NCBI GenBank assembly: GCA_021463145.1
Contig: JAJTWZ010000002.1
Coordinates: 1-64,000 of the forward strand
Length of the DNA: 64,000 bases
Origin: Blastocatellia bacterium
GTDB taxonomy: Bacteria > Acidobacteriota > Blastocatellia > UBA7656 > JADIYM01
Direction of reading: 5' to 3'
Shown: piece after piece, positions 1-64,000 of the stretch
How positions within the stretch are numbered: position 1 is the first letter of the stretch
Layout of the letters: each line of letters opens with the position of its first letter
Position numbers and translations under genes: made by a program
The notes under the pieces: model-generated
The model's input: only the letters and a program-made list of their open reading frames with translations
Told to the model about the DNA's origin: nothing
Database searches by the model: none

Positions 1-107
1 GTTTCGGGTCCGTGGGTCATTCTGAAGCGCCGGAGCGTTTCGGGTCCGCGGGTCATTCTGAAGCGCCGGAGCGTTTCGGGTCCGTGGGTCATTCTGAAGC
101 GCCGGAG
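1..107. repeat. 36-bp tandem repeat, three copies, cut by window edge
   Basis: Three head-to-tail copies of a 36-bp unit start at positions 1, 37 and 73. They are nearly identical: the visible difference is a T/C change in 'gggtccgtgggtc' versus 'gggtccgcgggtc', and the third unit diverges at its last base. The array probably continues to the left of the window. There are no spacers, so it is not CRISPR, and no credible reading frame passes through it. It lies beyond the 3' end of the B12 operon. Confidence 0.9.
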
Positions 108-187
108 GCGCGAAAGCACCAGAGCCCAAGGCTATTGAAAACGGCCGTGCGCTGACGCCTGCACTATGTCCGTTTCATCACAGGGGG

Positions 188-202
188 CACGCCGCAGGCG
201 TG
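188..202 (-). terminator. short hairpin downstream of the B12 operon
   Basis: A perfect 6-bp stem (CACGCC/GGCGTG) with a GCA loop lies about 70 nt beyond the stop codon of the last gene of the minus-strand B12 operon. No T-run follows on the minus strand, so intrinsic termination is uncertain. It is the best terminator-like structure between the operon and the 36-bp repeats. Confidence 0.3.
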
Positions 203-272
203 AGGGAAGTTATCGTCTGCGAACGCTTCGCGGTGCTTCAGGCCCGGATCGATCCTGCCGCAAAGACCGGCG

Positions 273-485
273 TCACGCCCCGTCCAGGGATTCCTTCGGC
301 AGCAACTCTCCAAACGACGACTCGCCCGTCCGCAGGCCGCGCCGCAGATACGCCACGCACCACCCGCAATGCGTCCCGCAGCCTTCACGCTCCGCGAGTC
401 CGCCCAGGTCCAACCCCTCCCGCCTGGCCACCGCCAGCAGCATCGCGAACGGCTTGTCCTCGCACAGACAACGGTCGACGCGCAT
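273..485 (-). CDS. BFD-like [2Fe-2S]-binding protein
   Basis: Small 70-residue protein with the cysteine layout of the bacterioferritin-associated ferredoxin (BFD) fold: Cys6-x-Cys8 near the N-terminus and Cys40-x2-Cys43 ('CGTHCGWC'), with an extra Cys36. The four cysteines would ligate a [2Fe-2S] cluster in a small helical domain. The ATG at 485 follows a strong Shine-Dalgarno (ggaggag) and lies 14 nt after the phosphatase stop, so this is the last gene of the B12 operon. Its partner is unknown: BFD domains usually feed electrons to, or assemble with, larger proteins. A role in cobalamin reduction is conceivable but is inference only. Confidence 0.8.
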   Translation of the reverse strand: MRVDRCLCEDKPFAMLLAVARREGLDLGGLAEREGCGTHCGWCVAYLRRGLRTGESSFGELLPKESLDGA

Positions 486-499
486 CGCACTCCTCCGGG

Positions 500-1144
500 C
501 TAAGGCTCGCCAAGGTCGCCGGAACCGAACGGCTCTCCAGTGTAATTGATCGCGCGCACCAACGGTTCGCCGTCGTACCAGTCCACCACATTCACGCAAC
601 CGTGATCCTGCGCGAGCCTCAACCACGCCGTCGCCTGCATCTCGAGCGCGGAACCGAGCACCAGCCTGCAAACTCCACCGTGTGTCACCACCGCGATCTC
701 ACCCGCCGGATGATCGCCGAGAATCGTCTGAAGTGTCTCTATCACCCGCTTCCGGAACTCTACGAACGACTCTCCGCCGGGATACCGGAACTGATCGGGC
801 TGCCGGAACAGCCGCTCGATCGCGCCCGGATTCGCCGTGTCCATCGCTGCAAGAGACTGGCCCTCCCAGTCTCCCATGTGAATCTCGCGAAGCGTCGACG
901 CCCGTTCGGCCCCGAGCCCCTGCTCGCGGGCGATCAGGTCGCCCGCATACGAAGCTCGTGCAAGGTCGCTCGTGTAAACGCCCGCGAGTCGCCGCGCCGC
1001 GAGCCAGCGCGCGACGCGGTGCGACTGTGCCTTTCCGCGCGCCGTGAGCGACGCGTCGGTCCATCCGAACAACTGGTCCGGGCATTCACGCGTGACTTCG
1101 CCGTGCCGCACCAGGTAGAGCCGGATGTGGCGCGTCGCCCTCAT
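500..1144 (-). CDS. histidine phosphatase family protein, probable alpha-ribazole phosphatase (CobC-like)
   Basis: A 214-residue phosphoglycerate-mutase-like phosphatase. The N-terminal motif 'LYLVRHGEV' carries the phospho-accepting His14; 'REIHMGDWEG' holds the conserved acidic residue and 'VVTHGG' the second catalytic His155. The length matches CobC/GpmB-type enzymes. CobC removes the 5'-phosphate of alpha-ribazole phosphate in the lower-ligand branch of cobalamin assembly. The sequence alone shows only the superfamily; the CobC assignment comes from its place downstream of a cobalamin riboswitch and uptake genes on the same strand. The start at 1144 (MRATRH...) is chosen because the catalytic motif begins about 10 residues later; the upstream extension of the frame has no family features. 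Confidence 0.8.
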   Translation of the reverse strand: MRATRHIRLYLVRHGEVTRECPDQLFGWTDASLTARGKAQSHRVARWLAARRLAGVYTSDLARASYAGDLIAREQGLGAERASTLREIHMGDWEGQSLAAMDTANPGAIERLFRQPDQFRYPGGESFVEFRKRVIETLQTILGDHPAGEIAVVTHGGVCRLVLGSALEMQATAWLRLAQDHGCVNVVDWYDGEPLVRAINYTGEPFGSGDLGEP

Positions 1145-1301
1145 CCCCGCCCTCCCGTCGAGGCGGCAACATCGCACGCGACGGTCAGACGATACCGGAG
1201 AGAACCATCGGCGGCAGCCCCGTGGCCACCGCCGGCATCGACGGGCCGCATCCGCGCGATGGCACCGCGGATCCTGGCCCGTCGCTCTCGAACAGCCCGC
1301 C

Positions 1302-3839
1302 TCAGAAGCGCACCTTCGCGCCGCCGTACGCCGTCGCACCAGGCAATCGCACGCCGTTCTCGAGGATCTCCGTGTCCGTGAAGTTCTCTACCCGCCCGAA
1401 GAGCGAAACAGTCACACGGTCCGACACCGGAATGTCGTAGATCGCCGAGACGTTCGCCCGCGCGTACCCGTCGAATGTGAAGCGGCGGGACGAGAAGTAC
1501 ACCGACTCGAACAGCTGGGCGTCGTGCTCAGATTGTGCAAGCACGTCGAACGCGAGCGACAGCTTGCCAATCCGCTGTGTCGCCTGCAGCGAGAACGTGT
1601 GCCTGGGTATAGCCGTAGTGCGAACGCTCTGACCTCCGCGTATCGAAGTACCGTCCGCAAGCACGATCGTCGACGGCAGCCGTGTGTCGGACGCGACGAA
1701 CGTGTAAGCGCCGCGCACGTCGAGCGAGCGGATCGGCGACACGGCGGCCGATACCTCGACGCCGCGCGACAGCCCGCCCGATGTGTTCACGTAACCTCCG
1801 AAGCGTCCGAGTCCGAGCGGATCGTCGCTTGCGAACGTCACGGGGTTGAAGAAGCTGGCGAAATCGATCTGCCGCTGCAGCTTCGTGTAGAAGTAGGTTG
1901 CACCGAACCTCGCGCGATCGTCGAACAGCGCCTGCTCGACACCGCCGTCCACCGTCAGCGAGATCTCGGGCTTCAGCGTCGGGTCGCCCGTTCTAACCAG
2001 GCCGTTGCCCACCAGGTTCGCGTCGCCGACGTTCGAGAACCGCTCGTAAAGCGACGGGGCGCGGAAACTGTTGCCGGCGTGCGCCCAGATGCGCGTGCCC
2101 GTGGATGCGAACCTGTACGCGATCGAACCGTCGCCGGTGAATGCGCTCTTCTCGTCGAATCCACCAAGAAACGCCGGAACGGTCTGCTGCCGCGAGTCGT
2201 CTGGCTCACTCTGGTTCGAAGTGCCGAAATACGCTTCGGTGTCGCCAACACGGAAGCCCTGCCACCGCGCTCCGAGTCCGATCTGAAGGCGTCCGTCCAG
2301 TAGCGCTATCTGGTCGAAAACGAACGCCGCGTAGGTCCACTGCCGGTCGCGCGACGCGTCGTTGACACCGTCGAAATCGTAGTCGAAGCCGAACTCGTTG
2401 AACGGCTGCCGCGAACTGCCGAACGGGCCCGGGAAATCCTGCCGGAACTGCTCTCGCTCCACTTCTGCTCCTGCCGTCAGCACGTTCGAGGTGCCCAACA
2501 GGAACCGGCTCCTGAAATCGAACGTGTGGACCGACCCGCGATACCACGCATTGCCGAGCCCGCTCACGTCCGGCTTTCCGTCCTGATCGTAGTCGAACGT
2601 GAGCGGCGCAACTTCGGCGTAGTAATCGGGGTCCGAGTCCGGTCCGAATCCGAAGAACTTCTCGGTCGTCGAGCCCGCGTAGCGGGCCGTGTAACTGAAG
2701 ACGTCGTTTACGTCGTGATGGAATCGGAGCGAACCCTGGAAGTAGTCAGAATCGCGCACGTCGTCCGGATCGTTCGGCGCGTCGGCGAAGACGACAGGCG
2801 CCGGCGGAAAGACCGATCCGCCGGCGGTCGCCGGCCTGAAGAACGGGTTGCCGTTCAGGTCGAGACGCGAATCGTCGTATGCAAGATTCCCGGACAGCTC
2901 CATCCGGTCCGTGAAGCGATATGCCGCGCGGCCGGAGATCGTCGAGTTTCGATACTCGTCGTCGCCATCCACGCCGTTCGTGACGTTCTGCTGATCGAAG
3001 CCGAAGCTGAAGTCGGCGCGATCGTTTCCACCGGTGGATCCGAAATGGCCGCGAAACGTCCCAAGCGATCCTCCCTCGGCCCAGAGCTCGAAGCGGGGAG
3101 CCCCTGCGCCGCGCAGCGGTATTACGTTCACGACGCCGCCGACGGCGTGCGAGCCGTACAGCGTCGAGCCCGCGCCGCGGACGACTTCGACGCGGTCGAC
3201 GTTCGTCAGCGTCAGGTCCTCGTAGAAACCGAGGAACGAGCCATTGATATCGGACGCGTCTCGAATCCGAAGACCGTCGACCAGCACGGACGTGTCCTGG
3301 GACCGCAACCCGCGGAACCGGATCGCCGTGAGGGATCCCGGCCCGCCCTGCCGCTGGATTCGAAGACCTGCAACGCCGGTCAGCGCTTCCGGCAGGGCGC
3401 GCGCACCGCGCACGTCGGCGTCGGCGGCCGTCACGACGTCGACGGACCGCGTCACTTCGTCTCGCGACTGCGGCAAGCCGGAGGCCGTTACCGTGACCTC
3501 TTCGGCTACTGCCGCGACGGCGAGCGGGACGTCGACGACTACCGCTCCGTCGCGCACTTCGACTCGTTCGCGGGTCGCCGTGCGGAATCCGGGCGCCGAG
3601 ACTTCGACCAGGTAATCGCCTGGAGGTACGGCATCGATTTCGTATTCGCCTTCTCGGCCGGTGCGAGCGCGGCGGTCGGTGCCCGCGGATGAAACGAGGC
3701 GGACGGTCGCGCCAGCGACGCGCGCACCAGCGCTGTCGGTAACGGTGCCCGTAACGCGAGCGCCGCCGGCCGCCAGTGCAGCGGGAACGGCGCCCGTCAC
3801 GAGGACGATGGCGACCAGGATTCGTGCAAGGGTGTTCAT
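1302..3839 (-). CDS. TonB-dependent outer-membrane receptor, probable cobalamin receptor (BtuB-like)
   Basis: An 845-residue outer-membrane protein. Residues 1-23 form a signal peptide ending ALA. Residues ~27-105 form a carboxypeptidase-regulatory-like beta-sandwich ('VTGTVTDSAGARVAGATV'), then a plug domain at ~115-225 ('SVLVDGLRI', 'VEVVRGAGSTLYGSHAVGG') and a beta-barrel ending in Phe, the usual BAM-recognised terminus. Its ATG overlaps the stop of the ATPase gene by 4 nt, and the operon begins with a cobalamin riboswitch, so cobalamin or a corrinoid is the likely ligand. The extra N-terminal regulatory-like domain is common in Acidobacteriota and Bacteroidota receptors and absent from E. 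coli BtuB. Transport would be energised by a TonB-ExbBD complex such as the one at 62-64 kb. Confidence 0.9.
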   Translation of the reverse strand: MNTLARILVAIVLVTGAVPAALAAGGARVTGTVTDSAGARVAGATVRLVSSAGTDRRARTGREGEYEIDAVPPGDYLVEVSAPGFRTATRERVEVRDGAVVVDVPLAVAAVAEEVTVTASGLPQSRDEVTRSVDVVTAADADVRGARALPEALTGVAGLRIQRQGGPGSLTAIRFRGLRSQDTSVLVDGLRIRDASDINGSFLGFYEDLTLTNVDRVEVVRGAGSTLYGSHAVGGVVNVIPLRGAGAPRFELWAEGGSLGTFRGHFGSTGGNDRADFSFGFDQQNVTNGVDGDDEYRNSTISGRAAYRFTDRMELSGNLAYDDSRLDLNGNPFFRPATAGGSVFPPAPVVFADAPNDPDDVRDSDYFQGSLRFHHDVNDVFSYTARYAGSTTEKFFGFGPDSDPDYYAEVAPLTFDYDQDGKPDVSGLGNAWYRGSVHTFDFRSRFLLGTSNVLTAGAEVEREQFRQDFPGPFGSSRQPFNEFGFDYDFDGVNDASRDRQWTYAAFVFDQIALLDGRLQIGLGARWQGFRVGDTEAYFGTSNQSEPDDSRQQTVPAFLGGFDEKSAFTGDGSIAYRFASTGTRIWAHAGNSFRAPSLYERFSNVGDANLVGNGLVRTGDPTLKPEISLTVDGGVEQALFDDRARFGATYFYTKLQRQIDFASFFNPVTFASDDPLGLGRFGGYVNTSGGLSRGVEVSAAVSPIRSLDVRGAYTFVASDTRLPSTIVLADGTSIRGGQSVRTTAIPRHTFSLQATQRIGKLSLAFDVLAQSEHDAQLFESVYFSSRRFTFDGYARANVSAIYDIPVSDRVTVSLFGRVENFTDTEILENGVRLPGATAYGGAKVRF

Positions 3840-4663
3840 GAAGTGGTTTCTCCGATGGATTTGGGTGACCGGGTTCCGCGCAGATCGGTCCCGGCAACTA
3901 CGGTGATTCGCGGCGCCCCGGTGACGGGGTTCGCGTCTACCAGAACGGGGACTCCGAACACTGACTCGATGCGTTCGGGCGTCAGAACCTCGGCGGGGGT
4001 GCCGGTGCCTGCAATCCGTCCGTCCGAAAGCAGGATCAGGCGGTCGGCGAACTCGGCGGCCAGGTTCAGGTCGTGAGTAACGACGGCGACGGCCATTCGC
4101 CGTTCGCGGGCAAGCCGTCTTACAAGGGCCAGGATGCGGATCTGGTGCGCGATGTCGAGGTTCGCCGTCGGCTCGTCGAGCAGCAGGACGCGCGGCTCCT
4201 GTGCAAGGGCTCGGGCGACCGTGACTCGCTGGCGCTCCCCGCCCGACAATTCGTCGAGGTGGCGCGCGGCGAAGTCTCCGGCGCCGGTGAGCTCGAGCGC
4301 GCGCGTGGCGGCGTGGACGTCGGCGTCGGTCTCGAAGCCGAGGAGGTGTCCGCGGGCGAAGCGTCCCTGCAGCACGTACTCGAGCACCGTGAGGGGAAAG
4401 TGGAATTCGGCGGACTGCGCGACGAAGCCGACGGCGCGCGCGACCTCGAGTCGAGACATCTCGTGGATACCGCGGTCGCCGAGCAGCACTCGCCCGCACT
4501 TTGGCGTGAGCAATCCGTCCAACAGCGCGACGAGCGTCGACTTGCCCGATCCGTTCGGTCCGGCTATTGCCAGGACTTCGCCCTCGCACAACTCGACCGA
4601 GACGTCACGGAGTACCGGCTCGCCGTTCCCGTAGCCAAATGACACCTGTTCGGCGCGAATCAC
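3836..4663 (-). CDS. btuD: ABC transporter ATP-binding protein (BtuD/FecE type)
   Basis: A 275-residue ATPase that drives import through the neighbouring permease. Walker A 'GPNGSGKST' is at residues 35-43; the Q-loop region ('VGFVAQSAEF'), ABC signature 'LSGGERQRV', Walker B 'VLLLDEPTANLD' and H-loop 'VTHDLN' all follow in order and look intact. The GTG start at 4663 is chosen because a ggaggt Shine-Dalgarno lies just upstream and the start overlaps the permease stop by 4 nt. The 3' end overlaps the receptor start by 4 nt. The fold is shared by heme, siderophore and B12 importers; the riboswitch upstream favours B12. Confidence 0.92.
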   Translation of the reverse strand: MIRAEQVSFGYGNGEPVLRDVSVELCEGEVLAIAGPNGSGKSTLVALLDGLLTPKCGRVLLGDRGIHEMSRLEVARAVGFVAQSAEFHFPLTVLEYVLQGRFARGHLLGFETDADVHAATRALELTGAGDFAARHLDELSGGERQRVTVARALAQEPRVLLLDEPTANLDIAHQIRILALVRRLARERRMAVAVVTHDLNLAAEFADRLILLSDGRIAGTGTPAEVLTPERIESVFGVPVLVDANPVTGAPRITVVAGTDLRGTRSPKSIGETTS

Positions 4664-5676
4664 CAGGACCTCCGCAGCAGGTAGACGAAGACGGGCGCGC
4701 CGATGAGCGCCGTCACGACGCCGATGTGGATCTCGCGAGGCGCAAAGAGCGTGCGCGAGAGCGTGTCGCCGAGCGCGAGAAACGCGGCGCCGACGAGCGC
4801 CGACGCCGGCACGACGAGCCGGTTGTCGCTGCCGACGACGAGCCGCACCGCGTGCGGGATCACGAGTCCGACGAATCCGATCATGCCGCTCACGGCGACC
4901 GACGCCGCGGTGATCATCGAGGCGGCGCAGTAGACGACGACCTTCACGCGCCGCGTGGCGACGCCGAGGGCGCGGGCATCGCGTTCGCCGAGCATGAGCA
5001 GGTTCATGCTCCGGGCGCAGAGCGCGATCGCCGTCCCGCCGGCGAGTGTGACGAGCGCAATGGGCCAGAGAGCATCGGACGATCCCGAGAGGTCGCCGAT
5101 GAGCCACGAGTAGATTCCGCGCAGTCCGGCCTCGGACGTCAGCGTCATCAGAAAGATGATGGCCGAACTGAGGAACGCGTTCACGATGACGCCGGCGAGG
5201 ATTAGCCGCTCTGTGGGTGCGCCCTCCCTGCCTTCCCCAATGGCATAGACGACGACGATCGTGACGAGCGCGCCGGCGAACGCCGACATCGTGCGACCCG
5301 TGGCCGCCGCGGCGAAAACGACCGCCGAGAGCACGGCGCCGAGCGCCGCGCCGCTCGAAACGCCGAGGATGTAGGGCTCGGCGAGCGGATTGCGAAGGAG
5401 CGCCTGGAACGCGGAGCCGGCGACGGAGAGAGACGCGCCGACGACGAGCGCTAGCGCGAGTCGCGGCAGCCGCACGTCGAAGACGATGGCCGAATGCTCG
5501 GGCGAAAGTGGCGACGTGCCTCCGCTCGCTCGCGCCCACATCGCGGCGAGGATGTCACCGACCGGCACGCGCTCGCTTCCGAATGCGAGCGAGACGCCGC
5601 ACGCGATCGCGAGCACGATCACGAGCACGGCGAGGACGGTCACCAGCCGTCCCGACGTGAGGTATCCGGGTCTCAC
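4660..5676 (-). CDS. btuC: iron-chelate/cobalamin ABC permease (BtuC/FecCD family)
   Basis: A 338-residue inner-membrane permease with about ten hydrophobic segments and the FecCD-family landmarks 'RLPRLALALVVGASL', 'GSAFQALLRNPLAEPYILG' and 'MIGFVGLVIPHAVR'. It forms the dimeric channel through which the substrate passes from the periplasmic binding protein. The GTG start at 5676 overlaps the TGA of the binding-protein gene (GTGA), indicating translational coupling. The gene ends 'YLLRRSW' and overlaps the ATPase start by 4 nt. Cobalamin specificity is inferred from the riboswitch and operon. Confidence 0.92.
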   Translation of the reverse strand: MRPGYLTSGRLVTVLAVLVIVLAIACGVSLAFGSERVPVGDILAAMWARASGGTSPLSPEHSAIVFDVRLPRLALALVVGASLSVAGSAFQALLRNPLAEPYILGVSSGAALGAVLSAVVFAAAATGRTMSAFAGALVTIVVVYAIGEGREGAPTERLILAGVIVNAFLSSAIIFLMTLTSEAGLRGIYSWLIGDLSGSSDALWPIALVTLAGGTAIALCARSMNLLMLGERDARALGVATRRVKVVVYCAASMITAASVAVSGMIGFVGLVIPHAVRLVVGSDNRLVVPASALVGAAFLALGDTLSRTLFAPREIHIGVVTALIGAPVFVYLLRRSW

Positions 5677-6833
5677 CGATACGCCTCGGGATGGAGCGCC
5701 TTCGCAAGCTGTTCGAGGCCGTCGACGAGACGCGGACCGGGCCGCATGAGAAGGTCGCCGTCGATCTTTACGATCCGGCCGTTGCGGACGGCGGGGGTCG
5801 CCGCAATCGACTTCGGGACGCCGCTGTCCTGTGCCGCGAAGCCGTGCGTGACGAGCGGCACGAGGATGACGTCGGGCGCTTTCGCGATGACGGCTTCGGC
5901 GCTGTACTGCGGCCACTCGGTCGTCTCGTCGGCAGTTATCGACGCGCCGCCCGCGAGCCGGATGAGGTCGTCGAGGAACGTACCTTTGCCACTCGTGAAG
6001 AGTGGTTCGTTGCCGACGATTGCGAAGACTTTCGGGGCCGGGCGGCCGGCGATCGTAGCGCGGACCGACTCGATGCGGGCGCGCAGCGTGGTGGTGAGGG
6101 CCGTCGCTGCGTCGGTATCGCCGGTGGCGACGCCGATGCGTTCGATCGAGGTGAGGACGCCGTCGACGCCCTTCGCGGCGGTGACGACGACGGGGACGCC
6201 GAGGGCGCCGAGCCGCTCAGAGATCGACTCGAGCTGGCTCGCGGTCGAGACGAGGACGAGGTCGGGTTTCAGGGCAAGGATGCGTTCGACGTCGGGCTTC
6301 TGGGTGTCGCCGATTTTGTTCGTGTTCGCCGCTTCGGGGGGAAAGGTGCAGTAGGACGTCGTTGCGATGACTCGCGGTCCCGCGCCGATGGCGAAGAGGA
6401 TTTCGGTAATGCTCGGCGCGAGCGAGACGATGCGCTCGGGGCGCGCGACGACGTGTACGCTACGGCCGAGGTCGTCGACGACGTTGCGGGTCGCGGCGGC
6501 GCCAGTTCCAGTCGCCCCGATGCCGTCTTGTGCGACCGTGCCACCGGGAGCGGGACGCCCTTCAGACGCGGCGTTTCCCGTCGGCGGCGCAGGCCGTGCG
6601 CACGCCACTGCGAACGCGCACAGCACCAGCAGTGTGACCGCCCCGAGGAACCGGCTACGTCGCGCAACGGTATCGGTACCGCGAGCGTCAGCGAGCGGGT
6701 CGCCGCCCGGTCGCGCAACATGATCGGTACCGCGAGAGTCAGCGAGCGGGTCGCCGCCCGGTCGCGCATCGGGATCTGTACCGCGAGCGACAGCGAGCGG
6801 GTTGTTTGCCGGCCGTGAGGCGTGAATGGACAT
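5673..6833 (-). CDS. btuF: cobalamin-binding periplasmic lipoprotein (BtuF-like) with repeat-encoded N-terminal extension
   Basis: First gene of the B12 operon; a 386-residue substrate-binding protein of the BtuF/FepB clan ('RIVSLAPSITEILFAIGAG', 'KPDLVLV'). A hydrophobic segment ending 'LCAFAVAC' with Cys78 as probable lipidated residue marks a lipoprotein signal, but about 60 residues precede it. Those residues are mostly encoded by in-frame 51-bp DNA repeats (PGGDPLADxRGTD units). The start is uncertain: ATG at 6833 is given here, a GTG at 6848 is in the same frame, and neither has a good Shine-Dalgarno. No in-frame ATG/GTG/TTG lies between the repeats and the signal sequence. The binding domain itself looks complete. 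It captures corrinoid in the periplasm and hands it to BtuC. Confidence 0.85.
   Translation of the reverse strand: MSIHASRPANNPLAVARGTDPDARPGGDPLADSRGTDHVARPGGDPLADARGTDTVARRSRFLGAVTLLVLCAFAVACARPAPPTGNAASEGRPAPGGTVAQDGIGATGTGAAATRNVVDDLGRSVHVVARPERIVSLAPSITEILFAIGAGPRVIATTSYCTFPPEAANTNKIGDTQKPDVERILALKPDLVLVSTASQLESISERLGALGVPVVVTAAKGVDGVLTSIERIGVATGDTDAATALTTTLRARIESVRATIAGRPAPKVFAIVGNEPLFTSGKGTFLDDLIRLAGGASITADETTEWPQYSAEAVIAKAPDVILVPLVTHGFAAQDSGVPKSIAATPAVRNGRIVKIDGDLLMRPGPRLVDGLEQLAKALHPEAYR
6661..6802. repeat. 51-bp tandem repeats inside the 5' end of btuF
   Basis: Unit starts at 6674 and 6725 are full 51-bp copies; a third partial copy begins at 6776 and a fragment of another lies at 6661-6673. 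The core reads 'taccgcgagcgtcagcgagc' with small variations. Because 51 is a multiple of three, each unit adds 17 codons to the btuF frame without disrupting it. The unit resembles GC-rich dispersed repeats I associate with Acidobacteriota genomes; that recollection is not checked here. Confidence 0.85.
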
Positions 6834-6949
6834 TGAAGCGTGCTGCACCTGATATCGGGCGCGCGCACGACCGGTCCACCCGAGTCAGCCTCGGTTGCCG
6901 TTCCGAGCATCGCACCCTCATCCGTCGAAGGGTGGATTGCATTACTCGA

Positions 6950-7065
6950 TCGAGGCAGGTCTCCTGGCTTCGTCCGCTAAGGACGTTACAGTGGCGGGAC
7001 CGCGCGGGACTTGCACCCGCTTCCCTATTCTTCCGTGCATTGACTGCATCGCACGGACACCTCGA
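6950..7065 (-). ncRNA. adenosylcobalamin riboswitch
   Basis: Read on the minus strand, the segment carries the conserved core of the cobalamin riboswitch: 'GGGAA' followed by 'GGGTGCAAGTCCC', then 'GCGCGGTCCCGCCACTGT' (B12 box region), and finally 'AGCCAGGAGACCTGCC'. The closing helix P1 can be drawn between 7060-7065 and 6950-6955 (TCGAGG/CCTCGA). It lies about 100-115 nt upstream of btuF, leaving room for an expression platform with small hairpins. AdoCbl binding would be expected to shut off the uptake operon. Confidence 0.95.
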
Positions 7066-7170
7066 ACGACTAGAACTCGAAAGAACGACTCCGGAAACCG
7101 GACGGGCGACCGTAGCACTGCCGACTTCGGCCGTCAACATGAGAGAACTCTACCGATGAACAAAGATCGA

Positions 7171-7204
7171 CACAGATCAGCGTTCTGGTCCGTGCTCATC
7201 TGTG
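7171..7204. repeat. inverted repeat next to tRNA-Arg
   Basis: Arms 'CACAGATCAGC' (7171-7181) and 'GCTCATCTGTG' (7194-7204) pair over 11 bp with one mismatch around a 12-nt loop. It lies 30 nt past the 3' end of the minus-strand tRNA and upstream of the cobalamin riboswitch, so it could end the tRNA transcript, though no T-run follows. CACAGAT-type dyads are also common dispersed repeats. Confidence 0.6.
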
Positions 7205-7233
7205 AAATTCCGCAGGCACTTCTGTCGAACTGA

Positions 7234-7307
7234 CGCGCCTGGCAGGACTCGAACCTGCGACCCTCGGCTTAGAAGGCCGATGCTCTATCCGGCTGAGCTA
7301 CAGGCGC
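7234..7307 (-). tRNA. tRNA-Arg (anticodon UCU)
   Basis: A full cloverleaf can be drawn on the minus strand: 7-bp acceptor GCGCCTG/CAGGCGC, D-arm GCTC/GAGC, anticodon arm TCGGC/GCCGA with loop CTTCTAA (anticodon TCT), variable GGGTC, and T-arm GCAGG/CCTGC with loop TTCGAGT. The discriminator base is G at 7234. CCA is not encoded. It reads AGA codons. No integrase or att-like duplication was seen around it. Confidence 0.97.
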
Positions 7308-7637
7308 TTCGGACGGATCCGATTGTAGCCGCAGCGCATCGCCGCCGGCAACGTTTCAGTCCTGAAGCCGAGGACAACCGTCCCTCCCATTCCGGAGACA
7401 ACATAGCCTCCGAAATTCTCATCCAAAGCCGTGAATACGGGGAGGGAAGGTAGGCAAGGAAGGGAGGGGGGCATCAAAGTTGCCCGGCAATCCCGAGAGC
7501 CGCGAGGGCTCATCAGGGACGATCCCGATTCGATCGAGTTGCGACACCTCTACGTGACGCGAAGGCTCCAAGCCTCCTGCCAGCCTGCAAACTCGCGAGG
7601 CCGAATCCCGTAGCGCGCAAAGCCTACACGCAACTTA

Positions 7638-7668
7638 ATATTGCGCGTAGATGCTTTACGCGCAATAT
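7638..7668. repeat. perfect 12-bp inverted repeat (ATATTGCGCGTA)
   Basis: Arms 7638-7649 and 7657-7668 are exact reverse complements separated by 7 nt. A second, imperfect dyad overlaps its right arm (GCGCAATAT...ATATGCGC, 7660-7682). The AT-rich tips and GC core with nested symmetry resemble a protein-binding operator or a transposon-end-like sequence more than a terminator. No T-run follows on either strand. Confidence 0.75.
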
Positions 7669-7811
7669 CCTGCGATATGCGCAACAAGCGGAGGAGCCTC
7701 GCCCATCCACGCACCGAAACCGCCCGGAAACCCGAGCAGAGCAAGGGACCAGGCGGACCAGTCGAAATTCATGAATTGAACGATCGGACCATCGCTCCGC
7801 TCGGGATTCCA

Positions 7812-7826
7812 AGCGCCTTCGGCGCT
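7812..7826 (-). terminator. hairpin after the 304-residue secreted-protein gene
   Basis: Perfect 6-bp stem AGCGCC/GGCGCT with a TTC loop (plus-strand reading), 21 nt past the stop codon of the minus-strand gene ending at 7848. A run of T is lacking, so it may act as an RNA-stabilising or weak termination structure. Confidence 0.4.
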
Positions 7827-7847
7827 GTGAAGCAACCGGCCCGTAGC

Positions 7848-8762
7848 CTAGAGCTGCAGGAAGACGTTGTCGTCGACCGCCACGCCGTACGTCGCGGCAT
7901 TCAACTCGATCGTCTGTACGAGCTGTTCGTTCTGCCGCAGCTTCCGCTTACCCGGCACGAGCACTTCCTGCAACAGCTTCCACTCCGAGTAACTCTCGCG
8001 GAAGACAACCGGCGCCTGCCCCTCGCCGAGCACGACGTCATACTCCACGTGGAGGATCTTGAAGCTCTTCGGACTGATGAAGAATCGCATCGTCCCGACC
8101 TCGGGCCGGGTCATCTCCAGCACTTCATGGTCGATCCCCTGCAGTCTCTTGACGCCCAGCCGCTTCAGCGTCGCACCCTCGTCCGCATACCGGAACAGTG
8201 CAGTGTAGTCGTTGACGACCGACGCCTTGAACGCTATGCCCGCCGCCGGATCCGGCGTCGTGTAACGCTGATCCTGCGCCGCCCACACCGACGCTCCGTT
8301 GTACGTCAGCGTGTACCGGAGCTGCTGCTCGGGCTTCGGCGACGTCTCGAAGATGATGTCGAGCCGCACGCGATCCTGCAGCATCTTCGCCCCGTTCACG
8401 TGGCGCCGCGTGTACTCGCCCGCAAGCTCGCCCGTAGTTGTGACGATCGTGATCCGGCCCTCTTCGCGGCCCGTGTTGTAAACCTTCTTCAACTGCGCGA
8501 AATTGAATCCGCGGTACGCAATCGCCACCCGCTCCGCGAGCACCTCCGGCGACCAGTCCTTCGGCTGCTTCTGCGTGATCTGCTTGAGCCGCTCGTTCAG
8601 CAGCGCGTCGCGCTCGGCCTGGGTCCCTTCCGTCGGCCCTTGCGGCGCCGCAGCGGCGGGTTGCGCGGGTGCCGGAGCCGGTTCCTGAGCACGGACCGTT
8701 CCCTGCGACACGAGCGTCAGCAACAGCGCCGTCGCGCACACAACGAAAGCGAATCGTTTCAC
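7848..8762 (-). CDS. secreted protein of unknown function
   Basis: A 304-residue exported protein with a signal peptide (KRFAFVVCATALLLTLVSQG, cleavage near residue 25, VRA-Q). An Ala/Pro-rich linker and a helical stretch ('DALLNERLKQITQKQPKDW') follow, then a ~220-residue beta-rich domain containing 'RFFISPKSFKILHVEYDV'. The overall look resembles periplasmic lipoprotein-carrier-like sandwich proteins, but no diagnostic motif is present, so function is left open. The second GTG (8762) is preferred as start because the ggaggt ribosome site is 11 nt upstream; the first in-frame GTG at 8771 is only 2 nt from it. It stands alone, downstream of pnp on the same strand. Confidence 0.75.
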   Translation of the reverse strand: MKRFAFVVCATALLLTLVSQGTVRAQEPAPAPAQPAAAAPQGPTEGTQAERDALLNERLKQITQKQPKDWSPEVLAERVAIAYRGFNFAQLKKVYNTGREEGRITIVTTTGELAGEYTRRHVNGAKMLQDRVRLDIIFETSPKPEQQLRYTLTYNGASVWAAQDQRYTTPDPAAGIAFKASVVNDYTALFRYADEGATLKRLGVKRLQGIDHEVLEMTRPEVGTMRFFISPKSFKILHVEYDVVLGEGQAPVVFRESYSEWKLLQEVLVPGKRKLRQNEQLVQTIELNAATYGVAVDDNVFLQL

Positions 8763-8888
8763 GGGACTCACGACCTCCGGATGGAGTGAACAGCGCGGGA
8801 AATCATAGCACTGGAGGGGAAGGCGCCTTCGGGCGGACCGTGCCCGCCCGAAGGGATGCCTGGGAACGCCGGCTGCGTTGGCCGCGGA

Positions 8889-11147
<2,259 letters not shown>

Positions 11148-11448
11148 ATTCTCGTCTCCTTACGCTTCCTGAACGCAGAAAACCGAGCGGGCCGGGGCGC
11201 CGGAATGCGGCGCCGCGCAAACCTCGCGCGGGTTCAACGAACGAAAGCCGCGACCGACGGCGACAAACGCCATGCAATCGCGACTCGAGTTCGGAAAATT
11301 GGTGATGGGATCGGATACGTGACGGGCGGCGAATCCCGATGGGCCGGCCCTGAGACCGGGTGGCGAGACACGCATGCCCGAAACGTCCCGAAATAGCCTC
11401 TCTCGAGGTATTCGGGGCGTCCGGGCAGGGCCCGATTCGGCTCCAGCG
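11148..11448 (-). other. rpsO-pnp intercistronic leader with stem-loops
   Basis: About 300 nt without a gene between rpsO and pnp. On the minus strand it can form a GGCGCC/GGCGCC stem-loop with a 7-nt loop (11196-11214) and an adjacent CCGCG/CGCGG hairpin. In E. coli, pnp is autoregulated through a stem-loop leader cut by RNase III; the same arrangement is plausible here but the structures are small. Confidence 0.5.
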
Positions 11449-11718
11449 TTACTTGCGGAGGCCGAGTCTGGAAATGACGGCATGGTACCGCTCGGCGTCC
11501 TTGCGCTTCAGATAGTCCAGAAGGCGGCGGCGCTGGCTCACCAGCTTCAACAGACCGCGACGCGAGTGGTTGTCCTTCTTGTGCGTCTTGAAGTGCTCCG
11601 TCAAATCCTGAATGCGGCGCGTCAGGATCGCTACCTGAATCTCAGGCGATCCCGTATCCGACTCGTGGGCCTTGTAGCCCTCGATGATGTCCGACTTGAT
11701 TTCCTTTGCCAGTGGCAC
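11449..11718 (-). CDS. rpsO: 30S ribosomal protein S15
   Basis: An 89-residue ribosomal protein that binds the central domain of 16S rRNA early in small-subunit assembly. The family hallmarks '[19 protein letters not shown]', '[26 protein letters not shown]' region and '[12 protein letters not shown]' span the whole protein. The GTG start at 11718 is supported by an aggaga ribosome site 7 nt upstream. First gene of the rpsO-pnp unit, divergent from the NYN-domain gene. Confidence 0.98.
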
Positions 11719-11835
11719 TGCTTGCTCTCCTCTACGACTTCGGTTCGGATTATGTGGTCTATTTCAAATTGGCGACGCTAACACAGCGGGAGCCAGGCGG
11801 GCAAGGCGACGGAGTCATCCGGTATCATCCCCCAC

Positions 11836-12348
11836 GTGGCGTACATCGTGGATGGCAACAACGTGATCGGCCACGCCTGCGGGTGGGAAATCGGAGCTTC
11901 GTCCAGCCGAATGCGGCTCCTCGACGAGGTTGCTGGCTTCGTTTCCTCCTCCGGCGAGCGGGTAACCGTAGTTTTCGACGGCGCGCCGGAGGACCGGATA
12001 CCGGACGGATCGTTTCATCGAGGAATCCTGGTCCGTTATGCCAGACGAGGATCGAACGCGGACCGGATTGTGGCCGCCCTGGTTCGGGAATCCACCGACA
12101 GGCGACGACTTACCGTCGTCTCCTCGGACAGGGCGCTAGTTGCGGAATGCCGCTCGCACGGTGCCAGGACACTTGGATCCGACGCGTTCCGGCGGTTGAT
12201 GGCCGCAAGTTCGCCACGACGAAGCAGCACGGGCGACCCGGGAGCGGCGGCGCGGCCGGCAGACGTTCCCGTCGGCGAGTGGTACCGGTATTTCGGAATC
12301 GAACCCGACGACGAGCCCAGCGTGCCTCCCAGGAAGCGTCGGCGATGA
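11836..12348 (+). CDS. NYN-domain (YacP-like) RNase-type protein
   Basis: A 170-residue protein with a PIN-like NYN fold. N-terminal 'YIVDGNNVIG' provides the first metal-binding aspartate, 'VVFDGAPED' and 'NADRIVAALV' the central acidic residues, and 'TVVSSDRALVAECRSHGA' the last. YacP/Rae1-type members are RNA endonucleases, some linked to ribosome-associated mRNA decay. The GTG start is placed directly before the conserved 'YIVDGNN'. Its stop overlaps the next ATG (ATGA), so it is co-translated with the molybdoprotein gene; no functional link between the two is obvious. The C-terminus is basic (PPRKRRR). Confidence 0.85.
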   Translation: MAYIVDGNNVIGHACGWEIGASSSRMRLLDEVAGFVSSSGERVTVVFDGAPEDRIPDGSFHRGILVRYARRGSNADRIVAALVRESTDRRRLTVVSSDRALVAECRSHGARTLGSDAFRRLMAASSPRRSSTGDPGAAARPADVPVGEWYRYFGIEPDDEPSVPPRKRRR

Positions 12349-13916
12349 ACGACCTCGTCGGTCTCAACATCGACGGTCGAGAAAATGGCGCGCCGACCGG
12401 CGACGACCTCGCGCTCGCGGCGGGCCTTATGGCGGCCATAGTTTCGACCGCCGCCGGCGCCATTGCCTGGCTGGCCTACGAGACGCCGTTTCTACCGCTG
12501 CGGGTCGTCGACGCAATATTCGCCGTCGTGCCGGCGGAGATAGTGCAGATCGGCGTGGCCTTTCTGGGACCGTGGGCGAAGCGGCTCGCATTCGCGGCAA
12601 GCGTCGGCGGTGAACTCACGATTCTCGCGTTCCTGGCGCGCACGTTCGCGGCACGCTTCCGTACGGCTGGCCTCGCCGGTGCGCTCGCAATGGGAGCCGC
12701 CATCTGGCTCGTGGCGTCGCTGACGGTGATTCCGCTAGCTGGCGGCGGACCGTTCGGCGTCGCCTGGCGCCCGAGTCCTTCGGCCTCGGCGCTATCGCTC
12801 CTTTCGATCGGACTCCTCTTCGGAGGCGCGTTCCACTTTGCGTCCCGGCTTCTCCACGCCAGTCCGGCCATTGCGGCCAGCGCCGCAACGATCGCGAGCC
12901 GCCGGACGTTCTTCGGCTCGATCGTCGCCGCTGGCGTGGCCGTCGTCCTCGTCGAAGGCCTCCAATCCATCGCAAACGCAACCGGATGGGGCCGTGGCGA
13001 CCGCGTCTCAGGCGGTTCCGGCGTTTTTCCCGACATCGACGGACTGAGCCGTGAAGTTACGCCGGCCGCGGATTTCTACCACGTTTCGAAGAACGTCTTC
13101 GATCCGGACTCGATCCACCGCGACTGGCGCCTGCACATCGGCGGGCTCGTCGAAAAGCCGATGTCGTGGACGCTTGAAGAGTTGAAGGCGCTGCCGGCTG
13201 TCGAAGGGTTCGCCACTCTTGCGTGTATCGAGAATCCGGTCGGAGGCGACCTGATCGGCAATGCATTCTGGCGGGGCGTCTCACTTGCCGTTCTGCTCGA
13301 GGCCGCTGGAGTTGCCGCTGGAGCCGTGGACCTCGCGTTCACCGCCTTGGACGACTATACGGACTCGATCGCAATCGAACGCGCAATGCGCCCCGGCTGC
13401 ATGCTCGCCTACGAAATGAACGGAGAGCCCCTCGACTCCACGCACGGCGCGCCCTCGAGGCTCATAGTTCCCGGGATCTTCGGAATGAAGAATGTGAAGT
13501 GGATATCGCGGATCGACGTCGCCGGATCAGACGTGAAGGGATACTGGCAGCGCCGCGGTTGGAACGACGTGGCCGAGTATCGGACGATGTCGCGCATCGA
13601 TGTGGCCACACCCGGCGTGGCCGGCCGCGCGGCAAGTCTCGCCGGAGTTGCCTTTGCCGGAGACCGCGGAATCGAGCGCGTCGAAGTGAGCACCGACGGG
13701 GGCTCGACGTGGGTGCCGGCACGTATCCGCCAGCCGCTCTCCCCGAACTCGTGGGTTCTCTGGCACGCCGAGTGGACTCCGGCGCGTCCCGGCCGATACG
13801 ACGTGGCCGTGCGTGCCGTGGATGGAGCGGGGCGCGATCAGATCGCCACCCCCTCATCCGCGTTTCCCGACGGTGTCACCGGCCTGCATCACGTCATCGT
13901 GCCCGTCACCGGGTGA
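12345..13916 (+). CDS. membrane-anchored molybdopterin-dependent oxidoreductase (sulfite oxidase family)
   Basis: A 523-residue protein. The first ~210 residues hold about five hydrophobic segments (near 22-42, 85-107, 111-133, 149-167 and 190-208). A soluble SUOX-type molybdopterin domain follows (~240-410) with the probable Mo-ligating Cys294 in 'TLACIENPVGGD' and the family segment 'HGAPSRLIVPG'. Residues ~425-523 form an Ig-like dimerisation domain ('IERVEVSTDGGSTW'). Members oxidise or reduce small oxo-substrates such as sulfite or oxidised methionine; the substrate here cannot be told. The N-terminal integral-membrane anchor suggests the catalytic part faces the periplasm and exchanges electrons with the membrane. 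Translation is coupled to the NYN gene by a 4-nt overlap. Confidence 0.9.
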   Translation: MNDLVGLNIDGRENGAPTGDDLALAAGLMAAIVSTAAGAIAWLAYETPFLPLRVVDAIFAVVPAEIVQIGVAFLGPWAKRLAFAASVGGELTILAFLARTFAARFRTAGLAGALAMGAAIWLVASLTVIPLAGGGPFGVAWRPSPSASALSLLSIGLLFGGAFHFASRLLHASPAIAASAATIASRRTFFGSIVAAGVAVVLVEGLQSIANATGWGRGDRVSGGSGVFPDIDGLSREVTPAADFYHVSKNVFDPDSIHRDWRLHIGGLVEKPMSWTLEELKALPAVEGFATLACIENPVGGDLIGNAFWRGVSLAVLLEAAGVAAGAVDLAFTALDDYTDSIAIERAMRPGCMLAYEMNGEPLDSTHGAPSRLIVPGIFGMKNVKWISRIDVAGSDVKGYWQRRGWNDVAEYRTMSRIDVATPGVAGRAASLAGVAFAGDRGIERVEVSTDGGSTWVPARIRQPLSPNSWVLWHAEWTPARPGRYDVAVRAVDGAGRDQIATPSSAFPDGVTGLHHVIVPVTG

Positions 13917-14002
13917 GGGACGTGACTACGGTGGTAGAATCCCGTCCGCCTCATCGCTATGACGCAGGCCATGAACATTCTTGACTGCAGGAGCAGTATC
14001 GG

Positions 14003-14521
14003 ATGACACCAGAACAAGCGCGATTCTTTCTGACCACGTTTCTTCCCGTAATCGAGGAGGAGCACCGGGCTACCGCCAAAGTAATCAACTCCATCCCACA
14101 GGAGCATTGCGACTGGAAGCCCGACGAGAAGGCCCGCTCGGCTTCCGAGCTCGCCGGCCACATCGTCAGCTCGGAGGTCTGGTTTCTCGACGGCATCGCA
14201 AGCGGTGAATTCGGCGATTCGTCCGACAAGGCGGAACTTGCCGGAAAATCCTGTGCGGAACTTGCCTCGTGGTACTCCGCCGCATACGAAAAAGAACTGG
14301 AGCGGGTGAAGGCTCTTTCGGACGCCGATCTCGTTCGCGACGTGTCGTTTTTTGGAATGGAGAGCCACTCGGCAGTCTACTACCTTACATATCTCCTGCT
14401 TCACACCGCGCACCATCGCGGTCAACTGGCGGCATACCTTCGGCCGATGGGCGGGAAGGTGCCGTCGATCTACGGCGGAAGCGCCGATGAACCATTCACG
14501 GGCGAAGCCGCCGCCGGCTGA
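14003..14521 (+). CDS. DinB family protein
   Basis: A 172-residue four-helix-bundle protein of the DinB/YfiT type. The metal-binding histidine triad is visible: His53 in 'ELAGHIVSS', and His134 and His138 in 'LLHTAHHRGQL'. DinB-like proteins bind a divalent metal; some act as thiol-dependent transferases (for example with bacillithiol or mycothiol), many are uncharacterised. It is followed 29 nt later by the DUF4920 gene and may share its transcript. Confidence 0.88.
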   Translation: MTPEQARFFLTTFLPVIEEEHRATAKVINSIPQEHCDWKPDEKARSASELAGHIVSSEVWFLDGIASGEFGDSSDKAELAGKSCAELASWYSAAYEKELERVKALSDADLVRDVSFFGMESHSAVYYLTYLLLHTAHHRGQLAAYLRPMGGKVPSIYGGSADEPFTGEAAAG

Positions 14522-14550
14522 CGTCCATTGCCCTTTTGGAGGAAATTTTC

Positions 14551-15006
14551 GTGATTCGCAACGCATTCATCGTATCGGGACTGGCCGTCCTCGTGGCCGC
14601 GACGGCGGTTCTCGCCGGAACCTCGAAGCATTACGGAGCGCCTTTCGGTGAAGCCTCCACGGTCGTCCTCGCGGACGCCCTGGCGAAGCCCGCCGACTAC
14701 AAGGACAAGGCCATCCGTCTGGAGGGAACGATCACCGACGTCTGCCAGAAGGAAGGCTGCTGGCTCGTGCTCACCGATGGAAAGCAGACGATGCGGATCC
14801 ACATGAAGGGTCACGCCTTCGCCGTGCCGAAAGACATCAGCGGTAAGAAAATCGTCGCCGAGGGCCAGCTCGAGGTAAAGACGATTCCGGAGGCAATGGC
14901 GAAGCACCTTGCCGAAGAAAGCAAGGCGGGTCCCGATCCGTCGACGATCAAGGGCGACCAGACCGTCGTCCGTCTCATGGCCTCGGGCGTAGAGGTCGTC
15001 GACTGA
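14551..15006 (+). CDS. secreted DUF4920-domain protein
   Basis: A 151-residue exported protein with a signal peptide of ~22 residues and a small beta-barrel (OB-like) domain. The most conserved part is 'CQKEGCWLVLTDGKQTMRI' (about residues 65-83), typical of DUF4920. The paired cysteines (65 and 70) followed by Trp could bind metal or form a disulfide; function is not established. The GTG start at 14551 is chosen because ggagga sits 8 nt upstream; the frame extends five codons further to a TTG that lies within that ribosome site. The matrixin-like gene starts 13 nt downstream. Confidence 0.85.
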   Translation: MIRNAFIVSGLAVLVAATAVLAGTSKHYGAPFGEASTVVLADALAKPADYKDKAIRLEGTITDVCQKEGCWLVLTDGKQTMRIHMKGHAFAVPKDISGKKIVAEGQLEVKTIPEAMAKHLAEESKAGPDPSTIKGDQTVVRLMASGVEVVD

Positions 15007-15019
15007 CGGAGCCACCACG

Positions 15020-16789
15020 GTGCGCTGGATTCTGACGACCGTCGTCGCAGCCGTTTTCGTCGCCATCCCGGCGTCGAATGCGATGGCGACGACGGTCGTC
15101 GTTCCCAGCGATACCCAGCTCTTCGCCGCGTCGCGAGGCGTGGTCGAGGGTACGGTTCGCGAGATTCGCTCGCGACGGATCGACGGCGGACGGCAGATCG
15201 TCACGTACGTCACGCTCGACGTCGACACGGTCCACGCTGGCGCGCTCGAGCCCGGAGCGGTCGTTTTGCGCGAGCTCGGCGGTCTCGTCGGCGACGATTT
15301 CGCCATCATCCACGGAGCGCCGGAGTACGCGGTTGGCGAACGCGTGCTCGTCTTTCTGGATGCCGATCCGGCTGGCGTGCTTCGCACCTGGGGGCTCTTC
15401 CTCGGGAAGTATTCGATCCAGGAGACCGCAGCCGGAAAACTCGTGGTCAGGTCGGGCGCGCCGGATGGTGTCGGCTTCCTGTCTGGACACGACAGCGGTC
15501 CGGCGACCGACGTCGCGCCGTACGGCGAGTTCGTTGCCGCGCTCGCGTTGCGGCGCGCTGAAACGGCACGGAAGCAGGGTTCGGATGCTCCGCTGGTGGC
15601 CGTGCCGGATGAGCTGACGGCGCCCGTTGCGGCGGTCGACGAGGCCTACCACACGAATTTCACGCTTCTTGCCGGGCGTCCCCGTTGGTTTGAAGCCGAC
15701 GAAGGTCTTCAGATTCCATACTTCATTCGCCCGACTTCTTTCCTAATCGACGGCGGACGGGGAGCCGTGGCCGATGCGCTCGCTGCCTGGTCGACGGTGC
15801 CCGGATGTTCCCTTCGGCTCGTGCTGCAGGACGATACGGAGAACTGCGGTTACTCGCGCGACGGCCAGAGCACCGTTTCCTTCGACGATTGCAAGAACCA
15901 GATTGCCGGGGGAGGCTGTTTCGGGGTCATTGCGATCGGAGGCTCCGCCGGGCGCACGAGCGAGAAGAAGACGATCAACGGAGTTGAATTCGTCAGGATC
16001 ACGGACGCCGACGTCGTGCTCAACAGCGGGATGAACACCTGCCTGCTCGGCCACCGGCTCACGATCCGAGAGATCATCACCCACGAACTGGGCCACTCGG
16101 TCGGACTGGGGCACTCGTCGCAGGCGGGTCCCGAGCCGAACCCGCGGCTCGCCGAAGCGACGATGTATTACCAGCTTCACGAGGACGGGCGCGGCGCATC
16201 GCTCCGGCCTGACGACATCGACGCGATCACTTTCGTGTATCCCGCATCGGAGGTTCCCCCGGCGGTCGTGACCGAATCCCTGCCTGGTGGAAACGTCGGC
16301 GCCGCCTACGAGGTCTCGCTCGAGGCGACGGGTGGGGCGACACCGCTCGTCTGGTCGATTTCGTCCGGCACGTTGCCCGCCGGAATTTCTTTTTCGCCGG
16401 ACGGCCATCTGACGGGACTGCCAGCCGCCAAGGGAACGTCCACGGTCACGTTTCAGGTCACCGACTCGCGCGGGCGCAACGCAACCCGAGCATTGTCGAT
16501 GGAAGTTCTTGGCGCCATCCCGGTCGTGGATTCGGTCGAATACAGGGCCCAGAAGAAACGGCTCACGATCTTTGCTCGCATCGATGACGGGCTTTCGGTA
16601 GAGATCCGGGTCAACGGCGCGTCCATAGCGCCGCCGGCGCGGATTCGCACCAAACCCGACAGCGCGTCTGGCGGCACTCGCTTCATCGTGAAGGGCACAA
16701 GCGCCCAACTCAACGTCACTCAGCCTGCCGGATCGAACGCGCTCGTCTTCGTCGTCGACGGCGTGCCTTCCAATCCCGTGTTGTTTTGA
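15020..16789 (+). CDS. secreted matrixin-like zinc metalloprotease with Ig-like domain
   Basis: A 589-residue exported protein. A signal peptide (about residues 1-23) is followed by a ~170-residue beta-rich N-terminal domain and then a metzincin protease domain. The zinc-binding motif 'HELGHSVGLGH' has His355, Glu356, His359 and His365, and 'ATMYYQLHEDGR' supplies the Met-turn region. Residues ~415-495 form a putative Ig-like domain ('GTLPAGISFSPDGHLTG'), and a C-terminal beta domain follows. It probably cleaves extracellular or surface proteins; there is no clear cysteine-switch propeptide. The GTG start has a ggag site 9 nt upstream. Confidence 0.88.
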   Translation: MRWILTTVVAAVFVAIPASNAMATTVVVPSDTQLFAASRGVVEGTVREIRSRRIDGGRQIVTYVTLDVDTVHAGALEPGAVVLRELGGLVGDDFAIIHGAPEYAVGERVLVFLDADPAGVLRTWGLFLGKYSIQETAAGKLVVRSGAPDGVGFLSGHDSGPATDVAPYGEFVAALALRRAETARKQGSDAPLVAVPDELTAPVAAVDEAYHTNFTLLAGRPRWFEADEGLQIPYFIRPTSFLIDGGRGAVADALAAWSTVPGCSLRLVLQDDTENCGYSRDGQSTVSFDDCKNQIAGGGCFGVIAIGGSAGRTSEKKTINGVEFVRITDADVVLNSGMNTCLLGHRLTIREIITHELGHSVGLGHSSQAGPEPNPRLAEATMYYQLHEDGRGASLRPDDIDAITFVYPASEVPPAVVTESLPGGNVGAAYEVSLEATGGATPLVWSISSGTLPAGISFSPDGHLTGLPAAKGTSTVTFQVTDSRGRNATRALSMEVLGAIPVVDSVEYRAQKKRLTIFARIDDGLSVEIRVNGASIAPPARIRTKPDSASGGTRFIVKGTSAQLNVTQPAGSNALVFVVDGVPSNPVLF

Positions 16790-17333
16790 CTGCGAAGAGG
16801 AATGTCAGGACCAACGGGATCTGAGTCCGCCCCCTGGTCCTGTCGTTCCTTCCAGAGATCGGCGAAGGCCGCGGTGTGACGCAACGCCACGGCCTTCGCA
16901 TTCCGTCGGTGAACAGGCGCCGTCGATCGCAATCTCGAAGTCGAGAAGGATCGGCGAGGCAGCGTCACCGGCGCGGAACTCAAATATCCTGTCGGCGACC
17001 CGATCGGCCGCCATCGCCGGGCATCGCGGAACCATGCGGAGCCTGGAGGAACCGGCTGTGGCTCCGGACTGTCCCGCGAGCCGGCGAAGAGTCAATGGTC
17101 CTCTGTGCGTCTGCAATCCGGCCAACCGCACATTGAACCTGTCACCCTGTTCAGTCCGGAATTACGGGGGGTCCGGGGGAAAGTTCCGGGCGCACGACCT
17201 GCTTTACCAATGTTTTACATTCGAGCGGCCAGGGCCTGACGAGACAGTTCTCGCCGGATTCACGGAGCCGAATCGATGGGCGTTCCGATCCGGCTCGCGA
17301 GTAAACACCGCGCACTGCTCTGCCGTCCGGAGC
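16790..17333. other. intergenic region between convergent genes
   Basis: About 540 bp between the 3' ends of the matrixin-like and VWFA genes. Frames in it lack known motifs or ribosome sites. The only clear structure is the hairpin at 16862-16899. The composition near 17140-17230 is somewhat more AT-rich, but no promoter or RNA gene was recognised. Confidence 0.6.
16862..16899. terminator. strong hairpin between convergent genes
   Basis: Arms GCGAAGGCCG (16862-16871) and CGGCCTTCGC (16890-16899) pair perfectly over 10 bp. After one mismatch the pairing continues through four more base pairs around an 8-nt loop. It lies ~70 nt past the matrixin-like stop. No T-run is present on either strand, so it may be a bidirectional weak terminator or an mRNA 3'-end stabiliser. 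Confidence 0.5.
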
Positions 17334-19436
17334 CTATTCCACCTCGAAGTCCATCCACTGCGTCGAGCTACGTGGCTTCGAATCCGGCAGCACGTCGCGC
17401 ACGACGAGTTCCAGCACGTAGGTCCCCGGCTTCATTTCGTCGCCAAGCGACAATCCGCGGCTGACTCGAATCCGCGAAGCATCGGCGTGCTGACCTGGAT
17501 CCAATGGGGCAATGACGTTCGAGAGCACGAGCCTGCCCCCGCGGTAGACGCGCACAGTCAACTCGAGCGCCGGCCGCCTCGAGATCTTGTCCGGCCTCGC
17601 GTTGTAGATCTCGAATCCGTACGAGAGACGGTCGCCAACCTTGAATCGCCGAACTGCCGGACTGGATGAGGGCTCCATGGGCGTCGGCTTCTGCGCCTTG
17701 TTCAGATTTCGCACGTCGAATTGGGCCGGGTTAGCAGTGACAACTATTCCGGACATCGCAAGATCCTTGCCGCCGGCATCCGGCATCTCGATGAACTGGT
17801 ACGCCGATCCGATCCGATCCGACTGAAGGTCGCGAAGCGCCACCCGCATCGAATACGCACCCGGCCGGTCGAGCGGAACTGCGATCGTCTGGTCGTATCC
17901 GGATTGCAGAACACGCTGGTAGTCGGTTTCGCTCAGTCGTATCTCCGGGGTGCTGGATTGCCGGTTCACCATGCCGCCGTTGTCGCCGAAAGCCACGACG
18001 AGTAATTCCACTCGCGCAACACGCGTCCCGTCACGGTCGACGGCGAACGTAAGATCGCGGGCGTCCACATGAAGAAAACAGAGCACGGTCGGCCCGCGTC
18101 GCGGATCGACGGTGAACAGGGGAGTCAACTTCATCCTTACACCGCTTGCGGCGAAAGGCGAAATTACGGCGTCGACCATCCGCTGACTCGCCGAACGTGT
18201 CTCGATCTCGCCCTGGTCGTCGGGGTAACCGTAAAAACCCGACCGGGCGCGCACGGTCAGACCCGGTCTCCTGGCCCGAACGGCAATTCGGTGGAATTCG
18301 GAACGGCCTTCCCCCGAGAAAGTCGCGTCTTCGGGCACATAACCGAGCAGGTAATAGCCCCGCTGGTCGTCAACCGCGCGTCTGAGTCCGCCCGTGATGT
18401 CATTAGTGTTGTAAATGAACAGCCCACCGGTCTGGTCAGCCAGTTGACTCAGCACGTCGCGCGACCTGAAGAGCGCGGACGTGCGCCGCGCCAGTTGATC
18501 GCCGATGTCGGAGAGTCGCCTGAATCGGTTCGTGGATTCATCCGCTTCGAATCCGACCGGCACCACTCCACGAACGTCGATGCTGTAGATCGCAACGGAA
18601 CTGCGGTTCGAGAAATCGATCAGAGTCTGCACCGCCCGACGCACACGCGACGACTCGACTCCGTTCGCCTCGAAGCCCTCGATCGCGCAAGTCATGCCGT
18701 CCGACAGAAGGACCACGGATTTCCGGCCAGGCAGCGACCTGAGGCCCCGAACGACGAAATTAAGCACCCCCAGCGTGCCCCTTACGAAAAGATCCGTTCG
18801 GCGCGAATCACCCAGTCCAGTGTCATCCGCCTTCGCCCCGCCACCGGTTCCGTCGTCGCAGTCCATTTCGGGTCGCGAGCGCGGAACATATCGGATGCGC
18901 TCGATTGCGGCGTAAAGATCCTCGCGATTGGTCGTGAACTGCTGGAGAGCGCCGGCGCCCCCGCGTGCCTGCACTATCGCTATCTGATCGCCGGGCTCCA
19001 GCCGCTCGTCGACGAACGATTTGATTGCCTTGCGAGCAGAGAGTGCGCTGTCGTTCGACGCGAGGTCGTCGACGACGATGGCGATCGTCCGCCGTACACG
19101 TTCGGGCGGCAAGCGAATTGGAACCGCCGATTCAACAGCTTCGAGTTCCGTCTCGGGCAGCGGCCCGGGCGTCACGAAGCTGAAGTTCGTGATGGTCTGC
19201 GGCCGATCGTCCTGGAGCAGTTCGAAGTCATCACGCGAGAGGTCCGTAACAGGGCGCCCGTCCTTGTCGGTTACTATCGCGTCGACCTGCACGAGCGTAA
19301 CGCCCAGTCTGACGACTTTCTCGTCGATCTCGGGCGCCGGTTGAAGCGCCTGTCCCCACGTGTTCGGCGACAGGCACATCAGGGCCAGGAGCGCCAGTCC
19401 CCACCAGTCCGTTCGTCTTGCAACCCTGATTCCCAT
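17334..19436 (-). CDS. secreted VWFA-related protein (acidobacterial type)
   Basis: A 700-residue exported protein. After a signal peptide (GLALLALMCLSPNTWGQ) comes the typical opening of the acidobacterial VWFA-related family, 'LVQVDAIVTDKDGRPVTDL', then a von Willebrand A-like domain at ~100-330 ('TIAIVVDDLASNDSALSARK', 'GRKSVVLLSDGM', 'IYSIDVRG'). The MIDAS-like motif is imperfect (D-D-x-A-S-x-D-S). The last ~300 residues are beta-rich. The family is abundant in Acidobacteriota and of unknown role, probably protein-protein contact in the periplasm or at the surface. The ATG at 19436 is preferred to a TTG 14 codons upstream because it gives a normal signal peptide. Confidence 0.85.
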   Translation of the reverse strand: MGIRVARRTDWWGLALLALMCLSPNTWGQALQPAPEIDEKVVRLGVTLVQVDAIVTDKDGRPVTDLSRDDFELLQDDRPQTITNFSFVTPGPLPETELEAVESAVPIRLPPERVRRTIAIVVDDLASNDSALSARKAIKSFVDERLEPGDQIAIVQARGGAGALQQFTTNREDLYAAIERIRYVPRSRPEMDCDDGTGGGAKADDTGLGDSRRTDLFVRGTLGVLNFVVRGLRSLPGRKSVVLLSDGMTCAIEGFEANGVESSRVRRAVQTLIDFSNRSSVAIYSIDVRGVVPVGFEADESTNRFRRLSDIGDQLARRTSALFRSRDVLSQLADQTGGLFIYNTNDITGGLRRAVDDQRGYYLLGYVPEDATFSGEGRSEFHRIAVRARRPGLTVRARSGFYGYPDDQGEIETRSASQRMVDAVISPFAASGVRMKLTPLFTVDPRRGPTVLCFLHVDARDLTFAVDRDGTRVARVELLVVAFGDNGGMVNRQSSTPEIRLSETDYQRVLQSGYDQTIAVPLDRPGAYSMRVALRDLQSDRIGSAYQFIEMPDAGGKDLAMSGIVVTANPAQFDVRNLNKAQKPTPMEPSSSPAVRRFKVGDRLSYGFEIYNARPDKISRRPALELTVRVYRGGRLVLSNVIAPLDPGQHADASRIRVSRGLSLGDEMKPGTYVLELVVRDVLPDSKPRSSTQWMDFEVE

Positions 19437-19683
19437 GCAGTGAGGACTGAACCAAGCTGCTGCCGCTCGCAATCTCAACAGGACGGCAACGCCAGCTGGC
19501 CGACCCGGGTTCCGCTCGTTTTGCGCCCGGTCCGACTCTACCGCCGCGAAAGAACCTGACCGCTGCCAGCCGCTCTACTCCGAAGCAATCACAATCGACG
19601 CAGCCGCCTGGACGTTCGCGGAGCGTACCACAGTGAACTGCGGCACCGCGCAACTCCGGGCCTGCCGGCGGCACGAGCCGCAC

Positions 19684-20943
19684 TCAACGATTCGCCCCGG
19701 CGGCGTCCTCGGATCTCTCGCGTCTTTGCACCGGCTTCTTCCCGGCACGTGCCTCCGCCCTGATGTCCTCGTAGACACCAAGGTACGCCTTCGCGATCAG
19801 GTCGAAGTCGAATCGGCGCACGAGGTCTCGCGCGTGACCCGCAAGCTCCTTCGTCCGGGCCCGGTCCGCAAGAAACTCCACGAGGGCATCGGCGATCGTC
19901 GAAGGCGCTTCGGGATCGACATATCGTCCGGCGGTACCGTCGAGCGCGATGCGCGACGCAACGCCTGTCCGGCCCGAAATGACCGGCAAGCCGCACGCGA
20001 GCGCTTCGATGATCACGTTTCCAAAGCTCTCGTTTCGCGTCGGCAGGACGAGCAGGTCCGATGCGCGAATCACATCGACGACGTCCGAACGCGATCCAAG
20101 GTCGACGACGCGGGATAAGACTTCGCGAACGGCCGAGTCGATTACCGGCTGCTCGATACCGTGCCCGGCGAAGGCGAGCGTCGCATTGGGCACGCGATCC
20201 CGGACCATCTGCCAAGCCTCGAGCAATTCGCGGACTCCTTTCCTCGGCACATACTGACCGACGAACAGAGCCACCGGCCCGTCCGGCAGTCCGAGGCGGG
20301 CACGAAGAGCAGTTCGCTCCTCCTCGGATGCCGGACTGAACCGCTCCAGGTCGATGCCATTCTCCACACTCGCGCAACGTTCGGCCTTTACGCCGATTGC
20401 CTGAAGCTCGCCGGCAATCTCGTCACTCATTACCGCGAACCGGTCGACGCGTCGAAGTATCGCCTTCAACAGCCCCCGAGCCGGGCTGTCGAGCAACTTC
20501 CTGAGCTCGCCATCGCTTCCCCCAAGGCTGGGCTTCACCAGGACCGGCACACCGGCGAGCCCCGCTCCCAGAACCGATCCGAGAGAAGAGGCGGACAAGC
20601 AATGGGAGTGGACGAGGTCGCACGAACGCGCACGTGACGCGACCGCTCGGGCCATCGCGAGAATCTGCGCGACCTTTGCGCAATGGAATCCCACTCCGGC
20701 CGCTGAAGCACTTCGACCGAAGGGAACGGAGATCCTTTCCACACCGACGCCGTCGATCGACTCGCGTGCGGAGAGTCCATCCGCAAACCTCGTGGTCACG
20801 ATTCGAACGTCAGCCCCGGCGCGGGTCAGAGCTCGCGCGAGGCCCAATGCCTGCTGCTCGGCGCCCGCAATGTACGGAAACAGCCGCTGCGAAACCATCA
20901 GAACGCGAACTGGCCCGATCCGCGCATTCGATTTGCCGTGCAT
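19684..20943 (-). CDS. GT4-family glycosyltransferase
   Basis: A 419-residue GT-B glycosyltransferase. The N-terminal Rossmann half starts 'VLMVSQRLFPYIAGAEQQ', including a Gly-rich acceptor loop. The C-terminal half has the GT4 nucleotide-sugar signature: 'VENGIDLERFSP', 'LFVGQYVPRKGVRELLEAW', and 'LPTRNESFGNVIIEALACGLP' with the E-x7-E pattern. It likely adds a sugar to an envelope glycan or lipid; donor and acceptor are unknown. Its start codon lies inside the promoter region of the divergent HEAT-protein gene, so the two genes share a very short regulatory region. The basic tail (residues ~400-419) is dispensable-looking. Confidence 0.9.
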   Translation of the reverse strand: MHGKSNARIGPVRVLMVSQRLFPYIAGAEQQALGLARALTRAGADVRIVTTRFADGLSARESIDGVGVERISVPFGRSASAAGVGFHCAKVAQILAMARAVASRARSCDLVHSHCLSASSLGSVLGAGLAGVPVLVKPSLGGSDGELRKLLDSPARGLLKAILRRVDRFAVMSDEIAGELQAIGVKAERCASVENGIDLERFSPASEEERTALRARLGLPDGPVALFVGQYVPRKGVRELLEAWQMVRDRVPNATLAFAGHGIEQPVIDSAVREVLSRVVDLGSRSDVVDVIRASDLLVLPTRNESFGNVIIEALACGLPVISGRTGVASRIALDGTAGRYVDPEAPSTIADALVEFLADRARTKELAGHARDLVRRFDFDLIAKAYLGVYEDIRAEARAGKKPVQRRERSEDAAGANR

Positions 20944-20960
20944 GGGCCTGAGATTATAAT
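20933..20960 (+). promoter_or_regulatory. sigma70-type promoter of the HEAT-protein gene
   Basis: A TTGCCG -35 (20933-20938) and a perfect TATAAT -10 (20955-20960) are separated by 16 nt, placing transcription start near 20967, about 22 nt before the ATG at 20989. The -35 falls inside the first codons of the divergent glycosyltransferase gene. Confidence 0.7.
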
Positions 20961-20988
20961 GGCCAAACTCGATTCTCGCGGAGGCTCC

Positions 20989-22317
20989 ATGAATACGCCC
21001 TTGTGCCTCGCCCGAGTGCTGATGTTCTTCGCTCTCTTGTCAGCACCGGTAATCCATTGCCTTGCCCAACCCCCCGTTGAGCCGTCGTGGAACGGTAAGT
21101 ACTTGACGTACTACCTGGGGGAGTTGAAAAACCCGAACCCCGTTCAACGGCAACTTGCTACAGAGGCAATAGGGAAAATGGGCTCGACGGCCGCCGCCGC
21201 CGTGCCCGATCTGACGAAGATGCTCGAGAGCAAGGAATCGACGGATCGGATTGCGGCCGCCTTCGCTCTTGCAAAAATCGGAGAAGCATCGAAGCCGGCA
21301 CTGCCGCAGCTTCAGAAGATGGCGACGGGCTCGGACGAAAACGAGAGGAAGGTCGCGCTGCAAACGATCGACGCAATAGACCCCCCGGCCTCTGCAGCGT
21401 TCTTCGAACTGCTCTGGTCGCCAGTCGTTATGAGCGTGCTCCTCGCGGTGCTGGCCGGCGCCATAGTCGGCGTCGTCCTCTGGAGACGGAGCGCCTCGAA
21501 AGCTCGGGACGAGAAGCCTTCCGCTCGAGCCGCCGCAGGTCCGACGGCCGCGCCAGACATCTCGATGAGCCCCTCGACGACTGGCGAAGCCGACAATCGC
21601 GCCGGTGCGCCGCCGGCCGCTGCGCAAGGAGCCGGGGCGACGGCCTACAGGAAGCGCGTGTCGCGTCAACTCCCCGGAATGGAATCTTACGTCCAGGAAC
21701 ACGAAGGTCCCGACACGGTCAAACGCGAACTCGGACGTGTTCAGGAGGAGTACAAGCGGCTTTGCGAGAAACAGCAGGATCTGGCGAAGTATTTCAACTC
21801 GGAGGAATTGGTCAAGGATCCGGAGAGGTTGCGCAAGCTGCGGCTCGAGAGCGACGAGCTCGCCCTGATGCATTACAAGGCCGAGGTTCGGCTCAAAGGG
21901 CTCGAGGTAAAGATGCTCGAGATGCTCATTGACTCCGGCGGCGCGACGGATCTCACCCTTCGCGAACGAACCGAAACGACGATCCGTCAGAAATGGGCTG
22001 ACCTGCGAACCCTGTGCGAAACGCCAGCGAAGATCTCCTGGAAAGGCGAGCAGTGGGTCAGCGTGGCGACGGGTCCCAGCGCCGAGATCTCCGACCTTCG
22101 CACCCATCTCGCATCGTTCGGCGTGGTGATTGGAGAACGGCTGACGACTCCGCTCGAACCAGGTCCGGTGAATGAAGAAGGGGAGGCCGGTGAGCCCACT
22201 CCCGCCGGCGCGGAAGCCTCAGGTTCGGAACCGGCGCCGGACGACGTTCCATCGGCCAACGATGCTTCTGAAGCGATCGCGGGCGATCCCCCCGCATCGG
22301 AGGCGCCGCCCGACTGA
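20989..22317 (+). CDS. HEAT-repeat membrane protein of unknown function
   Basis: A 442-residue protein. A signal peptide (to ~residue 27) is followed by two or three HEAT-like helical repeats ('PVQRQLATEAIGKMGSTAAAAVPDL', residues ~45-120), a transmembrane helix at ~145-163 ('VVMSVLLAVLAGAIVGVVLW'), a low-complexity linker, a long charged helical/coiled-coil region (~225-330), and an acidic Pro/Ala-rich tail. HEAT repeats are protein-binding scaffolds; no enzyme motif is seen. The ATG at 20989 has a ggagg site 5-6 nt upstream and a good promoter. An upstream extension of the frame would start within the promoter and is rejected. Confidence 0.8.
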   Translation: MNTPLCLARVLMFFALLSAPVIHCLAQPPVEPSWNGKYLTYYLGELKNPNPVQRQLATEAIGKMGSTAAAAVPDLTKMLESKESTDRIAAAFALAKIGEASKPALPQLQKMATGSDENERKVALQTIDAIDPPASAAFFELLWSPVVMSVLLAVLAGAIVGVVLWRRSASKARDEKPSARAAAGPTAAPDISMSPSTTGEADNRAGAPPAAAQGAGATAYRKRVSRQLPGMESYVQEHEGPDTVKRELGRVQEEYKRLCEKQQDLAKYFNSEELVKDPERLRKLRLESDELALMHYKAEVRLKGLEVKMLEMLIDSGGATDLTLRERTETTIRQKWADLRTLCETPAKISWKGEQWVSVATGPSAEISDLRTHLASFGVVIGERLTTPLEPGPVNEEGEAGEPTPAGAEASGSEPAPDDVPSANDASEAIAGDPPASEAPPD

Positions 22318-22338
22318 CTCGGGGCTCTATCCGGTTCC

Positions 22339-22869
22339 TCAAGGATCGAACGGCACATACGCCGCCGGTGGGGGCGATGTCACCGACGGCGGCGCAACCA
22401 GCAGAAGCCCCTCGTTGGCCCACGCTCCTCCGGTTACGCGCCGCCCGAGACGGAATCGAAACCGCCGGTAGGTGGACGTGTTCGACTCGATCGGGTCCGC
22501 GTCGAGGGTGATGCCCTGCGCGTCACGCGAATATCGAATGGTGTAGAGGTACACGCCGTCCGATATCGCCTCGGTGTGGCCACCCTTCGGACCGCCTCCG
22601 GCCGCGCCTCTCTCGAACTGTCCTTCGGAGAGAATCCCGCCCGAAAACAGCATCTCGAATGACGCGAACTGATTCCTGTTCGCGAAGTAGAGCATCTGGG
22701 AGGCGGAGACCATCCGCAGGTTGGCGACGGCACGCGTCTCCTGCGCGGAGCGCCGCGCTTCGAGCATCGGCGGCACCGCGATTCCGACGAGCACCGCAAC
22801 GATGGCAACGACGAATATGAGTTCGAGCACGGTCAAGCCGCGCTCCGGTAGATTGTAGTTGGCGTTCAC
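22339..22869 (-). CDS. type IV pilin-like / pseudopilin protein
   Basis: A 176-residue class III signal-peptide protein. The short leader MNANYNLPERG ends in Gly, the prepilin peptidase site, followed by the hydrophobic helix 'LTVLELIFVVAIVAVLVGIA' with the diagnostic Glu at position +5. The globular part ('VSASQMLYFANRNQFASFEML') resembles the small pilin domains of acidobacterial PilA/GspG-like proteins. It would assemble into a type IV pilus or type II secretion pseudopilus after processing; no assembly genes are in the window. It converges with the HEAT-protein gene, with only 21 nt between stops. Confidence 0.88.
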   Translation of the reverse strand: MNANYNLPERGLTVLELIFVVAIVAVLVGIAVPPMLEARRSAQETRAVANLRMVSASQMLYFANRNQFASFEMLFSGGILSEGQFERGAAGGGPKGGHTEAISDGVYLYTIRYSRDAQGITLDADPIESNTSTYRRFRFRLGRRVTGGAWANEGLLLVAPPSVTSPPPAAYVPFDP

Positions 22870-23001
22870 GCCCCATGATCGAGACGTCGCGCGAAAAGTT
22901 GCGTGGCTTCTGCAGGTGGGTCGACCGATTTCGCTGATCGTGCGTCAGCGAAGACATCGGCACGCACTCATCCGCTCACTCCGATCCATCCGGACCGCAC
23001 T

Positions 23002-23736
23002 TCACTCCTTCTTCCCTGCCGGAATCACGTCCACATTCGGCGTCCATGTCACGAACTCGATCACGAGCCGTCCTGCCTTCAACATCGGATCGCCGGAAGC
23101 CGCCTCTCTGGCCTCCTCCGGGGTACATCGAAAAATGAACAGCCCTCGCAACGACCCGCCATCGATGAACGGTCCCGCCGACACCAGCCTCCCGGACCTG
23201 GCCATGGCGCCGATATGTTCCATATGCCCGGCCTGGAGTATTTCGATCTCGGGAGTCGTGTCCGGCGAATAGTTCGGACCGCGAGTCAATATCGCGAACT
23301 GCAGCGAGTCGAAAGGCAGATCCTCGAGCGGCTTCGCCTTCGCTCGCTCGACATAGCCCGCGCCTATACCCGCCGTGCCCAGCCAGCCGTAAACGACCGG
23401 CACGAGCTCGCCGGCCTTGACCGCAGGATCGCCATTGGCAAGAGCCGTGGCCTGTTCGACCGTTCCCGGGGAAATGAGTATGCCGATTACCTCGCCCCCC
23501 GATGCGGGGCCTACCGCTACGAGACCGCCGTCGATCACGCGTTCGCGAAAATAGGCGAGGTGCGCCTTCAATAGTCTCGTCCGCTCGTCGCCTGAGTGCG
23601 ACTGCCATTTCGGACCGGCCTTCAGAAGCACCACCGAATACCTGGCCATCCCGGGCGGCGGGTCCTGCAGCGGACGTCCGGTAGCGATTGCCACCGTCAT
23701 CGCCGTTACCATCGTCACCGCCACAATCGTTCGCAT
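23002..23736 (-). CDS. secreted protein with two YCII-related domains
   Basis: A 244-residue exported protein. After a signal peptide ('TIVAVTMVTAMTVAIATG') come two copies of a ferredoxin-like YCII domain: residues ~32-125 ('ARYSVVLLKAGPKW', 'GTVEQATALANGDPAVKAGEL') and ~143-235 ('LQFAILTRGPNYSP', 'GDPMLKAGRLVIEF'). The 'DPAVKAG'/'DPMLKAG' turns are the family hallmark. YCII domains are usually cytoplasmic and of uncertain catalytic role; an exported tandem form is unusual but seen in related phyla. ATG 23736 is chosen for its agaggt ribosome site; a GTG two codons upstream is less likely. Confidence 0.83.
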   Translation of the reverse strand: MRTIVAVTMVTAMTVAIATGRPLQDPPPGMARYSVVLLKAGPKWQSHSGDERTRLLKAHLAYFRERVIDGGLVAVGPASGGEVIGILISPGTVEQATALANGDPAVKAGELVPVVYGWLGTAGIGAGYVERAKAKPLEDLPFDSLQFAILTRGPNYSPDTTPEIEILQAGHMEHIGAMARSGRLVSAGPFIDGGSLRGLFIFRCTPEEAREAASGDPMLKAGRLVIEFVTWTPNVDVIPAGKKE

Positions 23737-23834
23737 ATGCACACCTCTTATAGGACGGACTGGTCTCAGGGTGCGGCTTCTCGCGTCGCTGGCCGGTTGC
23801 CGGTCCCGAAGCCGCCCACCTATAGTACGCGCCC

Positions 23835-24422
23835 ATGAATCCAGTGCTGCAGACAGAATTGATCACCGTGGTTTCGGGACTGCCTCGTTCTGGCACGTCC
23901 ATGATGATGAAGATGCTCGAAGCCGGGGGGCTCGCTCCGGTGACCGACGAGATTCGAACCGCGGACGAAGACAACCCGACGGGCTATTACGAGTTCGAGA
24001 AGGTAAAGGAGATGAAGACTGACACGTCGTGGCTTCCCGAAGCCCAGGGCAAGGTCATCAAGGTCATCTCGGCTTTGCTTCAGGACCTCCCCGCCGGCCA
24101 TCGCTACCGCGTCGTCTTCATGCGCCGGGAAATGACGGAAATTCTCGCGTCGCAGCGTCAGATGCTCATCCGTCGCGGGCAGGAGCCGGACAAGGTGGCT
24201 GACGAGAAGATGGCCGCGATGTTCGAAAAGCACCTCGCGAAGGTCGGCGAGTGGCTCGATGCGCAGCCGCACATCGACGTCCTCTTCATCAAGTACAACG
24301 ACATCCTGGACGATCCTGCGGGATCCGTGACGACGCTCAATGCCTTCTTCGGCAACGAGCTCGATGCAGGGAAAATGCAGGCCGTGGTGGACAGCCAGCT
24401 CTACCGGCAGCGGAAGAAGTAA
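23835..24422 (+). CDS. small sulfotransferase-family protein
   Basis: A 195-residue P-loop protein. 'VVSGLPRSGTSMMMKML' (residues ~12-28) is the 5'-phosphosulfate-binding loop of PAPS-dependent sulfotransferases, and 'RVVFMRREMTEILASQRQML' resembles the 3'-phosphate-binding segment. It would transfer sulfate from PAPS to an unknown acceptor in the cytosol. It is short, but such compact members exist. It is divergent from the YCII gene with 98 bp between starts. A kinase-like P-loop function is the main alternative. Confidence 0.82.
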   Translation: MNPVLQTELITVVSGLPRSGTSMMMKMLEAGGLAPVTDEIRTADEDNPTGYYEFEKVKEMKTDTSWLPEAQGKVIKVISALLQDLPAGHRYRVVFMRREMTEILASQRQMLIRRGQEPDKVADEKMAAMFEKHLAKVGEWLDAQPHIDVLFIKYNDILDDPAGSVTTLNAFFGNELDAGKMQAVVDSQLYRQRKK

Positions 24423-24480
24423 GCTCGGCTTCCGGACCTGGCGGACTGGCGGGATCGTCTTCGCCGTTTCCTTCCAACGC

Positions 24481-25458
24481 CTACTTTGGCTTCAGCGAAG
24501 GGTCCGTGACGATAACGAAGTCGCCAAGCTTCCCGAGCTTCGACACGTCGAAGTTCGGGAAACCGCGCCCTGAGACCATGGCCACCGAGAGGAACTTCGT
24601 TCCGGGGCGGTATCGCAGCAACTGCGTCGGCGCGCCCATCCGCTCCTCACTATGGAAGCCGCCATTCACCTGGACGACGAGGGCGCCGGGTTGACGCATC
24701 AACGCCTGCGAAATCGAAAACCCCATCCCGGCGTCCCAGAGCGCCTGAGCGTCGAGCATGTGCGCGGGCCCGTGCGCGGGCGCGGAAGAGCCCGTGGGGC
24801 CGCCCATCAGCGAAGTGAACTTCGCGGCATACGCCGGATCTGGCTCGCCGTACGGCAGCGGGGGCAGCCACGAGCGAGCTTCCTCCGACAGTTCCATCAG
24901 AGACGCTCGACCCAGCCGGGCCACGCGGTTCGCGTATCTTCCCGGGGGATTCGCCGCAACGACCGAAAACCGCTTCTCCTTCGCGAACTCGACCATCGGT
25001 TTGTAGTCGGTTGCGTACCGGCTCCACGGACGGCTGCTGGAAAGGAAGTGCTTCTCCGAAATCAGACCTGCAAGGTACTCGTCCATCACGAGCTGAACGT
25101 CGCGCTCGAACATTTCGAGCGATAGCACGGTGGCGCGATGCGAAGCGGCCGCGCGCGCGTGCGCTCGCCGCAATATTTCCGCCTCGAGCCAGTGTGCGAC
25201 CGGGTCGTCGTGTTCTTCGCCAAGGAAGACGACTTCCACCGTATCCAGCGCCGTGACGAGATCGTCGAGCGTGCGGGCGGTTCCGTCCGGCGCGTAGACG
25301 CGGAAGTGCGCCTCGGTCACCTCCGGAGCCGCGGCCAGCGGGGCCTGTTGAGCTCCGGGAACCGGGCCAGCAGGCGCGGGTCCCTGACCGGCTGACTGCG
25401 CCGAGACTGCAAGCACGTTGAACAAGACTGGAATCATCGCGGCGATTGCTCTCTTCAT
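24481..25458 (-). CDS. exported ChaN-like (Tiki/EreA superfamily) protein
   Basis: A 325-residue exported protein with a signal peptide (residues 1-20) and a Pro/Ala-rich linker. The ChaN-type domain follows from ~residue 55: 'VVFLGEEHDDPVAHWLEAEIL', 'LSLEMFERDVQLVMDEYL', and the C-terminal 'VVQVNGGFHSEERMG'. The conserved Glu/His pairs (GEEHDD, GGFHSE) are the putative metal or heme ligands of this fold. ChaN homologues bind heme or act as metalloproteases. The ATG at 25458 has an aagga site. It lies 46 nt downstream of the DUF3352-like gene and is probably co-transcribed with it. Confidence 0.85.
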   Translation of the reverse strand: MKRAIAAMIPVLFNVLAVSAQSAGQGPAPAGPVPGAQQAPLAAAPEVTEAHFRVYAPDGTARTLDDLVTALDTVEVVFLGEEHDDPVAHWLEAEILRRAHARAAASHRATVLSLEMFERDVQLVMDEYLAGLISEKHFLSSSRPWSRYATDYKPMVEFAKEKRFSVVAANPPGRYANRVARLGRASLMELSEEARSWLPPLPYGEPDPAYAAKFTSLMGGPTGSSAPAHGPAHMLDAQALWDAGMGFSISQALMRQPGALVVQVNGGFHSEERMGAPTQLLRYRPGTKFLSVAMVSGRGFPNFDVSKLGKLGDFVIVTDPSLKPK

Positions 25459-25504
25459 CCTCAGGTTCCTTCGTCGGTCTGGATAGTCCGGCAGTGGTTC
25501 AGCT

Positions 25505-28027
25505 TCAATGGCCCGGTGGTGAGTCCGGTCGCGGCTCCGGTTCGGGCTCCGGCTCCGTGGCGGTTTCCGGCGGTGGCCTGGCGACGATGGCTGGGTCGGC
25601 AGGCCTTGTGTCGGCCGGAACCACTTCTGCATCGCCGCCGTCCGGTGGCGCAGCCTCAGCCTCAGGTTCCGAGGGGTCGATCGATTCGGCCGGTTCGGCG
25701 GGGGCAATCCCGGAATCCTCCATTACCTCGCCGTCCGGGCCTGTCGGATCCGCAAATGTTTCGAACTCCGCACCATCGACGACTGGCAGGTCCTCGACGG
25801 GAGGCGGGTCCGGCGGATACCTGGGGTCGTCTCCTCGCGCGACCGCGCCCTGCTTGTCGATGCCCCGCAGTATTCCGGTCTCGTCGATGAAGAGCGAGAG
25901 CTTCGCCGTTCGACCGTACATCACCGGAGTTGCCGTCACCGTGAACCTGGACTCCGTTCCCGCGCCAGTGGCGGCGACCTCGAGCCGGTAGCCCGAGAGA
26001 TCGTTCGCGATCAATTGCCTGGATTCCTCGTCCAGACTGCCGGCACTTTTCAACTCTTCGAGCAAACCGAAGCGGCCCGATTTCTCCCGAAATGCCTGCT
26101 CGGCGGACACGAGAATGTTCATCGCACCGATTGCCGCACTATGGCTCGCCTCTATGCGCTGCCGGCGCGGGCCGTCGACGATCCATTCGCGCGTGAGCTT
26201 GGTGTATGCCATCGAGATCGGACCAGTCGGCGAAGAGTTCTCCCAATTGACGCCCGTTGCGTTGCGGAGCACCGTGGCGCCAAGTGGATTCGTCAACGTC
26301 GAAACCGCCTGCCAGGCGAACATCTGCTCGACGTCGAAGCTCGAGCCGTCCCCGATCTCGATCTGCTTTCTCAGTTCCTCCTGCGCCTTCGCAGAGGCTT
26401 CCAACGAATCCGCTTCGTAATCCGGAGACGAGTACGTCGCGACGATCGCGCCGCCCAGCCATTCGCTCGAAACCGACTGATATGAGGGCTGCTTCGAGAG
26501 CGTGTCCTCGGCAACGACCGAATCGACGCAGCGCTTCACGTCGTCGGACTGGCCAGCAATAGCGAAATCGTCGACGAACGCAACGGCGAAGCCCGCCGCG
26601 TCCCAGAGCTCGGCTCCCTTGTAGTCCACGGCCGCAAGCGGTGGAGCATTCGGAAACCGCGGTGCGGATTTGGCGATCATCTTGCGGATAGGTTCGCGAT
26701 CCCGGACTTCTACGAGAAGCACGCGAACCGGCTTCGGCCCGTCTCCCTTGCTCGGCGGCCGCATCGGACGGACTCCTCCGAGAAAGCCAAAACTCTCGGT
26801 GAACGCGATTTCGCGGCCAAGCGCCGGTAGCAATTCCGAGCGAAGACCGACACCGATGGCGTCTTCGATCTCCTCGACCTGCTGGGCAAAGCCCTTCCCG
26901 TTCGATGCGGGCGGCACCGGACCGAAACACTGCTCGACGAGATCGAAGATTCGCACCGGATCGGCAGCGATCGACTGCAGGGAGCCACAGGAAGAGGGCA
27001 CGTACTTCGCAGCCCGGAATGATATTGACGGCGGGTCCGCCAGAACCGAGGCAAGTCCGTTGACCGAGCGGTCGATCTCGACGTCGTACCGCACCTTCAC
27101 GGAGTTACCGTCGACGCGGGCGCCCGACGCCAGGCCGAGCACGGCGTGCAGTCCGAAGAAATTCCGTGTTGCTTCGCGCATTCCAAGCTCGTGCGGAGAG
27201 AGCTTGGCCTTCGCCTCTTCCGGCATCTCGTTCGAGTACACTCCCAGCGACTGCGCAAACGACTGGGCCATTGCGTCGCCGTTGACGAAGACGAAGAGAT
27301 GATCCTGTCCGCCGGCGTGCTTTGCCACGGCAGTGGCGTAGCCCGGCAGATCGCCTAAACGCGGTCCGTCGGTGGCCGCACTCTCGATGAGTGTGACTAC
27401 GGCGTGTCTGGCTCCGAAGACGACCGTGCGCTCCGAAACGACGATTGCAAGATCGTCATAAACGACGACGTCGTAGCCGCGAGCCGTGATCGAACCGCGC
27501 CTCGCGCCGCGGCTTTCGGCCAGCGGAGCGAGCAGTTTGTCTCGCAGCAAGGCGGGCGCGTCCTTCGACGAGCAGTGAACGACCACTACCATCGCGCGCT
27601 CGTCGAACGACATGGTGGCCACGGCTTTCGCCGACTCGGGCACGGTGGCAATTGCCACGGACGAGTCGAGTACCGCCGTCAGTTCACGGCTCGTGAGGAC
27701 GGTTGGCGTGCGTGCCTTTACGTCGTCGCCGAATCTCTCGTTAAGCAGTTGGAGCAGCGGATCGGATCCTCCAAACTGGTCGACGAGCGTCGCAAGGTGC
27801 GGGATTTCGACATAGATGCCGGTCCGTGCCGGAAACAGCCGCGAAAACTCGACTGCCAGGTCGGGCTTCCTGACCGTTCCGGCGACATTCCGTCCAGCTG
27901 GGGCGCGTTGCGCTTCGGCTGCGGTCTCGACTGGGGGGTCGGCGGCAGCTGGCTTCTGCCGGGCATTGACTACCGGCGTCACGACGAGCAGGACGACGAT
28001 AGCGAAAGTGAAGCTGTAACGCGTCAT
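25505..28027 (-). CDS. large secreted DUF3352-like protein with pilin-like C-terminal domain
   Basis: An 840-residue exported protein of unknown function. A signal peptide (TFAIVVLLVVTPVVNA) precedes a ~530-residue region built of two DUF3352-like halves ('FPARTGIYVEIPHLATLVDQF', 'LPALGREIAFTESFGFLGG'). Residues ~629-727 look like the globular part of an acidobacterial pilin without its N-terminal helix ('AAIGAMNILVSAEQAFREKS', 'FIDETGILRGIDKQG'). Residues 728-840 are a disordered Pro/Glu/Asp tail. The fusion suggests periplasmic interaction with fibre or secretion components, but that is inference. The ChaN-like gene follows on the same strand. Confidence 0.78.
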   Translation of the reverse strand: MTRYSFTFAIVVLLVVTPVVNARQKPAAADPPVETAAEAQRAPAGRNVAGTVRKPDLAVEFSRLFPARTGIYVEIPHLATLVDQFGGSDPLLQLLNERFGDDVKARTPTVLTSRELTAVLDSSVAIATVPESAKAVATMSFDERAMVVVVHCSSKDAPALLRDKLLAPLAESRGARRGSITARGYDVVVYDDLAIVVSERTVVFGARHAVVTLIESAATDGPRLGDLPGYATAVAKHAGGQDHLFVFVNGDAMAQSFAQSLGVYSNEMPEEAKAKLSPHELGMREATRNFFGLHAVLGLASGARVDGNSVKVRYDVEIDRSVNGLASVLADPPSISFRAAKYVPSSCGSLQSIAADPVRIFDLVEQCFGPVPPASNGKGFAQQVEEIEDAIGVGLRSELLPALGREIAFTESFGFLGGVRPMRPPSKGDGPKPVRVLLVEVRDREPIRKMIAKSAPRFPNAPPLAAVDYKGAELWDAAGFAVAFVDDFAIAGQSDDVKRCVDSVVAEDTLSKQPSYQSVSSEWLGGAIVATYSSPDYEADSLEASAKAQEELRKQIEIGDGSSFDVEQMFAWQAVSTLTNPLGATVLRNATGVNWENSSPTGPISMAYTKLTREWIVDGPRRQRIEASHSAAIGAMNILVSAEQAFREKSGRFGLLEELKSAGSLDEESRQLIANDLSGYRLEVAATGAGTESRFTVTATPVMYGRTAKLSLFIDETGILRGIDKQGAVARGDDPRYPPDPPPVEDLPVVDGAEFETFADPTGPDGEVMEDSGIAPAEPAESIDPSEPEAEAAPPDGGDAEVVPADTRPADPAIVARPPPETATEPEPEPEPRPDSPPGH

Positions 28028-28204
28028 GAACCGCCTCCGGCGGGAGATACCGTGTCGATGGTCATCCTACCTCAGGCCCTTTGGCGGGGGACAGGTGCAG
28101 GCTCGCGAATCGGTCCGGCGATTCGGCGCAACGGCTTCATGCACTTCGGTCGGTTTCGTGGTATTCGTGGCCTCGACCGATTCGATGACCACGGAGACAC
28201 GCTT

Positions 28205-29026
28205 GTGAACTTCACCGGAAAGAGCGCGATCGTTACCGGCGCATCGTCGGGAATCGGGCGAGAGCTTGCAGTCGCGCTGGCCCGCGAGGGCGCGCACCTG
28301 ACGCTCGCCGCGCGCGACGGCGGCGTACTCGACGAAGTCGTCCGCGAATGTGAAGCAGCGGGCGGACGCGCGATCGCGGTTCCGACCGACGTCGCCGATC
28401 AGGCGGCGTGCAGTGCGCTCGTCGATGCGTGCGTGCAGAAGTACGGGCGCATAGACGTGCTCGTGAACAACGCCGGGATCTCGATGTGGGGACGGTTCGA
28501 CGAGATGACCGATCTCGGAATGGTCGAGCGGATCATGCGCGTGAACTATTTCGGCGCCGTCTACTGCACTCACGCGGCGCTACCCCACCTCAAGGCGGCG
28601 AAGGGCCTGCTGGTGGCGGTTTCTTCGTTGACGGGAAAGACGGGGGTTCCGACTCGAACGGCATACTCGGCAAGTAAGCACGCGATGCAGGGGTTCTTCG
28701 ATTCACTGCGCATCGAGTTGTTGGGGACCGGGGTCGACGTCCTGGTCGTGAGTCCCGGATTCGTGGCCACGCCAATTCGTGACCGGGCTCTTGGACCAGA
28801 CGGAAAGCCTCGCGGCGCAAGTCCTCGCGACGAGGACAAAGGCAATATGCCGGTCGAGGAATGCGTTCGGCAGATACTGGCGGCAATGCGTGGACGGCGG
28901 CGCGAGCTGGTGATGACGCTGACGGGCAAAGTTGGCGTCATTGTGAAGACCTTCGCACCCGGGATCGTAGACCGGCTTGCCGCGCGCATGAGCCGTGAAC
29001 GGAACAAGCGGTCATCGGGAAAATAG
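28205..29026 (+). CDS. short-chain dehydrogenase/reductase (classical SDR)
   Basis: A 273-residue NAD(P)-dependent oxidoreductase. The cofactor motif 'TGASSGIG' (residues 10-17), 'VLVNNAGIS', the catalytic serine region 'AVSSLTGKTG' and the active-site 'YSASKHA' (Y-x3-K) are all in place. The Arg-containing start 'AARDGG' after beta-2 hints at NADP. The substrate is unknown. The GTG at 28205 is chosen because the protein then begins right before the Rossmann fold, with ggag 9 nt upstream. Confidence 0.93.
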   Translation: MNFTGKSAIVTGASSGIGRELAVALAREGAHLTLAARDGGVLDEVVRECEAAGGRAIAVPTDVADQAACSALVDACVQKYGRIDVLVNNAGISMWGRFDEMTDLGMVERIMRVNYFGAVYCTHAALPHLKAAKGLLVAVSSLTGKTGVPTRTAYSASKHAMQGFFDSLRIELLGTGVDVLVVSPGFVATPIRDRALGPDGKPRGASPRDEDKGNMPVEECVRQILAAMRGRRRELVMTLTGKVGVIVKTFAPGIVDRLAARMSRERNKRSSGK

Positions 29027-29155
29027 GCCGCCCACACGCCTGCTGCGTACCCCCTGCAACGAAACGAGTAGAGGACATGCGTATACGCACGGCCGTTTTC
29101 CAAGCGGCGGACCTCACCGCCGGCTTTGGCCGGGTCTCCGGACCGCTCCGTGCGG

Positions 29156-30862
29156 CTAGACCAGCGGGTCCCTCGGAACTTTGGGTGGCGACTGCTCGAC
29201 GGGAGGCACCACCACGGTCTGGGAACCGCTGGCAAACTCGATCCCGAGACGCTTCGCCAGCTTGAGAATCTCGAGTGCGAACTCGTGCCGCAACAGATTC
29301 TCGGTAGGCGTATCCGGCGCTTCGAACGCCACAACGAGGAGCACGTCGAAAGCCCCCGACGAGAACCCGTGCAACGCCGCCGTGGCACGATCCTGATGCA
29401 TCGTCGCCGGCCTCGCCTTCACCAGCTCGAGAATTCCATCGCAGAACCGTTCGATCTGCTCCGGCGAAGTCGACTGATCCAACTGAATCGTTCCCTTCCA
29501 CCGGCGCCAACGCCGCATTCCGAGATTCTCAACCGCAGTCGCCGTCAACACCAGGTTCGGCATCGTCACGAGCGAGTCATCCAGCGTCCGAATCCGCGTG
29601 CTTCGAAGCCCGACCTCTTCCACCTTGCCGTCCACCGTTCCGATCTTCACCCAGTCGCCCGCTCGAAACGGCTTGTCCAGAATGACCGTCAACGACCCGA
29701 AGAAGTTCCCCAACGTGTCCTTGGCCGCAAGCGCGATCGCCACGCCGCCGAGACCGAGACCCGCAAGCAGTCCGGTGATCTCCACGTCGAAATTCGACGC
29801 GAACACCGAGATCGCAACTACGGCGATGACGATCCGCATCGACGTCCTCACCAGAGGCACCAGCAACAGGTCGATAGTCGAATCGGCCATCGACGCGCGC
29901 TTGCGCAACGACAGCATCCCGAGCTCGAGCAGCCCGAAAATCGAAAGCACCGTCGCAAGCACGGCGATCAGCCGGGCTCCGACAAGCAACACCGTATGCA
30001 TCCACAATGGCAGTCCGAGCCAGGTCAGCGCGTACAGCCAGAGGATTGCCATCAACAGCATCCCGACCGGATTGAAACCCCTCCGGACCTCGAGGTCAGT
30101 CAGTGACGTCCATCGGCGCCGGATCAGCCTGCCGGCCGTAGAAGCGAGCAGGAGCGCGATACCCCGCCATACCGCTATTCCCACGATCGTGCAGGCCAGG
30201 AGCCCGAGCCACTGCCACGCTTCGAGTCCCACAACCCGATTCCGCATGAATGCCGGCATGTGCCGCCGCGCAAACTGGTAACGCGACTCGATCTTCGGCT
30301 CGCCCTTCGCCTCGCGCACGACGTCGCGCGATTCGAACGTGCGGAGCAGCGCCGGGATGGCGGCCACCGTGCCGCGAGTGAACAACCAGCGGCCGGACTT
30401 CTTTCTCGCAATCGAGATCTCGCCCTCCGGCGAGCTATAGAACACCCACGGGTCGCCCTCGGGATCGTCCGGTACCCGATCGACGTCGATGTACTCGATG
30501 CGGTCGATTACATCCTTGAGATGAATTGCCAGTTCCGGTCCCTTCGTCTCCCACAGCGACTGCGGCAGCGCCCCGAGATCCAGACACCTCGATGCGAGGC
30601 GCATATCCTGACTGCCGGGCTCGGCCGTGCCAAATGCTCCGAGGAACGTCCGGATGGTCGCGCGAGCGGATGCGAACTCGCGCTCGACGGGTTCGGCCGC
30701 CTCATCCGGTGCTTCCGGCTTCGAGGGCGCCGCGTTCGACGCCCGAGGCACGCCAGGCAGACCGGGAATCGTCTGCGCGAACACCGCTCGTGGCAGCAAC
30801 AATGCAACCAGCATCGCGAGTCCGATCGCGGCGCTCGCCAGCTCGATTCGCAGGATTCTCAT
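29156..30862 (-). CDS. MscS-family mechanosensitive channel
   Basis: A 568-residue membrane protein. It has a signal peptide (1-29), a ~180-residue periplasmic domain ('LDLGALPQSLWETKGPELA') found in MscS proteins of related phyla, then about five transmembrane helices. The pore helix and beta-domain junction are clear: 'GLLAGLGLGGVAIALAAKDT' followed by 'FFGSLTVILDKPFRAGDWVKI', the MscS core. The cytoplasmic vestibule follows. It should open under membrane tension to release solutes on hypo-osmotic shock. The ATG at 30862 overlaps the stop of the upstream kinase gene by 4 nt, so channel and kinase are translationally coupled. Confidence 0.92.
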   Translation of the reverse strand: MRILRIELASAAIGLAMLVALLLPRAVFAQTIPGLPGVPRASNAAPSKPEAPDEAAEPVEREFASARATIRTFLGAFGTAEPGSQDMRLASRCLDLGALPQSLWETKGPELAIHLKDVIDRIEYIDVDRVPDDPEGDPWVFYSSPEGEISIARKKSGRWLFTRGTVAAIPALLRTFESRDVVREAKGEPKIESRYQFARRHMPAFMRNRVVGLEAWQWLGLLACTIVGIAVWRGIALLLASTAGRLIRRRWTSLTDLEVRRGFNPVGMLLMAILWLYALTWLGLPLWMHTVLLVGARLIAVLATVLSIFGLLELGMLSLRKRASMADSTIDLLLVPLVRTSMRIVIAVVAISVFASNFDVEITGLLAGLGLGGVAIALAAKDTLGNFFGSLTVILDKPFRAGDWVKIGTVDGKVEEVGLRSTRIRTLDDSLVTMPNLVLTATAVENLGMRRWRRWKGTIQLDQSTSPEQIERFCDGILELVKARPATMHQDRATAALHGFSSGAFDVLLVVAFEAPDTPTENLLRHEFALEILKLAKRLGIEFASGSQTVVVPPVEQSPPKVPRDPLV

Positions 30863-33444
30863 CGACTGCCGATCTCCCTTACGAGCCTTATTCCGAGATT
30901 CGACGTGCGGAAGAGCGGAATCGTCCGTACTCGAGTTGCCGAACGGCAGTTCGTCATACCAGAAATCCACGACCCACCTCGAGCTATCCGCACACCGGTT
31001 TCGACCAGCGGGTGTCCGAGCTCGGGTTCCGGCTCGGCAGAGGCCTCCTCGGCCGAGACCAGATCTATCACGTCGGCGGCCCATTGCAGGACTCCGCCCG
31101 CAAGATCTCGAACGCCATAAGGACTCTCGTCCGTTTCGAACGCCCCGATCGGTTCGGGTTGGTGAACGCCGGGGCGCGATTCGCGGGTCTTGCTGAATGC
31201 CGAGTCGAACCCGTCGCCCCAGGGAAAGAACCGCTCGTCGGCGCCACGAGCCGCCTTCTCCCACTCGAACTCGGTTGGCAACCGGTACGTCGCGCCGTCG
31301 CGCTGGCCCAGCCACCGCGCGTAGGCCACTGCGTCGAACCAGTCGATGCTGTCGACTGGCAAGTCCCACACCTGGGCTTCCGAACAGTAGTCGCGGCCCG
31401 CACCTTCAATGAGGTGGCTCCAGTCGGGTTCCCAACCGTCCGGCCCCATTCGAACGAGACCCGAATCGTCGATGGCGGCGCCTGGCCGCCGCTTCTGGGC
31501 CCACTCCGGGTGATCCGCGGCCAGTTCGTTGACGAACCGGAGATACTCACGATAGGTCACCGGAAATCGCGAGATCGCGAACCCCCCGACGTGCACCTCA
31601 CGTCTCGGAATCGAACCGATTGCAAGCGAGTCTCCGCCGACAATGCAAGATCCTTCCGGCACGTAAACGAATCCCTCGCCAATCGCTTCGCCGGTGAGCA
31701 ACGCCACGTGTACGCCGGACCATTCGCCACGCCGGATCTGAACGGGGCGCCGCACGTCGCGAAATCCCTCGCGGCGAAGCACCAGAAGATAGCTTCCCGG
31801 ATCCAGTTCAGTTTCCGGAAGCGGCGTCATGCCGAGCAGCCTCTCGCCTGCCGGCACGAGCTGCCTCAGGCGGGACGAATATCTGTAAGCGATCACTTTC
31901 GCGCCGGGAGGATCGGTCGTCACGGTGACGCTGCCGCGCGCCGCGATCGCAGTCGTGTAGCGGCCGTCGTCGACTTCCCGAACCAGGGATTCGTAGTAGA
32001 TCCGGCGAGGCGTGTCGCGATCCATCGCCGCCTGTTCCGCGCATTTCCAATACAGATCGGCCAGTCCGGCGCGAGCCCCGGCGCAATCCGCATCGTGTCC
32101 GAGCGCCTGCGAATAGAGCTCGACGGCCGTAGCGAGCGTCTGGGCGCGCTCGGTCTCGATTTCCACGACCCGCTCCTCGAGCGTCCACGCCGGAGCCTTT
32201 TTCTCGATGGGTTCCCAGGACCGCACTGCTTCGAGTTGCCGTCGCGCCTCACGGGCAACGCGGTCGCGCTCGTCGCCGAGTTCGGCGTAACGTGCCGCGA
32301 CCGGGCCGGCAAGTTCCACCAGCCGGGCGGCCTCCTCGCGCCGCCGCACGCGCTCCTTTGCGCCCTCGAGGAACGCCTCCACCTCGTCGGCAACCGCACT
32401 GGCCGAATTCGGCCGTTCGCTCTTGGACTTCGACAGCATCTTCACGCAGAGGTCGTTGAGGACCAGCGGACATGCGTGAACGAAATCGCGCGGAGGCGTG
32501 GGGGTATGAGTAATCGTGCGGACGATCGTATTCATGGCCGTCTCGCCTGTGAACGGCCGCCCGCCGGTCAGGATCTCGTAGAGAATGACTCCGAGGGCGA
32601 ATATGTCCGATCGGTGGTCGATGCGTCCGTGTTCGGCGGAGATCTGTTCGGGCGGCATGTAACCGGGCGTCCCGCCGATCGTGACGAATTGCGAATCGTC
32701 GTCGGCGAGGCATTCATCGGTAGTTTCGGCGAGCTCCGTGACTCGATGGGCGAGTCCCCAGTCGGCCACGTAGACTTCGCCGTAGTCGCCGAGCAGCACG
32801 TTGTCCGGCTTGAGGTCGCAGTGGACGATTCCCTCGGCGTGCGCATAGGCCATCGCCCGGCAGATCTGGACGAATACCGTGCACAAGCGCGCCAGCGGCC
32901 ATTCTTCGCGGCTCGAGTCCGGGCCCAGGACCGACCGCATCGACCGCTGTTTCACGATCCGCATCGTGTAGAACGGCTGGCCGTCCGGCAGTGTGCCGAG
33001 GTCGTAGACGGGGACGATCCCCGGATGCTCCAACTGTGCGGTAATCGCTGCCTCACGCAGGAAGTGCCCGGCGCGATCGGGACGCGGGTCCTCGCGCTCG
33101 AGCAAGGTCTTCAGCGCGATCGTGCGTCCGATGGCGCGGTCGCGGGCGGCAACCACTCTTCCTTCTCCACCCTGCCCAAGCAGCTTCCCTATCGTGTAGC
33201 GAGGCGTCTCGAATGACTCGCCGGACTGGCCGATGGCGTGCGCTGCCCGCTCGAGCGCGGCGGCAATGTCCGGGTTGAGCGCGGTAATTTCGGCGCCGAG
33301 GCGCGCGATTCCGTTGAGAGCTACGAAGGTGCGCGGCGAGTTGCCGGCGATCGCATCGGCGGATTCCCGCGGCGCGAGCGGCCTGCCATCGGGTCCGACT
33401 CTGACGGTCGGTTCGTCGAAGTACTCGTCGGAAGGCACGCGCAC
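30859..33444 (-). CDS. Ser/Thr protein kinase fused to PEGA and SUMF1 (formylglycine-generating-like) domains
   Basis: An 861-residue multidomain protein. Kinase domain ~83-375: glycine loop 'GKLLGQGGEGRVV', Lys112 in 'IALKTLL', catalytic loop 'HCDLKPDN' (Asp210), and 'DWG' (Asp228) in place of DFG, a frequent bacterial variant. A coiled helical region (~375-500) and a PEGA-type beta domain (~505-585, 'GSVTVTTDPPGAKVI') follow. Residues ~595-861 are a SUMF1/FGE-type sulfatase-modifying fold ('FVYVPEGSCIVGG', 'YRLPTEFEWEKAARG', 'RIARGGSWISGMTNC'). The FGE active-site cysteine pair is not intact: one position is Ser, one Cys remains. No transmembrane helix was seen. The start may be GTG 33444 or 33438. 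Confidence 0.9.
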   Translation of the reverse strand: MRVPSDEYFDEPTVRVGPDGRPLAPRESADAIAGNSPRTFVALNGIARLGAEITALNPDIAAALERAAHAIGQSGESFETPRYTIGKLLGQGGEGRVVAARDRAIGRTIALKTLLEREDPRPDRAGHFLREAAITAQLEHPGIVPVYDLGTLPDGQPFYTMRIVKQRSMRSVLGPDSSREEWPLARLCTVFVQICRAMAYAHAEGIVHCDLKPDNVLLGDYGEVYVADWGLAHRVTELAETTDECLADDDSQFVTIGGTPGYMPPEQISAEHGRIDHRSDIFALGVILYEILTGGRPFTGETAMNTIVRTITHTPTPPRDFVHACPLVLNDLCVKMLSKSKSERPNSASAVADEVEAFLEGAKERVRRREEAARLVELAGPVAARYAELGDERDRVAREARRQLEAVRSWEPIEKKAPAWTLEERVVEIETERAQTLATAVELYSQALGHDADCAGARAGLADLYWKCAEQAAMDRDTPRRIYYESLVREVDDGRYTTAIAARGSVTVTTDPPGAKVIAYRYSSRLRQLVPAGERLLGMTPLPETELDPGSYLLVLRREGFRDVRRPVQIRRGEWSGVHVALLTGEAIGEGFVYVPEGSCIVGGDSLAIGSIPRREVHVGGFAISRFPVTYREYLRFVNELAADHPEWAQKRRPGAAIDDSGLVRMGPDGWEPDWSHLIEGAGRDYCSEAQVWDLPVDSIDWFDAVAYARWLGQRDGATYRLPTEFEWEKAARGADERFFPWGDGFDSAFSKTRESRPGVHQPEPIGAFETDESPYGVRDLAGGVLQWAADVIDLVSAEEASAEPEPELGHPLVETGVRIARGGSWISGMTNCRSATRVRTIPLFRTSNLGIRLVREIGSR

Positions 33445-33539
33445 AGGGTAGCGCGACGAACGAAGTTATCGCGAGCGAAGCGGGCAAGCGAGGCAAAGAT
33501 TCGGACAAGGCCCGCGCTGCGCGGTCGCTGACGATGGCA

Positions 33540-33648
33540 GTGACGCGTTGGCCGTTCCGCGATCGCAGAGGATTACCGTGACGCGTTGGCTGCGGAGCGG
33601 TCACAGAGGATTACCGCGATACGTTGACCGCGGTCACAGACGATAGCC
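33540..33648. repeat. imperfect ~38-bp tandem repeats
   Basis: Two 38-bp copies (33540-33577 and 33578-33615) both begin 'gtgacgcgttggc' and end 'cagaggattacc'. A shorter degenerate third copy occupies 33616-33648, and a fragment of another ('gcggtcgctgacgatggca') lies immediately before. Divergence is concentrated in the middle of the unit. No reading frame of interest passes through. Confidence 0.8.
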
Positions 33649-33691
33649 GGGGGTCACGGCGGTGAGCGAAGCGATCCGTCGTGACCCCCGG
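33647..33691. repeat. 16-bp-stem inverted repeat, possible terminator
   Basis: CCGGGGGTCACG (33647-33658) and CGTGACCCCCGG (33680-33691) are exact reverse complements. Four more pairs (one G-U) extend the stem inwards, leaving a 13-nt loop. It lies 130 nt past the stop of the minus-strand glycosylase gene, so it could end that transcript. The lack of a T-run and its location beside tandem repeats also fit a REP-type mobile palindrome. Confidence 0.75.
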
Positions 33692-33821
33692 TCCGCCCAC
33701 CCAAATCGACCCGACCGCGGAGCGGTCGCACCCGACGGCGAAAGCGTGCGACTTCGAATCGCTTCGACCTGCTTGCGTCAACTCGCGAAGAAGTTCCGAA
33801 GACCAAGACCCTCGCCGCGCC

Positions 33822-34481
33822 CTATTCGGGAGTAACGCTGCGCCAAAGGTACCAACTCGCAACCGTTCGAAACGGCCGCCAGGCCTCACCCGCCTCGAGA
33901 ACGGCCTTTGGCTTCGGTAACTCGGGCAATTCGAGCAGCGCCTGAACTCCCTTCTGAATCCCAAGGTCGAGGTCGGGCAGCACATCCGTGCGTCCCAACC
34001 GGAACATCAGGAACATCTGAGCGGACCATCGGCCAAGCCCTTTGATCCGCGTGAGCGATTCGATTACCTCTTCATCGACGCGCCCATCGAGCGCCTCGAG
34101 GTCGACGTCGCCCGAATCGACGCGCTCGGCCAGATCCTTCAGATACGAGAGCTTCTGCCGCGACAACCCCACAGAGCGCAATTCGGCGTCCGGCGTGTCG
34201 GCCACTTCCGACGGCTTCGGCGCGCGGCCTCCGTACAGCCCCTCGAACCGAGCGTGAATAGTAGCGGCGGCTTTCCCCGATAGCTGCTGGTATACGATCG
34301 CCCGGATCAACGCGTGGAAGTGCGTCCCCTCGGCGACCGGCTGGAATGTGCACGCACCGACCCGCTCCACTACCGAACGCATTCGCGGATCGCAGGCCTT
34401 CAGGTGCCGGACCGCCCTGCGCCGCAACGAATCGTCGAAGAGCGTCGGAATACCGCCTTTATTGCCAGCTCCTAACTTCAA
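33822..34481 (-). CDS. AlkA-type DNA-3-methyladenine glycosylase
   Basis: A ~219-residue HhH-GPD DNA repair glycosylase that excises alkylated purines. Seen features: 'HALIRAIVYQQLSGKAAATI' at the start of the core, the helix-hairpin-helix 'LTRIKGLGRWSAQMFLMFRL' with the lysine/glycine hairpin, and the catalytic aspartate in 'DVLPDLDLGIQKGV'. 'WRPFRTVASWYLWR' closes the domain. The start is uncertain: the frame stays open to 34781, but those extra residues would run into the divergent gene and look non-native. The TTG at 34481 gives normal family length and leaves ~100 bp for divergent promoters. Confidence 0.85.
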   Translation of the reverse strand: MKLGAGNKGGIPTLFDDSLRRRAVRHLKACDPRMRSVVERVGACTFQPVAEGTHFHALIRAIVYQQLSGKAAATIHARFEGLYGGRAPKPSEVADTPDAELRSVGLSRQKLSYLKDLAERVDSGDVDLEALDGRVDEEVIESLTRIKGLGRWSAQMFLMFRLGRTDVLPDLDLGIQKGVQALLELPELPKPKAVLEAGEAWRPFRTVASWYLWRSVTPE

Positions 34482-34584
34482 TCGGCGCCCTGTTGCATTC
34501 TCTGAACTACGGCGAGTAGCATTGCGATCTGCGTTCGTCTTTTTCACGTTCAGGTCCCAGAGGTTTTTGTGGAGCATACCATTC

Positions 34585-36594
34585 ATGACTAATTCGCTTC
34601 GCGTTATCGCGTTGGCTGTCCTGCTGCCTGGTCTATCGTCGCTTTTCATCGCGTCATCGGGCGTATCTTCGGTTCGCGCCGCCGTTCGCGAAGAATGGCT
34701 GCCGGTGACGCCGGCCGAACTGTCGCTCGCGGCTTCGTCGGTCGAACCGGGTGCCGACGCCGAAGCCTTCTTCTGGGACATCCGGGTTCAGGATCGCGAA
34801 GGCGGCGGCGACCTTCAGACGGTCTCGCAGAACTACGTGCGTCTCAAGGTCTTCAACGACCGCGGAAAGGAAACGCAGAGCAAGGTCGAAATCCCCTATA
34901 CGAACAGGGCGAGGATCGCGAATATCGCCGCGCGGACCATCAAGCCCGATGGCACGATCGTGGAACTCGAACCGAACGCAGTGTTCGACCGCACGATCGT
35001 CAAGTTCGGCAACATCAAGGTGAACGTGAAATCGTTTGCCATGCCCGCGGTCGAGCCTGGCTGCATCCTCGAGTACCGGTGGCAGGAGACCGGTCCCGCG
35101 AGGATCTATCAGAGGCTTACCGTGCAGCGAGACCTGCCCGTACAGCGCGTGACCTACCACATCAAGCCCTTCAACGCCCCCGGCTTCGAGCTTGGAATGC
35201 GCTTCAAGCCGTTCAATTGCGAGCCGTCGGGGCTGCAGAAGGAGGGCGGCGGGTTCTACAAGACCGAGATTCTCAACGTAAAGGCATTTCGCGAAGAGCC
35301 GCACATGCCGCCCGAGGATTTCGTCCGGGCGTGGATCCTGCTTATGTACACGGAAGACACGGGCAAGCCGGCCGACGTTTACTGGTCGGAGTACGGAAAG
35401 GACGTCTTCAACCGTACGAAGTCGGTATTCAAGGTGTCGGATGAAGTTCGCCGGATCGCTGCAGAGGTAACCGCGGGCGCAACGACCGATGCCGAGAAGA
35501 TCGAACGTATCCACACGTTTTGCCGAACGAAGATCAAGAACACGTCGGATGACGCTTCCGGCCTGACCGACGACGAGCGCGCGAAGCTCAAGGACAACAA
35601 GAACGCCAGCGATACGCTCAAGTCGATGCAGGGCACCGGTGACGACATCAACGTCGTGTTTGCCGCAATGTGCACTGCCGCTGGCTTCGAAGTGCGTCCG
35701 GCGGCCGTCTCCGATCGCGGCGATTTTCTCTTCGACAAGTCGTTCACGAATCCTTATTTCCTCCAGGCCGTCGACATCGCCGTCAAGGTTGGAGGCGCCT
35801 GGACGATCTACGATCCGGCGAGCGCCTACGTACCGGCGGGCATGCTTGGCTGGCGCGAAGAGAACACACAAGTCCTGGTTACCGATCCGAAGGAACCCGT
35901 ATGGGTCCGGGCGAATCTCACGTCTGCCGACGTGTCGAAGGAAACCCGTACCGGCACATTCGTCCTCTCCGAGGACGGAACGCTCGAGGGCGACGTGCGT
36001 ATCGAGTATGAAGGCCATCCGAGCATCGACTGGAAAGAGTTCTATGACGATGAATCGCCTGGAGAACGCGAGAAGGCCATCATCGCGGACATCCAGAGGC
36101 GCCTGTCGACGGCGGAGGTGACCAAGGTCTCCATCGAGAACGTGACCGACGTCAACAAGTCTTTCGCTGTCGGATACCACCTTCGAATTCCCGGCTTCGC
36201 CCAGCGCACTGGCAAGCGGATCTTCTTCCAGCCGGCATTCTTTCGATCGAATGTCGCGCCGCGGTTCACGGCAACGGAACGAAAGCACCTTATCTGCTTT
36301 CAGTACCCGTTTACGGAGATCGATTCCGTGACGATCACCCTGCCCGACGGTTACGAGCTCGAGAGCGCCGATCAGCCCGAGACGCTCAGCCTTGGCCGCG
36401 TTGGCGGTTACGACGTCAAGATTCTCACGTCAAAAGACGGTCGAATGGTCAAGCACGAGCGCAGTCTCAAGTTTGGCGCCGACGGTTCGATCTTCTTCCC
36501 TGCAGCCGGCTACGCAACCATCAAGAGAGCCTTTGACGCAATCCACAAGTCCGACGGTCATATGCTCACGCTGCGGCAGAAGGCGGCCAGCTGA
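34585..36594 (+). CDS. exported DUF3857/transglutaminase-like protein lacking catalytic residues
   Basis: A 669-residue exported protein: signal peptide (1-33), a DUF3857 domain (~50-230, 'YVRLKVFNDRGKE', 'IKPDGTIVELEP'), then a transglutaminase-like fold (~285-420) and a C-terminal beta domain. Aligned by eye with the next gene, the catalytic Cys position is Gly352 ('QGTGDDINVVFAAM' instead of 'YGDCKDKANLMLAM') and the His position is not His (~393), while the Asp (Asp410, 'IYDPAS') remains. It is therefore probably a non-catalytic partner. Its stop overlaps the ATG of the catalytic-looking paralogue by one nucleotide (TGATG). Confidence 0.88.
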   Translation: MTNSLRVIALAVLLPGLSSLFIASSGVSSVRAAVREEWLPVTPAELSLAASSVEPGADAEAFFWDIRVQDREGGGDLQTVSQNYVRLKVFNDRGKETQSKVEIPYTNRARIANIAARTIKPDGTIVELEPNAVFDRTIVKFGNIKVNVKSFAMPAVEPGCILEYRWQETGPARIYQRLTVQRDLPVQRVTYHIKPFNAPGFELGMRFKPFNCEPSGLQKEGGGFYKTEILNVKAFREEPHMPPEDFVRAWILLMYTEDTGKPADVYWSEYGKDVFNRTKSVFKVSDEVRRIAAEVTAGATTDAEKIERIHTFCRTKIKNTSDDASGLTDDERAKLKDNKNASDTLKSMQGTGDDINVVFAAMCTAAGFEVRPAAVSDRGDFLFDKSFTNPYFLQAVDIAVKVGGAWTIYDPASAYVPAGMLGWREENTQVLVTDPKEPVWVRANLTSADVSKETRTGTFVLSEDGTLEGDVRIEYEGHPSIDWKEFYDDESPGEREKAIIADIQRRLSTAEVTKVSIENVTDVNKSFAVGYHLRIPGFAQRTGKRIFFQPAFFRSNVAPRFTATERKHLICFQYPFTEIDSVTITLPDGYELESADQPETLSLGRVGGYDVKILTSKDGRMVKHERSLKFGADGSIFFPAAGYATIKRAFDAIHKSDGHMLTLRQKAAS

Positions 36595-38564
36595 TGCGAC
36601 GGGCCCTGATTTCTTCTCTCGTGTTCGCGGTAGCGGCAGCCGTAAACGCCGCGCCGGCCCGAGCCGCGGACGAGGCCCCGCCCTGGCTCAAGACGGCAGC
36701 GGCGTTGCCGGTCCCTGCATTTCCACTGAGCCCGCCTGCGGCGGTGCTGGTCAACGAATCCACGGTGACTGTCGCGGACGATGGCCGTACAACGACCGTG
36801 ACGCGGTTCGCCGTCCGCGTGCTGCTTCGCGAAGGCCGCAATTTCTGTGCGACGCGGGTCCACTACATGCCGGGAACGAGCAAGGTTCGCGACTTCAAGG
36901 CGTGGCACATTCATGCGGGCCAGACCAAGGCGTATGGCAAGGAGAGTATCGTCGACGCGGTCAGTTCGGCCGGCGACACTTTCAGCGAAGGTCGCGTGGC
37001 GGCGATGTCGGTAGCCGACGACGCCGACGTGGGTTCAGTCGTTGGATTCGAGTACGTCCAGGAGGACCGTCCGCTCTTCTCTCACGACGAGTGGAATTTC
37101 CAGAATCGCCTGCCCGTCGTGTCGTCGCGGCTTACGCTGGTCCTGCCGGCCGGCTGGCAAGCCTCCAGCGTGACATTCAACCATCCTGACGTCGAGGCAC
37201 GCGTGGAAGGCTCGACCTGGACGTGGGAACTACGCGGATTGCAGCCGATTCCGGTCGAGCCGTCCGCTCCTCCGCTTACGAATCTCGCGCCGCGCCTCGC
37301 TTATTCGTATCAGGCGCCGGGCAGTGGAAAGGCCGGCCTGAGTTTCTCGAGCTGGCCGGCGGTGGCGCAGTGGTCGACCGCTCTCGTCGCTCCGCAGGCG
37401 GCGGCAAACGACGCAATTACGGCAAAGGCGCGCGAGCTCACGTCGGGCGCCGGTTCGGAACTGGAAAAAATCCGCGCCATCGGCCGGTTCGTCCAGGGAC
37501 TGACCTACATCTCGATTCAGACGAACCTCGCCAAGGGCGGCGGGTACAAGCCGCACGCGGCCTCCGAGGTCCTTGCCCGCTCCTACGGAGACTGCAAGGA
37601 CAAGGCGAACCTGATGCTGGCGATGCTTCGCACGCTCGGGATCGAGTCGTACCTGATGGCCATCTACTCCGGCGATCCGACATACGTCCGCGAGTCCTAC
37701 CCGACTCCATCTCAGTTCAATCACTGCATACTCGCCATTCGTATCGGGCCGGCTACGCAGACGGACACCGTCTTCGACAGCCCGTCAGTCGGCCGGCTGA
37801 TGGCATTCGATCCAACCGATCCGTACGCGCCGGTTGGCGACCTGCCCGATCATCTGCAAGGCAGTTTTGCCTTGCTCATGGCGGGTGATGCGGGCGGACT
37901 CGTGCGCATGCCGGTGACTCCGCCGGAGGCAAACCGCCTCGAACGGACGACGACAGCCAGGCTCGAACCGAACGGCGCGATTTCCGGCAGGATTTCGGAG
38001 CGTTCGACAGGCAGCCAGGCGGTCGAAGAACGTGCGGGATTCGAAGGCGAGTCGCGGACGGACTATGACGCGCGGATTCAGCGCTGGATCGCGTCCGGCG
38101 TGGCCGGCGCTACGGTCTCGAAAATCACGCCATCCGACGATCGCGTCGCAAATCGATTCGGGCTCGACGTCGAGTTCGCATCCGATCGATATGCACAGGT
38201 GATGGGCGGCCGCCTGTTCGTCTTCAAGCCGGCTCTGGTGTCGCGGCTGACCAGAATGCAGCTGCGAACGGACGCGGCGCGGACGCAGCCGGTTGCGCTG
38301 GACGCCACGGCGTTCTCCGAGACCGCGAAGTTCGAGTTACCGGCCGGACTCGTGGTGGACGAGATGCCCGATCCAGTCAAGATCGAAACGGATTTCGGCG
38401 TTTACGCGACAACATACGAAGCTAAGGACGGCGTGCTGGTATTCACCCGGTCGCTCACAATGAAGCGCGCTACGATCCCGGTTAAAGACTTCGAATCAGC
38501 AAGGTCATTCTTTTCGAAAGTCCGCGACGCCGAACAGGCGCCGGTAGTACTCGTGAAGAAGTAG
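36594..38564 (+). CDS. exported DUF3857/transglutaminase-like protein with intact triad
   Basis: A 656-residue exported paralogue of the preceding gene. Signal peptide (1-24, ARA-A), DUF3857 domain (~45-240), transglutaminase core (~270-410) with Cys334 in 'YGDCKDKANLMLAM', His377 in 'QFNHCILAI' and Asp406 in 'AFDPTDPYAP', and a C-terminal beta domain. The fold cleaves or forms amide bonds in the periplasm; substrate unknown. It is translationally coupled to the inactive-looking paralogue upstream, suggesting the two products work as a pair. Both are on the same strand, and convergent with the M20 gene. Confidence 0.9.
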   Translation: MRRALISSLVFAVAAAVNAAPARAADEAPPWLKTAAALPVPAFPLSPPAAVLVNESTVTVADDGRTTTVTRFAVRVLLREGRNFCATRVHYMPGTSKVRDFKAWHIHAGQTKAYGKESIVDAVSSAGDTFSEGRVAAMSVADDADVGSVVGFEYVQEDRPLFSHDEWNFQNRLPVVSSRLTLVLPAGWQASSVTFNHPDVEARVEGSTWTWELRGLQPIPVEPSAPPLTNLAPRLAYSYQAPGSGKAGLSFSSWPAVAQWSTALVAPQAAANDAITAKARELTSGAGSELEKIRAIGRFVQGLTYISIQTNLAKGGGYKPHAASEVLARSYGDCKDKANLMLAMLRTLGIESYLMAIYSGDPTYVRESYPTPSQFNHCILAIRIGPATQTDTVFDSPSVGRLMAFDPTDPYAPVGDLPDHLQGSFALLMAGDAGGLVRMPVTPPEANRLERTTTARLEPNGAISGRISERSTGSQAVEERAGFEGESRTDYDARIQRWIASGVAGATVSKITPSDDRVANRFGLDVEFASDRYAQVMGGRLFVFKPALVSRLTRMQLRTDAARTQPVALDATAFSETAKFELPAGLVVDEMPDPVKIETDFGVYATTYEAKDGVLVFTRSLTMKRATIPVKDFESARSFFSKVRDAEQAPVVLVKK

Positions 38565-38637
38565 GTCAGCGGATCCGCGCGGAGGGGGAGCGGGTCCGTC
38601 CCAATCCACGACGATCGGGGTCGGTCCGTACCCCGTC

Positions 38638-39984
38638 TCACCTCTTCGCCGCCCGCTCCAGGTAGTCCGTTGCCGAGGTCACCAGAAGCCGCACGCCCTG
38701 CACCATCGCGGACTCGTCGAGGTCGAACGCCGCTGTATGTAGCGGCGCCGTGAATCCCTTCGACTCGTCCCGAACACCAAGGAAATAGAAAACGCCGGGT
38801 ACTTCCCTCTGATAGTAGGAGAAGTCTTCCGCGACCATGACCGGCTTCATCGCGAGCACGCGAGACTCGCCAAAAGTGCGCTTCAGAGCAGGTAGAGTCG
38901 CGGCAACCAGGGCCGGGTCGTTGACCGTTACGGCGGCGCTCTCCGACATAGTCATCTCGAACGTCGCGCCGTGGGCGGAAGCGACACCGCCGAGAATCTC
39001 GCGCATCCAGCGAACGGCATTGGCCCGCGTCGTCTCGCTGTGAGTCCTTATCGTTCCAACCATGACGACTTCGTTCGCGATGATGTTGAACCTGCTTCCG
39101 CCGTGGACCGATCCCACCGAGAGCACGAAACCTTCCTGCGGGTTGACGCGCCTGCTTCGAATCGTCTGGAGGGCCTGGACACACGCGGCCGCGACGACAA
39201 TGGGATCGACGCTGTCGTGTGGGTTGGCACCGTGCGCCGACTTGCCCTTTATCGTTATCGTGAACTTATCGGCGGACGCCATTACGGCCCCCGAGTTCAC
39301 GTGAACCGTCCCAGACTCGAACTCGGGCGTCACGTGCAGTCCGAAAATAGCTTCGACCTTCGGCGACGAAAGGGCGCCATCCTCGATCATCTGGGGAGCG
39401 CCACCGGGTTCACCCTCGGGCGGACCCTCCTCGGCGGGCTGGAACAGGAAGACCACGGTTCCGGCAAGCTCGGCCCGCATTCCAGAAAGAACCTCTGCCG
39501 CCCCAATGAGCATGGAGGTGTGCGCATCGTGGCCACAAGCGTGCTTCACCCCCTCGTTTAGCGACTTGTACGGCACGTCGTTCGTCTCGACGATCGGAAG
39601 CGCATCGAGGTCTGCTCGAAGCGCGACCACCGGGCCCGGCTTGCCCCCGCGCAACATTCCGACGACGCCGTGTCGCGCGACACCAGTCCTGACCTTTATA
39701 CCCTGAATCGCCCGCAGTCGCTCGGCAACCACGCGAGCCGTTCGCTCTTCGCGGTTCGACAACTCGGGATGCATATGCAGGTCTCGCCGGATCTCGATCA
39801 TTCTGGGAAGCAGGGCTGCGGCGGCGGCGGCGATGCCCTGGTCCGATGACGGCGGCGACGACGCCCTCGTCTGAGGCGTCGCGGCAACCAGCAACGAGAT
39901 AGCGACTGCAATAGTGAAAGCGCCGCGAATGCCGAGAAAATGTCTCGACCTCGAGGATGACCGAGCCACCGGGATCGTTCGCAT
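38638..39984 (-). CDS. exported M20-family amidohydrolase
   Basis: A 448-residue zinc-dependent amidohydrolase of the M20D type. A predicted signal segment (FTIAVAISLLVAATPQTRA, to ~residue 41) precedes the metal-binding motifs 'DLHMHPELS', 'ACGHDAHTSMLIGAA' and 'LFQPAEEGP'. A dimerisation domain ('KGKSAHGANPHDSVDP') and the C-terminal metal ligand region 'LHTAAFDLDE' follow. The family removes acyl groups from amino acids or peptides. It starts only 3 nt after the stop of the upstream phosphodiesterase-like gene, so the two form an operon. Confidence 0.92.
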   Translation of the reverse strand: MRTIPVARSSSRSRHFLGIRGAFTIAVAISLLVAATPQTRASSPPSSDQGIAAAAAALLPRMIEIRRDLHMHPELSNREERTARVVAERLRAIQGIKVRTGVARHGVVGMLRGGKPGPVVALRADLDALPIVETNDVPYKSLNEGVKHACGHDAHTSMLIGAAEVLSGMRAELAGTVVFLFQPAEEGPPEGEPGGAPQMIEDGALSSPKVEAIFGLHVTPEFESGTVHVNSGAVMASADKFTITIKGKSAHGANPHDSVDPIVVAAACVQALQTIRSRRVNPQEGFVLSVGSVHGGSRFNIIANEVVMVGTIRTHSETTRANAVRWMREILGGVASAHGATFEMTMSESAAVTVNDPALVAATLPALKRTFGESRVLAMKPVMVAEDFSYYQREVPGVFYFLGVRDESKGFTAPLHTAAFDLDESAMVQGVRLLVTSATDYLERAAKR

Positions 39985-39987
39985 CTG

Positions 39988-41628
39988 TTACCTCAGGAAT
40001 GGAATTCGCCAGTTCTTCGCTGCCGGCCTGGGAAGCGCGGGCGTGTCTTTGAAAGGGAGGTCCACCATGATTGGACAGTGGTCGGAAATTCTGTGCTGCC
40101 CGGCATAATTCAATCGAGTCAGCGTCTGGCCGTGGTGCGGCGCGAATCGATACGACATTTCCTGCCCTCCCGATGGGGCGGGCGGCTTCACGAAGATCCA
40201 GTCCAGCTTCAGTTTGCCCGTCGGCCCGTATGTCTTCTCGAGTTTGAATGTCGATGCAAATCCCTTCGACGCACGCTCGTTGGAATTCGCCAGCGTGCCC
40301 GAGCGGCCGTTTATCGTGCGCTCCGAGTCGCCGCGAAAATCGAACCGGCCGCCGTCGGCGAAGCGGAAATCCTCGAGAGTCTCGAAGAACCGGGCTTCCT
40401 GGTTCTCCGCGAAGATCGGAAAACTGCGGACCGTCGGATCACGATACTTCCTGAAGTATCCATAGAGGCTGACTGGCGCCGTCACGGCCAGTCCGACACC
40501 CGTCGCCGCCTTGATCCCTTCTTTCGCCCAGAAGGACGCCGATCCGAGCCGCTTCGTGATCTCGCGCTTGATCGACGTCGGCGTCGAGTCGCTCGACGAC
40601 GTATTCATGTCGCCGGCGAGGATTACCGGGTTCGAGACGTTGCGTATCGCCACGAGGATCTCCTCGAGTTGGGCCAGGCGAACCTGCGGCTCGCACCGCG
40701 CCTCGAGGTGCGCGGCAACGACGGTCGCACGGCCGTCCGGAATGAGCGGGTCGGCAATATCGGCGATCATGAACATCCGGTTGCCGCGGCGCACCTCGCG
40801 CGTGACTTTTTCTAGAAATGCGAGCTCGCTCGCTTTTCTTTTTCCTGCCTCGAGCTCGCTTACTCCGGCCTTTTCGCCGGCGTACCAGTCGTGGCCCTGG
40901 TTCCTGAACCTGACGACGCGGACGTTCTCGAGAGGGTAGCGGCTCAGAATCGCCGTGCCGTGCATGCCCTTCATCCGCCGCCGGTCGACACGCGGCAGGT
41001 TGGCGACGAGTTCTTCCCGTTTCGCCGGGTCGGCAACTGCTTCGAACGTCTCGGTGCCCATCGTGAGCGGATCGACCTCGACGAACTCGACGCCAAACGC
41101 CCAGTTCATCTTCAGTTCCGCTGCAAGATCCCTGGCTACGTTGCGGTAGCCGGACCGTGCCACGCCCCAGTCACATTCGTTGAGGACGATTACGTCCGCG
41201 GCCCGGAGTTGTGCGACCTCTCGCGAGAGAGCTGCCCGTTCGGCGGTTCCGCGTGGAAACTCGGCGCTGTCGATGAACGTCTCGAAACCGGCGAGCCCTC
41301 GAAATGCGCCAGCAATGGCCTGGTATTCGATTCCCCGTTCGATGTTCCACATCGCCACGCGAAGACCGCGGCCGAGCGCGCCCAGCTCGGGCTTGACCGG
41401 CTTCGTGCCGGCCGCCGTGGCCGAGTTGTCGACGAATGCCGTTTCGAGCAAGCTATCGAGCTTCTTTGCGAGCTCAGCGGATGGCGGATCGACGGCGTAG
41501 AGGCTTTCGAGTTCGTCGAAATCGAGCAGGGAGGCCTCGAGCCGGGCCGATGTCGAGTTTGCCGGGAGAATTGCCGCGATCAGGACGAAGGCCAGATGTC
41601 GAGGCAAATTCGAAATCGTACGATGCAT
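39988..41628 (-). CDS. exported endonuclease/exonuclease/phosphatase-family protein
   Basis: A 546-residue exported protein of the EEP (DNase I-like) superfamily. Motifs in order: 'LRVAMWNIERG' (metal-site Asn/Glu), 'DVIVLNECDWG', 'GTAILSRYPL', 'ATVVAAHLEARC', 'VILAGDMNTSS' (Asp-x-Asn), and C-terminal 'RISDHCPIMVDL' (Ser-Asp-His). The catalytic set looks complete. It likely hydrolyses phosphodiesters or phosphomonoesters outside the cytosol. The ATG at 41628 is chosen over a start 19 codons upstream because of an agga ribosome site and a clean signal peptide. The M20 gene follows after 3 nt. Confidence 0.9.
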   Translation of the reverse strand: MHRTISNLPRHLAFVLIAAILPANSTSARLEASLLDFDELESLYAVDPPSAELAKKLDSLLETAFVDNSATAAGTKPVKPELGALGRGLRVAMWNIERGIEYQAIAGAFRGLAGFETFIDSAEFPRGTAERAALSREVAQLRAADVIVLNECDWGVARSGYRNVARDLAAELKMNWAFGVEFVEVDPLTMGTETFEAVADPAKREELVANLPRVDRRRMKGMHGTAILSRYPLENVRVVRFRNQGHDWYAGEKAGVSELEAGKRKASELAFLEKVTREVRRGNRMFMIADIADPLIPDGRATVVAAHLEARCEPQVRLAQLEEILVAIRNVSNPVILAGDMNTSSSDSTPTSIKREITKRLGSASFWAKEGIKAATGVGLAVTAPVSLYGYFRKYRDPTVRSFPIFAENQEARFFETLEDFRFADGGRFDFRGDSERTINGRSGTLANSNERASKGFASTFKLEKTYGPTGKLKLDWIFVKPPAPSGGQEMSYRFAPHHGQTLTRLNYAGQHRISDHCPIMVDLPFKDTPALPRPAAKNWRIPFLR

Positions 41629-41789
41629 GAATATTCCTGAAGATCCGGACTGCGCAGACTCGAGAACGGAATCCTCTCGACACAAGCGGGTTCGCCGACT
41701 CTAGCACACGCGATCCCAGGTCGCGCGTTGACAGAGCGTCGAACGCGAGTACCATTCGTTCGGCCGCGGCCGCTTGCAGGGCGCGGATG

Positions 41790-41925
41790 ATCCAGTCTGC
41801 CGAGTCCGGGGCGAGGCCGCACCGGAACGGGGGAACCACTTCTGGGGTGAATCCGGCAACGTGATGACCAGAGCCGGTAGGGCACTTTCAAACCCGAACC
41901 CGACAGCTAACCTCGTAGGCTTGTT
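41790..41925 (+). ncRNA. c-di-AMP riboswitch (ydaO-yuaA type)
   Basis: The segment carries the conserved blocks of the ydaO-yuaA RNA in the right order and spacing: 'TGCCGAGTCCGGGG' (from 41798), 'CGGGGGAACCA', 'GGGGTGAATCCGG', and the highly diagnostic 3' block 'CCCGACAGCTAACCTCGTAGGC' region (41899-41920). The class binds cyclic di-AMP and turns off genes for potassium uptake, osmolyte transport and cell-wall remodelling. It sits ~80 nt upstream of an APC-superfamily permease on the same strand. Boundaries are approximate. Confidence 0.9.
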
Positions 41926-41947
41926 GAAAGGACTCGCGATCTGGTTC

Positions 41948-41983
41948 ACGAAGCCAGAGCGCACGACCCTGAAAGTCGGGTCG
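41948..41983 (+). promoter_or_regulatory. possible expression platform of the c-di-AMP riboswitch
   Basis: Just after the aptamer, a hairpin CGACCC (41964-41969)/GGGTCG (41978-41983) with an 8-nt loop can form, and a second small stem precedes it (TCTGG/CCAGA near 41940-41957). No T-run follows, so control by translation or Rho is more likely than intrinsic termination. A candidate ribosome site (aaggga, 41985-41990) follows immediately. Confidence 0.45.
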
Positions 41984-42001
41984 CAAGGGACGTGAATCAC
42001 A

Positions 42002-43966
42002 TTGAGATCGCGCTCGAACAGGCGTAACCGCTTCACAGTACGACCCATCCGGTCGCCGTTTCGCGACTGGTTGCTTGCAGGCTCGAGCCAGAGCCCCGAG
42101 GCGACGATTTCGCATCACGGACATCGTCATCCGACGCACCCGTGGTGGAAGGTCATGTGCCTCACCGGCGTCGACTATTTCTCGACGCTCGGTTACCAGC
42201 CTGGAATCGCATTTCTCGCTGCCGGGGTACTGGCGCCCATTGCGACAATTGTGCTCGTTGCGCTGACCCTGTTCGGCGCTTTACCTATCTACAAGCGCGT
42301 TGCTGCGGCAAGTCCGAACGGCGAAGGCAGCATTGCAATGCTCGAGAGCCTGCTCACCCGTTGGAAGGGAAAGGCGTTCGTGCTCATACTGCTCGGCTTC
42401 GCCGCGACCGACTTCGTCATCACGATGACGCTCTCGGCGGCCGACGCAACTGCCCACATCGTCGAAAATCCGTACGTGCCGCATGGGATCAGCGAACATC
42501 CCGTGCTCGTGACCGCCGCACTGCTGCTCGTTCTCGGCGCCATATTCCTGAAGGGTTTCAAGGAGGCCATCGGTCTCGCTGTCGTGCTCGTTGCAATTTA
42601 CCTCGGTTTGAACGTCCTGGTCCTCGCTCGTAGCCTGTTCGAGATCGCGACACACCCCGACCTCATTGCAAACTGGAGGGCCGCCCTTACCGCGGGAGAA
42701 TCGCACGGGAATCCGGCGATGATTGCCCTGGCCGCCCTGCTGGTGTTTCCCAAGCTGGCCCTTGGACTATCCGGCTTCGAGACTGGCGTCGCCGTCATGC
42801 CCCTCGTGAAGGGCGATCCTCTCGACACGAGCCAGAATCCGGCCGGCCGGATCAGAAACTCGAAGCTGATGCTGCAGACGGCGGCCATAATCATGAGCGT
42901 CGCACTGATCGGCAGCAGCTTTGCAACGACGATCCTCATTCCGGCAGACGAGTTCAAGGAAGGCGGGGGGGCGTACGGCCGCGCCCTTGCTTTTCTCTGC
43001 CACAAGTTTTTCGGTGACGTCGTCGGGACGGCCTATGATGTCAGCACTATTGCCATTCTCTGGTTCGCCGGCGCTTCGGCGATGGCTGGCCTGCTGAGCC
43101 TCATTCCAAGATACCTTCCCCGATACGGGATGGCGCCTGAATGGGCGCGCGCCGTGCGGCCGCTCGTCCTCGTGCTCACGTCCGTGTCACTGGCCGTGAC
43201 GTGGATCTTCGACGCCAATGTCGAGGCCCAGGGCGGCGCATATGCCACCGGCGTGCTCGTACTGATGACCTCGGCCGCGTTAGCGGTGACGCTGCTGCTG
43301 TGGAAGCACGGAGGATGGCCGAGAATCGCCTTCGTTCTCATCACCCTCGTATTCGTCTACACGACCCTCGACAACGTTCACGCGAGGCCGGACGGCGTGA
43401 AGATCGCGCTCGTCTTCATTGGATCCATCGTCGTCGCGTCGTTCGTGTCGCGAGTGGTGCGTTCGACCGAATTGCGCGTCACGAAGGTCTTACTCGATGA
43501 CGAAGCACAGCGATTCGTCGAGGAATCGCGAAGCCGCACCATTCGGATCGTCGCGAACCGGCCGGACCGCGGCCTTGAAGCCGAATACCGCAAGAAGGAG
43601 AGGGGCGCGCGCCAGGACCACCACATTCCACCCGGCGAACCGATCATCATCCTCGAGGTGACGCCTGGTGACGCTTCGGAGTTCACGGACGAGCTCGAGG
43701 TAACCGGCGTGCGGGTGGGTCCGTATCGCATCCTCAGGTGCGAGAGTCCGGCGATTCCGAACGCGATTGCGGCCCTGCTGATCCACATTCGCGACATGAC
43801 CGGCAATCTTCCGCACGTGTATTTCGGGTGGACGGAGGGCAACCCGATTGCCTACGTGCTCAAGTTCATCGCATTCGGCGAAGGCGATACCGCGCCCGTT
43901 ACCCGCGAAGTGCTTCGGCAGACGATCGACGAGCCCAGCCAGCGGCCTCGCGTGCACGTTGGGTAA
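42002..43966 (+). CDS. APC-superfamily permease, probable KimA-like potassium transporter
   Basis: About 654 residues: a ~50-residue cytoplasmic N-tail, ~12 transmembrane helices (~55-475) beginning '[19 protein letters not shown]', then a ~160-residue soluble C-terminal domain. By sequence it is an APC-type cation/amino-acid transporter. The c-di-AMP riboswitch directly upstream shifts the best guess to K+ uptake, because that riboswitch class commonly controls potassium transporters such as KimA (YdaO). The start is uncertain: TTG 42002 has a weak aaggga site, TTG 42071 and ATG 42155 are alternatives, the last cutting the conserved '[11 protein letters not shown]'. A small membrane-protein gene follows after 2 nt. 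Confidence 0.83.
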
Positions 43967-43968
43967 CA

Positions 43969-44694
43969 ATGACGGCGCAAGCGGAAGGTGAGTTTCTTAC
44001 TTCGGAGCTCCGGCCATTGGAGTTGCTGGCCGAAGGCTGGCGGACAGTGCGCCCCCAGTACGGCCTCCTGCTCGCCGTCACCGTTGCCGGATTGATCATC
44101 GGAAGCCTGGCTCCGCTCGGGCTCCTGATGGGACCGATGGTGTGCGGAATCTACGTGGGACTGTTTGCGCGCTTGAGAGGGGAGCGCGCCACGTTTCAGC
44201 AACTGTTCAGCGGCTTCGAATTCTTCGCGCCGAGTTTCATTGCGACGCTCATCCAGATAGTGCCGATCATGGCGATGGCCATCCCGGTCAACCTGGTCCT
44301 GATGCTCTTCTCAATGAAAAGGCTCCTGGTCTGGCTCGGGCGACCCTACAGCGACCTGGCAAACTATCTGGGCCCCCTGGAGATGACGCTCGTCGTCGTG
44401 TTCGCGACCCTCGTAATCTTCCTGTTGAGCGTCTTCTTCGGGACTTTCTTCATGTTCGGGTATCCGCTCATCGTCGATCGCCGAATGGGCGGCTGGGATG
44501 CGGTAAAGCTCAGCGCCCGGGCGTCGAAGGCCAACTTCGGAGGCGCGGCGCGATTGATGGCGGCCACTACGATCGTCAGCATCGTTGCTTCGCTCTTCTG
44601 TTACGTGGGCGGCTTCCTTGTTACTCCGATTACGCTCGCGGCGTGGGCCATCGCTTATCGGCGTGTGTTTCCGGAGACTTTGCGAGAGAATTGA
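43969..44694 (+). CDS. multipass membrane protein of unknown function
   Basis: A 241-residue protein with about five to six hydrophobic helices (e.g. 'LLLAVTVAGLIIGSLAPLGL', 'LVVVFATLVIFLLSVFFGTF', 'TIVSIVASLFCYVGGFLV'). It resembles integral-membrane DUF families with a 'GGWDAVKLSARASKANF' cytoplasmic segment between helix pairs. No catalytic motif. Only 2 nt separate it from the riboswitch-controlled permease, so it is probably under the same c-di-AMP control and may assist that transporter (inference). Confidence 0.8.
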   Translation: MTAQAEGEFLTSELRPLELLAEGWRTVRPQYGLLLAVTVAGLIIGSLAPLGLLMGPMVCGIYVGLFARLRGERATFQQLFSGFEFFAPSFIATLIQIVPIMAMAIPVNLVLMLFSMKRLLVWLGRPYSDLANYLGPLEMTLVVVFATLVIFLLSVFFGTFFMFGYPLIVDRRMGGWDAVKLSARASKANFGGAARLMAATTIVSIVASLFCYVGGFLVTPITLAAWAIAYRRVFPETLREN

Positions 44695-44700
44695 GCCAGC

Positions 44701-44733
44701 CGAATCGCCGGGTTTGAAACCAACCCGAATTCG
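44701..44733 (+). terminator. hairpin after the permease operon
   Basis: CGGGTT (44709-44714) pairs with AACCCG (44722-44727) around a 7-nt loop, and outer arms CGAAT/ATTCG extend it with an internal loop. It starts 7 nt after the stop of the membrane-protein gene. No T-run follows. Confidence 0.4.
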
Positions 44734-44781
44734 CTTCCCACACTCTAAAGCGATCGCGAGTCCTGGCCGAAAAGCAACTTC

Positions 44782-44800
44782 GGGACAGTGTCCCATTTTT
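44782..44800 (+). terminator. palindrome followed by T-run upstream of the giant surface-protein gene
   Basis: GGGACAGTGTCCC (44782-44794) is a perfect dyad around one base and is followed by ATTTTT. As RNA it is a 5-bp stem with a triloop plus a U-run, a weak intrinsic terminator for the permease operon. As DNA it could equally be an operator for the gene starting at 44832. Confidence 0.35.
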
Positions 44801-44831
44801 CATTGCCGTATCAGATAGGAGATCCCCCGCC

Positions 44832-47800
44832 ATGCCAGACCAGGCACTTACTCGTCGTAGTACGAGACGTTTGATACCCCTTTTCTCGGTCGCACTTCTA
44901 GTTGCATCCGCCGTTACATACGCCGGCAGTTCCATCGCCCGCATTTACCCTGTTTCGAGCCGGGTGGCTGCGCGGTCCGCGTCTAATTCAGTTGACTGGC
45001 GCGACGTCGCAGGACGCCACGCCGTGTCCGCGACCGGGCACGGTTCGACGTGGGTTCAGTTCGACGATGGGCTCGAGATCGAGTCTTCATACAGCGCCAA
45101 AAACCAGGGCCGGCCGCTGGCGCTGGCTTCATCGGACTTCGACGGCGACGGGATGCCGGACCTCGCGGTGGCGTTTGACGGTCAGGATTCGTCGTCAGTC
45201 CGCATCTTTCGCGGAAATCCCGGCGCCGTTTTTCCGAATGCGCCGGAGGCGCGCGAAGCGGTGGAGGCTGGAGTCATTCCCGCCGGGGCTCCTTTCCACT
45301 CCAACGCAAATGAGATTCACACGCCCGTGACGCCGGACTTCCTGGTTGCCGGCGACTTCGATCGTGACAGCAATCCGGATCTCGCTGTCGCCAGGGCAGG
45401 CGATGAAGCGATCTACCTGTTGCCCGGGGACGGACGTGGCGGCTTTGGCGCGCCACGCGCCATTTCAGTGCCGGGCACGGTCACGACGCTCGCGACTGGC
45501 GATGTAAACAGGCCCGACGGATTGAAGGAACTGCTTGCCGGCGTATCGATGGCCAAGGCGTCCGGCATCGTCGTCATCACCAGCGCATCGCTCTCGAGCG
45601 GTAAGCACTCCGTCGTCCAGGTCAACGGAACCGTGCGTGAGATCGCAGTGGGCGACGTCACCGGCACCAGATTCGCAGACATCGTCGCCGCGACATCGGC
45701 CGGTATTTTCATCGCGCCAGGTCTCGATTCGGCGCGTGAAGTGCCGATGCCGGTTGCAACGCTGGCCGCAGCCGGTCGCGGTATGAAATCGATCGCGATC
45801 GGCGACTTCAGCGGCGGAGGACGCTCCGACGTGGCGATCCTTCGCAACAACGGCGCGATCGACGTGCTCGCCGGTCCCGACCACGCGGATCGGCCCGCAA
45901 CCGCGTCCGACGCGGGAGCCCTGTTGAAGGAATTCGCTGTGGCGCCTAAGGGCGTCGAGCGGATCGTCGCCGTCAACGTGTCGTCGCGCCCCGGCACGGA
46001 TCTTGCCGGACTCGACCGCGCGGGCCGGTCGCTTTCGATACTGGAAGGCGGCGACATTGCCAAGGCCGAACCTGCGGAACCGGTTTCGTATGACGTAACT
46101 GGCTCGCCGGTTGCCATCCTTCCGATGCGGCTGAATGCGGATGCAATCGACGACCTGGTCGTGCTTGCGGACGGTTCTCCGGTCCCGGTCGTGATGACAT
46201 CGTCCCGCCTTCGCGCCGTGTTCACCGTCACGAACACCAACGATTCCGGTTCGGGCAGTCTCCGCGATGCGATACAGCAGGCAAACGGATCGTCGGGATC
46301 CGATTCGATCGATTTCAACATCCCCGGCCCCGGCCCACACACCATCCTGCTCTCGTCGCCACTGCCTGTGATCTCGGAAACACTCGATCTCGACGCATCG
46401 ACCGAGCCTGACTTCGCTGGAACTCCGATCGTCGTGATCAACGGAACTGGCGCTGGCACAGCGCACGGCATCGACACGTTTGGCACCACTTCCACGAAGA
46501 TCCGCGGCTTCGTGGTCCGGAATTTCGTGAGTGGTGCTGGCGTGTTGATCAACTCGTCAACAGGCGCAGTCGTCGAAGGGTGCTACCTCGGCACCACGGA
46601 AACCGGCACTGTGGCTGCTGCGAACATGAACGGCATATCGATTTCGGGCAGCGGGACGGCGACCGTAGGCGGAACGACGGCTGCAGCTCGAAACGTCTTG
46701 TCAGGTAACACCGCCCAGGGCATCGCGATCTTCACCTCCAACGGCACTCTGGTGAACGGCAACTACATCGGCGTGACTTCGGGCGGCAATGCCGCTCTCG
46801 GCAACGGGTTCAACGGTGTCGAGATCAACGATTCGACGATGACGACCATCGGCGACGGCACGGCTGGGGCGGCGAACGTCATTTCGGGCAACACCGCGGG
46901 CGGAAGCCTGTCGAACGGCGTATACGTGCACGGCGGGATGACGGATTCGACCCTCGTGAGCGGCAACATCATCGGTCTGGGCTCCAACGGGAGTACTTCC
47001 GTCGGGAATGGCGCAAACGGCGTGCTGAACGATGCACCCAATTCCCTTGTTGGCGGTATGGCCGCCAACAACAGGAACGTGATTTCCGGGAACGTCGAAA
47101 GCGGCGTCCGAGTGGAGTCTTCATCGTCCGGCGCCATCGTCGGTGGCAACTACATCGGCCTCGACGCGAGCGGCACTCTCGCCCGCAGCAACGGTAACGA
47201 CGGTGTCTGGCTTGCTGGCGGCGGCTTTGGAACTGTCGGCGGATTCATGCCCGGTCAGGGGAACGTCATTTCGGGCAACGGGTTCGCCGGAGTAAAAGTG
47301 TCGGGAGGATTCAACCAGCTCGTTGCGGGAAATTTGATCGGACGGGATGAGGGCGACTCGATCCCGGTACCGAACTCTTCAGACGGGGTGCGGATTGCAG
47401 GTGGCGCCAGCGTTGGAGTCATCCTGAATACGATTTCCGGAAATTCAGGAAACGGCGTCGGCGTCACGGGCGGATTGGAGATCGAGATCGCCGAGAACGC
47501 AATGTCGCTCAACAACCAGCTCGGCATCGATCTCAATGTCGACGGCGTCACTGCGAACGATGCTGGCGATGCGGACACCGGACCTGGCGATCTGCAGAAC
47601 TTCCCGATCGTCACCTCGGCGGTAACAGATGGCGGAGTGACGACGGTTATGGGTACGTTCAACTCGACCCCGCTCACCGACTATCGGTTGCTCTTTTACA
47701 TCAGCTCGTCCTGCGATGGCTCCGGAAATGGGGAAGGTCTCATTTATGCCGGCAACATCCTGGTTACTACCGACTCGATGGGAGATGCGCCTTATTCGTT

Positions 47801-50567
47801 CAACCTCGACGTTGCGGCAGCCGGGGGCCAGTTGATTACCGCGACGGCCAGCGAACTCGGATTCCCCGGCCGGGGCGGCAAGGTACTTGGCGCGCAAGGC
47901 CTGCCGATGATCGCCGTCAACTCGTCGGAATTCTCGCCGTGCTTCGTGGCAACATCGCTTGACGCCGATCTGGGTGTCTCGATTTCCGACACGCCCGATC
48001 CCGTTGCTGCCGGGGCCGACATCACCTACACGGTTACCGCCAGCAACCTCGGCCCGCTCGGGGCCACCAACGCGACGGTCCTGCTCACAGGACCCATGAA
48101 CACCACTTTCCAGTCGGCGTCGGCTCCGCCGGGATGGACGGTAATGGACCCCGGGACCGGCAACCCGGGAAGCGTGACCTTGACTGCTTCTTCGTTCGCG
48201 GCAGGTCCGCCTGCCGTGTTCACGATCGTCTACCGGGTCGACAACTTCACGCCGGGCGCCACGGTGATCACGGGCAACGTCTCGATCTCGTCCGATATCA
48301 ACGATCCGGTTCCTTCCAACGATGCTGACTCGACGACCACTACGGTTCAGGATGCAGCGGATCTTTCGGTCTTCAAGGACTCCACTCAGACGCTCGTCGT
48401 GCCGGGTGCCGACGTTACATACACGGTCGACGTCTCTCTTCTTGGTCCTGATCCGGCCACGAACGTCACGCTTACCGATGTCGTCCCGGCAAACATGACG
48501 TTCCAGAGCATCACGCCTGCGGCTGGATGGTCCGTGACGACGCCCTCCGTCGGCGGCACGGGAACGATAACGGCCACGCGATCGAGCGTTGCCGTAAAGA
48601 CAACTCACAACTTCACGATCACCCTGAGGCTGAACCTCAACGCACCGGGCGCGGCAACCATTACCAACACGGCCACCGTCACCTCGATGACCTTCGATCC
48701 GAACACCGCGGACAATTCCGACTCTCACGACTTCGTCGTGGACGCGCCACCCGCTCAGGCCGACCTCTCGCTCACGCGAACTGCGAACCCCGATCCCGCG
48801 CTGCGTGGCCAGGATCTGACCTATACGATCACGGTAACGAACAATGGCCCCGACACGGCCACGTCGCTGTTGCTGTCGGAGACCCTTCCGGCTGAAGCGA
48901 CGTTCGTGTCCTTCGATGTGCCGGCAGGCTGGACCGCCGGAGGCGGCCCGAAAACGGGTAGCCTGACGCGCGGAGTCCCACTCACCGCCAGTGCTTCGGG
49001 CATGGCTTCCGGCAGTGCCTCGGTTTTCACGGTCGTTGTGAACGTTCCGTTCTCCGCGCCGGAAGGGACCGTGCTGATCGGCAACTCCGCGATCTCGTCT
49101 TCGACATTCGATCCGAACACGAGCAACAACAGCGTCGAAACACAGACCCCCGTCGCTGCTAGGCCACAGACGAACCTCCTGCTCGACAAGACGGCTTCGC
49201 CCTCGACGGTGACGCCTGGCTCGACGATCACCTATACGCTGACATCGACGAACATCGGATCGGCCAACGCGCCGGGCCTTTCCATCGCCGACGCAACGCC
49301 GGCTGGGACGAAATTCGTTTCGGCGCAGGCAAGCACGGGGGGAGCGATCGTCGCACCGCCACAAAACGGAACTGGCGCCATTACGTGCACTTGGGCTGGC
49401 GATACCGCCCCGGGTGAGAGCCGGACTCTCACAGTGGTGGTAAGCGTAGACGCTTCGGTCGAGGATGGCACGAACATCGTCAACAGCGCGACGACGACCA
49501 GTCTCGCGCTCGAGACCGATGTGTCCAACAACTCGGACACGGCGACGGTGGCCGTCTCTACGAGTACTTCCGTCCTCTCGGCAGACGTCGATGTGTCGGT
49601 CTCGGCCATTCCTACCGAGATCGACACGGGCGAGCAGCTTGCATACTCGATTCTCGTCCGTAACAACGGCCCGGACACTTCCGAGTCCCTGAGACTGCGG
49701 ACTGCCACGCCCGATGGCACTCGCCTGGTTTCGGTGACGACGACACAGGGCACGATAGTGGCGCCGCCGGCCGGCGGCACGGGACTTGTTGAATTTGCCA
49801 TAGGCGACCTCGCATCCGGCTCGGCCGTCACCCTCACGCTGGTAGTCAACGTCGTGGCCGAGGGCGGAGAGGAAGTCACGGTTGGATTCGTCGTCGAGAG
49901 CACGACGAACGATCCGGTTGCCGGAAACAATTCAGCTTCCGGATCGACCGAAGTGCTCGCCGGCAACGACGTCCTTCTAACGTGGGATCCGCCGCTGCCG
50001 TCCGATGGCGACGAACGCAATCCTCCGCTCCACCTGCAGTCTCAGAACGTAAGCCGCGACTCGCTGTGGCCGCGCGCGTCGAAGTTCATGGGACTGCGGA
50101 ACACGCTGGTTGGCTACAACATCTACCGGTCGAACTCGCCGAATTCGTCCCCGGTGCCGGCGAACTTCTTCACATCCGTCCCGGCTGGCACCACGACCGT
50201 GGTTGCGTCGACCGCGCCGGGAGGCTCGTTCTTCACCGTGACGGCGACCTACCCGAACGGCGAGTCTGGCGGCACCAACGAAGCGTCGGGAGGGCTTCCC
50301 GAGCCCGAGATCACGTCGTTCCAGATCAAGGGAAACAAGGTCGTCATCAACGGTGCGGGCTTCACGGATCAGGTTACCGTATTCATCGACGGCATCCCAT
50401 TCGCCAAGACAGCAAAGGTGAAGAAGGAGAACACTCGCGTTCAGCAGAAGGGCCGGCTGCTCACGGGTCAGTCCGTAACCGAGTACCTGAACCAGCAGAA
50501 CGGCGTGATTCTCGTCAGCGTGCTCAACGAAGACACGGGAATCGGTACGTTCCTTTACAGACGGTAG
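44832..50567 (+). CDS. giant secreted FG-GAP / beta-helix / DUF11 repeat protein
   Basis: A 1911-residue exported protein. Signal peptide (to ~residue 32), then FG-GAP-like beta-propeller blades (~90-430, 'SSDFDGDGMPDLAVAF', 'AGDFDRDSNPDLAVAR'; Ca-binding-like DxDxDxxxD loops). A right-handed beta-helix follows (~460-930, opening 'TNTNDSGSGSLRDAI', with many 'VISGN' and 'NYIG' turns). Five DUF11 repeats run from ~1043 to 1708 ('ADLSVFKDS', 'ADLSLTRTANPDP', 'NNGPDTS'). The C-terminus has fibronectin/IPT-like parts (~1760-1911). There is no LPxTG or barrel anchor. It is probably a cell-surface or released adhesin or matrix protein. ggag lies 10 nt before the ATG. Confidence 0.88.
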   Translation: MPDQALTRRSTRRLIPLFSVALLVASAVTYAGSSIARIYPVSSRVAARSASNSVDWRDVAGRHAVSATGHGSTWVQFDDGLEIESSYSAKNQGRPLALASSDFDGDGMPDLAVAFDGQDSSSVRIFRGNPGAVFPNAPEAREAVEAGVIPAGAPFHSNANEIHTPVTPDFLVAGDFDRDSNPDLAVARAGDEAIYLLPGDGRGGFGAPRAISVPGTVTTLATGDVNRPDGLKELLAGVSMAKASGIVVITSASLSSGKHSVVQVNGTVREIAVGDVTGTRFADIVAATSAGIFIAPGLDSAREVPMPVATLAAAGRGMKSIAIGDFSGGGRSDVAILRNNGAIDVLAGPDHADRPATASDAGALLKEFAVAPKGVERIVAVNVSSRPGTDLAGLDRAGRSLSILEGGDIAKAEPAEPVSYDVTGSPVAILPMRLNADAIDDLVVLADGSPVPVVMTSSRLRAVFTVTNTNDSGSGSLRDAIQQANGSSGSDSIDFNIPGPGPHTILLSSPLPVISETLDLDASTEPDFAGTPIVVINGTGAGTAHGIDTFGTTSTKIRGFVVRNFVSGAGVLINSSTGAVVEGCYLGTTETGTVAAANMNGISISGSGTATVGGTTAAARNVLSGNTAQGIAIFTSNGTLVNGNYIGVTSGGNAALGNGFNGVEINDSTMTTIGDGTAGAANVISGNTAGGSLSNGVYVHGGMTDSTLVSGNIIGLGSNGSTSVGNGANGVLNDAPNSLVGGMAANNRNVISGNVESGVRVESSSSGAIVGGNYIGLDASGTLARSNGNDGVWLAGGGFGTVGGFMPGQGNVISGNGFAGVKVSGGFNQLVAGNLIGRDEGDSIPVPNSSDGVRIAGGASVGVILNTISGNSGNGVGVTGGLEIEIAENAMSLNNQLGIDLNVDGVTANDAGDADTGPGDLQNFPIVTSAVTDGGVTTVMGTFNSTPLTDYRLLFYISSSCDGSGNGEGLIYAGNILVTTDSMGDAPYSFNLDVAAAGGQLITATASELGFPGRGGKVLGAQGLPMIAVNSSEFSPCFVATSLDADLGVSISDTPDPVAAGADITYTVTASNLGPLGATNATVLLTGPMNTTFQSASAPPGWTVMDPGTGNPGSVTLTASSFAAGPPAVFTIVYRVDNFTPGATVITGNVSISSDINDPVPSNDADSTTTTVQDAADLSVFKDSTQTLVVPGADVTYTVDVSLLGPDPATNVTLTDVVPANMTFQSITPAAGWSVTTPSVGGTGTITATRSSVAVKTTHNFTITLRLNLNAPGAATITNTATVTSMTFDPNTADNSDSHDFVVDAPPAQADLSLTRTANPDPALRGQDLTYTITVTNNGPDTATSLLLSETLPAEATFVSFDVPAGWTAGGGPKTGSLTRGVPLTASASGMASGSASVFTVVVNVPFSAPEGTVLIGNSAISSSTFDPNTSNNSVETQTPVAARPQTNLLLDKTASPSTVTPGSTITYTLTSTNIGSANAPGLSIADATPAGTKFVSAQASTGGAIVAPPQNGTGAITCTWAGDTAPGESRTLTVVVSVDASVEDGTNIVNSATTTSLALETDVSNNSDTATVAVSTSTSVLSADVDVSVSAIPTEIDTGEQLAYSILVRNNGPDTSESLRLRTATPDGTRLVSVTTTQGTIVAPPAGGTGLVEFAIGDLASGSAVTLTLVVNVVAEGGEEVTVGFVVESTTNDPVAGNNSASGSTEVLAGNDVLLTWDPPLPSDGDERNPPLHLQSQNVSRDSLWPRASKFMGLRNTLVGYNIYRSNSPNSSPVPANFFTSVPAGTTTVVASTAPGGSFFTVTATYPNGESGGTNEASGGLPEPEITSFQIKGNKVVINGAGFTDQVTVFIDGIPFAKTAKVKKENTRVQQKGRLLTGQSVTEYLNQQNGVILVSVLNEDTGIGTFLYRR

Positions 50568-50583
50568 GGCCTGTGCAGAGTGC

Positions 50584-50619
50584 AAGCGGCGGATGTGTCG
50601 ACTGACCCATCCGCCGTTT
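50584..50619. terminator. bidirectional terminator between convergent genes
   Basis: AAGCGGCGGATG (50584-50595) pairs with CATCCGCCGTTT (50608-50619) over 12 bp (one G-U) with a 12-nt loop. The A and T ends give a short U-tract in the plus direction (CGTTTA) and AAG..CTT in the minus direction. It lies 17 nt after the surface-protein stop and 23 nt from the stop of the convergent gene. Confidence 0.75.
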
Positions 50620-50641
50620 ACACCTCCGTTTCAGCCACAAG

Positions 50642-51157
50642 CTATCGGTCGCAGTTCGCCATCGCATCGGCGGCATATGCTCCAAGGTTGCCATCACGGT
50701 AGGTCTCGACGATCGCATCGGCCTCCGGGATTGCCACGCGCGGGTCGTTGCGTCGCATTGCTTCGTAGGCTCTGACGAGGCCCTCGAGTCCCGCCACTAC
50801 AGTTTCCACTTCGGTGCCGGTCGCCGACGGATGATCGGCAAGGTAGCGGCCCGCTGCAATTCGAAGCTGCGCCCGGAGCTCCATCGCTCCCAGATTTCGT
50901 GACATCGTCAACTCGCCGATGAGCGCACGGCACGCGACGAGCTGAAGTGACTGCTCGCCCTCGATGATCTTCAGCGCTTTCCTCCGCTGCTTCCTCGCGT
51001 CCTTCGAAAGGGGATTCGCCTCGATGGCGTCCGCGAGTTTTACTAACTCCTTGCGCGACTTCTCGGATGCCGGCGGTGTCTCGCTCCGCGCGGCCGGCGC
51101 TGCAAACAGCAGGAACGCCGTAGCCGCGGCCCAAACTACTCGCGTCGATCGCTTCAC
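50642..51157 (-). CDS. small exported helical protein of unknown function
   Basis: A 171-residue exported protein. It has a signal peptide (to ~residue 25, 'ATAFLLFAAPAARSE') and then an almost entirely helical body rich in Lys/Arg/Glu/Ala ('SRKELVKLADAIEANPLSKDARKQRRKA' region) with two cysteines (one near 'VACRALIGE', one at the end 'ANCDR'). It belongs to no family I recognise. The GTG at 51157 has a near-perfect ggaggaa site that overlaps the region just after the yraN stop; the 20-nt gap suggests co-transcription with yraN. Confidence 0.78.
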   Translation of the reverse strand: MKRSTRVVWAAATAFLLFAAPAARSETPPASEKSRKELVKLADAIEANPLSKDARKQRRKALKIIEGEQSLQLVACRALIGELTMSRNLGAMELRAQLRIAAGRYLADHPSATGTEVETVVAGLEGLVRAYEAMRRNDPRVAIPEADAIVETYRDGNLGAYAADAMANCDR

Positions 51158-51177
51158 GGCAGTATTCCTCCTTCCTC

Positions 51178-51651
51178 CTAGTTTCGATCGCTGGTCGTCC
51201 ATCCTACCAAAGGGTCGAAGAACGCCCCGCGCAGCAGTCGGATGCTCGGCGCCGCATCTCGCGGTGCCAGCACGGTGACCACGTCGAAACGGTAAGGGTC
51301 CGCTGCGACCCCGAACCACCGCCGATACCGGCGGGCAGACCTCGCAATCAGCCGCCGCTTCCTGGCGTCGACTGACCGCTCGGTTGCGTGGAGGCCGGCC
51401 TTCACACGGGTTTTCACCTCGACGAAGACAAGAGTCGTGCCCTCGTACGCCACGATGTCAATCTCTCCGATCACGGACCGTCCGGACGGCGAGTGGCCGA
51501 GCGGGATCTCGACGTTTGTCGCCACTATCCGGAAACCGAGCCCGCGCAGATAGCGGACGGCGAGCCGTTCACCCAGATCCCCGAGTCGCCGCCTCGCCGT
51601 GGTTCGGCCGGGCCGCTTCCAACGTGCGGTGAATTGAAATGGCAATCGCAT
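51178..51651 (-). CDS. YraN family (UPF0102) nuclease-like protein
   Basis: A 157-residue protein with the YraN core: 'LGDLGERLAVRYLRGLGFRIV', 'GEIDIVAYEGTTLVFVEVKTR' (the D-x-E-x-K metal site of a restriction-endonuclease-like fold), and 'KRRLIARSARRYRR'. An Arg-rich N-terminus may bind nucleic acid. The insert 'PLGHSPSGRSV' before 'GEIDIV' is a little longer than usual. Its cellular role is not firmly established; it is widespread and often near DNA-processing genes. Divergent from der, followed by a small exported-protein gene. Confidence 0.9.
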   Translation of the reverse strand: MRLPFQFTARWKRPGRTTARRRLGDLGERLAVRYLRGLGFRIVATNVEIPLGHSPSGRSVIGEIDIVAYEGTTLVFVEVKTRVKAGLHATERSVDARKRRLIARSARRYRRWFGVAADPYRFDVVTVLAPRDAAPSIRLLRGAFFDPLVGWTTSDRN

Positions 51652-51790
51652 TCAACCCGCATGATCGAGTCGAGTGCGGTTGAGGTTGCTTCAATTTCGA
51701 GAGTTCCCGGCGCCGGGATTCCGTTTTCCTCTCAATGCCTAAACGTCGCATTGCCGATAACGGGGTTGGGAGGGTGCTACACTCGCCCCC

Positions 51791-53176
51791 ATGTCCTCCG
51801 AAGCCGAGACCGCCCCGGGTTCGCCAGCACGGCCAGAGTCAGCCCGACAACTCGTTGCAATCGTCGGCCGGCCTAACGTCGGCAAGTCCACCCTGTTCAA
51901 CAGGCTGACCGCGTCTCGACGCGCGATTACCGGGGACGAGCCTGGCATCACACGCGATCGAATCTACGGTACTGCCGAATGGCTGGGTGGAGTGTTCGAC
52001 GTCGTCGATACTGGTGGCATCGTCCCCGACGACGAGGCGACTATTCCGTCCGCTATCTTTCAACAGGCGCGCACGGCAATCGATCAGGCGGCGGTCCTTC
52101 TCTTCGTGGTAGACGTGCGGCAGGGTCCGACGCCGCTGGACGAGGAACTCGCTCAGCGCCTGCGCGAGGTCGGCAAGCCGGTTTTCGTCGTGGCCAACAA
52201 GGCCGAGTCGTCGCGGCTCGATTCCGACGCGCTGGAGTTCACGCGGTGGGGCTTCGATGAAGTGCTGCCTGTCTCGGCCGAGCACGGTCAGGGCATCGGC
52301 GACATGCTCGAGGCCGTTGGCCGCCACGTGACGTTCGTCGAGCCCGAGACCCAACGCCCGCGTCAGGTAAGCGTTGCCATCATCGGACGGCCCAACGTCG
52401 GCAAGTCGTCGCTCGTCAACAAACTGCTCGGCGCCGACCGTGTGATCGTTTCTCCCATTGCGGGCACGACCAGGGACGCCATCGACTCGGAACTCGAATC
52501 GGAGGGCGTCAAGTACCGTCTCATCGACACGGCCGGAATTCGCCGCAAGGGAAAAACCGAGCTTCAGGCCGAGAAGATGTCCGTGGTCATGGCCCGCCGG
52601 CACCTCGAGCGTGCCGATGTCGCAATCCTTTTGATCGACGCCGTCGAAGGTCCGACGAATCTCGACGCGGCAATCGCCGGATATGCCGTCGACGCCGGCG
52701 TGTCGGTGATCATCGCCGTGAACAAGTGGGACCTCGTGCCCGGTAAGACATCCAGCACGCCTTCTGAGTTCGAGCGACGGATCCGCGAAGTGATGAAGTT
52801 TCTGGACTATGCCCCGGTCGTGTTCGTCTCGGCGTTGTCCGGGCAACGCGTGACCAAACTGCTCGAACAGGCCGCGCACGCCGACGAAGCGCGCAGAAGG
52901 CGGATCCCGACTGCCGAGCTCAACCGGTTCTTCGAACAGCATCTGAAACAACCGAAGGCGACGCTGCCGGGCAAACAACAACTCAAAGTGAAATTCATCA
53001 CCCAGGCTAGCGTCGCGCCACCCACTTTCCTTCTCTTCACGAACGCCAGGAAAGTAAAGCTGCACTTCTCGTACGAGCGGTATGTTCAGAACCGGCTTCG
53101 CGAATCTTACGATTTTTTCGGTACGCCGATCCGAATCATCGGCCGGAGCAAGCCGGATCGCGCCTCCCGCTCATAG
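51791..53176 (+). CDS. der: ribosome-biogenesis GTPase Der (EngA)
   Basis: A 461-residue protein with tandem GTPase domains, the defining feature of Der. First domain: G1 'GRPNVGKSTLFN' (~27-38), G3 'DTGG', G4 'NKAES' (a variant of NKxD). Second domain: G1 'GRPNVGKSSLVN', 'DTAGIRRKGK', G4 'NKWD'. A C-terminal KH-like domain ends 'FFGTPIRIIGRSK'. Needed for late 50S subunit assembly. The ~20-residue N-terminal extension (Pro/Ala/Glu-rich) is unremarkable. Divergent from yraN with ~140 bp between starts. Confidence 0.97.
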   Translation: MSSEAETAPGSPARPESARQLVAIVGRPNVGKSTLFNRLTASRRAITGDEPGITRDRIYGTAEWLGGVFDVVDTGGIVPDDEATIPSAIFQQARTAIDQAAVLLFVVDVRQGPTPLDEELAQRLREVGKPVFVVANKAESSRLDSDALEFTRWGFDEVLPVSAEHGQGIGDMLEAVGRHVTFVEPETQRPRQVSVAIIGRPNVGKSSLVNKLLGADRVIVSPIAGTTRDAIDSELESEGVKYRLIDTAGIRRKGKTELQAEKMSVVMARRHLERADVAILLIDAVEGPTNLDAAIAGYAVDAGVSVIIAVNKWDLVPGKTSSTPSEFERRIREVMKFLDYAPVVFVSALSGQRVTKLLEQAAHADEARRRRIPTAELNRFFEQHLKQPKATLPGKQQLKVKFITQASVAPPTFLLFTNARKVKLHFSYERYVQNRLRESYDFFGTPIRIIGRSKPDRASRS

Positions 53177-53266
53177 CCCGCGCGTTTGCGCAGCACTGCG
53201 GATTGAAGGTAGAAGCGTTGGCGACGCTTCGCGTCGAAATCCCTCTCGTCAGGTGAACGGCCCATC

Positions 53267-55981
53267 GTGGATCCCGAGCGGACGACCATCGCGGACCAAC
53301 CCGATGCTCCGGGCAGCCTTGCCGCTGCCGAAGCCAGAGTTCGCCGCGAAACGCTGCTCAACAGGATCACCACGGCCGTCCGTGAGTCGCTCGAGCTCAA
53401 CGAGGTTCTGGAGACAACGGTCCAGACCATCGGCCGTAGCCTCGATCTGTGCCGCTGTTACATCGCTTTTGTCGACAAGCAGCGTCAGATAGTCACCGTT
53501 GCACACGAGTACAGAATTCCCGAAGTTGTTTCGACGCTAGGCGACTTCTCGATCGGCGCATACGGCGGAGGGCTGCTCAGCCTCATGGAACGCGGCGAAC
53601 TGTTCGTCGTGGACGACGTGAAGACGGACGCGCGCGTCGCTCCGTTCCGGGAGAGGTTTCTCGCGCCGCTCGGCGTCCGATCGCTGATGTACGTGCCCGT
53701 CATCCAGGATGGCCGGCTCGTCGCCGTTATCGGATACAGCTCGGTGCGCGCGGTGCGCGCGTGGACGCAGGAAGAAAAGGAGTTGGCAATAGCGGTCGCC
53801 GAACAGGTTTCGGTCGCAATGCGCCAGGCTCAACTCTTTGACCGCGAGCGCCGCACGGCCCGCTACCGGGCGCTGATGAATCGGATCAGCCGCGGAGTCA
53901 GGGCCTCGCTCGACCTCGATACGATTCTGGGCCAGACAGTCGAAGAGGTTGGACAGGCACTCGGTCTCGACCGCTGCTTCGTTCTGGCGCCAGGACCGTT
54001 TTTGCCGACGATAGAGACCGCCACGGTCCGTTTCGAATACTGCAGGCCGGGCATCGCGAGCGTTCGCGGCCTCAAGATGCCGCTCTGGACGCGAGGCCGC
54101 GAGGGCAAGGTCGGAGCCGTCGAGGAACCGCTCGCAATCGCGGACATCAGCGAGACCCCTCGCCTCGTTTCGCGCCGTAAGGCCGAACTCCTGGTGCTCA
54201 CGGAAACCCGGTCGATGCTCTCGGTCCGCGCGGTCTACAGCGACCAGATCCTCGCCGTTCTCGAACTGGACAGATGCTACGAGCCGCACGCCTGGTCGAC
54301 GGAGGAGATCGACCTGGTCACGGAGGTTGCCGCGCAGCTTGCCGTCGCAATTCACAACGCCTTGCTTTTCCGGCGGGTCACGAGCGGCGAGCAGCAGTGG
54401 AACACGACGTTCAACTCGATGACTGACGGGGTCGCGCTCCTGGAGCCGACGGGAACCATCCGGCGATGCAACGAGTCGATGACGCGCCTCTGCAACCTGA
54501 CTGCGGCGAGCGAGGCGATCGGGCACCATTGTTACGAGTTGCTGTATGGAGAAACCGAGTCGATGCGCGACGGTGGACCGCTCGAGCGCGTGCTCTCGAC
54601 GGGACAGCGGGTGCAGATCGAGCGCGACATCCCGGCGCGCGGCGTGTCGCTGCGCGAATCGATCGATCCGATATTCGATGAAGACCAGCACGTGGAGGGT
54701 CTCGTTCTCGTCGTGCGCGACGTTACTCGGGAGAGGGATGCCGAGCGGGCAATCAGATACCGCAATCGACAGTTGGGCGCCCTGAACGCCATCGCCGCGG
54801 CGACGACGCAGTCGCTCGACCAGCAGGCGATCTGGGATGGTTCGTTCGCTCGCATCATTGACGTCACGGGCGCCGATGCGGGAGCAATGCTTCTGCTGGA
54901 CGAGGAAGGAACGCGTCTGGACCCGGTCGCGACTCACGGCGGCGCCGCGCGCGCGGCGCTGCTCTACCACCGTGACCCGTGGGATCCCGCGACGGCTGTC
55001 GTGCTCGCCTCGGAAGCGCCGATTGCGAGTGACGAATTTCCGCCGGGCTGTGAGCCGCTTGGCCACCCGCTTGCAGCCGGCGATGCCGGCTTGGGATGCG
55101 CGATCTACACGCCGATCCGGTCACAACGCCGGCCGGTAGGTCTGCTCGTCGTGGCACACGCGGCGAAGAGATCGTTCTCTGCAAACGACCGTCAACTGCT
55201 GACGGTGGCCGGGCAGCAGATCGGAGCCGCGTTGGAGAATGCGCGCCTAGTCGCGAACCTCCAGCAGGCGCTAGACCGTGTTCGCGAGGCGAACCGGCTG
55301 AAGGACGAGTTCCTCGCGACGGTTTCGCACGAGTTGCGAACGCCACTGACGGCGATCCAGGGTTGGGCGGAGGTTCTGTCGGATCCGGAAACGAGCGCGG
55401 AAGAGACCAGAGAGGGTCTGTCGACGATTCAGCACGCTTCCGAGTCACTCACTCAACTCATCTCCGACCTGCTCGAGATGTCGCGAATCGAGACACGGAT
55501 GTTGCGGCTCGAATTGAACAGAATCGACCCCAACTATCCGGTGCACGCCGCAGTTCTTACGGTGAGGCAGATGGCCGAATCCAAAGGCCTGACGATCCGG
55601 GAGAGCCTCGCGCCAGGATTGCCCGAGATCGAGGCGGACTCGGGCCGGCTGCAGCAGGTAATGTGGAATCTGCTCGTCAATTCCACCAAGTTCACGCCAT
55701 CGGGCGGCACGGTCTGGGTATCGACCGAATTGGAGTCGCCGCGTTACGTCCTGATCCGAGTCCGTGACGATGGAGTCGGCATCGAACCGGATTTCCTGCC
55801 GCACGTGTTCGAGCGGTTCCGGCAGGCGGACGGCTCTGCGACTCGATCTTATGGAGGCCTTGGAATTGGCCTGAGCCTCGTCCGGTCGCTGGTCGAAGCC
55901 CACGGCGGGACCGTTGAGGCGCAAAGCGCCGGAATCGGCCACGGCGCGCAGTTCACCGTGCGCCTCAAGACGCCCGCTTAG
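53267..55981 (+). CDS. cytoplasmic multi-GAF/PAS sensor histidine kinase
   Basis: A 904-residue sensor kinase without transmembrane segments. GAF domains at ~45-190, ~205-368 and ~505-665 ('LQQAL' linker after), with a PAS domain at ~370-500 ('NTTFNSMTDGVALLEPTG'). HisKA follows with phospho-acceptor His688 in 'FLATVSHELRTPLTAI', then HATPase_c with N-box 'WNLLVNSTKFTP', G1 'VRDDGVGIEPDFLPHVFERF' region and G2 'YGGLGIGLSLVRSLVEAHGG'. All boxes look intact. It is an orphan: no response regulator is adjacent, so its partner is elsewhere. Ligands of the GAF domains are unknown. The GTG start has a loose aggtga site. Confidence 0.93.
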   Translation: MDPERTTIADQPDAPGSLAAAEARVRRETLLNRITTAVRESLELNEVLETTVQTIGRSLDLCRCYIAFVDKQRQIVTVAHEYRIPEVVSTLGDFSIGAYGGGLLSLMERGELFVVDDVKTDARVAPFRERFLAPLGVRSLMYVPVIQDGRLVAVIGYSSVRAVRAWTQEEKELAIAVAEQVSVAMRQAQLFDRERRTARYRALMNRISRGVRASLDLDTILGQTVEEVGQALGLDRCFVLAPGPFLPTIETATVRFEYCRPGIASVRGLKMPLWTRGREGKVGAVEEPLAIADISETPRLVSRRKAELLVLTETRSMLSVRAVYSDQILAVLELDRCYEPHAWSTEEIDLVTEVAAQLAVAIHNALLFRRVTSGEQQWNTTFNSMTDGVALLEPTGTIRRCNESMTRLCNLTAASEAIGHHCYELLYGETESMRDGGPLERVLSTGQRVQIERDIPARGVSLRESIDPIFDEDQHVEGLVLVVRDVTRERDAERAIRYRNRQLGALNAIAAATTQSLDQQAIWDGSFARIIDVTGADAGAMLLLDEEGTRLDPVATHGGAARAALLYHRDPWDPATAVVLASEAPIASDEFPPGCEPLGHPLAAGDAGLGCAIYTPIRSQRRPVGLLVVAHAAKRSFSANDRQLLTVAGQQIGAALENARLVANLQQALDRVREANRLKDEFLATVSHELRTPLTAIQGWAEVLSDPETSAEETREGLSTIQHASESLTQLISDLLEMSRIETRMLRLELNRIDPNYPVHAAVLTVRQMAESKGLTIRESLAPGLPEIEADSGRLQQVMWNLLVNSTKFTPSGGTVWVSTELESPRYVLIRVRDDGVGIEPDFLPHVFERFRQADGSATRSYGGLGIGLSLVRSLVEAHGGTVEAQSAGIGHGAQFTVRLKTPA

Positions 55982-56074
55982 AGCACCCTCCCGGGTTGGA
56001 AGCGAGGGCCTGACCGGCCATCGAAGGCGCTCCTTGTCGCAATCCCTGCCTCTCGCCGCTCGGGGCTTTACGGG

Positions 56075-56509
56075 CTATATCACTCGCGTCGAGATTGTCG
56101 CGTCCTCGAAATTCAACAACGGGCGCCGGTACCTGAGAATTCGCCGAGTGAATGGAGCCTCGGCGGCCAACGTCGACTCGACCAGCAACCGCACCTTGTC
56201 GTCAGTCCGGATGTCGACACCAAGTATCTCAACCGGCGCGTAGCCCGCGCACTCGACGACTACCGTATAGACCCCGGGACGGACGCCAACGTGCGAGAAC
56301 CGGCCGTGATCGTCGGTGACGAGCGTGAGCTTTCGCCGACTGTCGATGCGTTGCAGAGTGATCGTCGCGCCGGCCACCGGGTTTCGCGTCCCTTCGACGG
56401 TCACTCGACCAGTGAGAATCCCGGGACTCTGGGCATCCACGACGAGTGGGAGCGCCGCGATCGTCGCAGAAACTGCACAGAGGGCCCACGCAAGACCGCG
56501 ATATCCCAT
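56075..56509 (-). CDS. small exported carboxypeptidase-regulatory-like protein
   Basis: A 144-residue exported protein. Signal peptide (to ~residue 27, 'VDAQS') followed by a single beta-sandwich of the carboxypeptidase-regulatory-like type ('LTGRVTVEGTRNPVAGATI', 'DDHGRFSHVGVRPGVYTVVV', 'CAGYAPVEILGVDIR'). Such domains usually form the N-terminus of larger receptors; here it is stand-alone with a short basic C-terminal tail. ATG 56509 has a strong ggagga site. It is divergent from tgt with 64 bp between starts. Confidence 0.82.
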   Translation of the reverse strand: MGYRGLAWALCAVSATIAALPLVVDAQSPGILTGRVTVEGTRNPVAGATITLQRIDSRRKLTLVTDDHGRFSHVGVRPGVYTVVVECAGYAPVEILGVDIRTDDKVRLLVESTLAAEAPFTRRILRYRRPLLNFEDATISTRVI

Positions 56510-56573
56510 CGGTTTTCCTCCCGTGACCGGCTCCGCTAGACTCTCGCCCTTCGAGTTTCCGCGCGCCTCGCAT

Positions 56574-57755
56574 ATGTCGTCAAACGCACATTCCAGAACG
56601 TCGCAGGGGGCGTTCCCTTTCGAGATTCTCGCGCGCGATTCGAAAACGAACGCTCGCGTCGGACGGCTAGAGACGCCGCACGGAGTCATCGAGACACCGG
56701 TTTTCATGCCAGTGGGCACGCACGGGACGGTGAAAGGCGCGTCCGCATCGGTGCTCGAGGAGATTGGCGCGTCCGTCATTCTCGGCAACACCTACCATCT
56801 GATGTTGCGTCCTGGCGAGGAGACCGTTGCCGAACTCGGGGGGTTGCACGGTTTCGCAGGGTGGCGAAGGCCGATCCTGACCGATTCCGGAGGGTTTCAG
56901 GTCTTCAGTCTCGCAGGAATGCGAAAGCTGGACGAACGTGGAGTCGAGTTCCGGTCTCACCTGGACGGATCGCGCCATTTTCTCAGTCCCGAACGCGCGA
57001 TGGAGGTTCAATCGCGACTCGGGGCTGACATATGTATGGCCTTCGACGAATGCCCTCCGCATCCGATCGGCGAGGCAGGCGCCCGTGCTTCGATGGAGTT
57101 GACTCTGCGATGGGCCGAGCGCTCGGCGGCGGCGTTCGGCCAGGAGCGATTGCGCCGGTCCGAAGCCGGGTTGCCTCCGCAGGCGCTGTTCGGAATCGTG
57201 CAGGGATCGACCTACCTCGAGCTGCGTCGCGAGTGCCTGGACCGGCTCGTGGGGACAGGTTTCGACGGGTATGCGATCGGCGGGCTTTCCGTGGGCGAGC
57301 CGAAGCAGGCGATGTACGACATTACCGCTGAAGTCGCGCCGCGGATGCCCGATTCCCATCCGCGTTACCTGATGGGAGTAGGAACGCCGGAAGACATCGT
57401 AGAGTCGGTTGCTCGAGGCGTCGACATGTTCGATTGCGTGATGCCGACACGCAATGCCCGAAACGGGACGCTGTTCACTTCCAGGGGCCTCGTCCGTATC
57501 AAGAATGCCCGCTACGCGAAGGACGAACGGCCGATCGAACCGGGGTGCGCGTGCCCAACCTGCCGCCGCCATTCGCGCGCCTACCTGCGTCATCTTTACG
57601 CCTGTTCGGAGGTGCTCTACCCCGTCCTGGCGACCGCTCACAACCTCTACTTCTATCTTGACACCCTCAGACGCGTCAGGCAGGCTGTCGTGCTCAATCA
57701 ATTTGAACAATTCCGGCGAGAGTTTCTAAGCGAACTCCGTCTCGAACCGGAGTAG
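56574..57755 (+). CDS. tgt: queuine tRNA-ribosyltransferase (tRNA-guanine transglycosylase)
   Basis: A 393-residue enzyme that swaps guanine-34 of GUN-anticodon tRNAs for a queuine precursor. Motifs: 'LTDSGGFQVFSL' (general-base Asp), 'MAFDECPPHP', 'YAIGGLSVGEP', 'GVDMFDCVMPTRNARNG' (nucleophilic Asp), and the zinc site 'CACPTC' with downstream Cys and His. Full family length. ATG 56574 is chosen for normal length; the frame extends further upstream into the divergent gene. It heads the tgt-yajC-secD-secF cluster, a common bacterial order; queA is not in the window. Confidence 0.97.
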   Translation: MSSNAHSRTSQGAFPFEILARDSKTNARVGRLETPHGVIETPVFMPVGTHGTVKGASASVLEEIGASVILGNTYHLMLRPGEETVAELGGLHGFAGWRRPILTDSGGFQVFSLAGMRKLDERGVEFRSHLDGSRHFLSPERAMEVQSRLGADICMAFDECPPHPIGEAGARASMELTLRWAERSAAAFGQERLRRSEAGLPPQALFGIVQGSTYLELRRECLDRLVGTGFDGYAIGGLSVGEPKQAMYDITAEVAPRMPDSHPRYLMGVGTPEDIVESVARGVDMFDCVMPTRNARNGTLFTSRGLVRIKNARYAKDERPIEPGCACPTCRRHSRAYLRHLYACSEVLYPVLATAHNLYFYLDTLRRVRQAVVLNQFEQFRREFLSELRLEPE

Positions 57756-57770
57756 ATCGAGACCTCGACG

Positions 57771-58109
57771 ATGCACCACTTGGCAGCCTTCATTGCCCAA
57801 GACGCCGCCCAACCCAGCGGACTCTACAGCTTCCTCCCACTCATCCTGATCTTCCTGGTGATGTACTTCCTGTTGCTTCGTCCGCAGATGAAGCAGCGGA
57901 AGAAGGCGGAGGAAGATCTGCGCGCGCTCCGCGACGGTTTGAAGAACGGCGACAAGGTCGTTACATCCGGCGGCATCCTCGGCGTCGTCATGTCGGTACG
58001 CGACGAGACGGTGCAGCTTCGAATCGCCGACGGGATCAAGATCGAGGTGCTTCGCTCGGCAATCACCTCGAATCAGGCGGACCCTAGCCCGAGCGCGGAT
58101 ACCAAATGA
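57771..58109 (+). CDS. yajC: Sec translocon accessory subunit YajC
   Basis: A 112-residue single-span membrane protein: transmembrane helix ~18-38 ('FLPLILIFLVMYFLLLRPQ') followed by the conserved 'RPQMKQRKKAEEDLRALRDG' and 'LKNGDKVVTSGGILGVV' cytoplasmic domain. Works with SecD-SecF in protein export. The gene starts 15 nt after tgt and precedes secD. Confidence 0.96.
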   Translation: MHHLAAFIAQDAAQPSGLYSFLPLILIFLVMYFLLLRPQMKQRKKAEEDLRALRDGLKNGDKVVTSGGILGVVMSVRDETVQLRIADGIKIEVLRSAITSNQADPSPSADTK

Positions 58110-58176
58110 GATTGTGGCTTTGTGGACCCGCCGGCAAATGCCAGGCGGAACCCGTGTGCTTTCACGACCAGACGAT

Positions 58177-59877
58177 ATGAAGAAAAACCTGCGCCTTCGA
58201 ACCATATTCATCCTTATAACTACGGTCCTTGGGATACTTGCCATCATATGGCCGTTCGGTCGAAAGCCGACACTCGAGGACTTCACGAGCCTCGCTCAAG
58301 TCCGCGCGAACGCGAGCAAGAACATCCACCTCGGTCTCGATCTGAAGGGCGGGATTCACCTCGTAATGCAGGTGCAGGCCGAAGAAGCGGTGCAGACGAT
58401 CATCAACGGCGATGCCGAAGTCGCAAAGGTCAAGCTCACCGAAAAGGGCATACCGCTTGCCGGCGATCCGGAAGTCGATGCTACCAACCATGTAATACGA
58501 GTCCGCGTCGGCGATACCGCCCGCATAGCCGAAGCGGAAACCGAGCTGACCAAGGAATTCAACGGTTCGACGATAGGTGGACAGGGATGGTCGTCGTCCA
58601 TTTCGGGCGACACCATCACCTATTCCCTGTCCAACGACGAAGCCCGGCGAATCCGCGAGTCGGCGCACCAGCAGGCGATGAACATCGTCCACAACCGCGT
58701 CGACCAGCTTGGCGTGGCTGAGCCGATCGTTACCGGTCACGGCGCCAAGGACGCCTACCAGATCCTCCTCCAACTCCCGGGACAGGACGATCCGGAGCGC
58801 GTGAAGAAGCTGCTTCAGGCCGAATCGCGTCTCGAGTTGCGGCCCGTCGTCGGAAGCACGCAGAGCGTCTATCCGACGCGCGAAGCCGCGACGCAAAGTC
58901 CTGGATTCAATCCCGCGGAGCAGGAAGTACTGCCGTACGTCGAGCGCAACGAGACGCCGGATCCAGTGGCCGGAGCACCAGCGGAGCCGGAACTGCCGCA
59001 GATCGAACGGTTCATGGTCGTCGAGAAGAAGGCTATCGTGGCCGGTCAGGATCTGCGCGATGCACGAGCGCTTCCCGATCAGTTCAACAGCCGGAATTAT
59101 CAGATTTCGTTCTCGCTTAAGCCGGGCGGCGCCGAGCGGTTCGGCACCTGGACGGGTGCGAACATCGGGAAGGATCTGGCAATCGTGCTGAACGGGCAGG
59201 TTCAGTCGGCTCCGCGTATCCAGGGCCAGATTTCCGACAACGGCCAGATCACCGGCAACTTTTCCAAGAACTCGGCCGAAGACCTTGCGCTTACGCTGCG
59301 ATCGGGCGCGCTGCCTGCTCGTATCGTCTATCAGGAGGAACGGACCGTGGGACCGTCGCTCGGCGCCGATTCGATCCGGCAGGGCCTGATTTCCTCCGTC
59401 GTCGGGCTCTCGGTCGTATGCCTCTTCCTTCTCTACTACTACCGCGCCTCGGGTGTGAACGCGATCGTCGCGCTCATCCTCAATCTTCTGTTTCTCGTAG
59501 CCTTCATTGCCTGGTCGGGCGCAGTACTGACTCTGCCAGGTATTGCGGGGGTAATTCTGCTCATTGGTATGGCCGTTGACTCGAACGTGCTGATTTTCGA
59601 GCGAATTCGCGAGGAACTCCGAAACGGCAAGGTTGTCCGATCCGCAGTCGACACGGGTTTCGCCAAGGCTTTCACGACAATTATGGACACACACGTGACG
59701 ACGATCGTCTCGGCCGTGTTTCTGTTCGTGTTCGGCACTGGCCCGATCAAGGGCTTCGCCGTCACGCTCATCGTGGGGCTTCTCGCCAACCTGTTCACGG
59801 CGGTATTCGTCTCGCGCACTATGTTCATCGGGACGGTGAACCGTGGCGGCCGGCCGGCCGAGACGCTCAGCATCTAG
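58177..59877 (+). CDS. secD: protein translocase subunit SecD
   Basis: A 566-residue RND-type membrane protein that uses the proton gradient to assist late steps of Sec export. N-terminal helix, then 'HLGLDLKGGIHLVMQV' opening the periplasmic P1 region, 'LNGQVQSAPRIQGQISDNGQ' in the P1 head, then five C-terminal helices with 'LIGMAVDSNVLIFERIREEL', the conserved proton-path region. ATG 58177 (MKKNLR) is chosen by homology of the start; the ribosome site is weak, so coupling with yajC (67 nt upstream) may help. Confidence 0.96.
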   Translation: MKKNLRLRTIFILITTVLGILAIIWPFGRKPTLEDFTSLAQVRANASKNIHLGLDLKGGIHLVMQVQAEEAVQTIINGDAEVAKVKLTEKGIPLAGDPEVDATNHVIRVRVGDTARIAEAETELTKEFNGSTIGGQGWSSSISGDTITYSLSNDEARRIRESAHQQAMNIVHNRVDQLGVAEPIVTGHGAKDAYQILLQLPGQDDPERVKKLLQAESRLELRPVVGSTQSVYPTREAATQSPGFNPAEQEVLPYVERNETPDPVAGAPAEPELPQIERFMVVEKKAIVAGQDLRDARALPDQFNSRNYQISFSLKPGGAERFGTWTGANIGKDLAIVLNGQVQSAPRIQGQISDNGQITGNFSKNSAEDLALTLRSGALPARIVYQEERTVGPSLGADSIRQGLISSVVGLSVVCLFLLYYYRASGVNAIVALILNLLFLVAFIAWSGAVLTLPGIAGVILLIGMAVDSNVLIFERIREELRNGKVVRSAVDTGFAKAFTTIMDTHVTTIVSAVFLFVFGTGPIKGFAVTLIVGLLANLFTAVFVSRTMFIGTVNRGGRPAETLSI

Positions 59878-59915
59878 GAGCGGCGGCCGTCCGGCAGCCG
59901 AGTGGTACTACATTC

Positions 59916-61418
59916 ATGTTTCGACTTTTTCACGACAACAACATCGATTTTCTCGGGCACAAGCACGTTTTCATCCTGGTGTCGGTGGCTATGATGCTGA
60001 TCGGCTGCGTCGGGGTCGTCGCCCGTGGTTTCAACCTCGGCGTCGACTTCGCCGGCGGCTCGCTCTACTACGTGCAGTTCGTGAACCCACCCTCGACGGA
60101 CGAAATCCGGGCGTCGCTCGAGGCGCAGGGCGTGGATTCCGAGAAAGTCACGATCCAACCAATCTCCAGCGGCGGGCGCGCCGGCACGGGGCAGGGCCTA
60201 CTCGTCAGGCTTCCGGCTGATGCGTCGACAGCGGACGAGACTGCGGGAATCGGAATTCAGAAGCGTCAGGTATTGAAAGCGCTGAGCACCTTCAATGCCG
60301 GCCAGACGAACGCCAGCGGCAAAGCGGATTTCAACCTTGCTGACGAGGCGGAAATCGTTAATGAGCTGTCTCACGCCGGCGTCGTTGCAGAAGGAGCGAC
60401 TACACCCGAAGTTATTGCCACCTCGATCCTCGCGCATCGCAATTCGATGCCGAAGGGCGTCTATACCTCGATCGACGAAGTGAGGCAGGCGCCCAGCGTT
60501 CCGCCGGCTGCTGCCGATGCGATCGTGAACGCCTTCTACGCCGGAAAGTCCGACCTGAACCAGATCGGCGGCGAGGATTTCCTCGATCTGATGAAGCGTA
60601 CTGATCCGCTCGGACTGAAGGGCGACGCAGCCGCCGCAGCCGCCGAGTACACGGCGCTTCGCGACGCGTTCATTCAGTATCGCGACAGGACGCAAAGCGG
60701 CGTCGTTTCGTCCATCGACGAAATTCCGTTCGGTGACGTGGCGCCGCAGTTCCGCGAGTCCCTTGGCGAGCGCTTCTATGTGGGAGCATTCAACATGACG
60801 AGCGCGGAATCGGTCGGAGCCCAGGTTGGCGACGACCTCCGCAACCGCGCGATCTACGTCACGCTCGCGTCGCTCATCGGAATGCTCATCTTCATTGCGT
60901 TCCGTTTCGAGTGGATCTATGGAGTCAGCGCAGTGATCGCGGTGTTCCACGACGTGCCTGTGACTCTTGGCATCTTCGCCATCTTCGGCTGGGAGATAAA
61001 CCTCACGGTCATTGCCGCCGTCCTGACCTTGATCGGGTATTCGACGAACGACACGATCGTCATTTTCGACCGCATTCGTGAAACGTTGCGGGCCCAGCGC
61101 CGCGACTCGATCGAGCAGGTGACGAACGATGCGATCAACGCCACTTTGTCGCGAACGGTCATTGCATCGGGCACGGCGTTCCTCACGGTGCTGGTGCTCG
61201 TACTGTTCGGAGGCGACGTGCTGCGGAGCTTCGCCATGGTGCTTCTGATCGGCATCATCGTCGGCACGTACTCGTCGATCGGAATCGCCAGCCCGATCAT
61301 GATCTGGCTGCACAAGCGCCAACGGGCGCGTATGCCGGCAGCGGCGGCTTCCCGGGCCGACGCACCGAGGACTGCCGAACAGGCGGCTCGAACGGCACGC
61401 ACCGCGAAGACTATCTGA
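59916..61418 (+). CDS. secF: protein translocase subunit SecF with enlarged periplasmic loop
   Basis: A 500-residue partner of SecD. The first helix (~17-37) and 'GVDFAGGSLYYVQF' are normal, as are the C-terminal helices with 'LIGYSTNDTIVIFDRIRETL'. The periplasmic region between helix 1 and helix 2 spans about 270 residues instead of the usual ~100-120, so ~150 residues are inserted (roughly 90-265, helical, with related segments 'GVYTSIDEV' and 'GVVSSIDEI'). The C-terminus has an Ala/Arg tail. Export function is probably retained, since the conserved parts are intact. Confidence 0.95.
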   Translation: MFRLFHDNNIDFLGHKHVFILVSVAMMLIGCVGVVARGFNLGVDFAGGSLYYVQFVNPPSTDEIRASLEAQGVDSEKVTIQPISSGGRAGTGQGLLVRLPADASTADETAGIGIQKRQVLKALSTFNAGQTNASGKADFNLADEAEIVNELSHAGVVAEGATTPEVIATSILAHRNSMPKGVYTSIDEVRQAPSVPPAAADAIVNAFYAGKSDLNQIGGEDFLDLMKRTDPLGLKGDAAAAAAEYTALRDAFIQYRDRTQSGVVSSIDEIPFGDVAPQFRESLGERFYVGAFNMTSAESVGAQVGDDLRNRAIYVTLASLIGMLIFIAFRFEWIYGVSAVIAVFHDVPVTLGIFAIFGWEINLTVIAAVLTLIGYSTNDTIVIFDRIRETLRAQRRDSIEQVTNDAINATLSRTVIASGTAFLTVLVLVLFGGDVLRSFAMVLLIGIIVGTYSSIGIASPIMIWLHKRQRARMPAAAASRADAPRTAEQAARTARTAKTI

Positions 61419-61445
61419 CATCGGGCAAATCGCTGCGGACGACAG

Positions 61446-61475
61446 AGGGCGGGAGGCGAAGCAGCTTCCCGCCCT
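61446..61475 (+). terminator. terminator-like hairpin after secF
   Basis: A 12-bp stem (61446-61457 with 61464-61475, one G-U, core AGGGCGGGA/TCCCGCCCT) with a 6-nt loop lies 28 nt after the secF stop. Only two or three T follow, so it is GC-strong but U-poor. Confidence 0.6.
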
Positions 61476-62036
61476 TAGTTCATTCGGTCACGACCCTGGA
61501 CTCGCCAGGCCCGGGAGAGTTCTGACCAGTGACGTTTGATTCAAGGCCTGCCTGTAAGCTGGAAGGAGTCGGGTACTCGAGCGAGCGCTTCCCGCCCACG
61601 GCATCGCGACTCGGCTTTAACCCTTGCCCCGATTTCGGGCCGCGAAACCTGCAATCTCCGACTTCCAATTCCAGCCCGGGAACGGTCGCTAAGTCCTTCC
61701 ATGCGGACTTCCGAAGGCGTATGGTCACGGTCTCCAAAGCCCTGCAACCATGGATCTTAGGGGACCCGGAACTTTCATTTTCACGCGGAGTCTAACCCGT
61801 TCGGAAGGGCAATTCCGCGCTTGACTCGACCTGGAACGGAGTGTAGACTTTGGCCCGCTTTTCTCGGGTATTAACTGTAACAAACGCATGTATTTGCAGT
61901 TTCGGAGGCGGTTCCCTCCGATGCATCGGGTGGAACCGGACTTCGCGGCAGTATCCGAAGGTTCGGAAAGCCCACGCGGTAGTAAGTTCTCCCTCCAATT
62001 CGGTAGTCATAGCGCAAGTCGGGGAGGTCTCAGACC
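61476..62036. other. intergenic region and tonB leader
   Basis: About 560 bp without a supported gene between secF and tonB. A short frame at 61529-61795 has no recognisable motif and no ribosome site, and is not called. A good promoter sits at 61821-61849, giving a ~180-nt untranslated leader for tonB with no riboswitch that I can recognise. Confidence 0.6.
61821..61849 (+). promoter_or_regulatory. sigma70-type promoter of tonB-exbB-exbD
   Basis: TTGACT (-35, 61821-61826) and TAGACT (-10, 61844-61849) with the ideal 17-nt spacer, upstream of tonB on the same strand. Transcription would start near 61856. Confidence 0.75.
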
Positions 62037-62804
62037 ATGTTCGATCAACTCGTTGAATCTACGTCCGAGCGCAAGAACGCCAAGATTCTCACGCTGTTTC
62101 TGGTGAATTCCGTGCTTGGAGCCGTCGTGCTCTTTTCGACGGTCGTCATAGGAATCTATTTGTACGACGCGCAGCTCAACTTCGAGTTCGAGAAGCTTGC
62201 GCTCGTGGCGATGGCCCCTCCGGCTGCTGCCCCTCCGCCTCCGCCGGCTCCGGCCCAGGCTCAGGCAAAGACCACTCCCGTCACGAACGACTTCGTGGCT
62301 CAGACCAAGCAGGCTACGGAAATCAAGCCTCCTGCGCCACGTCCGCCATCACAGGCGTCGACGGGCGTCGTTGGCGGGGTTCCTGGCGGTGTTCCAGGTG
62401 GCGAACCGGGCGGCGTCCCGGGCGGCGTCCCCGGCGGCGTCCCTGGCGGCGTTCCTGGCGGGGCTCCGATCGACGTGCCTCCCCCGGCACCGGATCCGCC
62501 CAAGCCCGATCCTCCAAAGATTCAGCGCGTATCGGGCGGCGTCCTCTCGGGAAAAGCGACCCGGCGTCGCGAGCCCGGGTATCCGCAGATGGCCCGCGCC
62601 GCTGGTGTCGAGGGCGCAGTCGTCGTTGAAGTGACCGTGAGCGAGTCAGGCGCTGTCATGTCTGCACGCGCCCTTTCCGGGCATCCGCTTCTCCGCGATG
62701 CCGCGGTACAAGCGGCTCGCGGCTGGGCCTTCTCTCCGACGATGCTTTCCGGCGTTCCGGTCAAAGTCGTCGGCACCATAACTTTCAATTTCCGAAAATC
62801 GTAA
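62037..62804 (+). CDS. tonB: TonB family energy-transducing protein
   Basis: A 255-residue protein: cytoplasmic N-tail, one transmembrane helix (~19-43, 'TLFLVNSVLGAVVLFSTVVIG' region), a Pro/Ala-rich periplasmic stretch, an eight-unit Gly-Gly-Val-Pro repeat (residues 113-144), a Pro/Asp/Lys-rich stretch, and a C-terminal TonB domain (~175-255, 'YPQMARAAGVEGAVVVEVTV', 'RGWAFSPTM'). It transmits proton-motive force from ExbB-ExbD to outer-membrane receptors such as the one at 1.3-3.8 kb. Classical TonB has an X-Pro spacer; here part is replaced by GGVP repeats. Confidence 0.92.
   Translation: MFDQLVESTSERKNAKILTLFLVNSVLGAVVLFSTVVIGIYLYDAQLNFEFEKLALVAMAPPAAAPPPPPAPAQAQAKTTPVTNDFVAQTKQATEIKPPAPRPPSQASTGVVGGVPGGVPGGEPGGVPGGVPGGVPGGVPGGAPIDVPPPAPDPPKPDPPKIQRVSGGVLSGKATRRREPGYPQMARAAGVEGAVVVEVTVSESGAVMSARALSGHPLLRDAAVQAARGWAFSPTMLSGVPVKVVGTITFNFRKS
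62373..62468. repeat. 12-bp tandem repeats inside tonB
   Basis: Eight in-frame 12-bp units of the form GGC GGC GTC CCN, with synonymous third-base changes and two amino-acid variants (GEP in unit 3, GAP in unit 8). They encode the periplasmic GGVP spacer. Confidence 0.9.
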
Positions 62805-62909
62805 TTCCAGCGGCGATTGTCCGTTGTGCTCCGGTGGCCTCGCCGCCGGAGACGACGGCGGCGGAACGGCTGGGACGGCTCGACTCAACTTCTGGGAGGA
62901 TCTCTAGTA

Positions 62910-63665
62910 ATGACCATTCTTGACTTCGTCTGGAGCGAGGCCGGTGTAGCCGCCTTCAATGTGCTGGCGTACCTGCAGGAAGAAGGCGGCGCCTCTGCCG
63001 CACAGACCGAGGACTTCACCCTCTGGGGCATGATCCAGAAGATGGGCCCGACGGCGCTCGCCGTCGCGATCATCCTCTTCATCATGTCGATGTATTCGAT
63101 CGCGGTGATGGTCGAGCGCTACCTGACCTACAGCGCGGCGAAGAAGCAGTCTCGCGAGTTCGCTCCCAAGGTTGCGGCCGCCCTTCGTGACAATCGCATT
63201 GAAGAGGCAATCAACATCTCGGACCGCTACAAGAAGAGCCATCTTGCGATGGTGGTCAACGCGGGACTGCAGGACATCCAGGCTTCCGGCTTTGGACCGC
63301 ACGTCATCGACAGCGCCAAGCGCGCACTTCAGCGTTCGATGGCCATCAAGACGGCGGAATTCAAGCGCGGCCTTTCCGCACTGGCGACGATCGGTTCGAC
63401 GGCTCCGTTCGTGGGCCTTTTCGGAACGGTGGTTGGCATCATCAACTCGTTCCAGGGCATGAAGAGCGCGGAATCGACCGGTATCGGCGCGGTTGCAGGC
63501 GGCATTTCTGAGGCTCTCATCGAGACGGCTTTCGGCCTCGTCGTTGCAATTCCGGCCGTGTGGGCATTCAACTACTTCTCGTCGAAGGTCGAGGCGTTCG
63601 TCGTCGAGATGGACAACTCGTCCTCGGAACTCATCGACTACTTCCTCAAGCAGCGAGGCCAGTAA
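62910..63665 (+). CDS. exbB: MotA/TolQ/ExbB proton channel family protein
   Basis: A 251-residue inner-membrane protein with three membrane helices: ~49-69 ('ALAVAIILFIMSMYSIAVMV'), and the pair within 'LSALATIGSTAPFVGLFGTV' and 'ALIETAFGLVVAIPAVWAFNY', the ExbB/TolQ channel signature. It forms the pentameric proton channel with ExbD to power TonB. The ATG at 62910 has a gggagga site; an upstream frame extension is rejected. It lies 105 nt after tonB and 3 nt before exbD. Confidence 0.95.
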   Translation: MTILDFVWSEAGVAAFNVLAYLQEEGGASAAQTEDFTLWGMIQKMGPTALAVAIILFIMSMYSIAVMVERYLTYSAAKKQSREFAPKVAAALRDNRIEEAINISDRYKKSHLAMVVNAGLQDIQASGFGPHVIDSAKRALQRSMAIKTAEFKRGLSALATIGSTAPFVGLFGTVVGIINSFQGMKSAESTGIGAVAGGISEALIETAFGLVVAIPAVWAFNYFSSKVEAFVVEMDNSSSELIDYFLKQRGQ

Positions 63666-63668
63666 TCC

Positions 63669-64000
63669 ATGGGCGCGAGTGTCGACACAGGCGGCGGTCC
63701 GATCAACGCCATCAACGTCACTCCAATGGTGGATGTGATGCTGGTCCTGTTGATCATCTTCATGGTCATCACGCCGATGCTTCAGGCTGGCGTGTCGGTC
63801 GCGTTGCCCAAAGCCAAGAACCCAGTCGAAACTGCGGAGATCACCAAGGAATCTTCGGTCGTGGTGGCGGTCCCGAACAATGGCGAGTTCTACGTCAACA
63901 AGGACAAGTTCACCGACCTGAAGGAACTGGGACGCGAGGTAAAGGATCGGCTTTCGAAGAAGCCCATCCAGGATCAGATCGTGTACGTGAAGGCAGGCGC
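63669..64000 (+). CDS. exbD: biopolymer transport protein ExbD/TolR (truncated by window edge)
   Basis: The first ~110 residues are present. After a short N-tail, 'INVTPMVDVMLVLLIIFMVI' holds the transmembrane helix and its conserved Asp (MVDVMLVLL), the proton-carrying residue of ExbD/TolR. The periplasmic domain begins ('GVSVALPKAKN') and runs off the window. ATG 63669 follows exbB by 3 nt. A second exbD copy may follow, as is common in such operons, but that is outside the window. Confidence 0.93.
   Translation, partial: MGASVDTGGGPINAINVTPMVDVMLVLLIIFMVITPMLQAGVSVALPKAKNPVETAEITKESSVVVAVPNNGEFYVNKDKFTDLKELGREVKDRLSKKPIQDQIVYVKAG

Follow-up and report, generated by a model that had tools for sequence, protein, structure and literature searches.

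A c-di-AMP riboswitch, a permease gene and a gene for a small membrane protein follow one another on the forward strand of the stretch of DNA analysed here (64,000 nt from a Blastocatellia bacterium, hereafter the window). The aptamer of the riboswitch (ydaO/yuaA leader, RF00379) occupies 41788-41935 (+), where cmscan gave a full-length match (model positions 1-134) of 87 bits with an E-value of 6.4e-19, the gathering score of the family being 38 bits; CAGCTAACCTCGTAGGC is contained in this match, which is the only one to RF00379 in the whole 5.28-Mb genome. Judged by the match, 41788-41935 is certainly a genuine c-di-AMP riboswitch. It is located directly 5' of the permease, as an earlier note on this DNA had claimed, since the permease ORF (42002-43966, +; 654 aa, TTG start, TAA stop) begins 67 nt 3' of the aptamer. 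The second ORF, which encodes a multipass membrane protein of 241 aa according to its hydropathy (43969-44694, +), has its ATG at 43969, i.e. 2 nt after the permease TAA. On the 5' side of the riboswitch, a consensus scan found one sigma-70-type promoter-like site (TTGACA-N16-TACCAT, 41728-41755, +) against a chance expectation of 0.2 for the region, which by itself is no evidence of function, and the divergent neighbour (39988-41685, -) encodes an endonuclease/exonuclease/phosphatase-fold protein (PF03372).

The leader between aptamer and start codon (41936-42001, +), i.e. the expression platform, folds into hairpins at 41936-41962 and 41964-41983, followed by a Shine-Dalgarno-like AAGGGA (41985-41990), and the terminator scan detected no intrinsic terminator in it. 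Because the leaders of related riboswitch-permease pairs (L131, L135 and L100) do have terminator-like hairpins followed by T-runs, as read by eye from the folds, translational control is proposed for the window. CGCGATCT (41935-41942) could pair with AGATCGCG (42005-42012), which follows closely on the start codon, but a complementarity of 8 bp was reached by 40 out of 2000 shuffles, which puts sequestration of the start codon weakly above chance. That the riboswitch acts at translation is therefore a guess, for which the leader pairing provides a weak hint. Compared to the known ydaO/yuaA riboswitch, the element is the same in terms of its full covariance-model match, whereas it differs in having no intrinsic terminator and in preceding a gene family for which no description was found. 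The ydaO/yuaA riboswitch senses c-di-AMP and importers are usually repressed by it; besides K+ uptake, osmolyte uptake is under c-di-AMP control as well. A diadenylate cyclase, which such a leader calls for and which the earlier note had singled out as something to look for, is indeed encoded once in the genome (CdaA type, with DAC and CdaA_N domains), from which it follows that the genome makes the riboswitch ligand; a PgpH-type phosphodiesterase is encoded too.

The permease did not match any Pfam or NCBIfam family at E ≤ 1, neither AA_permease_2 (PF13520) nor K_trans (PF02705, Kup) being found in it, and phmmer and hmmsearch searches against PDB sequences did not return a match either. Relatives are present in 48 of the 297 sampled genomes of the phylum and, beyond Acidobacteriota, in Streptomyces, cyanobacteria, Deinococcota and others. 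Their database names are 'amino acid transporter' or 'APC family permease', which agrees with the earlier expectation that this gene would normally be annotated as an amino-acid transporter. AA_permease_2 is matched at E ≤ 0.1 by only 3 of 57 relatives (best E 1.2e-10). A description of the family as a K+ transporter was not found in the open-access papers searched.

More can be said on the basis of the predicted structure. An AlphaFold model of the permease was built from 57 sequences (pLDDT 86.7), and the best three PDB fold matches of this model found by Foldseek are all KimA (E 1.9e-13 to 2.2e-10), followed by cation-chloride cotransporters, amino-acid carriers including ApcT, and cationic amino-acid transporters. 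Identity between the model and KimA is ~15%, and the two differ in how their domains are placed, which results in a large whole-chain rmsd. In KimA, K+ is coordinated by D36, Y43, T230 and Y377 (PMC10284832), while D117 and E233 are also needed (PMC6994465). D58, Y65 and Y414 of the permease align with D36, Y43 and Y377 of KimA and are conserved without exception in two sets of relatives (26 and 57 sequences), and D137 aligns with D117, this position being occupied by S in some members. In TM6, the permease sequence S257-G-F-E260 resembles T230-G-V-E233 of KimA (in which E233 is the coupling residue), and both proteins have a proline seven residues after the glutamate (E+7). The equivalence of S257/E260 to T230/E233 is suggestive only, as automatic aligners, hhalign included, place the motif 3-9 residues off and the assignment rests on reading the motif. 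The cytosolic C-terminal domain (approximately residues 490-654), when modelled alone (pLDDT 87), matched no PDB fold at E ≤ 0.001, and KimA was not among the 50 matches listed. A KimA-type PPAT-like c-di-AMP-binding domain in the C-terminus was considered and rejected for want of a fold match. KimA-style inhibition by bound c-di-AMP is therefore not to be assumed, and direct control of the permease protein by c-di-AMP is unsupported by the model.

The genomic surroundings of the family were analysed as well. KdpA/B/C/D, Kup or KimA is encoded within 2.5 kb at 20 of 109 permease-family loci (Acidobacteriota, Actinomycetota), the Streptomyces cases among them not being independent, and by our own estimate the chance rate of such a K+ neighbour for a random gene is well under 1%. 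Relatives in three phyla have kdp, kup, kimA or trkH genes as neighbours. In one genome (G251) the permease is the last gene of the same-strand run kdpA-kdpB-kdpC-histidine kinase-KdpD-permease, in others it is flanked by a two-component pair on one side and kdpA on the other (G105), adjoins kup (G157), or is located ahead of a two-component pair and kimA (G197), and in Deinococcus deserti trkH starts 6 nt 3' of the permease-family gene. Several of the family loci examined have no K+ gene nearby. The riboswitch is found directly 5' of a family member at five loci (the window, L100, L131, L135 and the second copy in L137). Five changes are needed to place these pairings on a 63-sequence tree, and well-supported branches force at least four of them, so the pairing of riboswitch and permease has been gained or lost repeatedly. 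The linkage is confined to Acidobacteriota, none of the Streptomyces, cyanobacterial and Deinococcota loci scanned having the riboswitch.

With respect to other K+ uptake genes, KimA, Kup and TrkH (Trk/Ktr) were all searched for and found absent from the genome to which the window belongs, which does have KdpA and KdpB; the permease (if it imports K+) and Kdp would then be its sole recognised K+ uptake systems. In a sample of 68 acidobacterial genomes, 48 with and 20 without the permease family, Trk/Ktr or Kup is present in 7 of the former versus 16 of the latter (Fisher 4.6e-7), and at the genus level in 4 of 29 with versus 15 of 19 without the family (p 1e-5), an association that is partly confounded by phylogeny, even at genus level. 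For Kdp the numbers are 24 of 48 versus 2 of 20. An exchange is also visible inside one taxonomic family of the same class, where G227 has Trk and no permease, and G267 and G283 the reverse. In ten genomes, including three Chloracidobacterium-like ones of two contigs each, the permease family is present while none of Trk, Kup, Kdp and KimA was matched. Since 2 of the 20 control genomes without the permease family also lack all four importers, absence alone is no proof of function.

K+ uptake is essential, and the bacterial K+ importers are thought to form a short closed list. From the fold, the residue conservation, the neighbourhood and the gene distribution we infer that K+ is the substrate of the permease. 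The protein would then be a secondary importer of this ion that has the same LeuT/APC fold as KimA and Kup and is presumably driven by protons, probably in K+/H+ symport. As riboswitches of this class normally act, c-di-AMP would switch the permease gene off, i.e. the riboswitch would lower permease expression at a high level of c-di-AMP, which implies high cellular K+ or turgor. The protein would belong to a family of its own, to date annotated 'amino acid transporter / APC family permease'. We hold this explanation as a whole (a riboswitch-repressed secondary K+ importer of a separate unnamed family) to be likely, and it is similarly likely that the family is its own, so far unnamed and apparently undescribed K+ importer family. 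Somewhat less firmly, though still as the better bet, it seems that this family stands as a new one beside Trk/Ktr, Kup, KimA and Kdp, occurs in several phyla under a wrong name, provides the sole K+ uptake of some Acidobacteriota (the Chloracidobacterium-like ones), and has repeatedly come under the control of a c-di-AMP-sensing RNA. If so, thousands of entries from soil bacteria, Streptomyces, Nostoc and Deinococcus would be wrongly annotated as 'amino acid transporter', lineages seemingly without K+ uptake would be explained, and c-di-AMP would control a K+ importer seemingly through its RNA and not through the protein.

It could be argued that the permease is simply a diverged KimA orthologue. 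The two share the riboswitch in front, an APC fold of ~12 TM segments with a cytosolic domain, and the ligand positions D36, Y43 and Y377; moreover, KimA is the closest relative in the profile comparison (P = 4.5e-12 over 354 columns, a distant relationship) as well as by fold. However, true KimA in this phylum is a different gene. The KimA of L068 matches 6s3k at E 4e-153 (phmmer), whereas the permease family gives no such match and its cytosolic domain does not find that of KimA (6s3k and 8b70 are both KimA (YdaO), the c-di-AMP-controlled K+/H+ symporter of Bacillus subtilis). The two even adjoin in L068, L103, L129 and L140, with the order permease family, riboswitch, KimA, which makes them two separate genes coexisting in the same genomes. 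In the phylum, the riboswitch most often precedes another permease group, and it is this group that contains true KimA. Orthology to KimA is therefore very improbable. Of the KimA-like K+ importer put forward in the earlier note, the likeness in fold holds and the role in K+ import is well supported by indirect lines (neighbourhood, residues and gene absence), while the implied orthology had to be given up. Kup (PF02705) has in common with the permease the D-x6-Y in TM1, the T/S-G-x-E motif in TM6 and the K+ context, and adjoins the family in L135 and L214, but there is no profile match between them (P 0.11) and the permease lacks the GD-I-GTSPLY motif. The profile comparison with the APC-USP permease group showed little relationship (P 0.0024).

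Import of an amino acid, or of some other compatible solute with uptake likewise held down by c-di-AMP, would agree with the database name, with the APC superfamily fold that the permease shares with amino-acid permeases (AA_permease_2; ApcT, AdiC), with the few relatives that match AA_permease_2, and with the presence of ApcT and cationic amino-acid transporters among the fold matches; osmolyte uptake under c-di-AMP control would fit too. We nevertheless regard it as unlikely, as the window protein itself matches no amino-acid permease and folds most like KimA, its K+-ligand residues in TM1 and TM10 are invariant, and the neighbours of the family are K+ uptake genes and their regulators rather than genes of amino-acid metabolism, with Trk/Kup being negatively associated. 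A K+-related role other than that of main importer, namely as a K+/cation sensor-transporter or an exporter that works with Kdp, Kup, KimA or Trk, is quite unlikely. Such a role would account for the frequent coexistence and adjoining positions of the permease and these importers, for the positive association with Kdp, and for a cytosolic domain without a solved relative. It is difficult to reconcile with the ten genomes in which no other recognised importer was matched, with a fold and residues that are those of an uptake symporter, and with c-di-AMP riboswitches usually repressing importers. A secondary K+ importer is the reading that we prefer.

The small gene downstream is likely co-transcribed with the permease because the gap between them is 2 nt. 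Its product is distantly related to BPSS1780/DUF975-type proteins (37.9 bits to NCBIfam BPSS1780, NF041043, which is below the cut-off of 90, and 24% to a DUF975 protein). The earlier description of a multipass protein 2 nt 3' of the permease is accurate. The suggestion that it is an accessory subunit is not borne out, in that tblastn (E ≤ 1e-3) gave no match to it beside the other permease-family loci searched, riboswitch-controlled ones included. As a conserved partner it was accordingly rejected, the two genes being adjacent only at the window locus among those searched.

Several other observations were made along the way. A short histidine kinase and a KdpE-like regulator travel as a pair with kdp, kup, kimA or the permease family, also without Kdp (L214:1981-3802, L217:9041-10945, L213:3215-5022 and L211:2335-4346), and likely constitute a shared K+ two-component system. 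Other targets of the c-di-AMP riboswitch in the phylum are an APC permease with a C-terminal USP-like part (L063, L093, L117, L121, L123), Kup (L104) and band-7/flotillin-like proteins (L065, L126). By reading, the riboswitch also precedes a sulfate-binding-protein-like gene in the two genomes of the window's order (L086 and L124, in G009 and G251) and a sulfite-oxidase-like gene in L067, so that a link between c-di-AMP and sulfur uptake is possible at these three loci.

At fourteen further loci (L064, L072, L073, L076, L079, L080, L085, L087, L088, L090, L091, L105, L109 and L114) the riboswitch lies ~220 nt 3' of a conserved membrane gene pair, presumably cytochrome oxidase subunit III-like and DUF420-like. 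In the ~150 nt 3' of these riboswitches, a conserved stretch (with the invariant GTCTTCTCAA) is followed by a strong terminator-like hairpin; there is no conserved same-strand gene 3' of them and an unrelated gene often faces them, which makes the element a candidate for a free-standing c-di-AMP-responsive RNA. Within the window, finally, a cobalamin riboswitch (6937-7079, -; 90 bits) precedes what reads as a set of B12 periplasmic-binding, permease, ATPase and TonB-dependent receptor-like genes (1302-6910, -).
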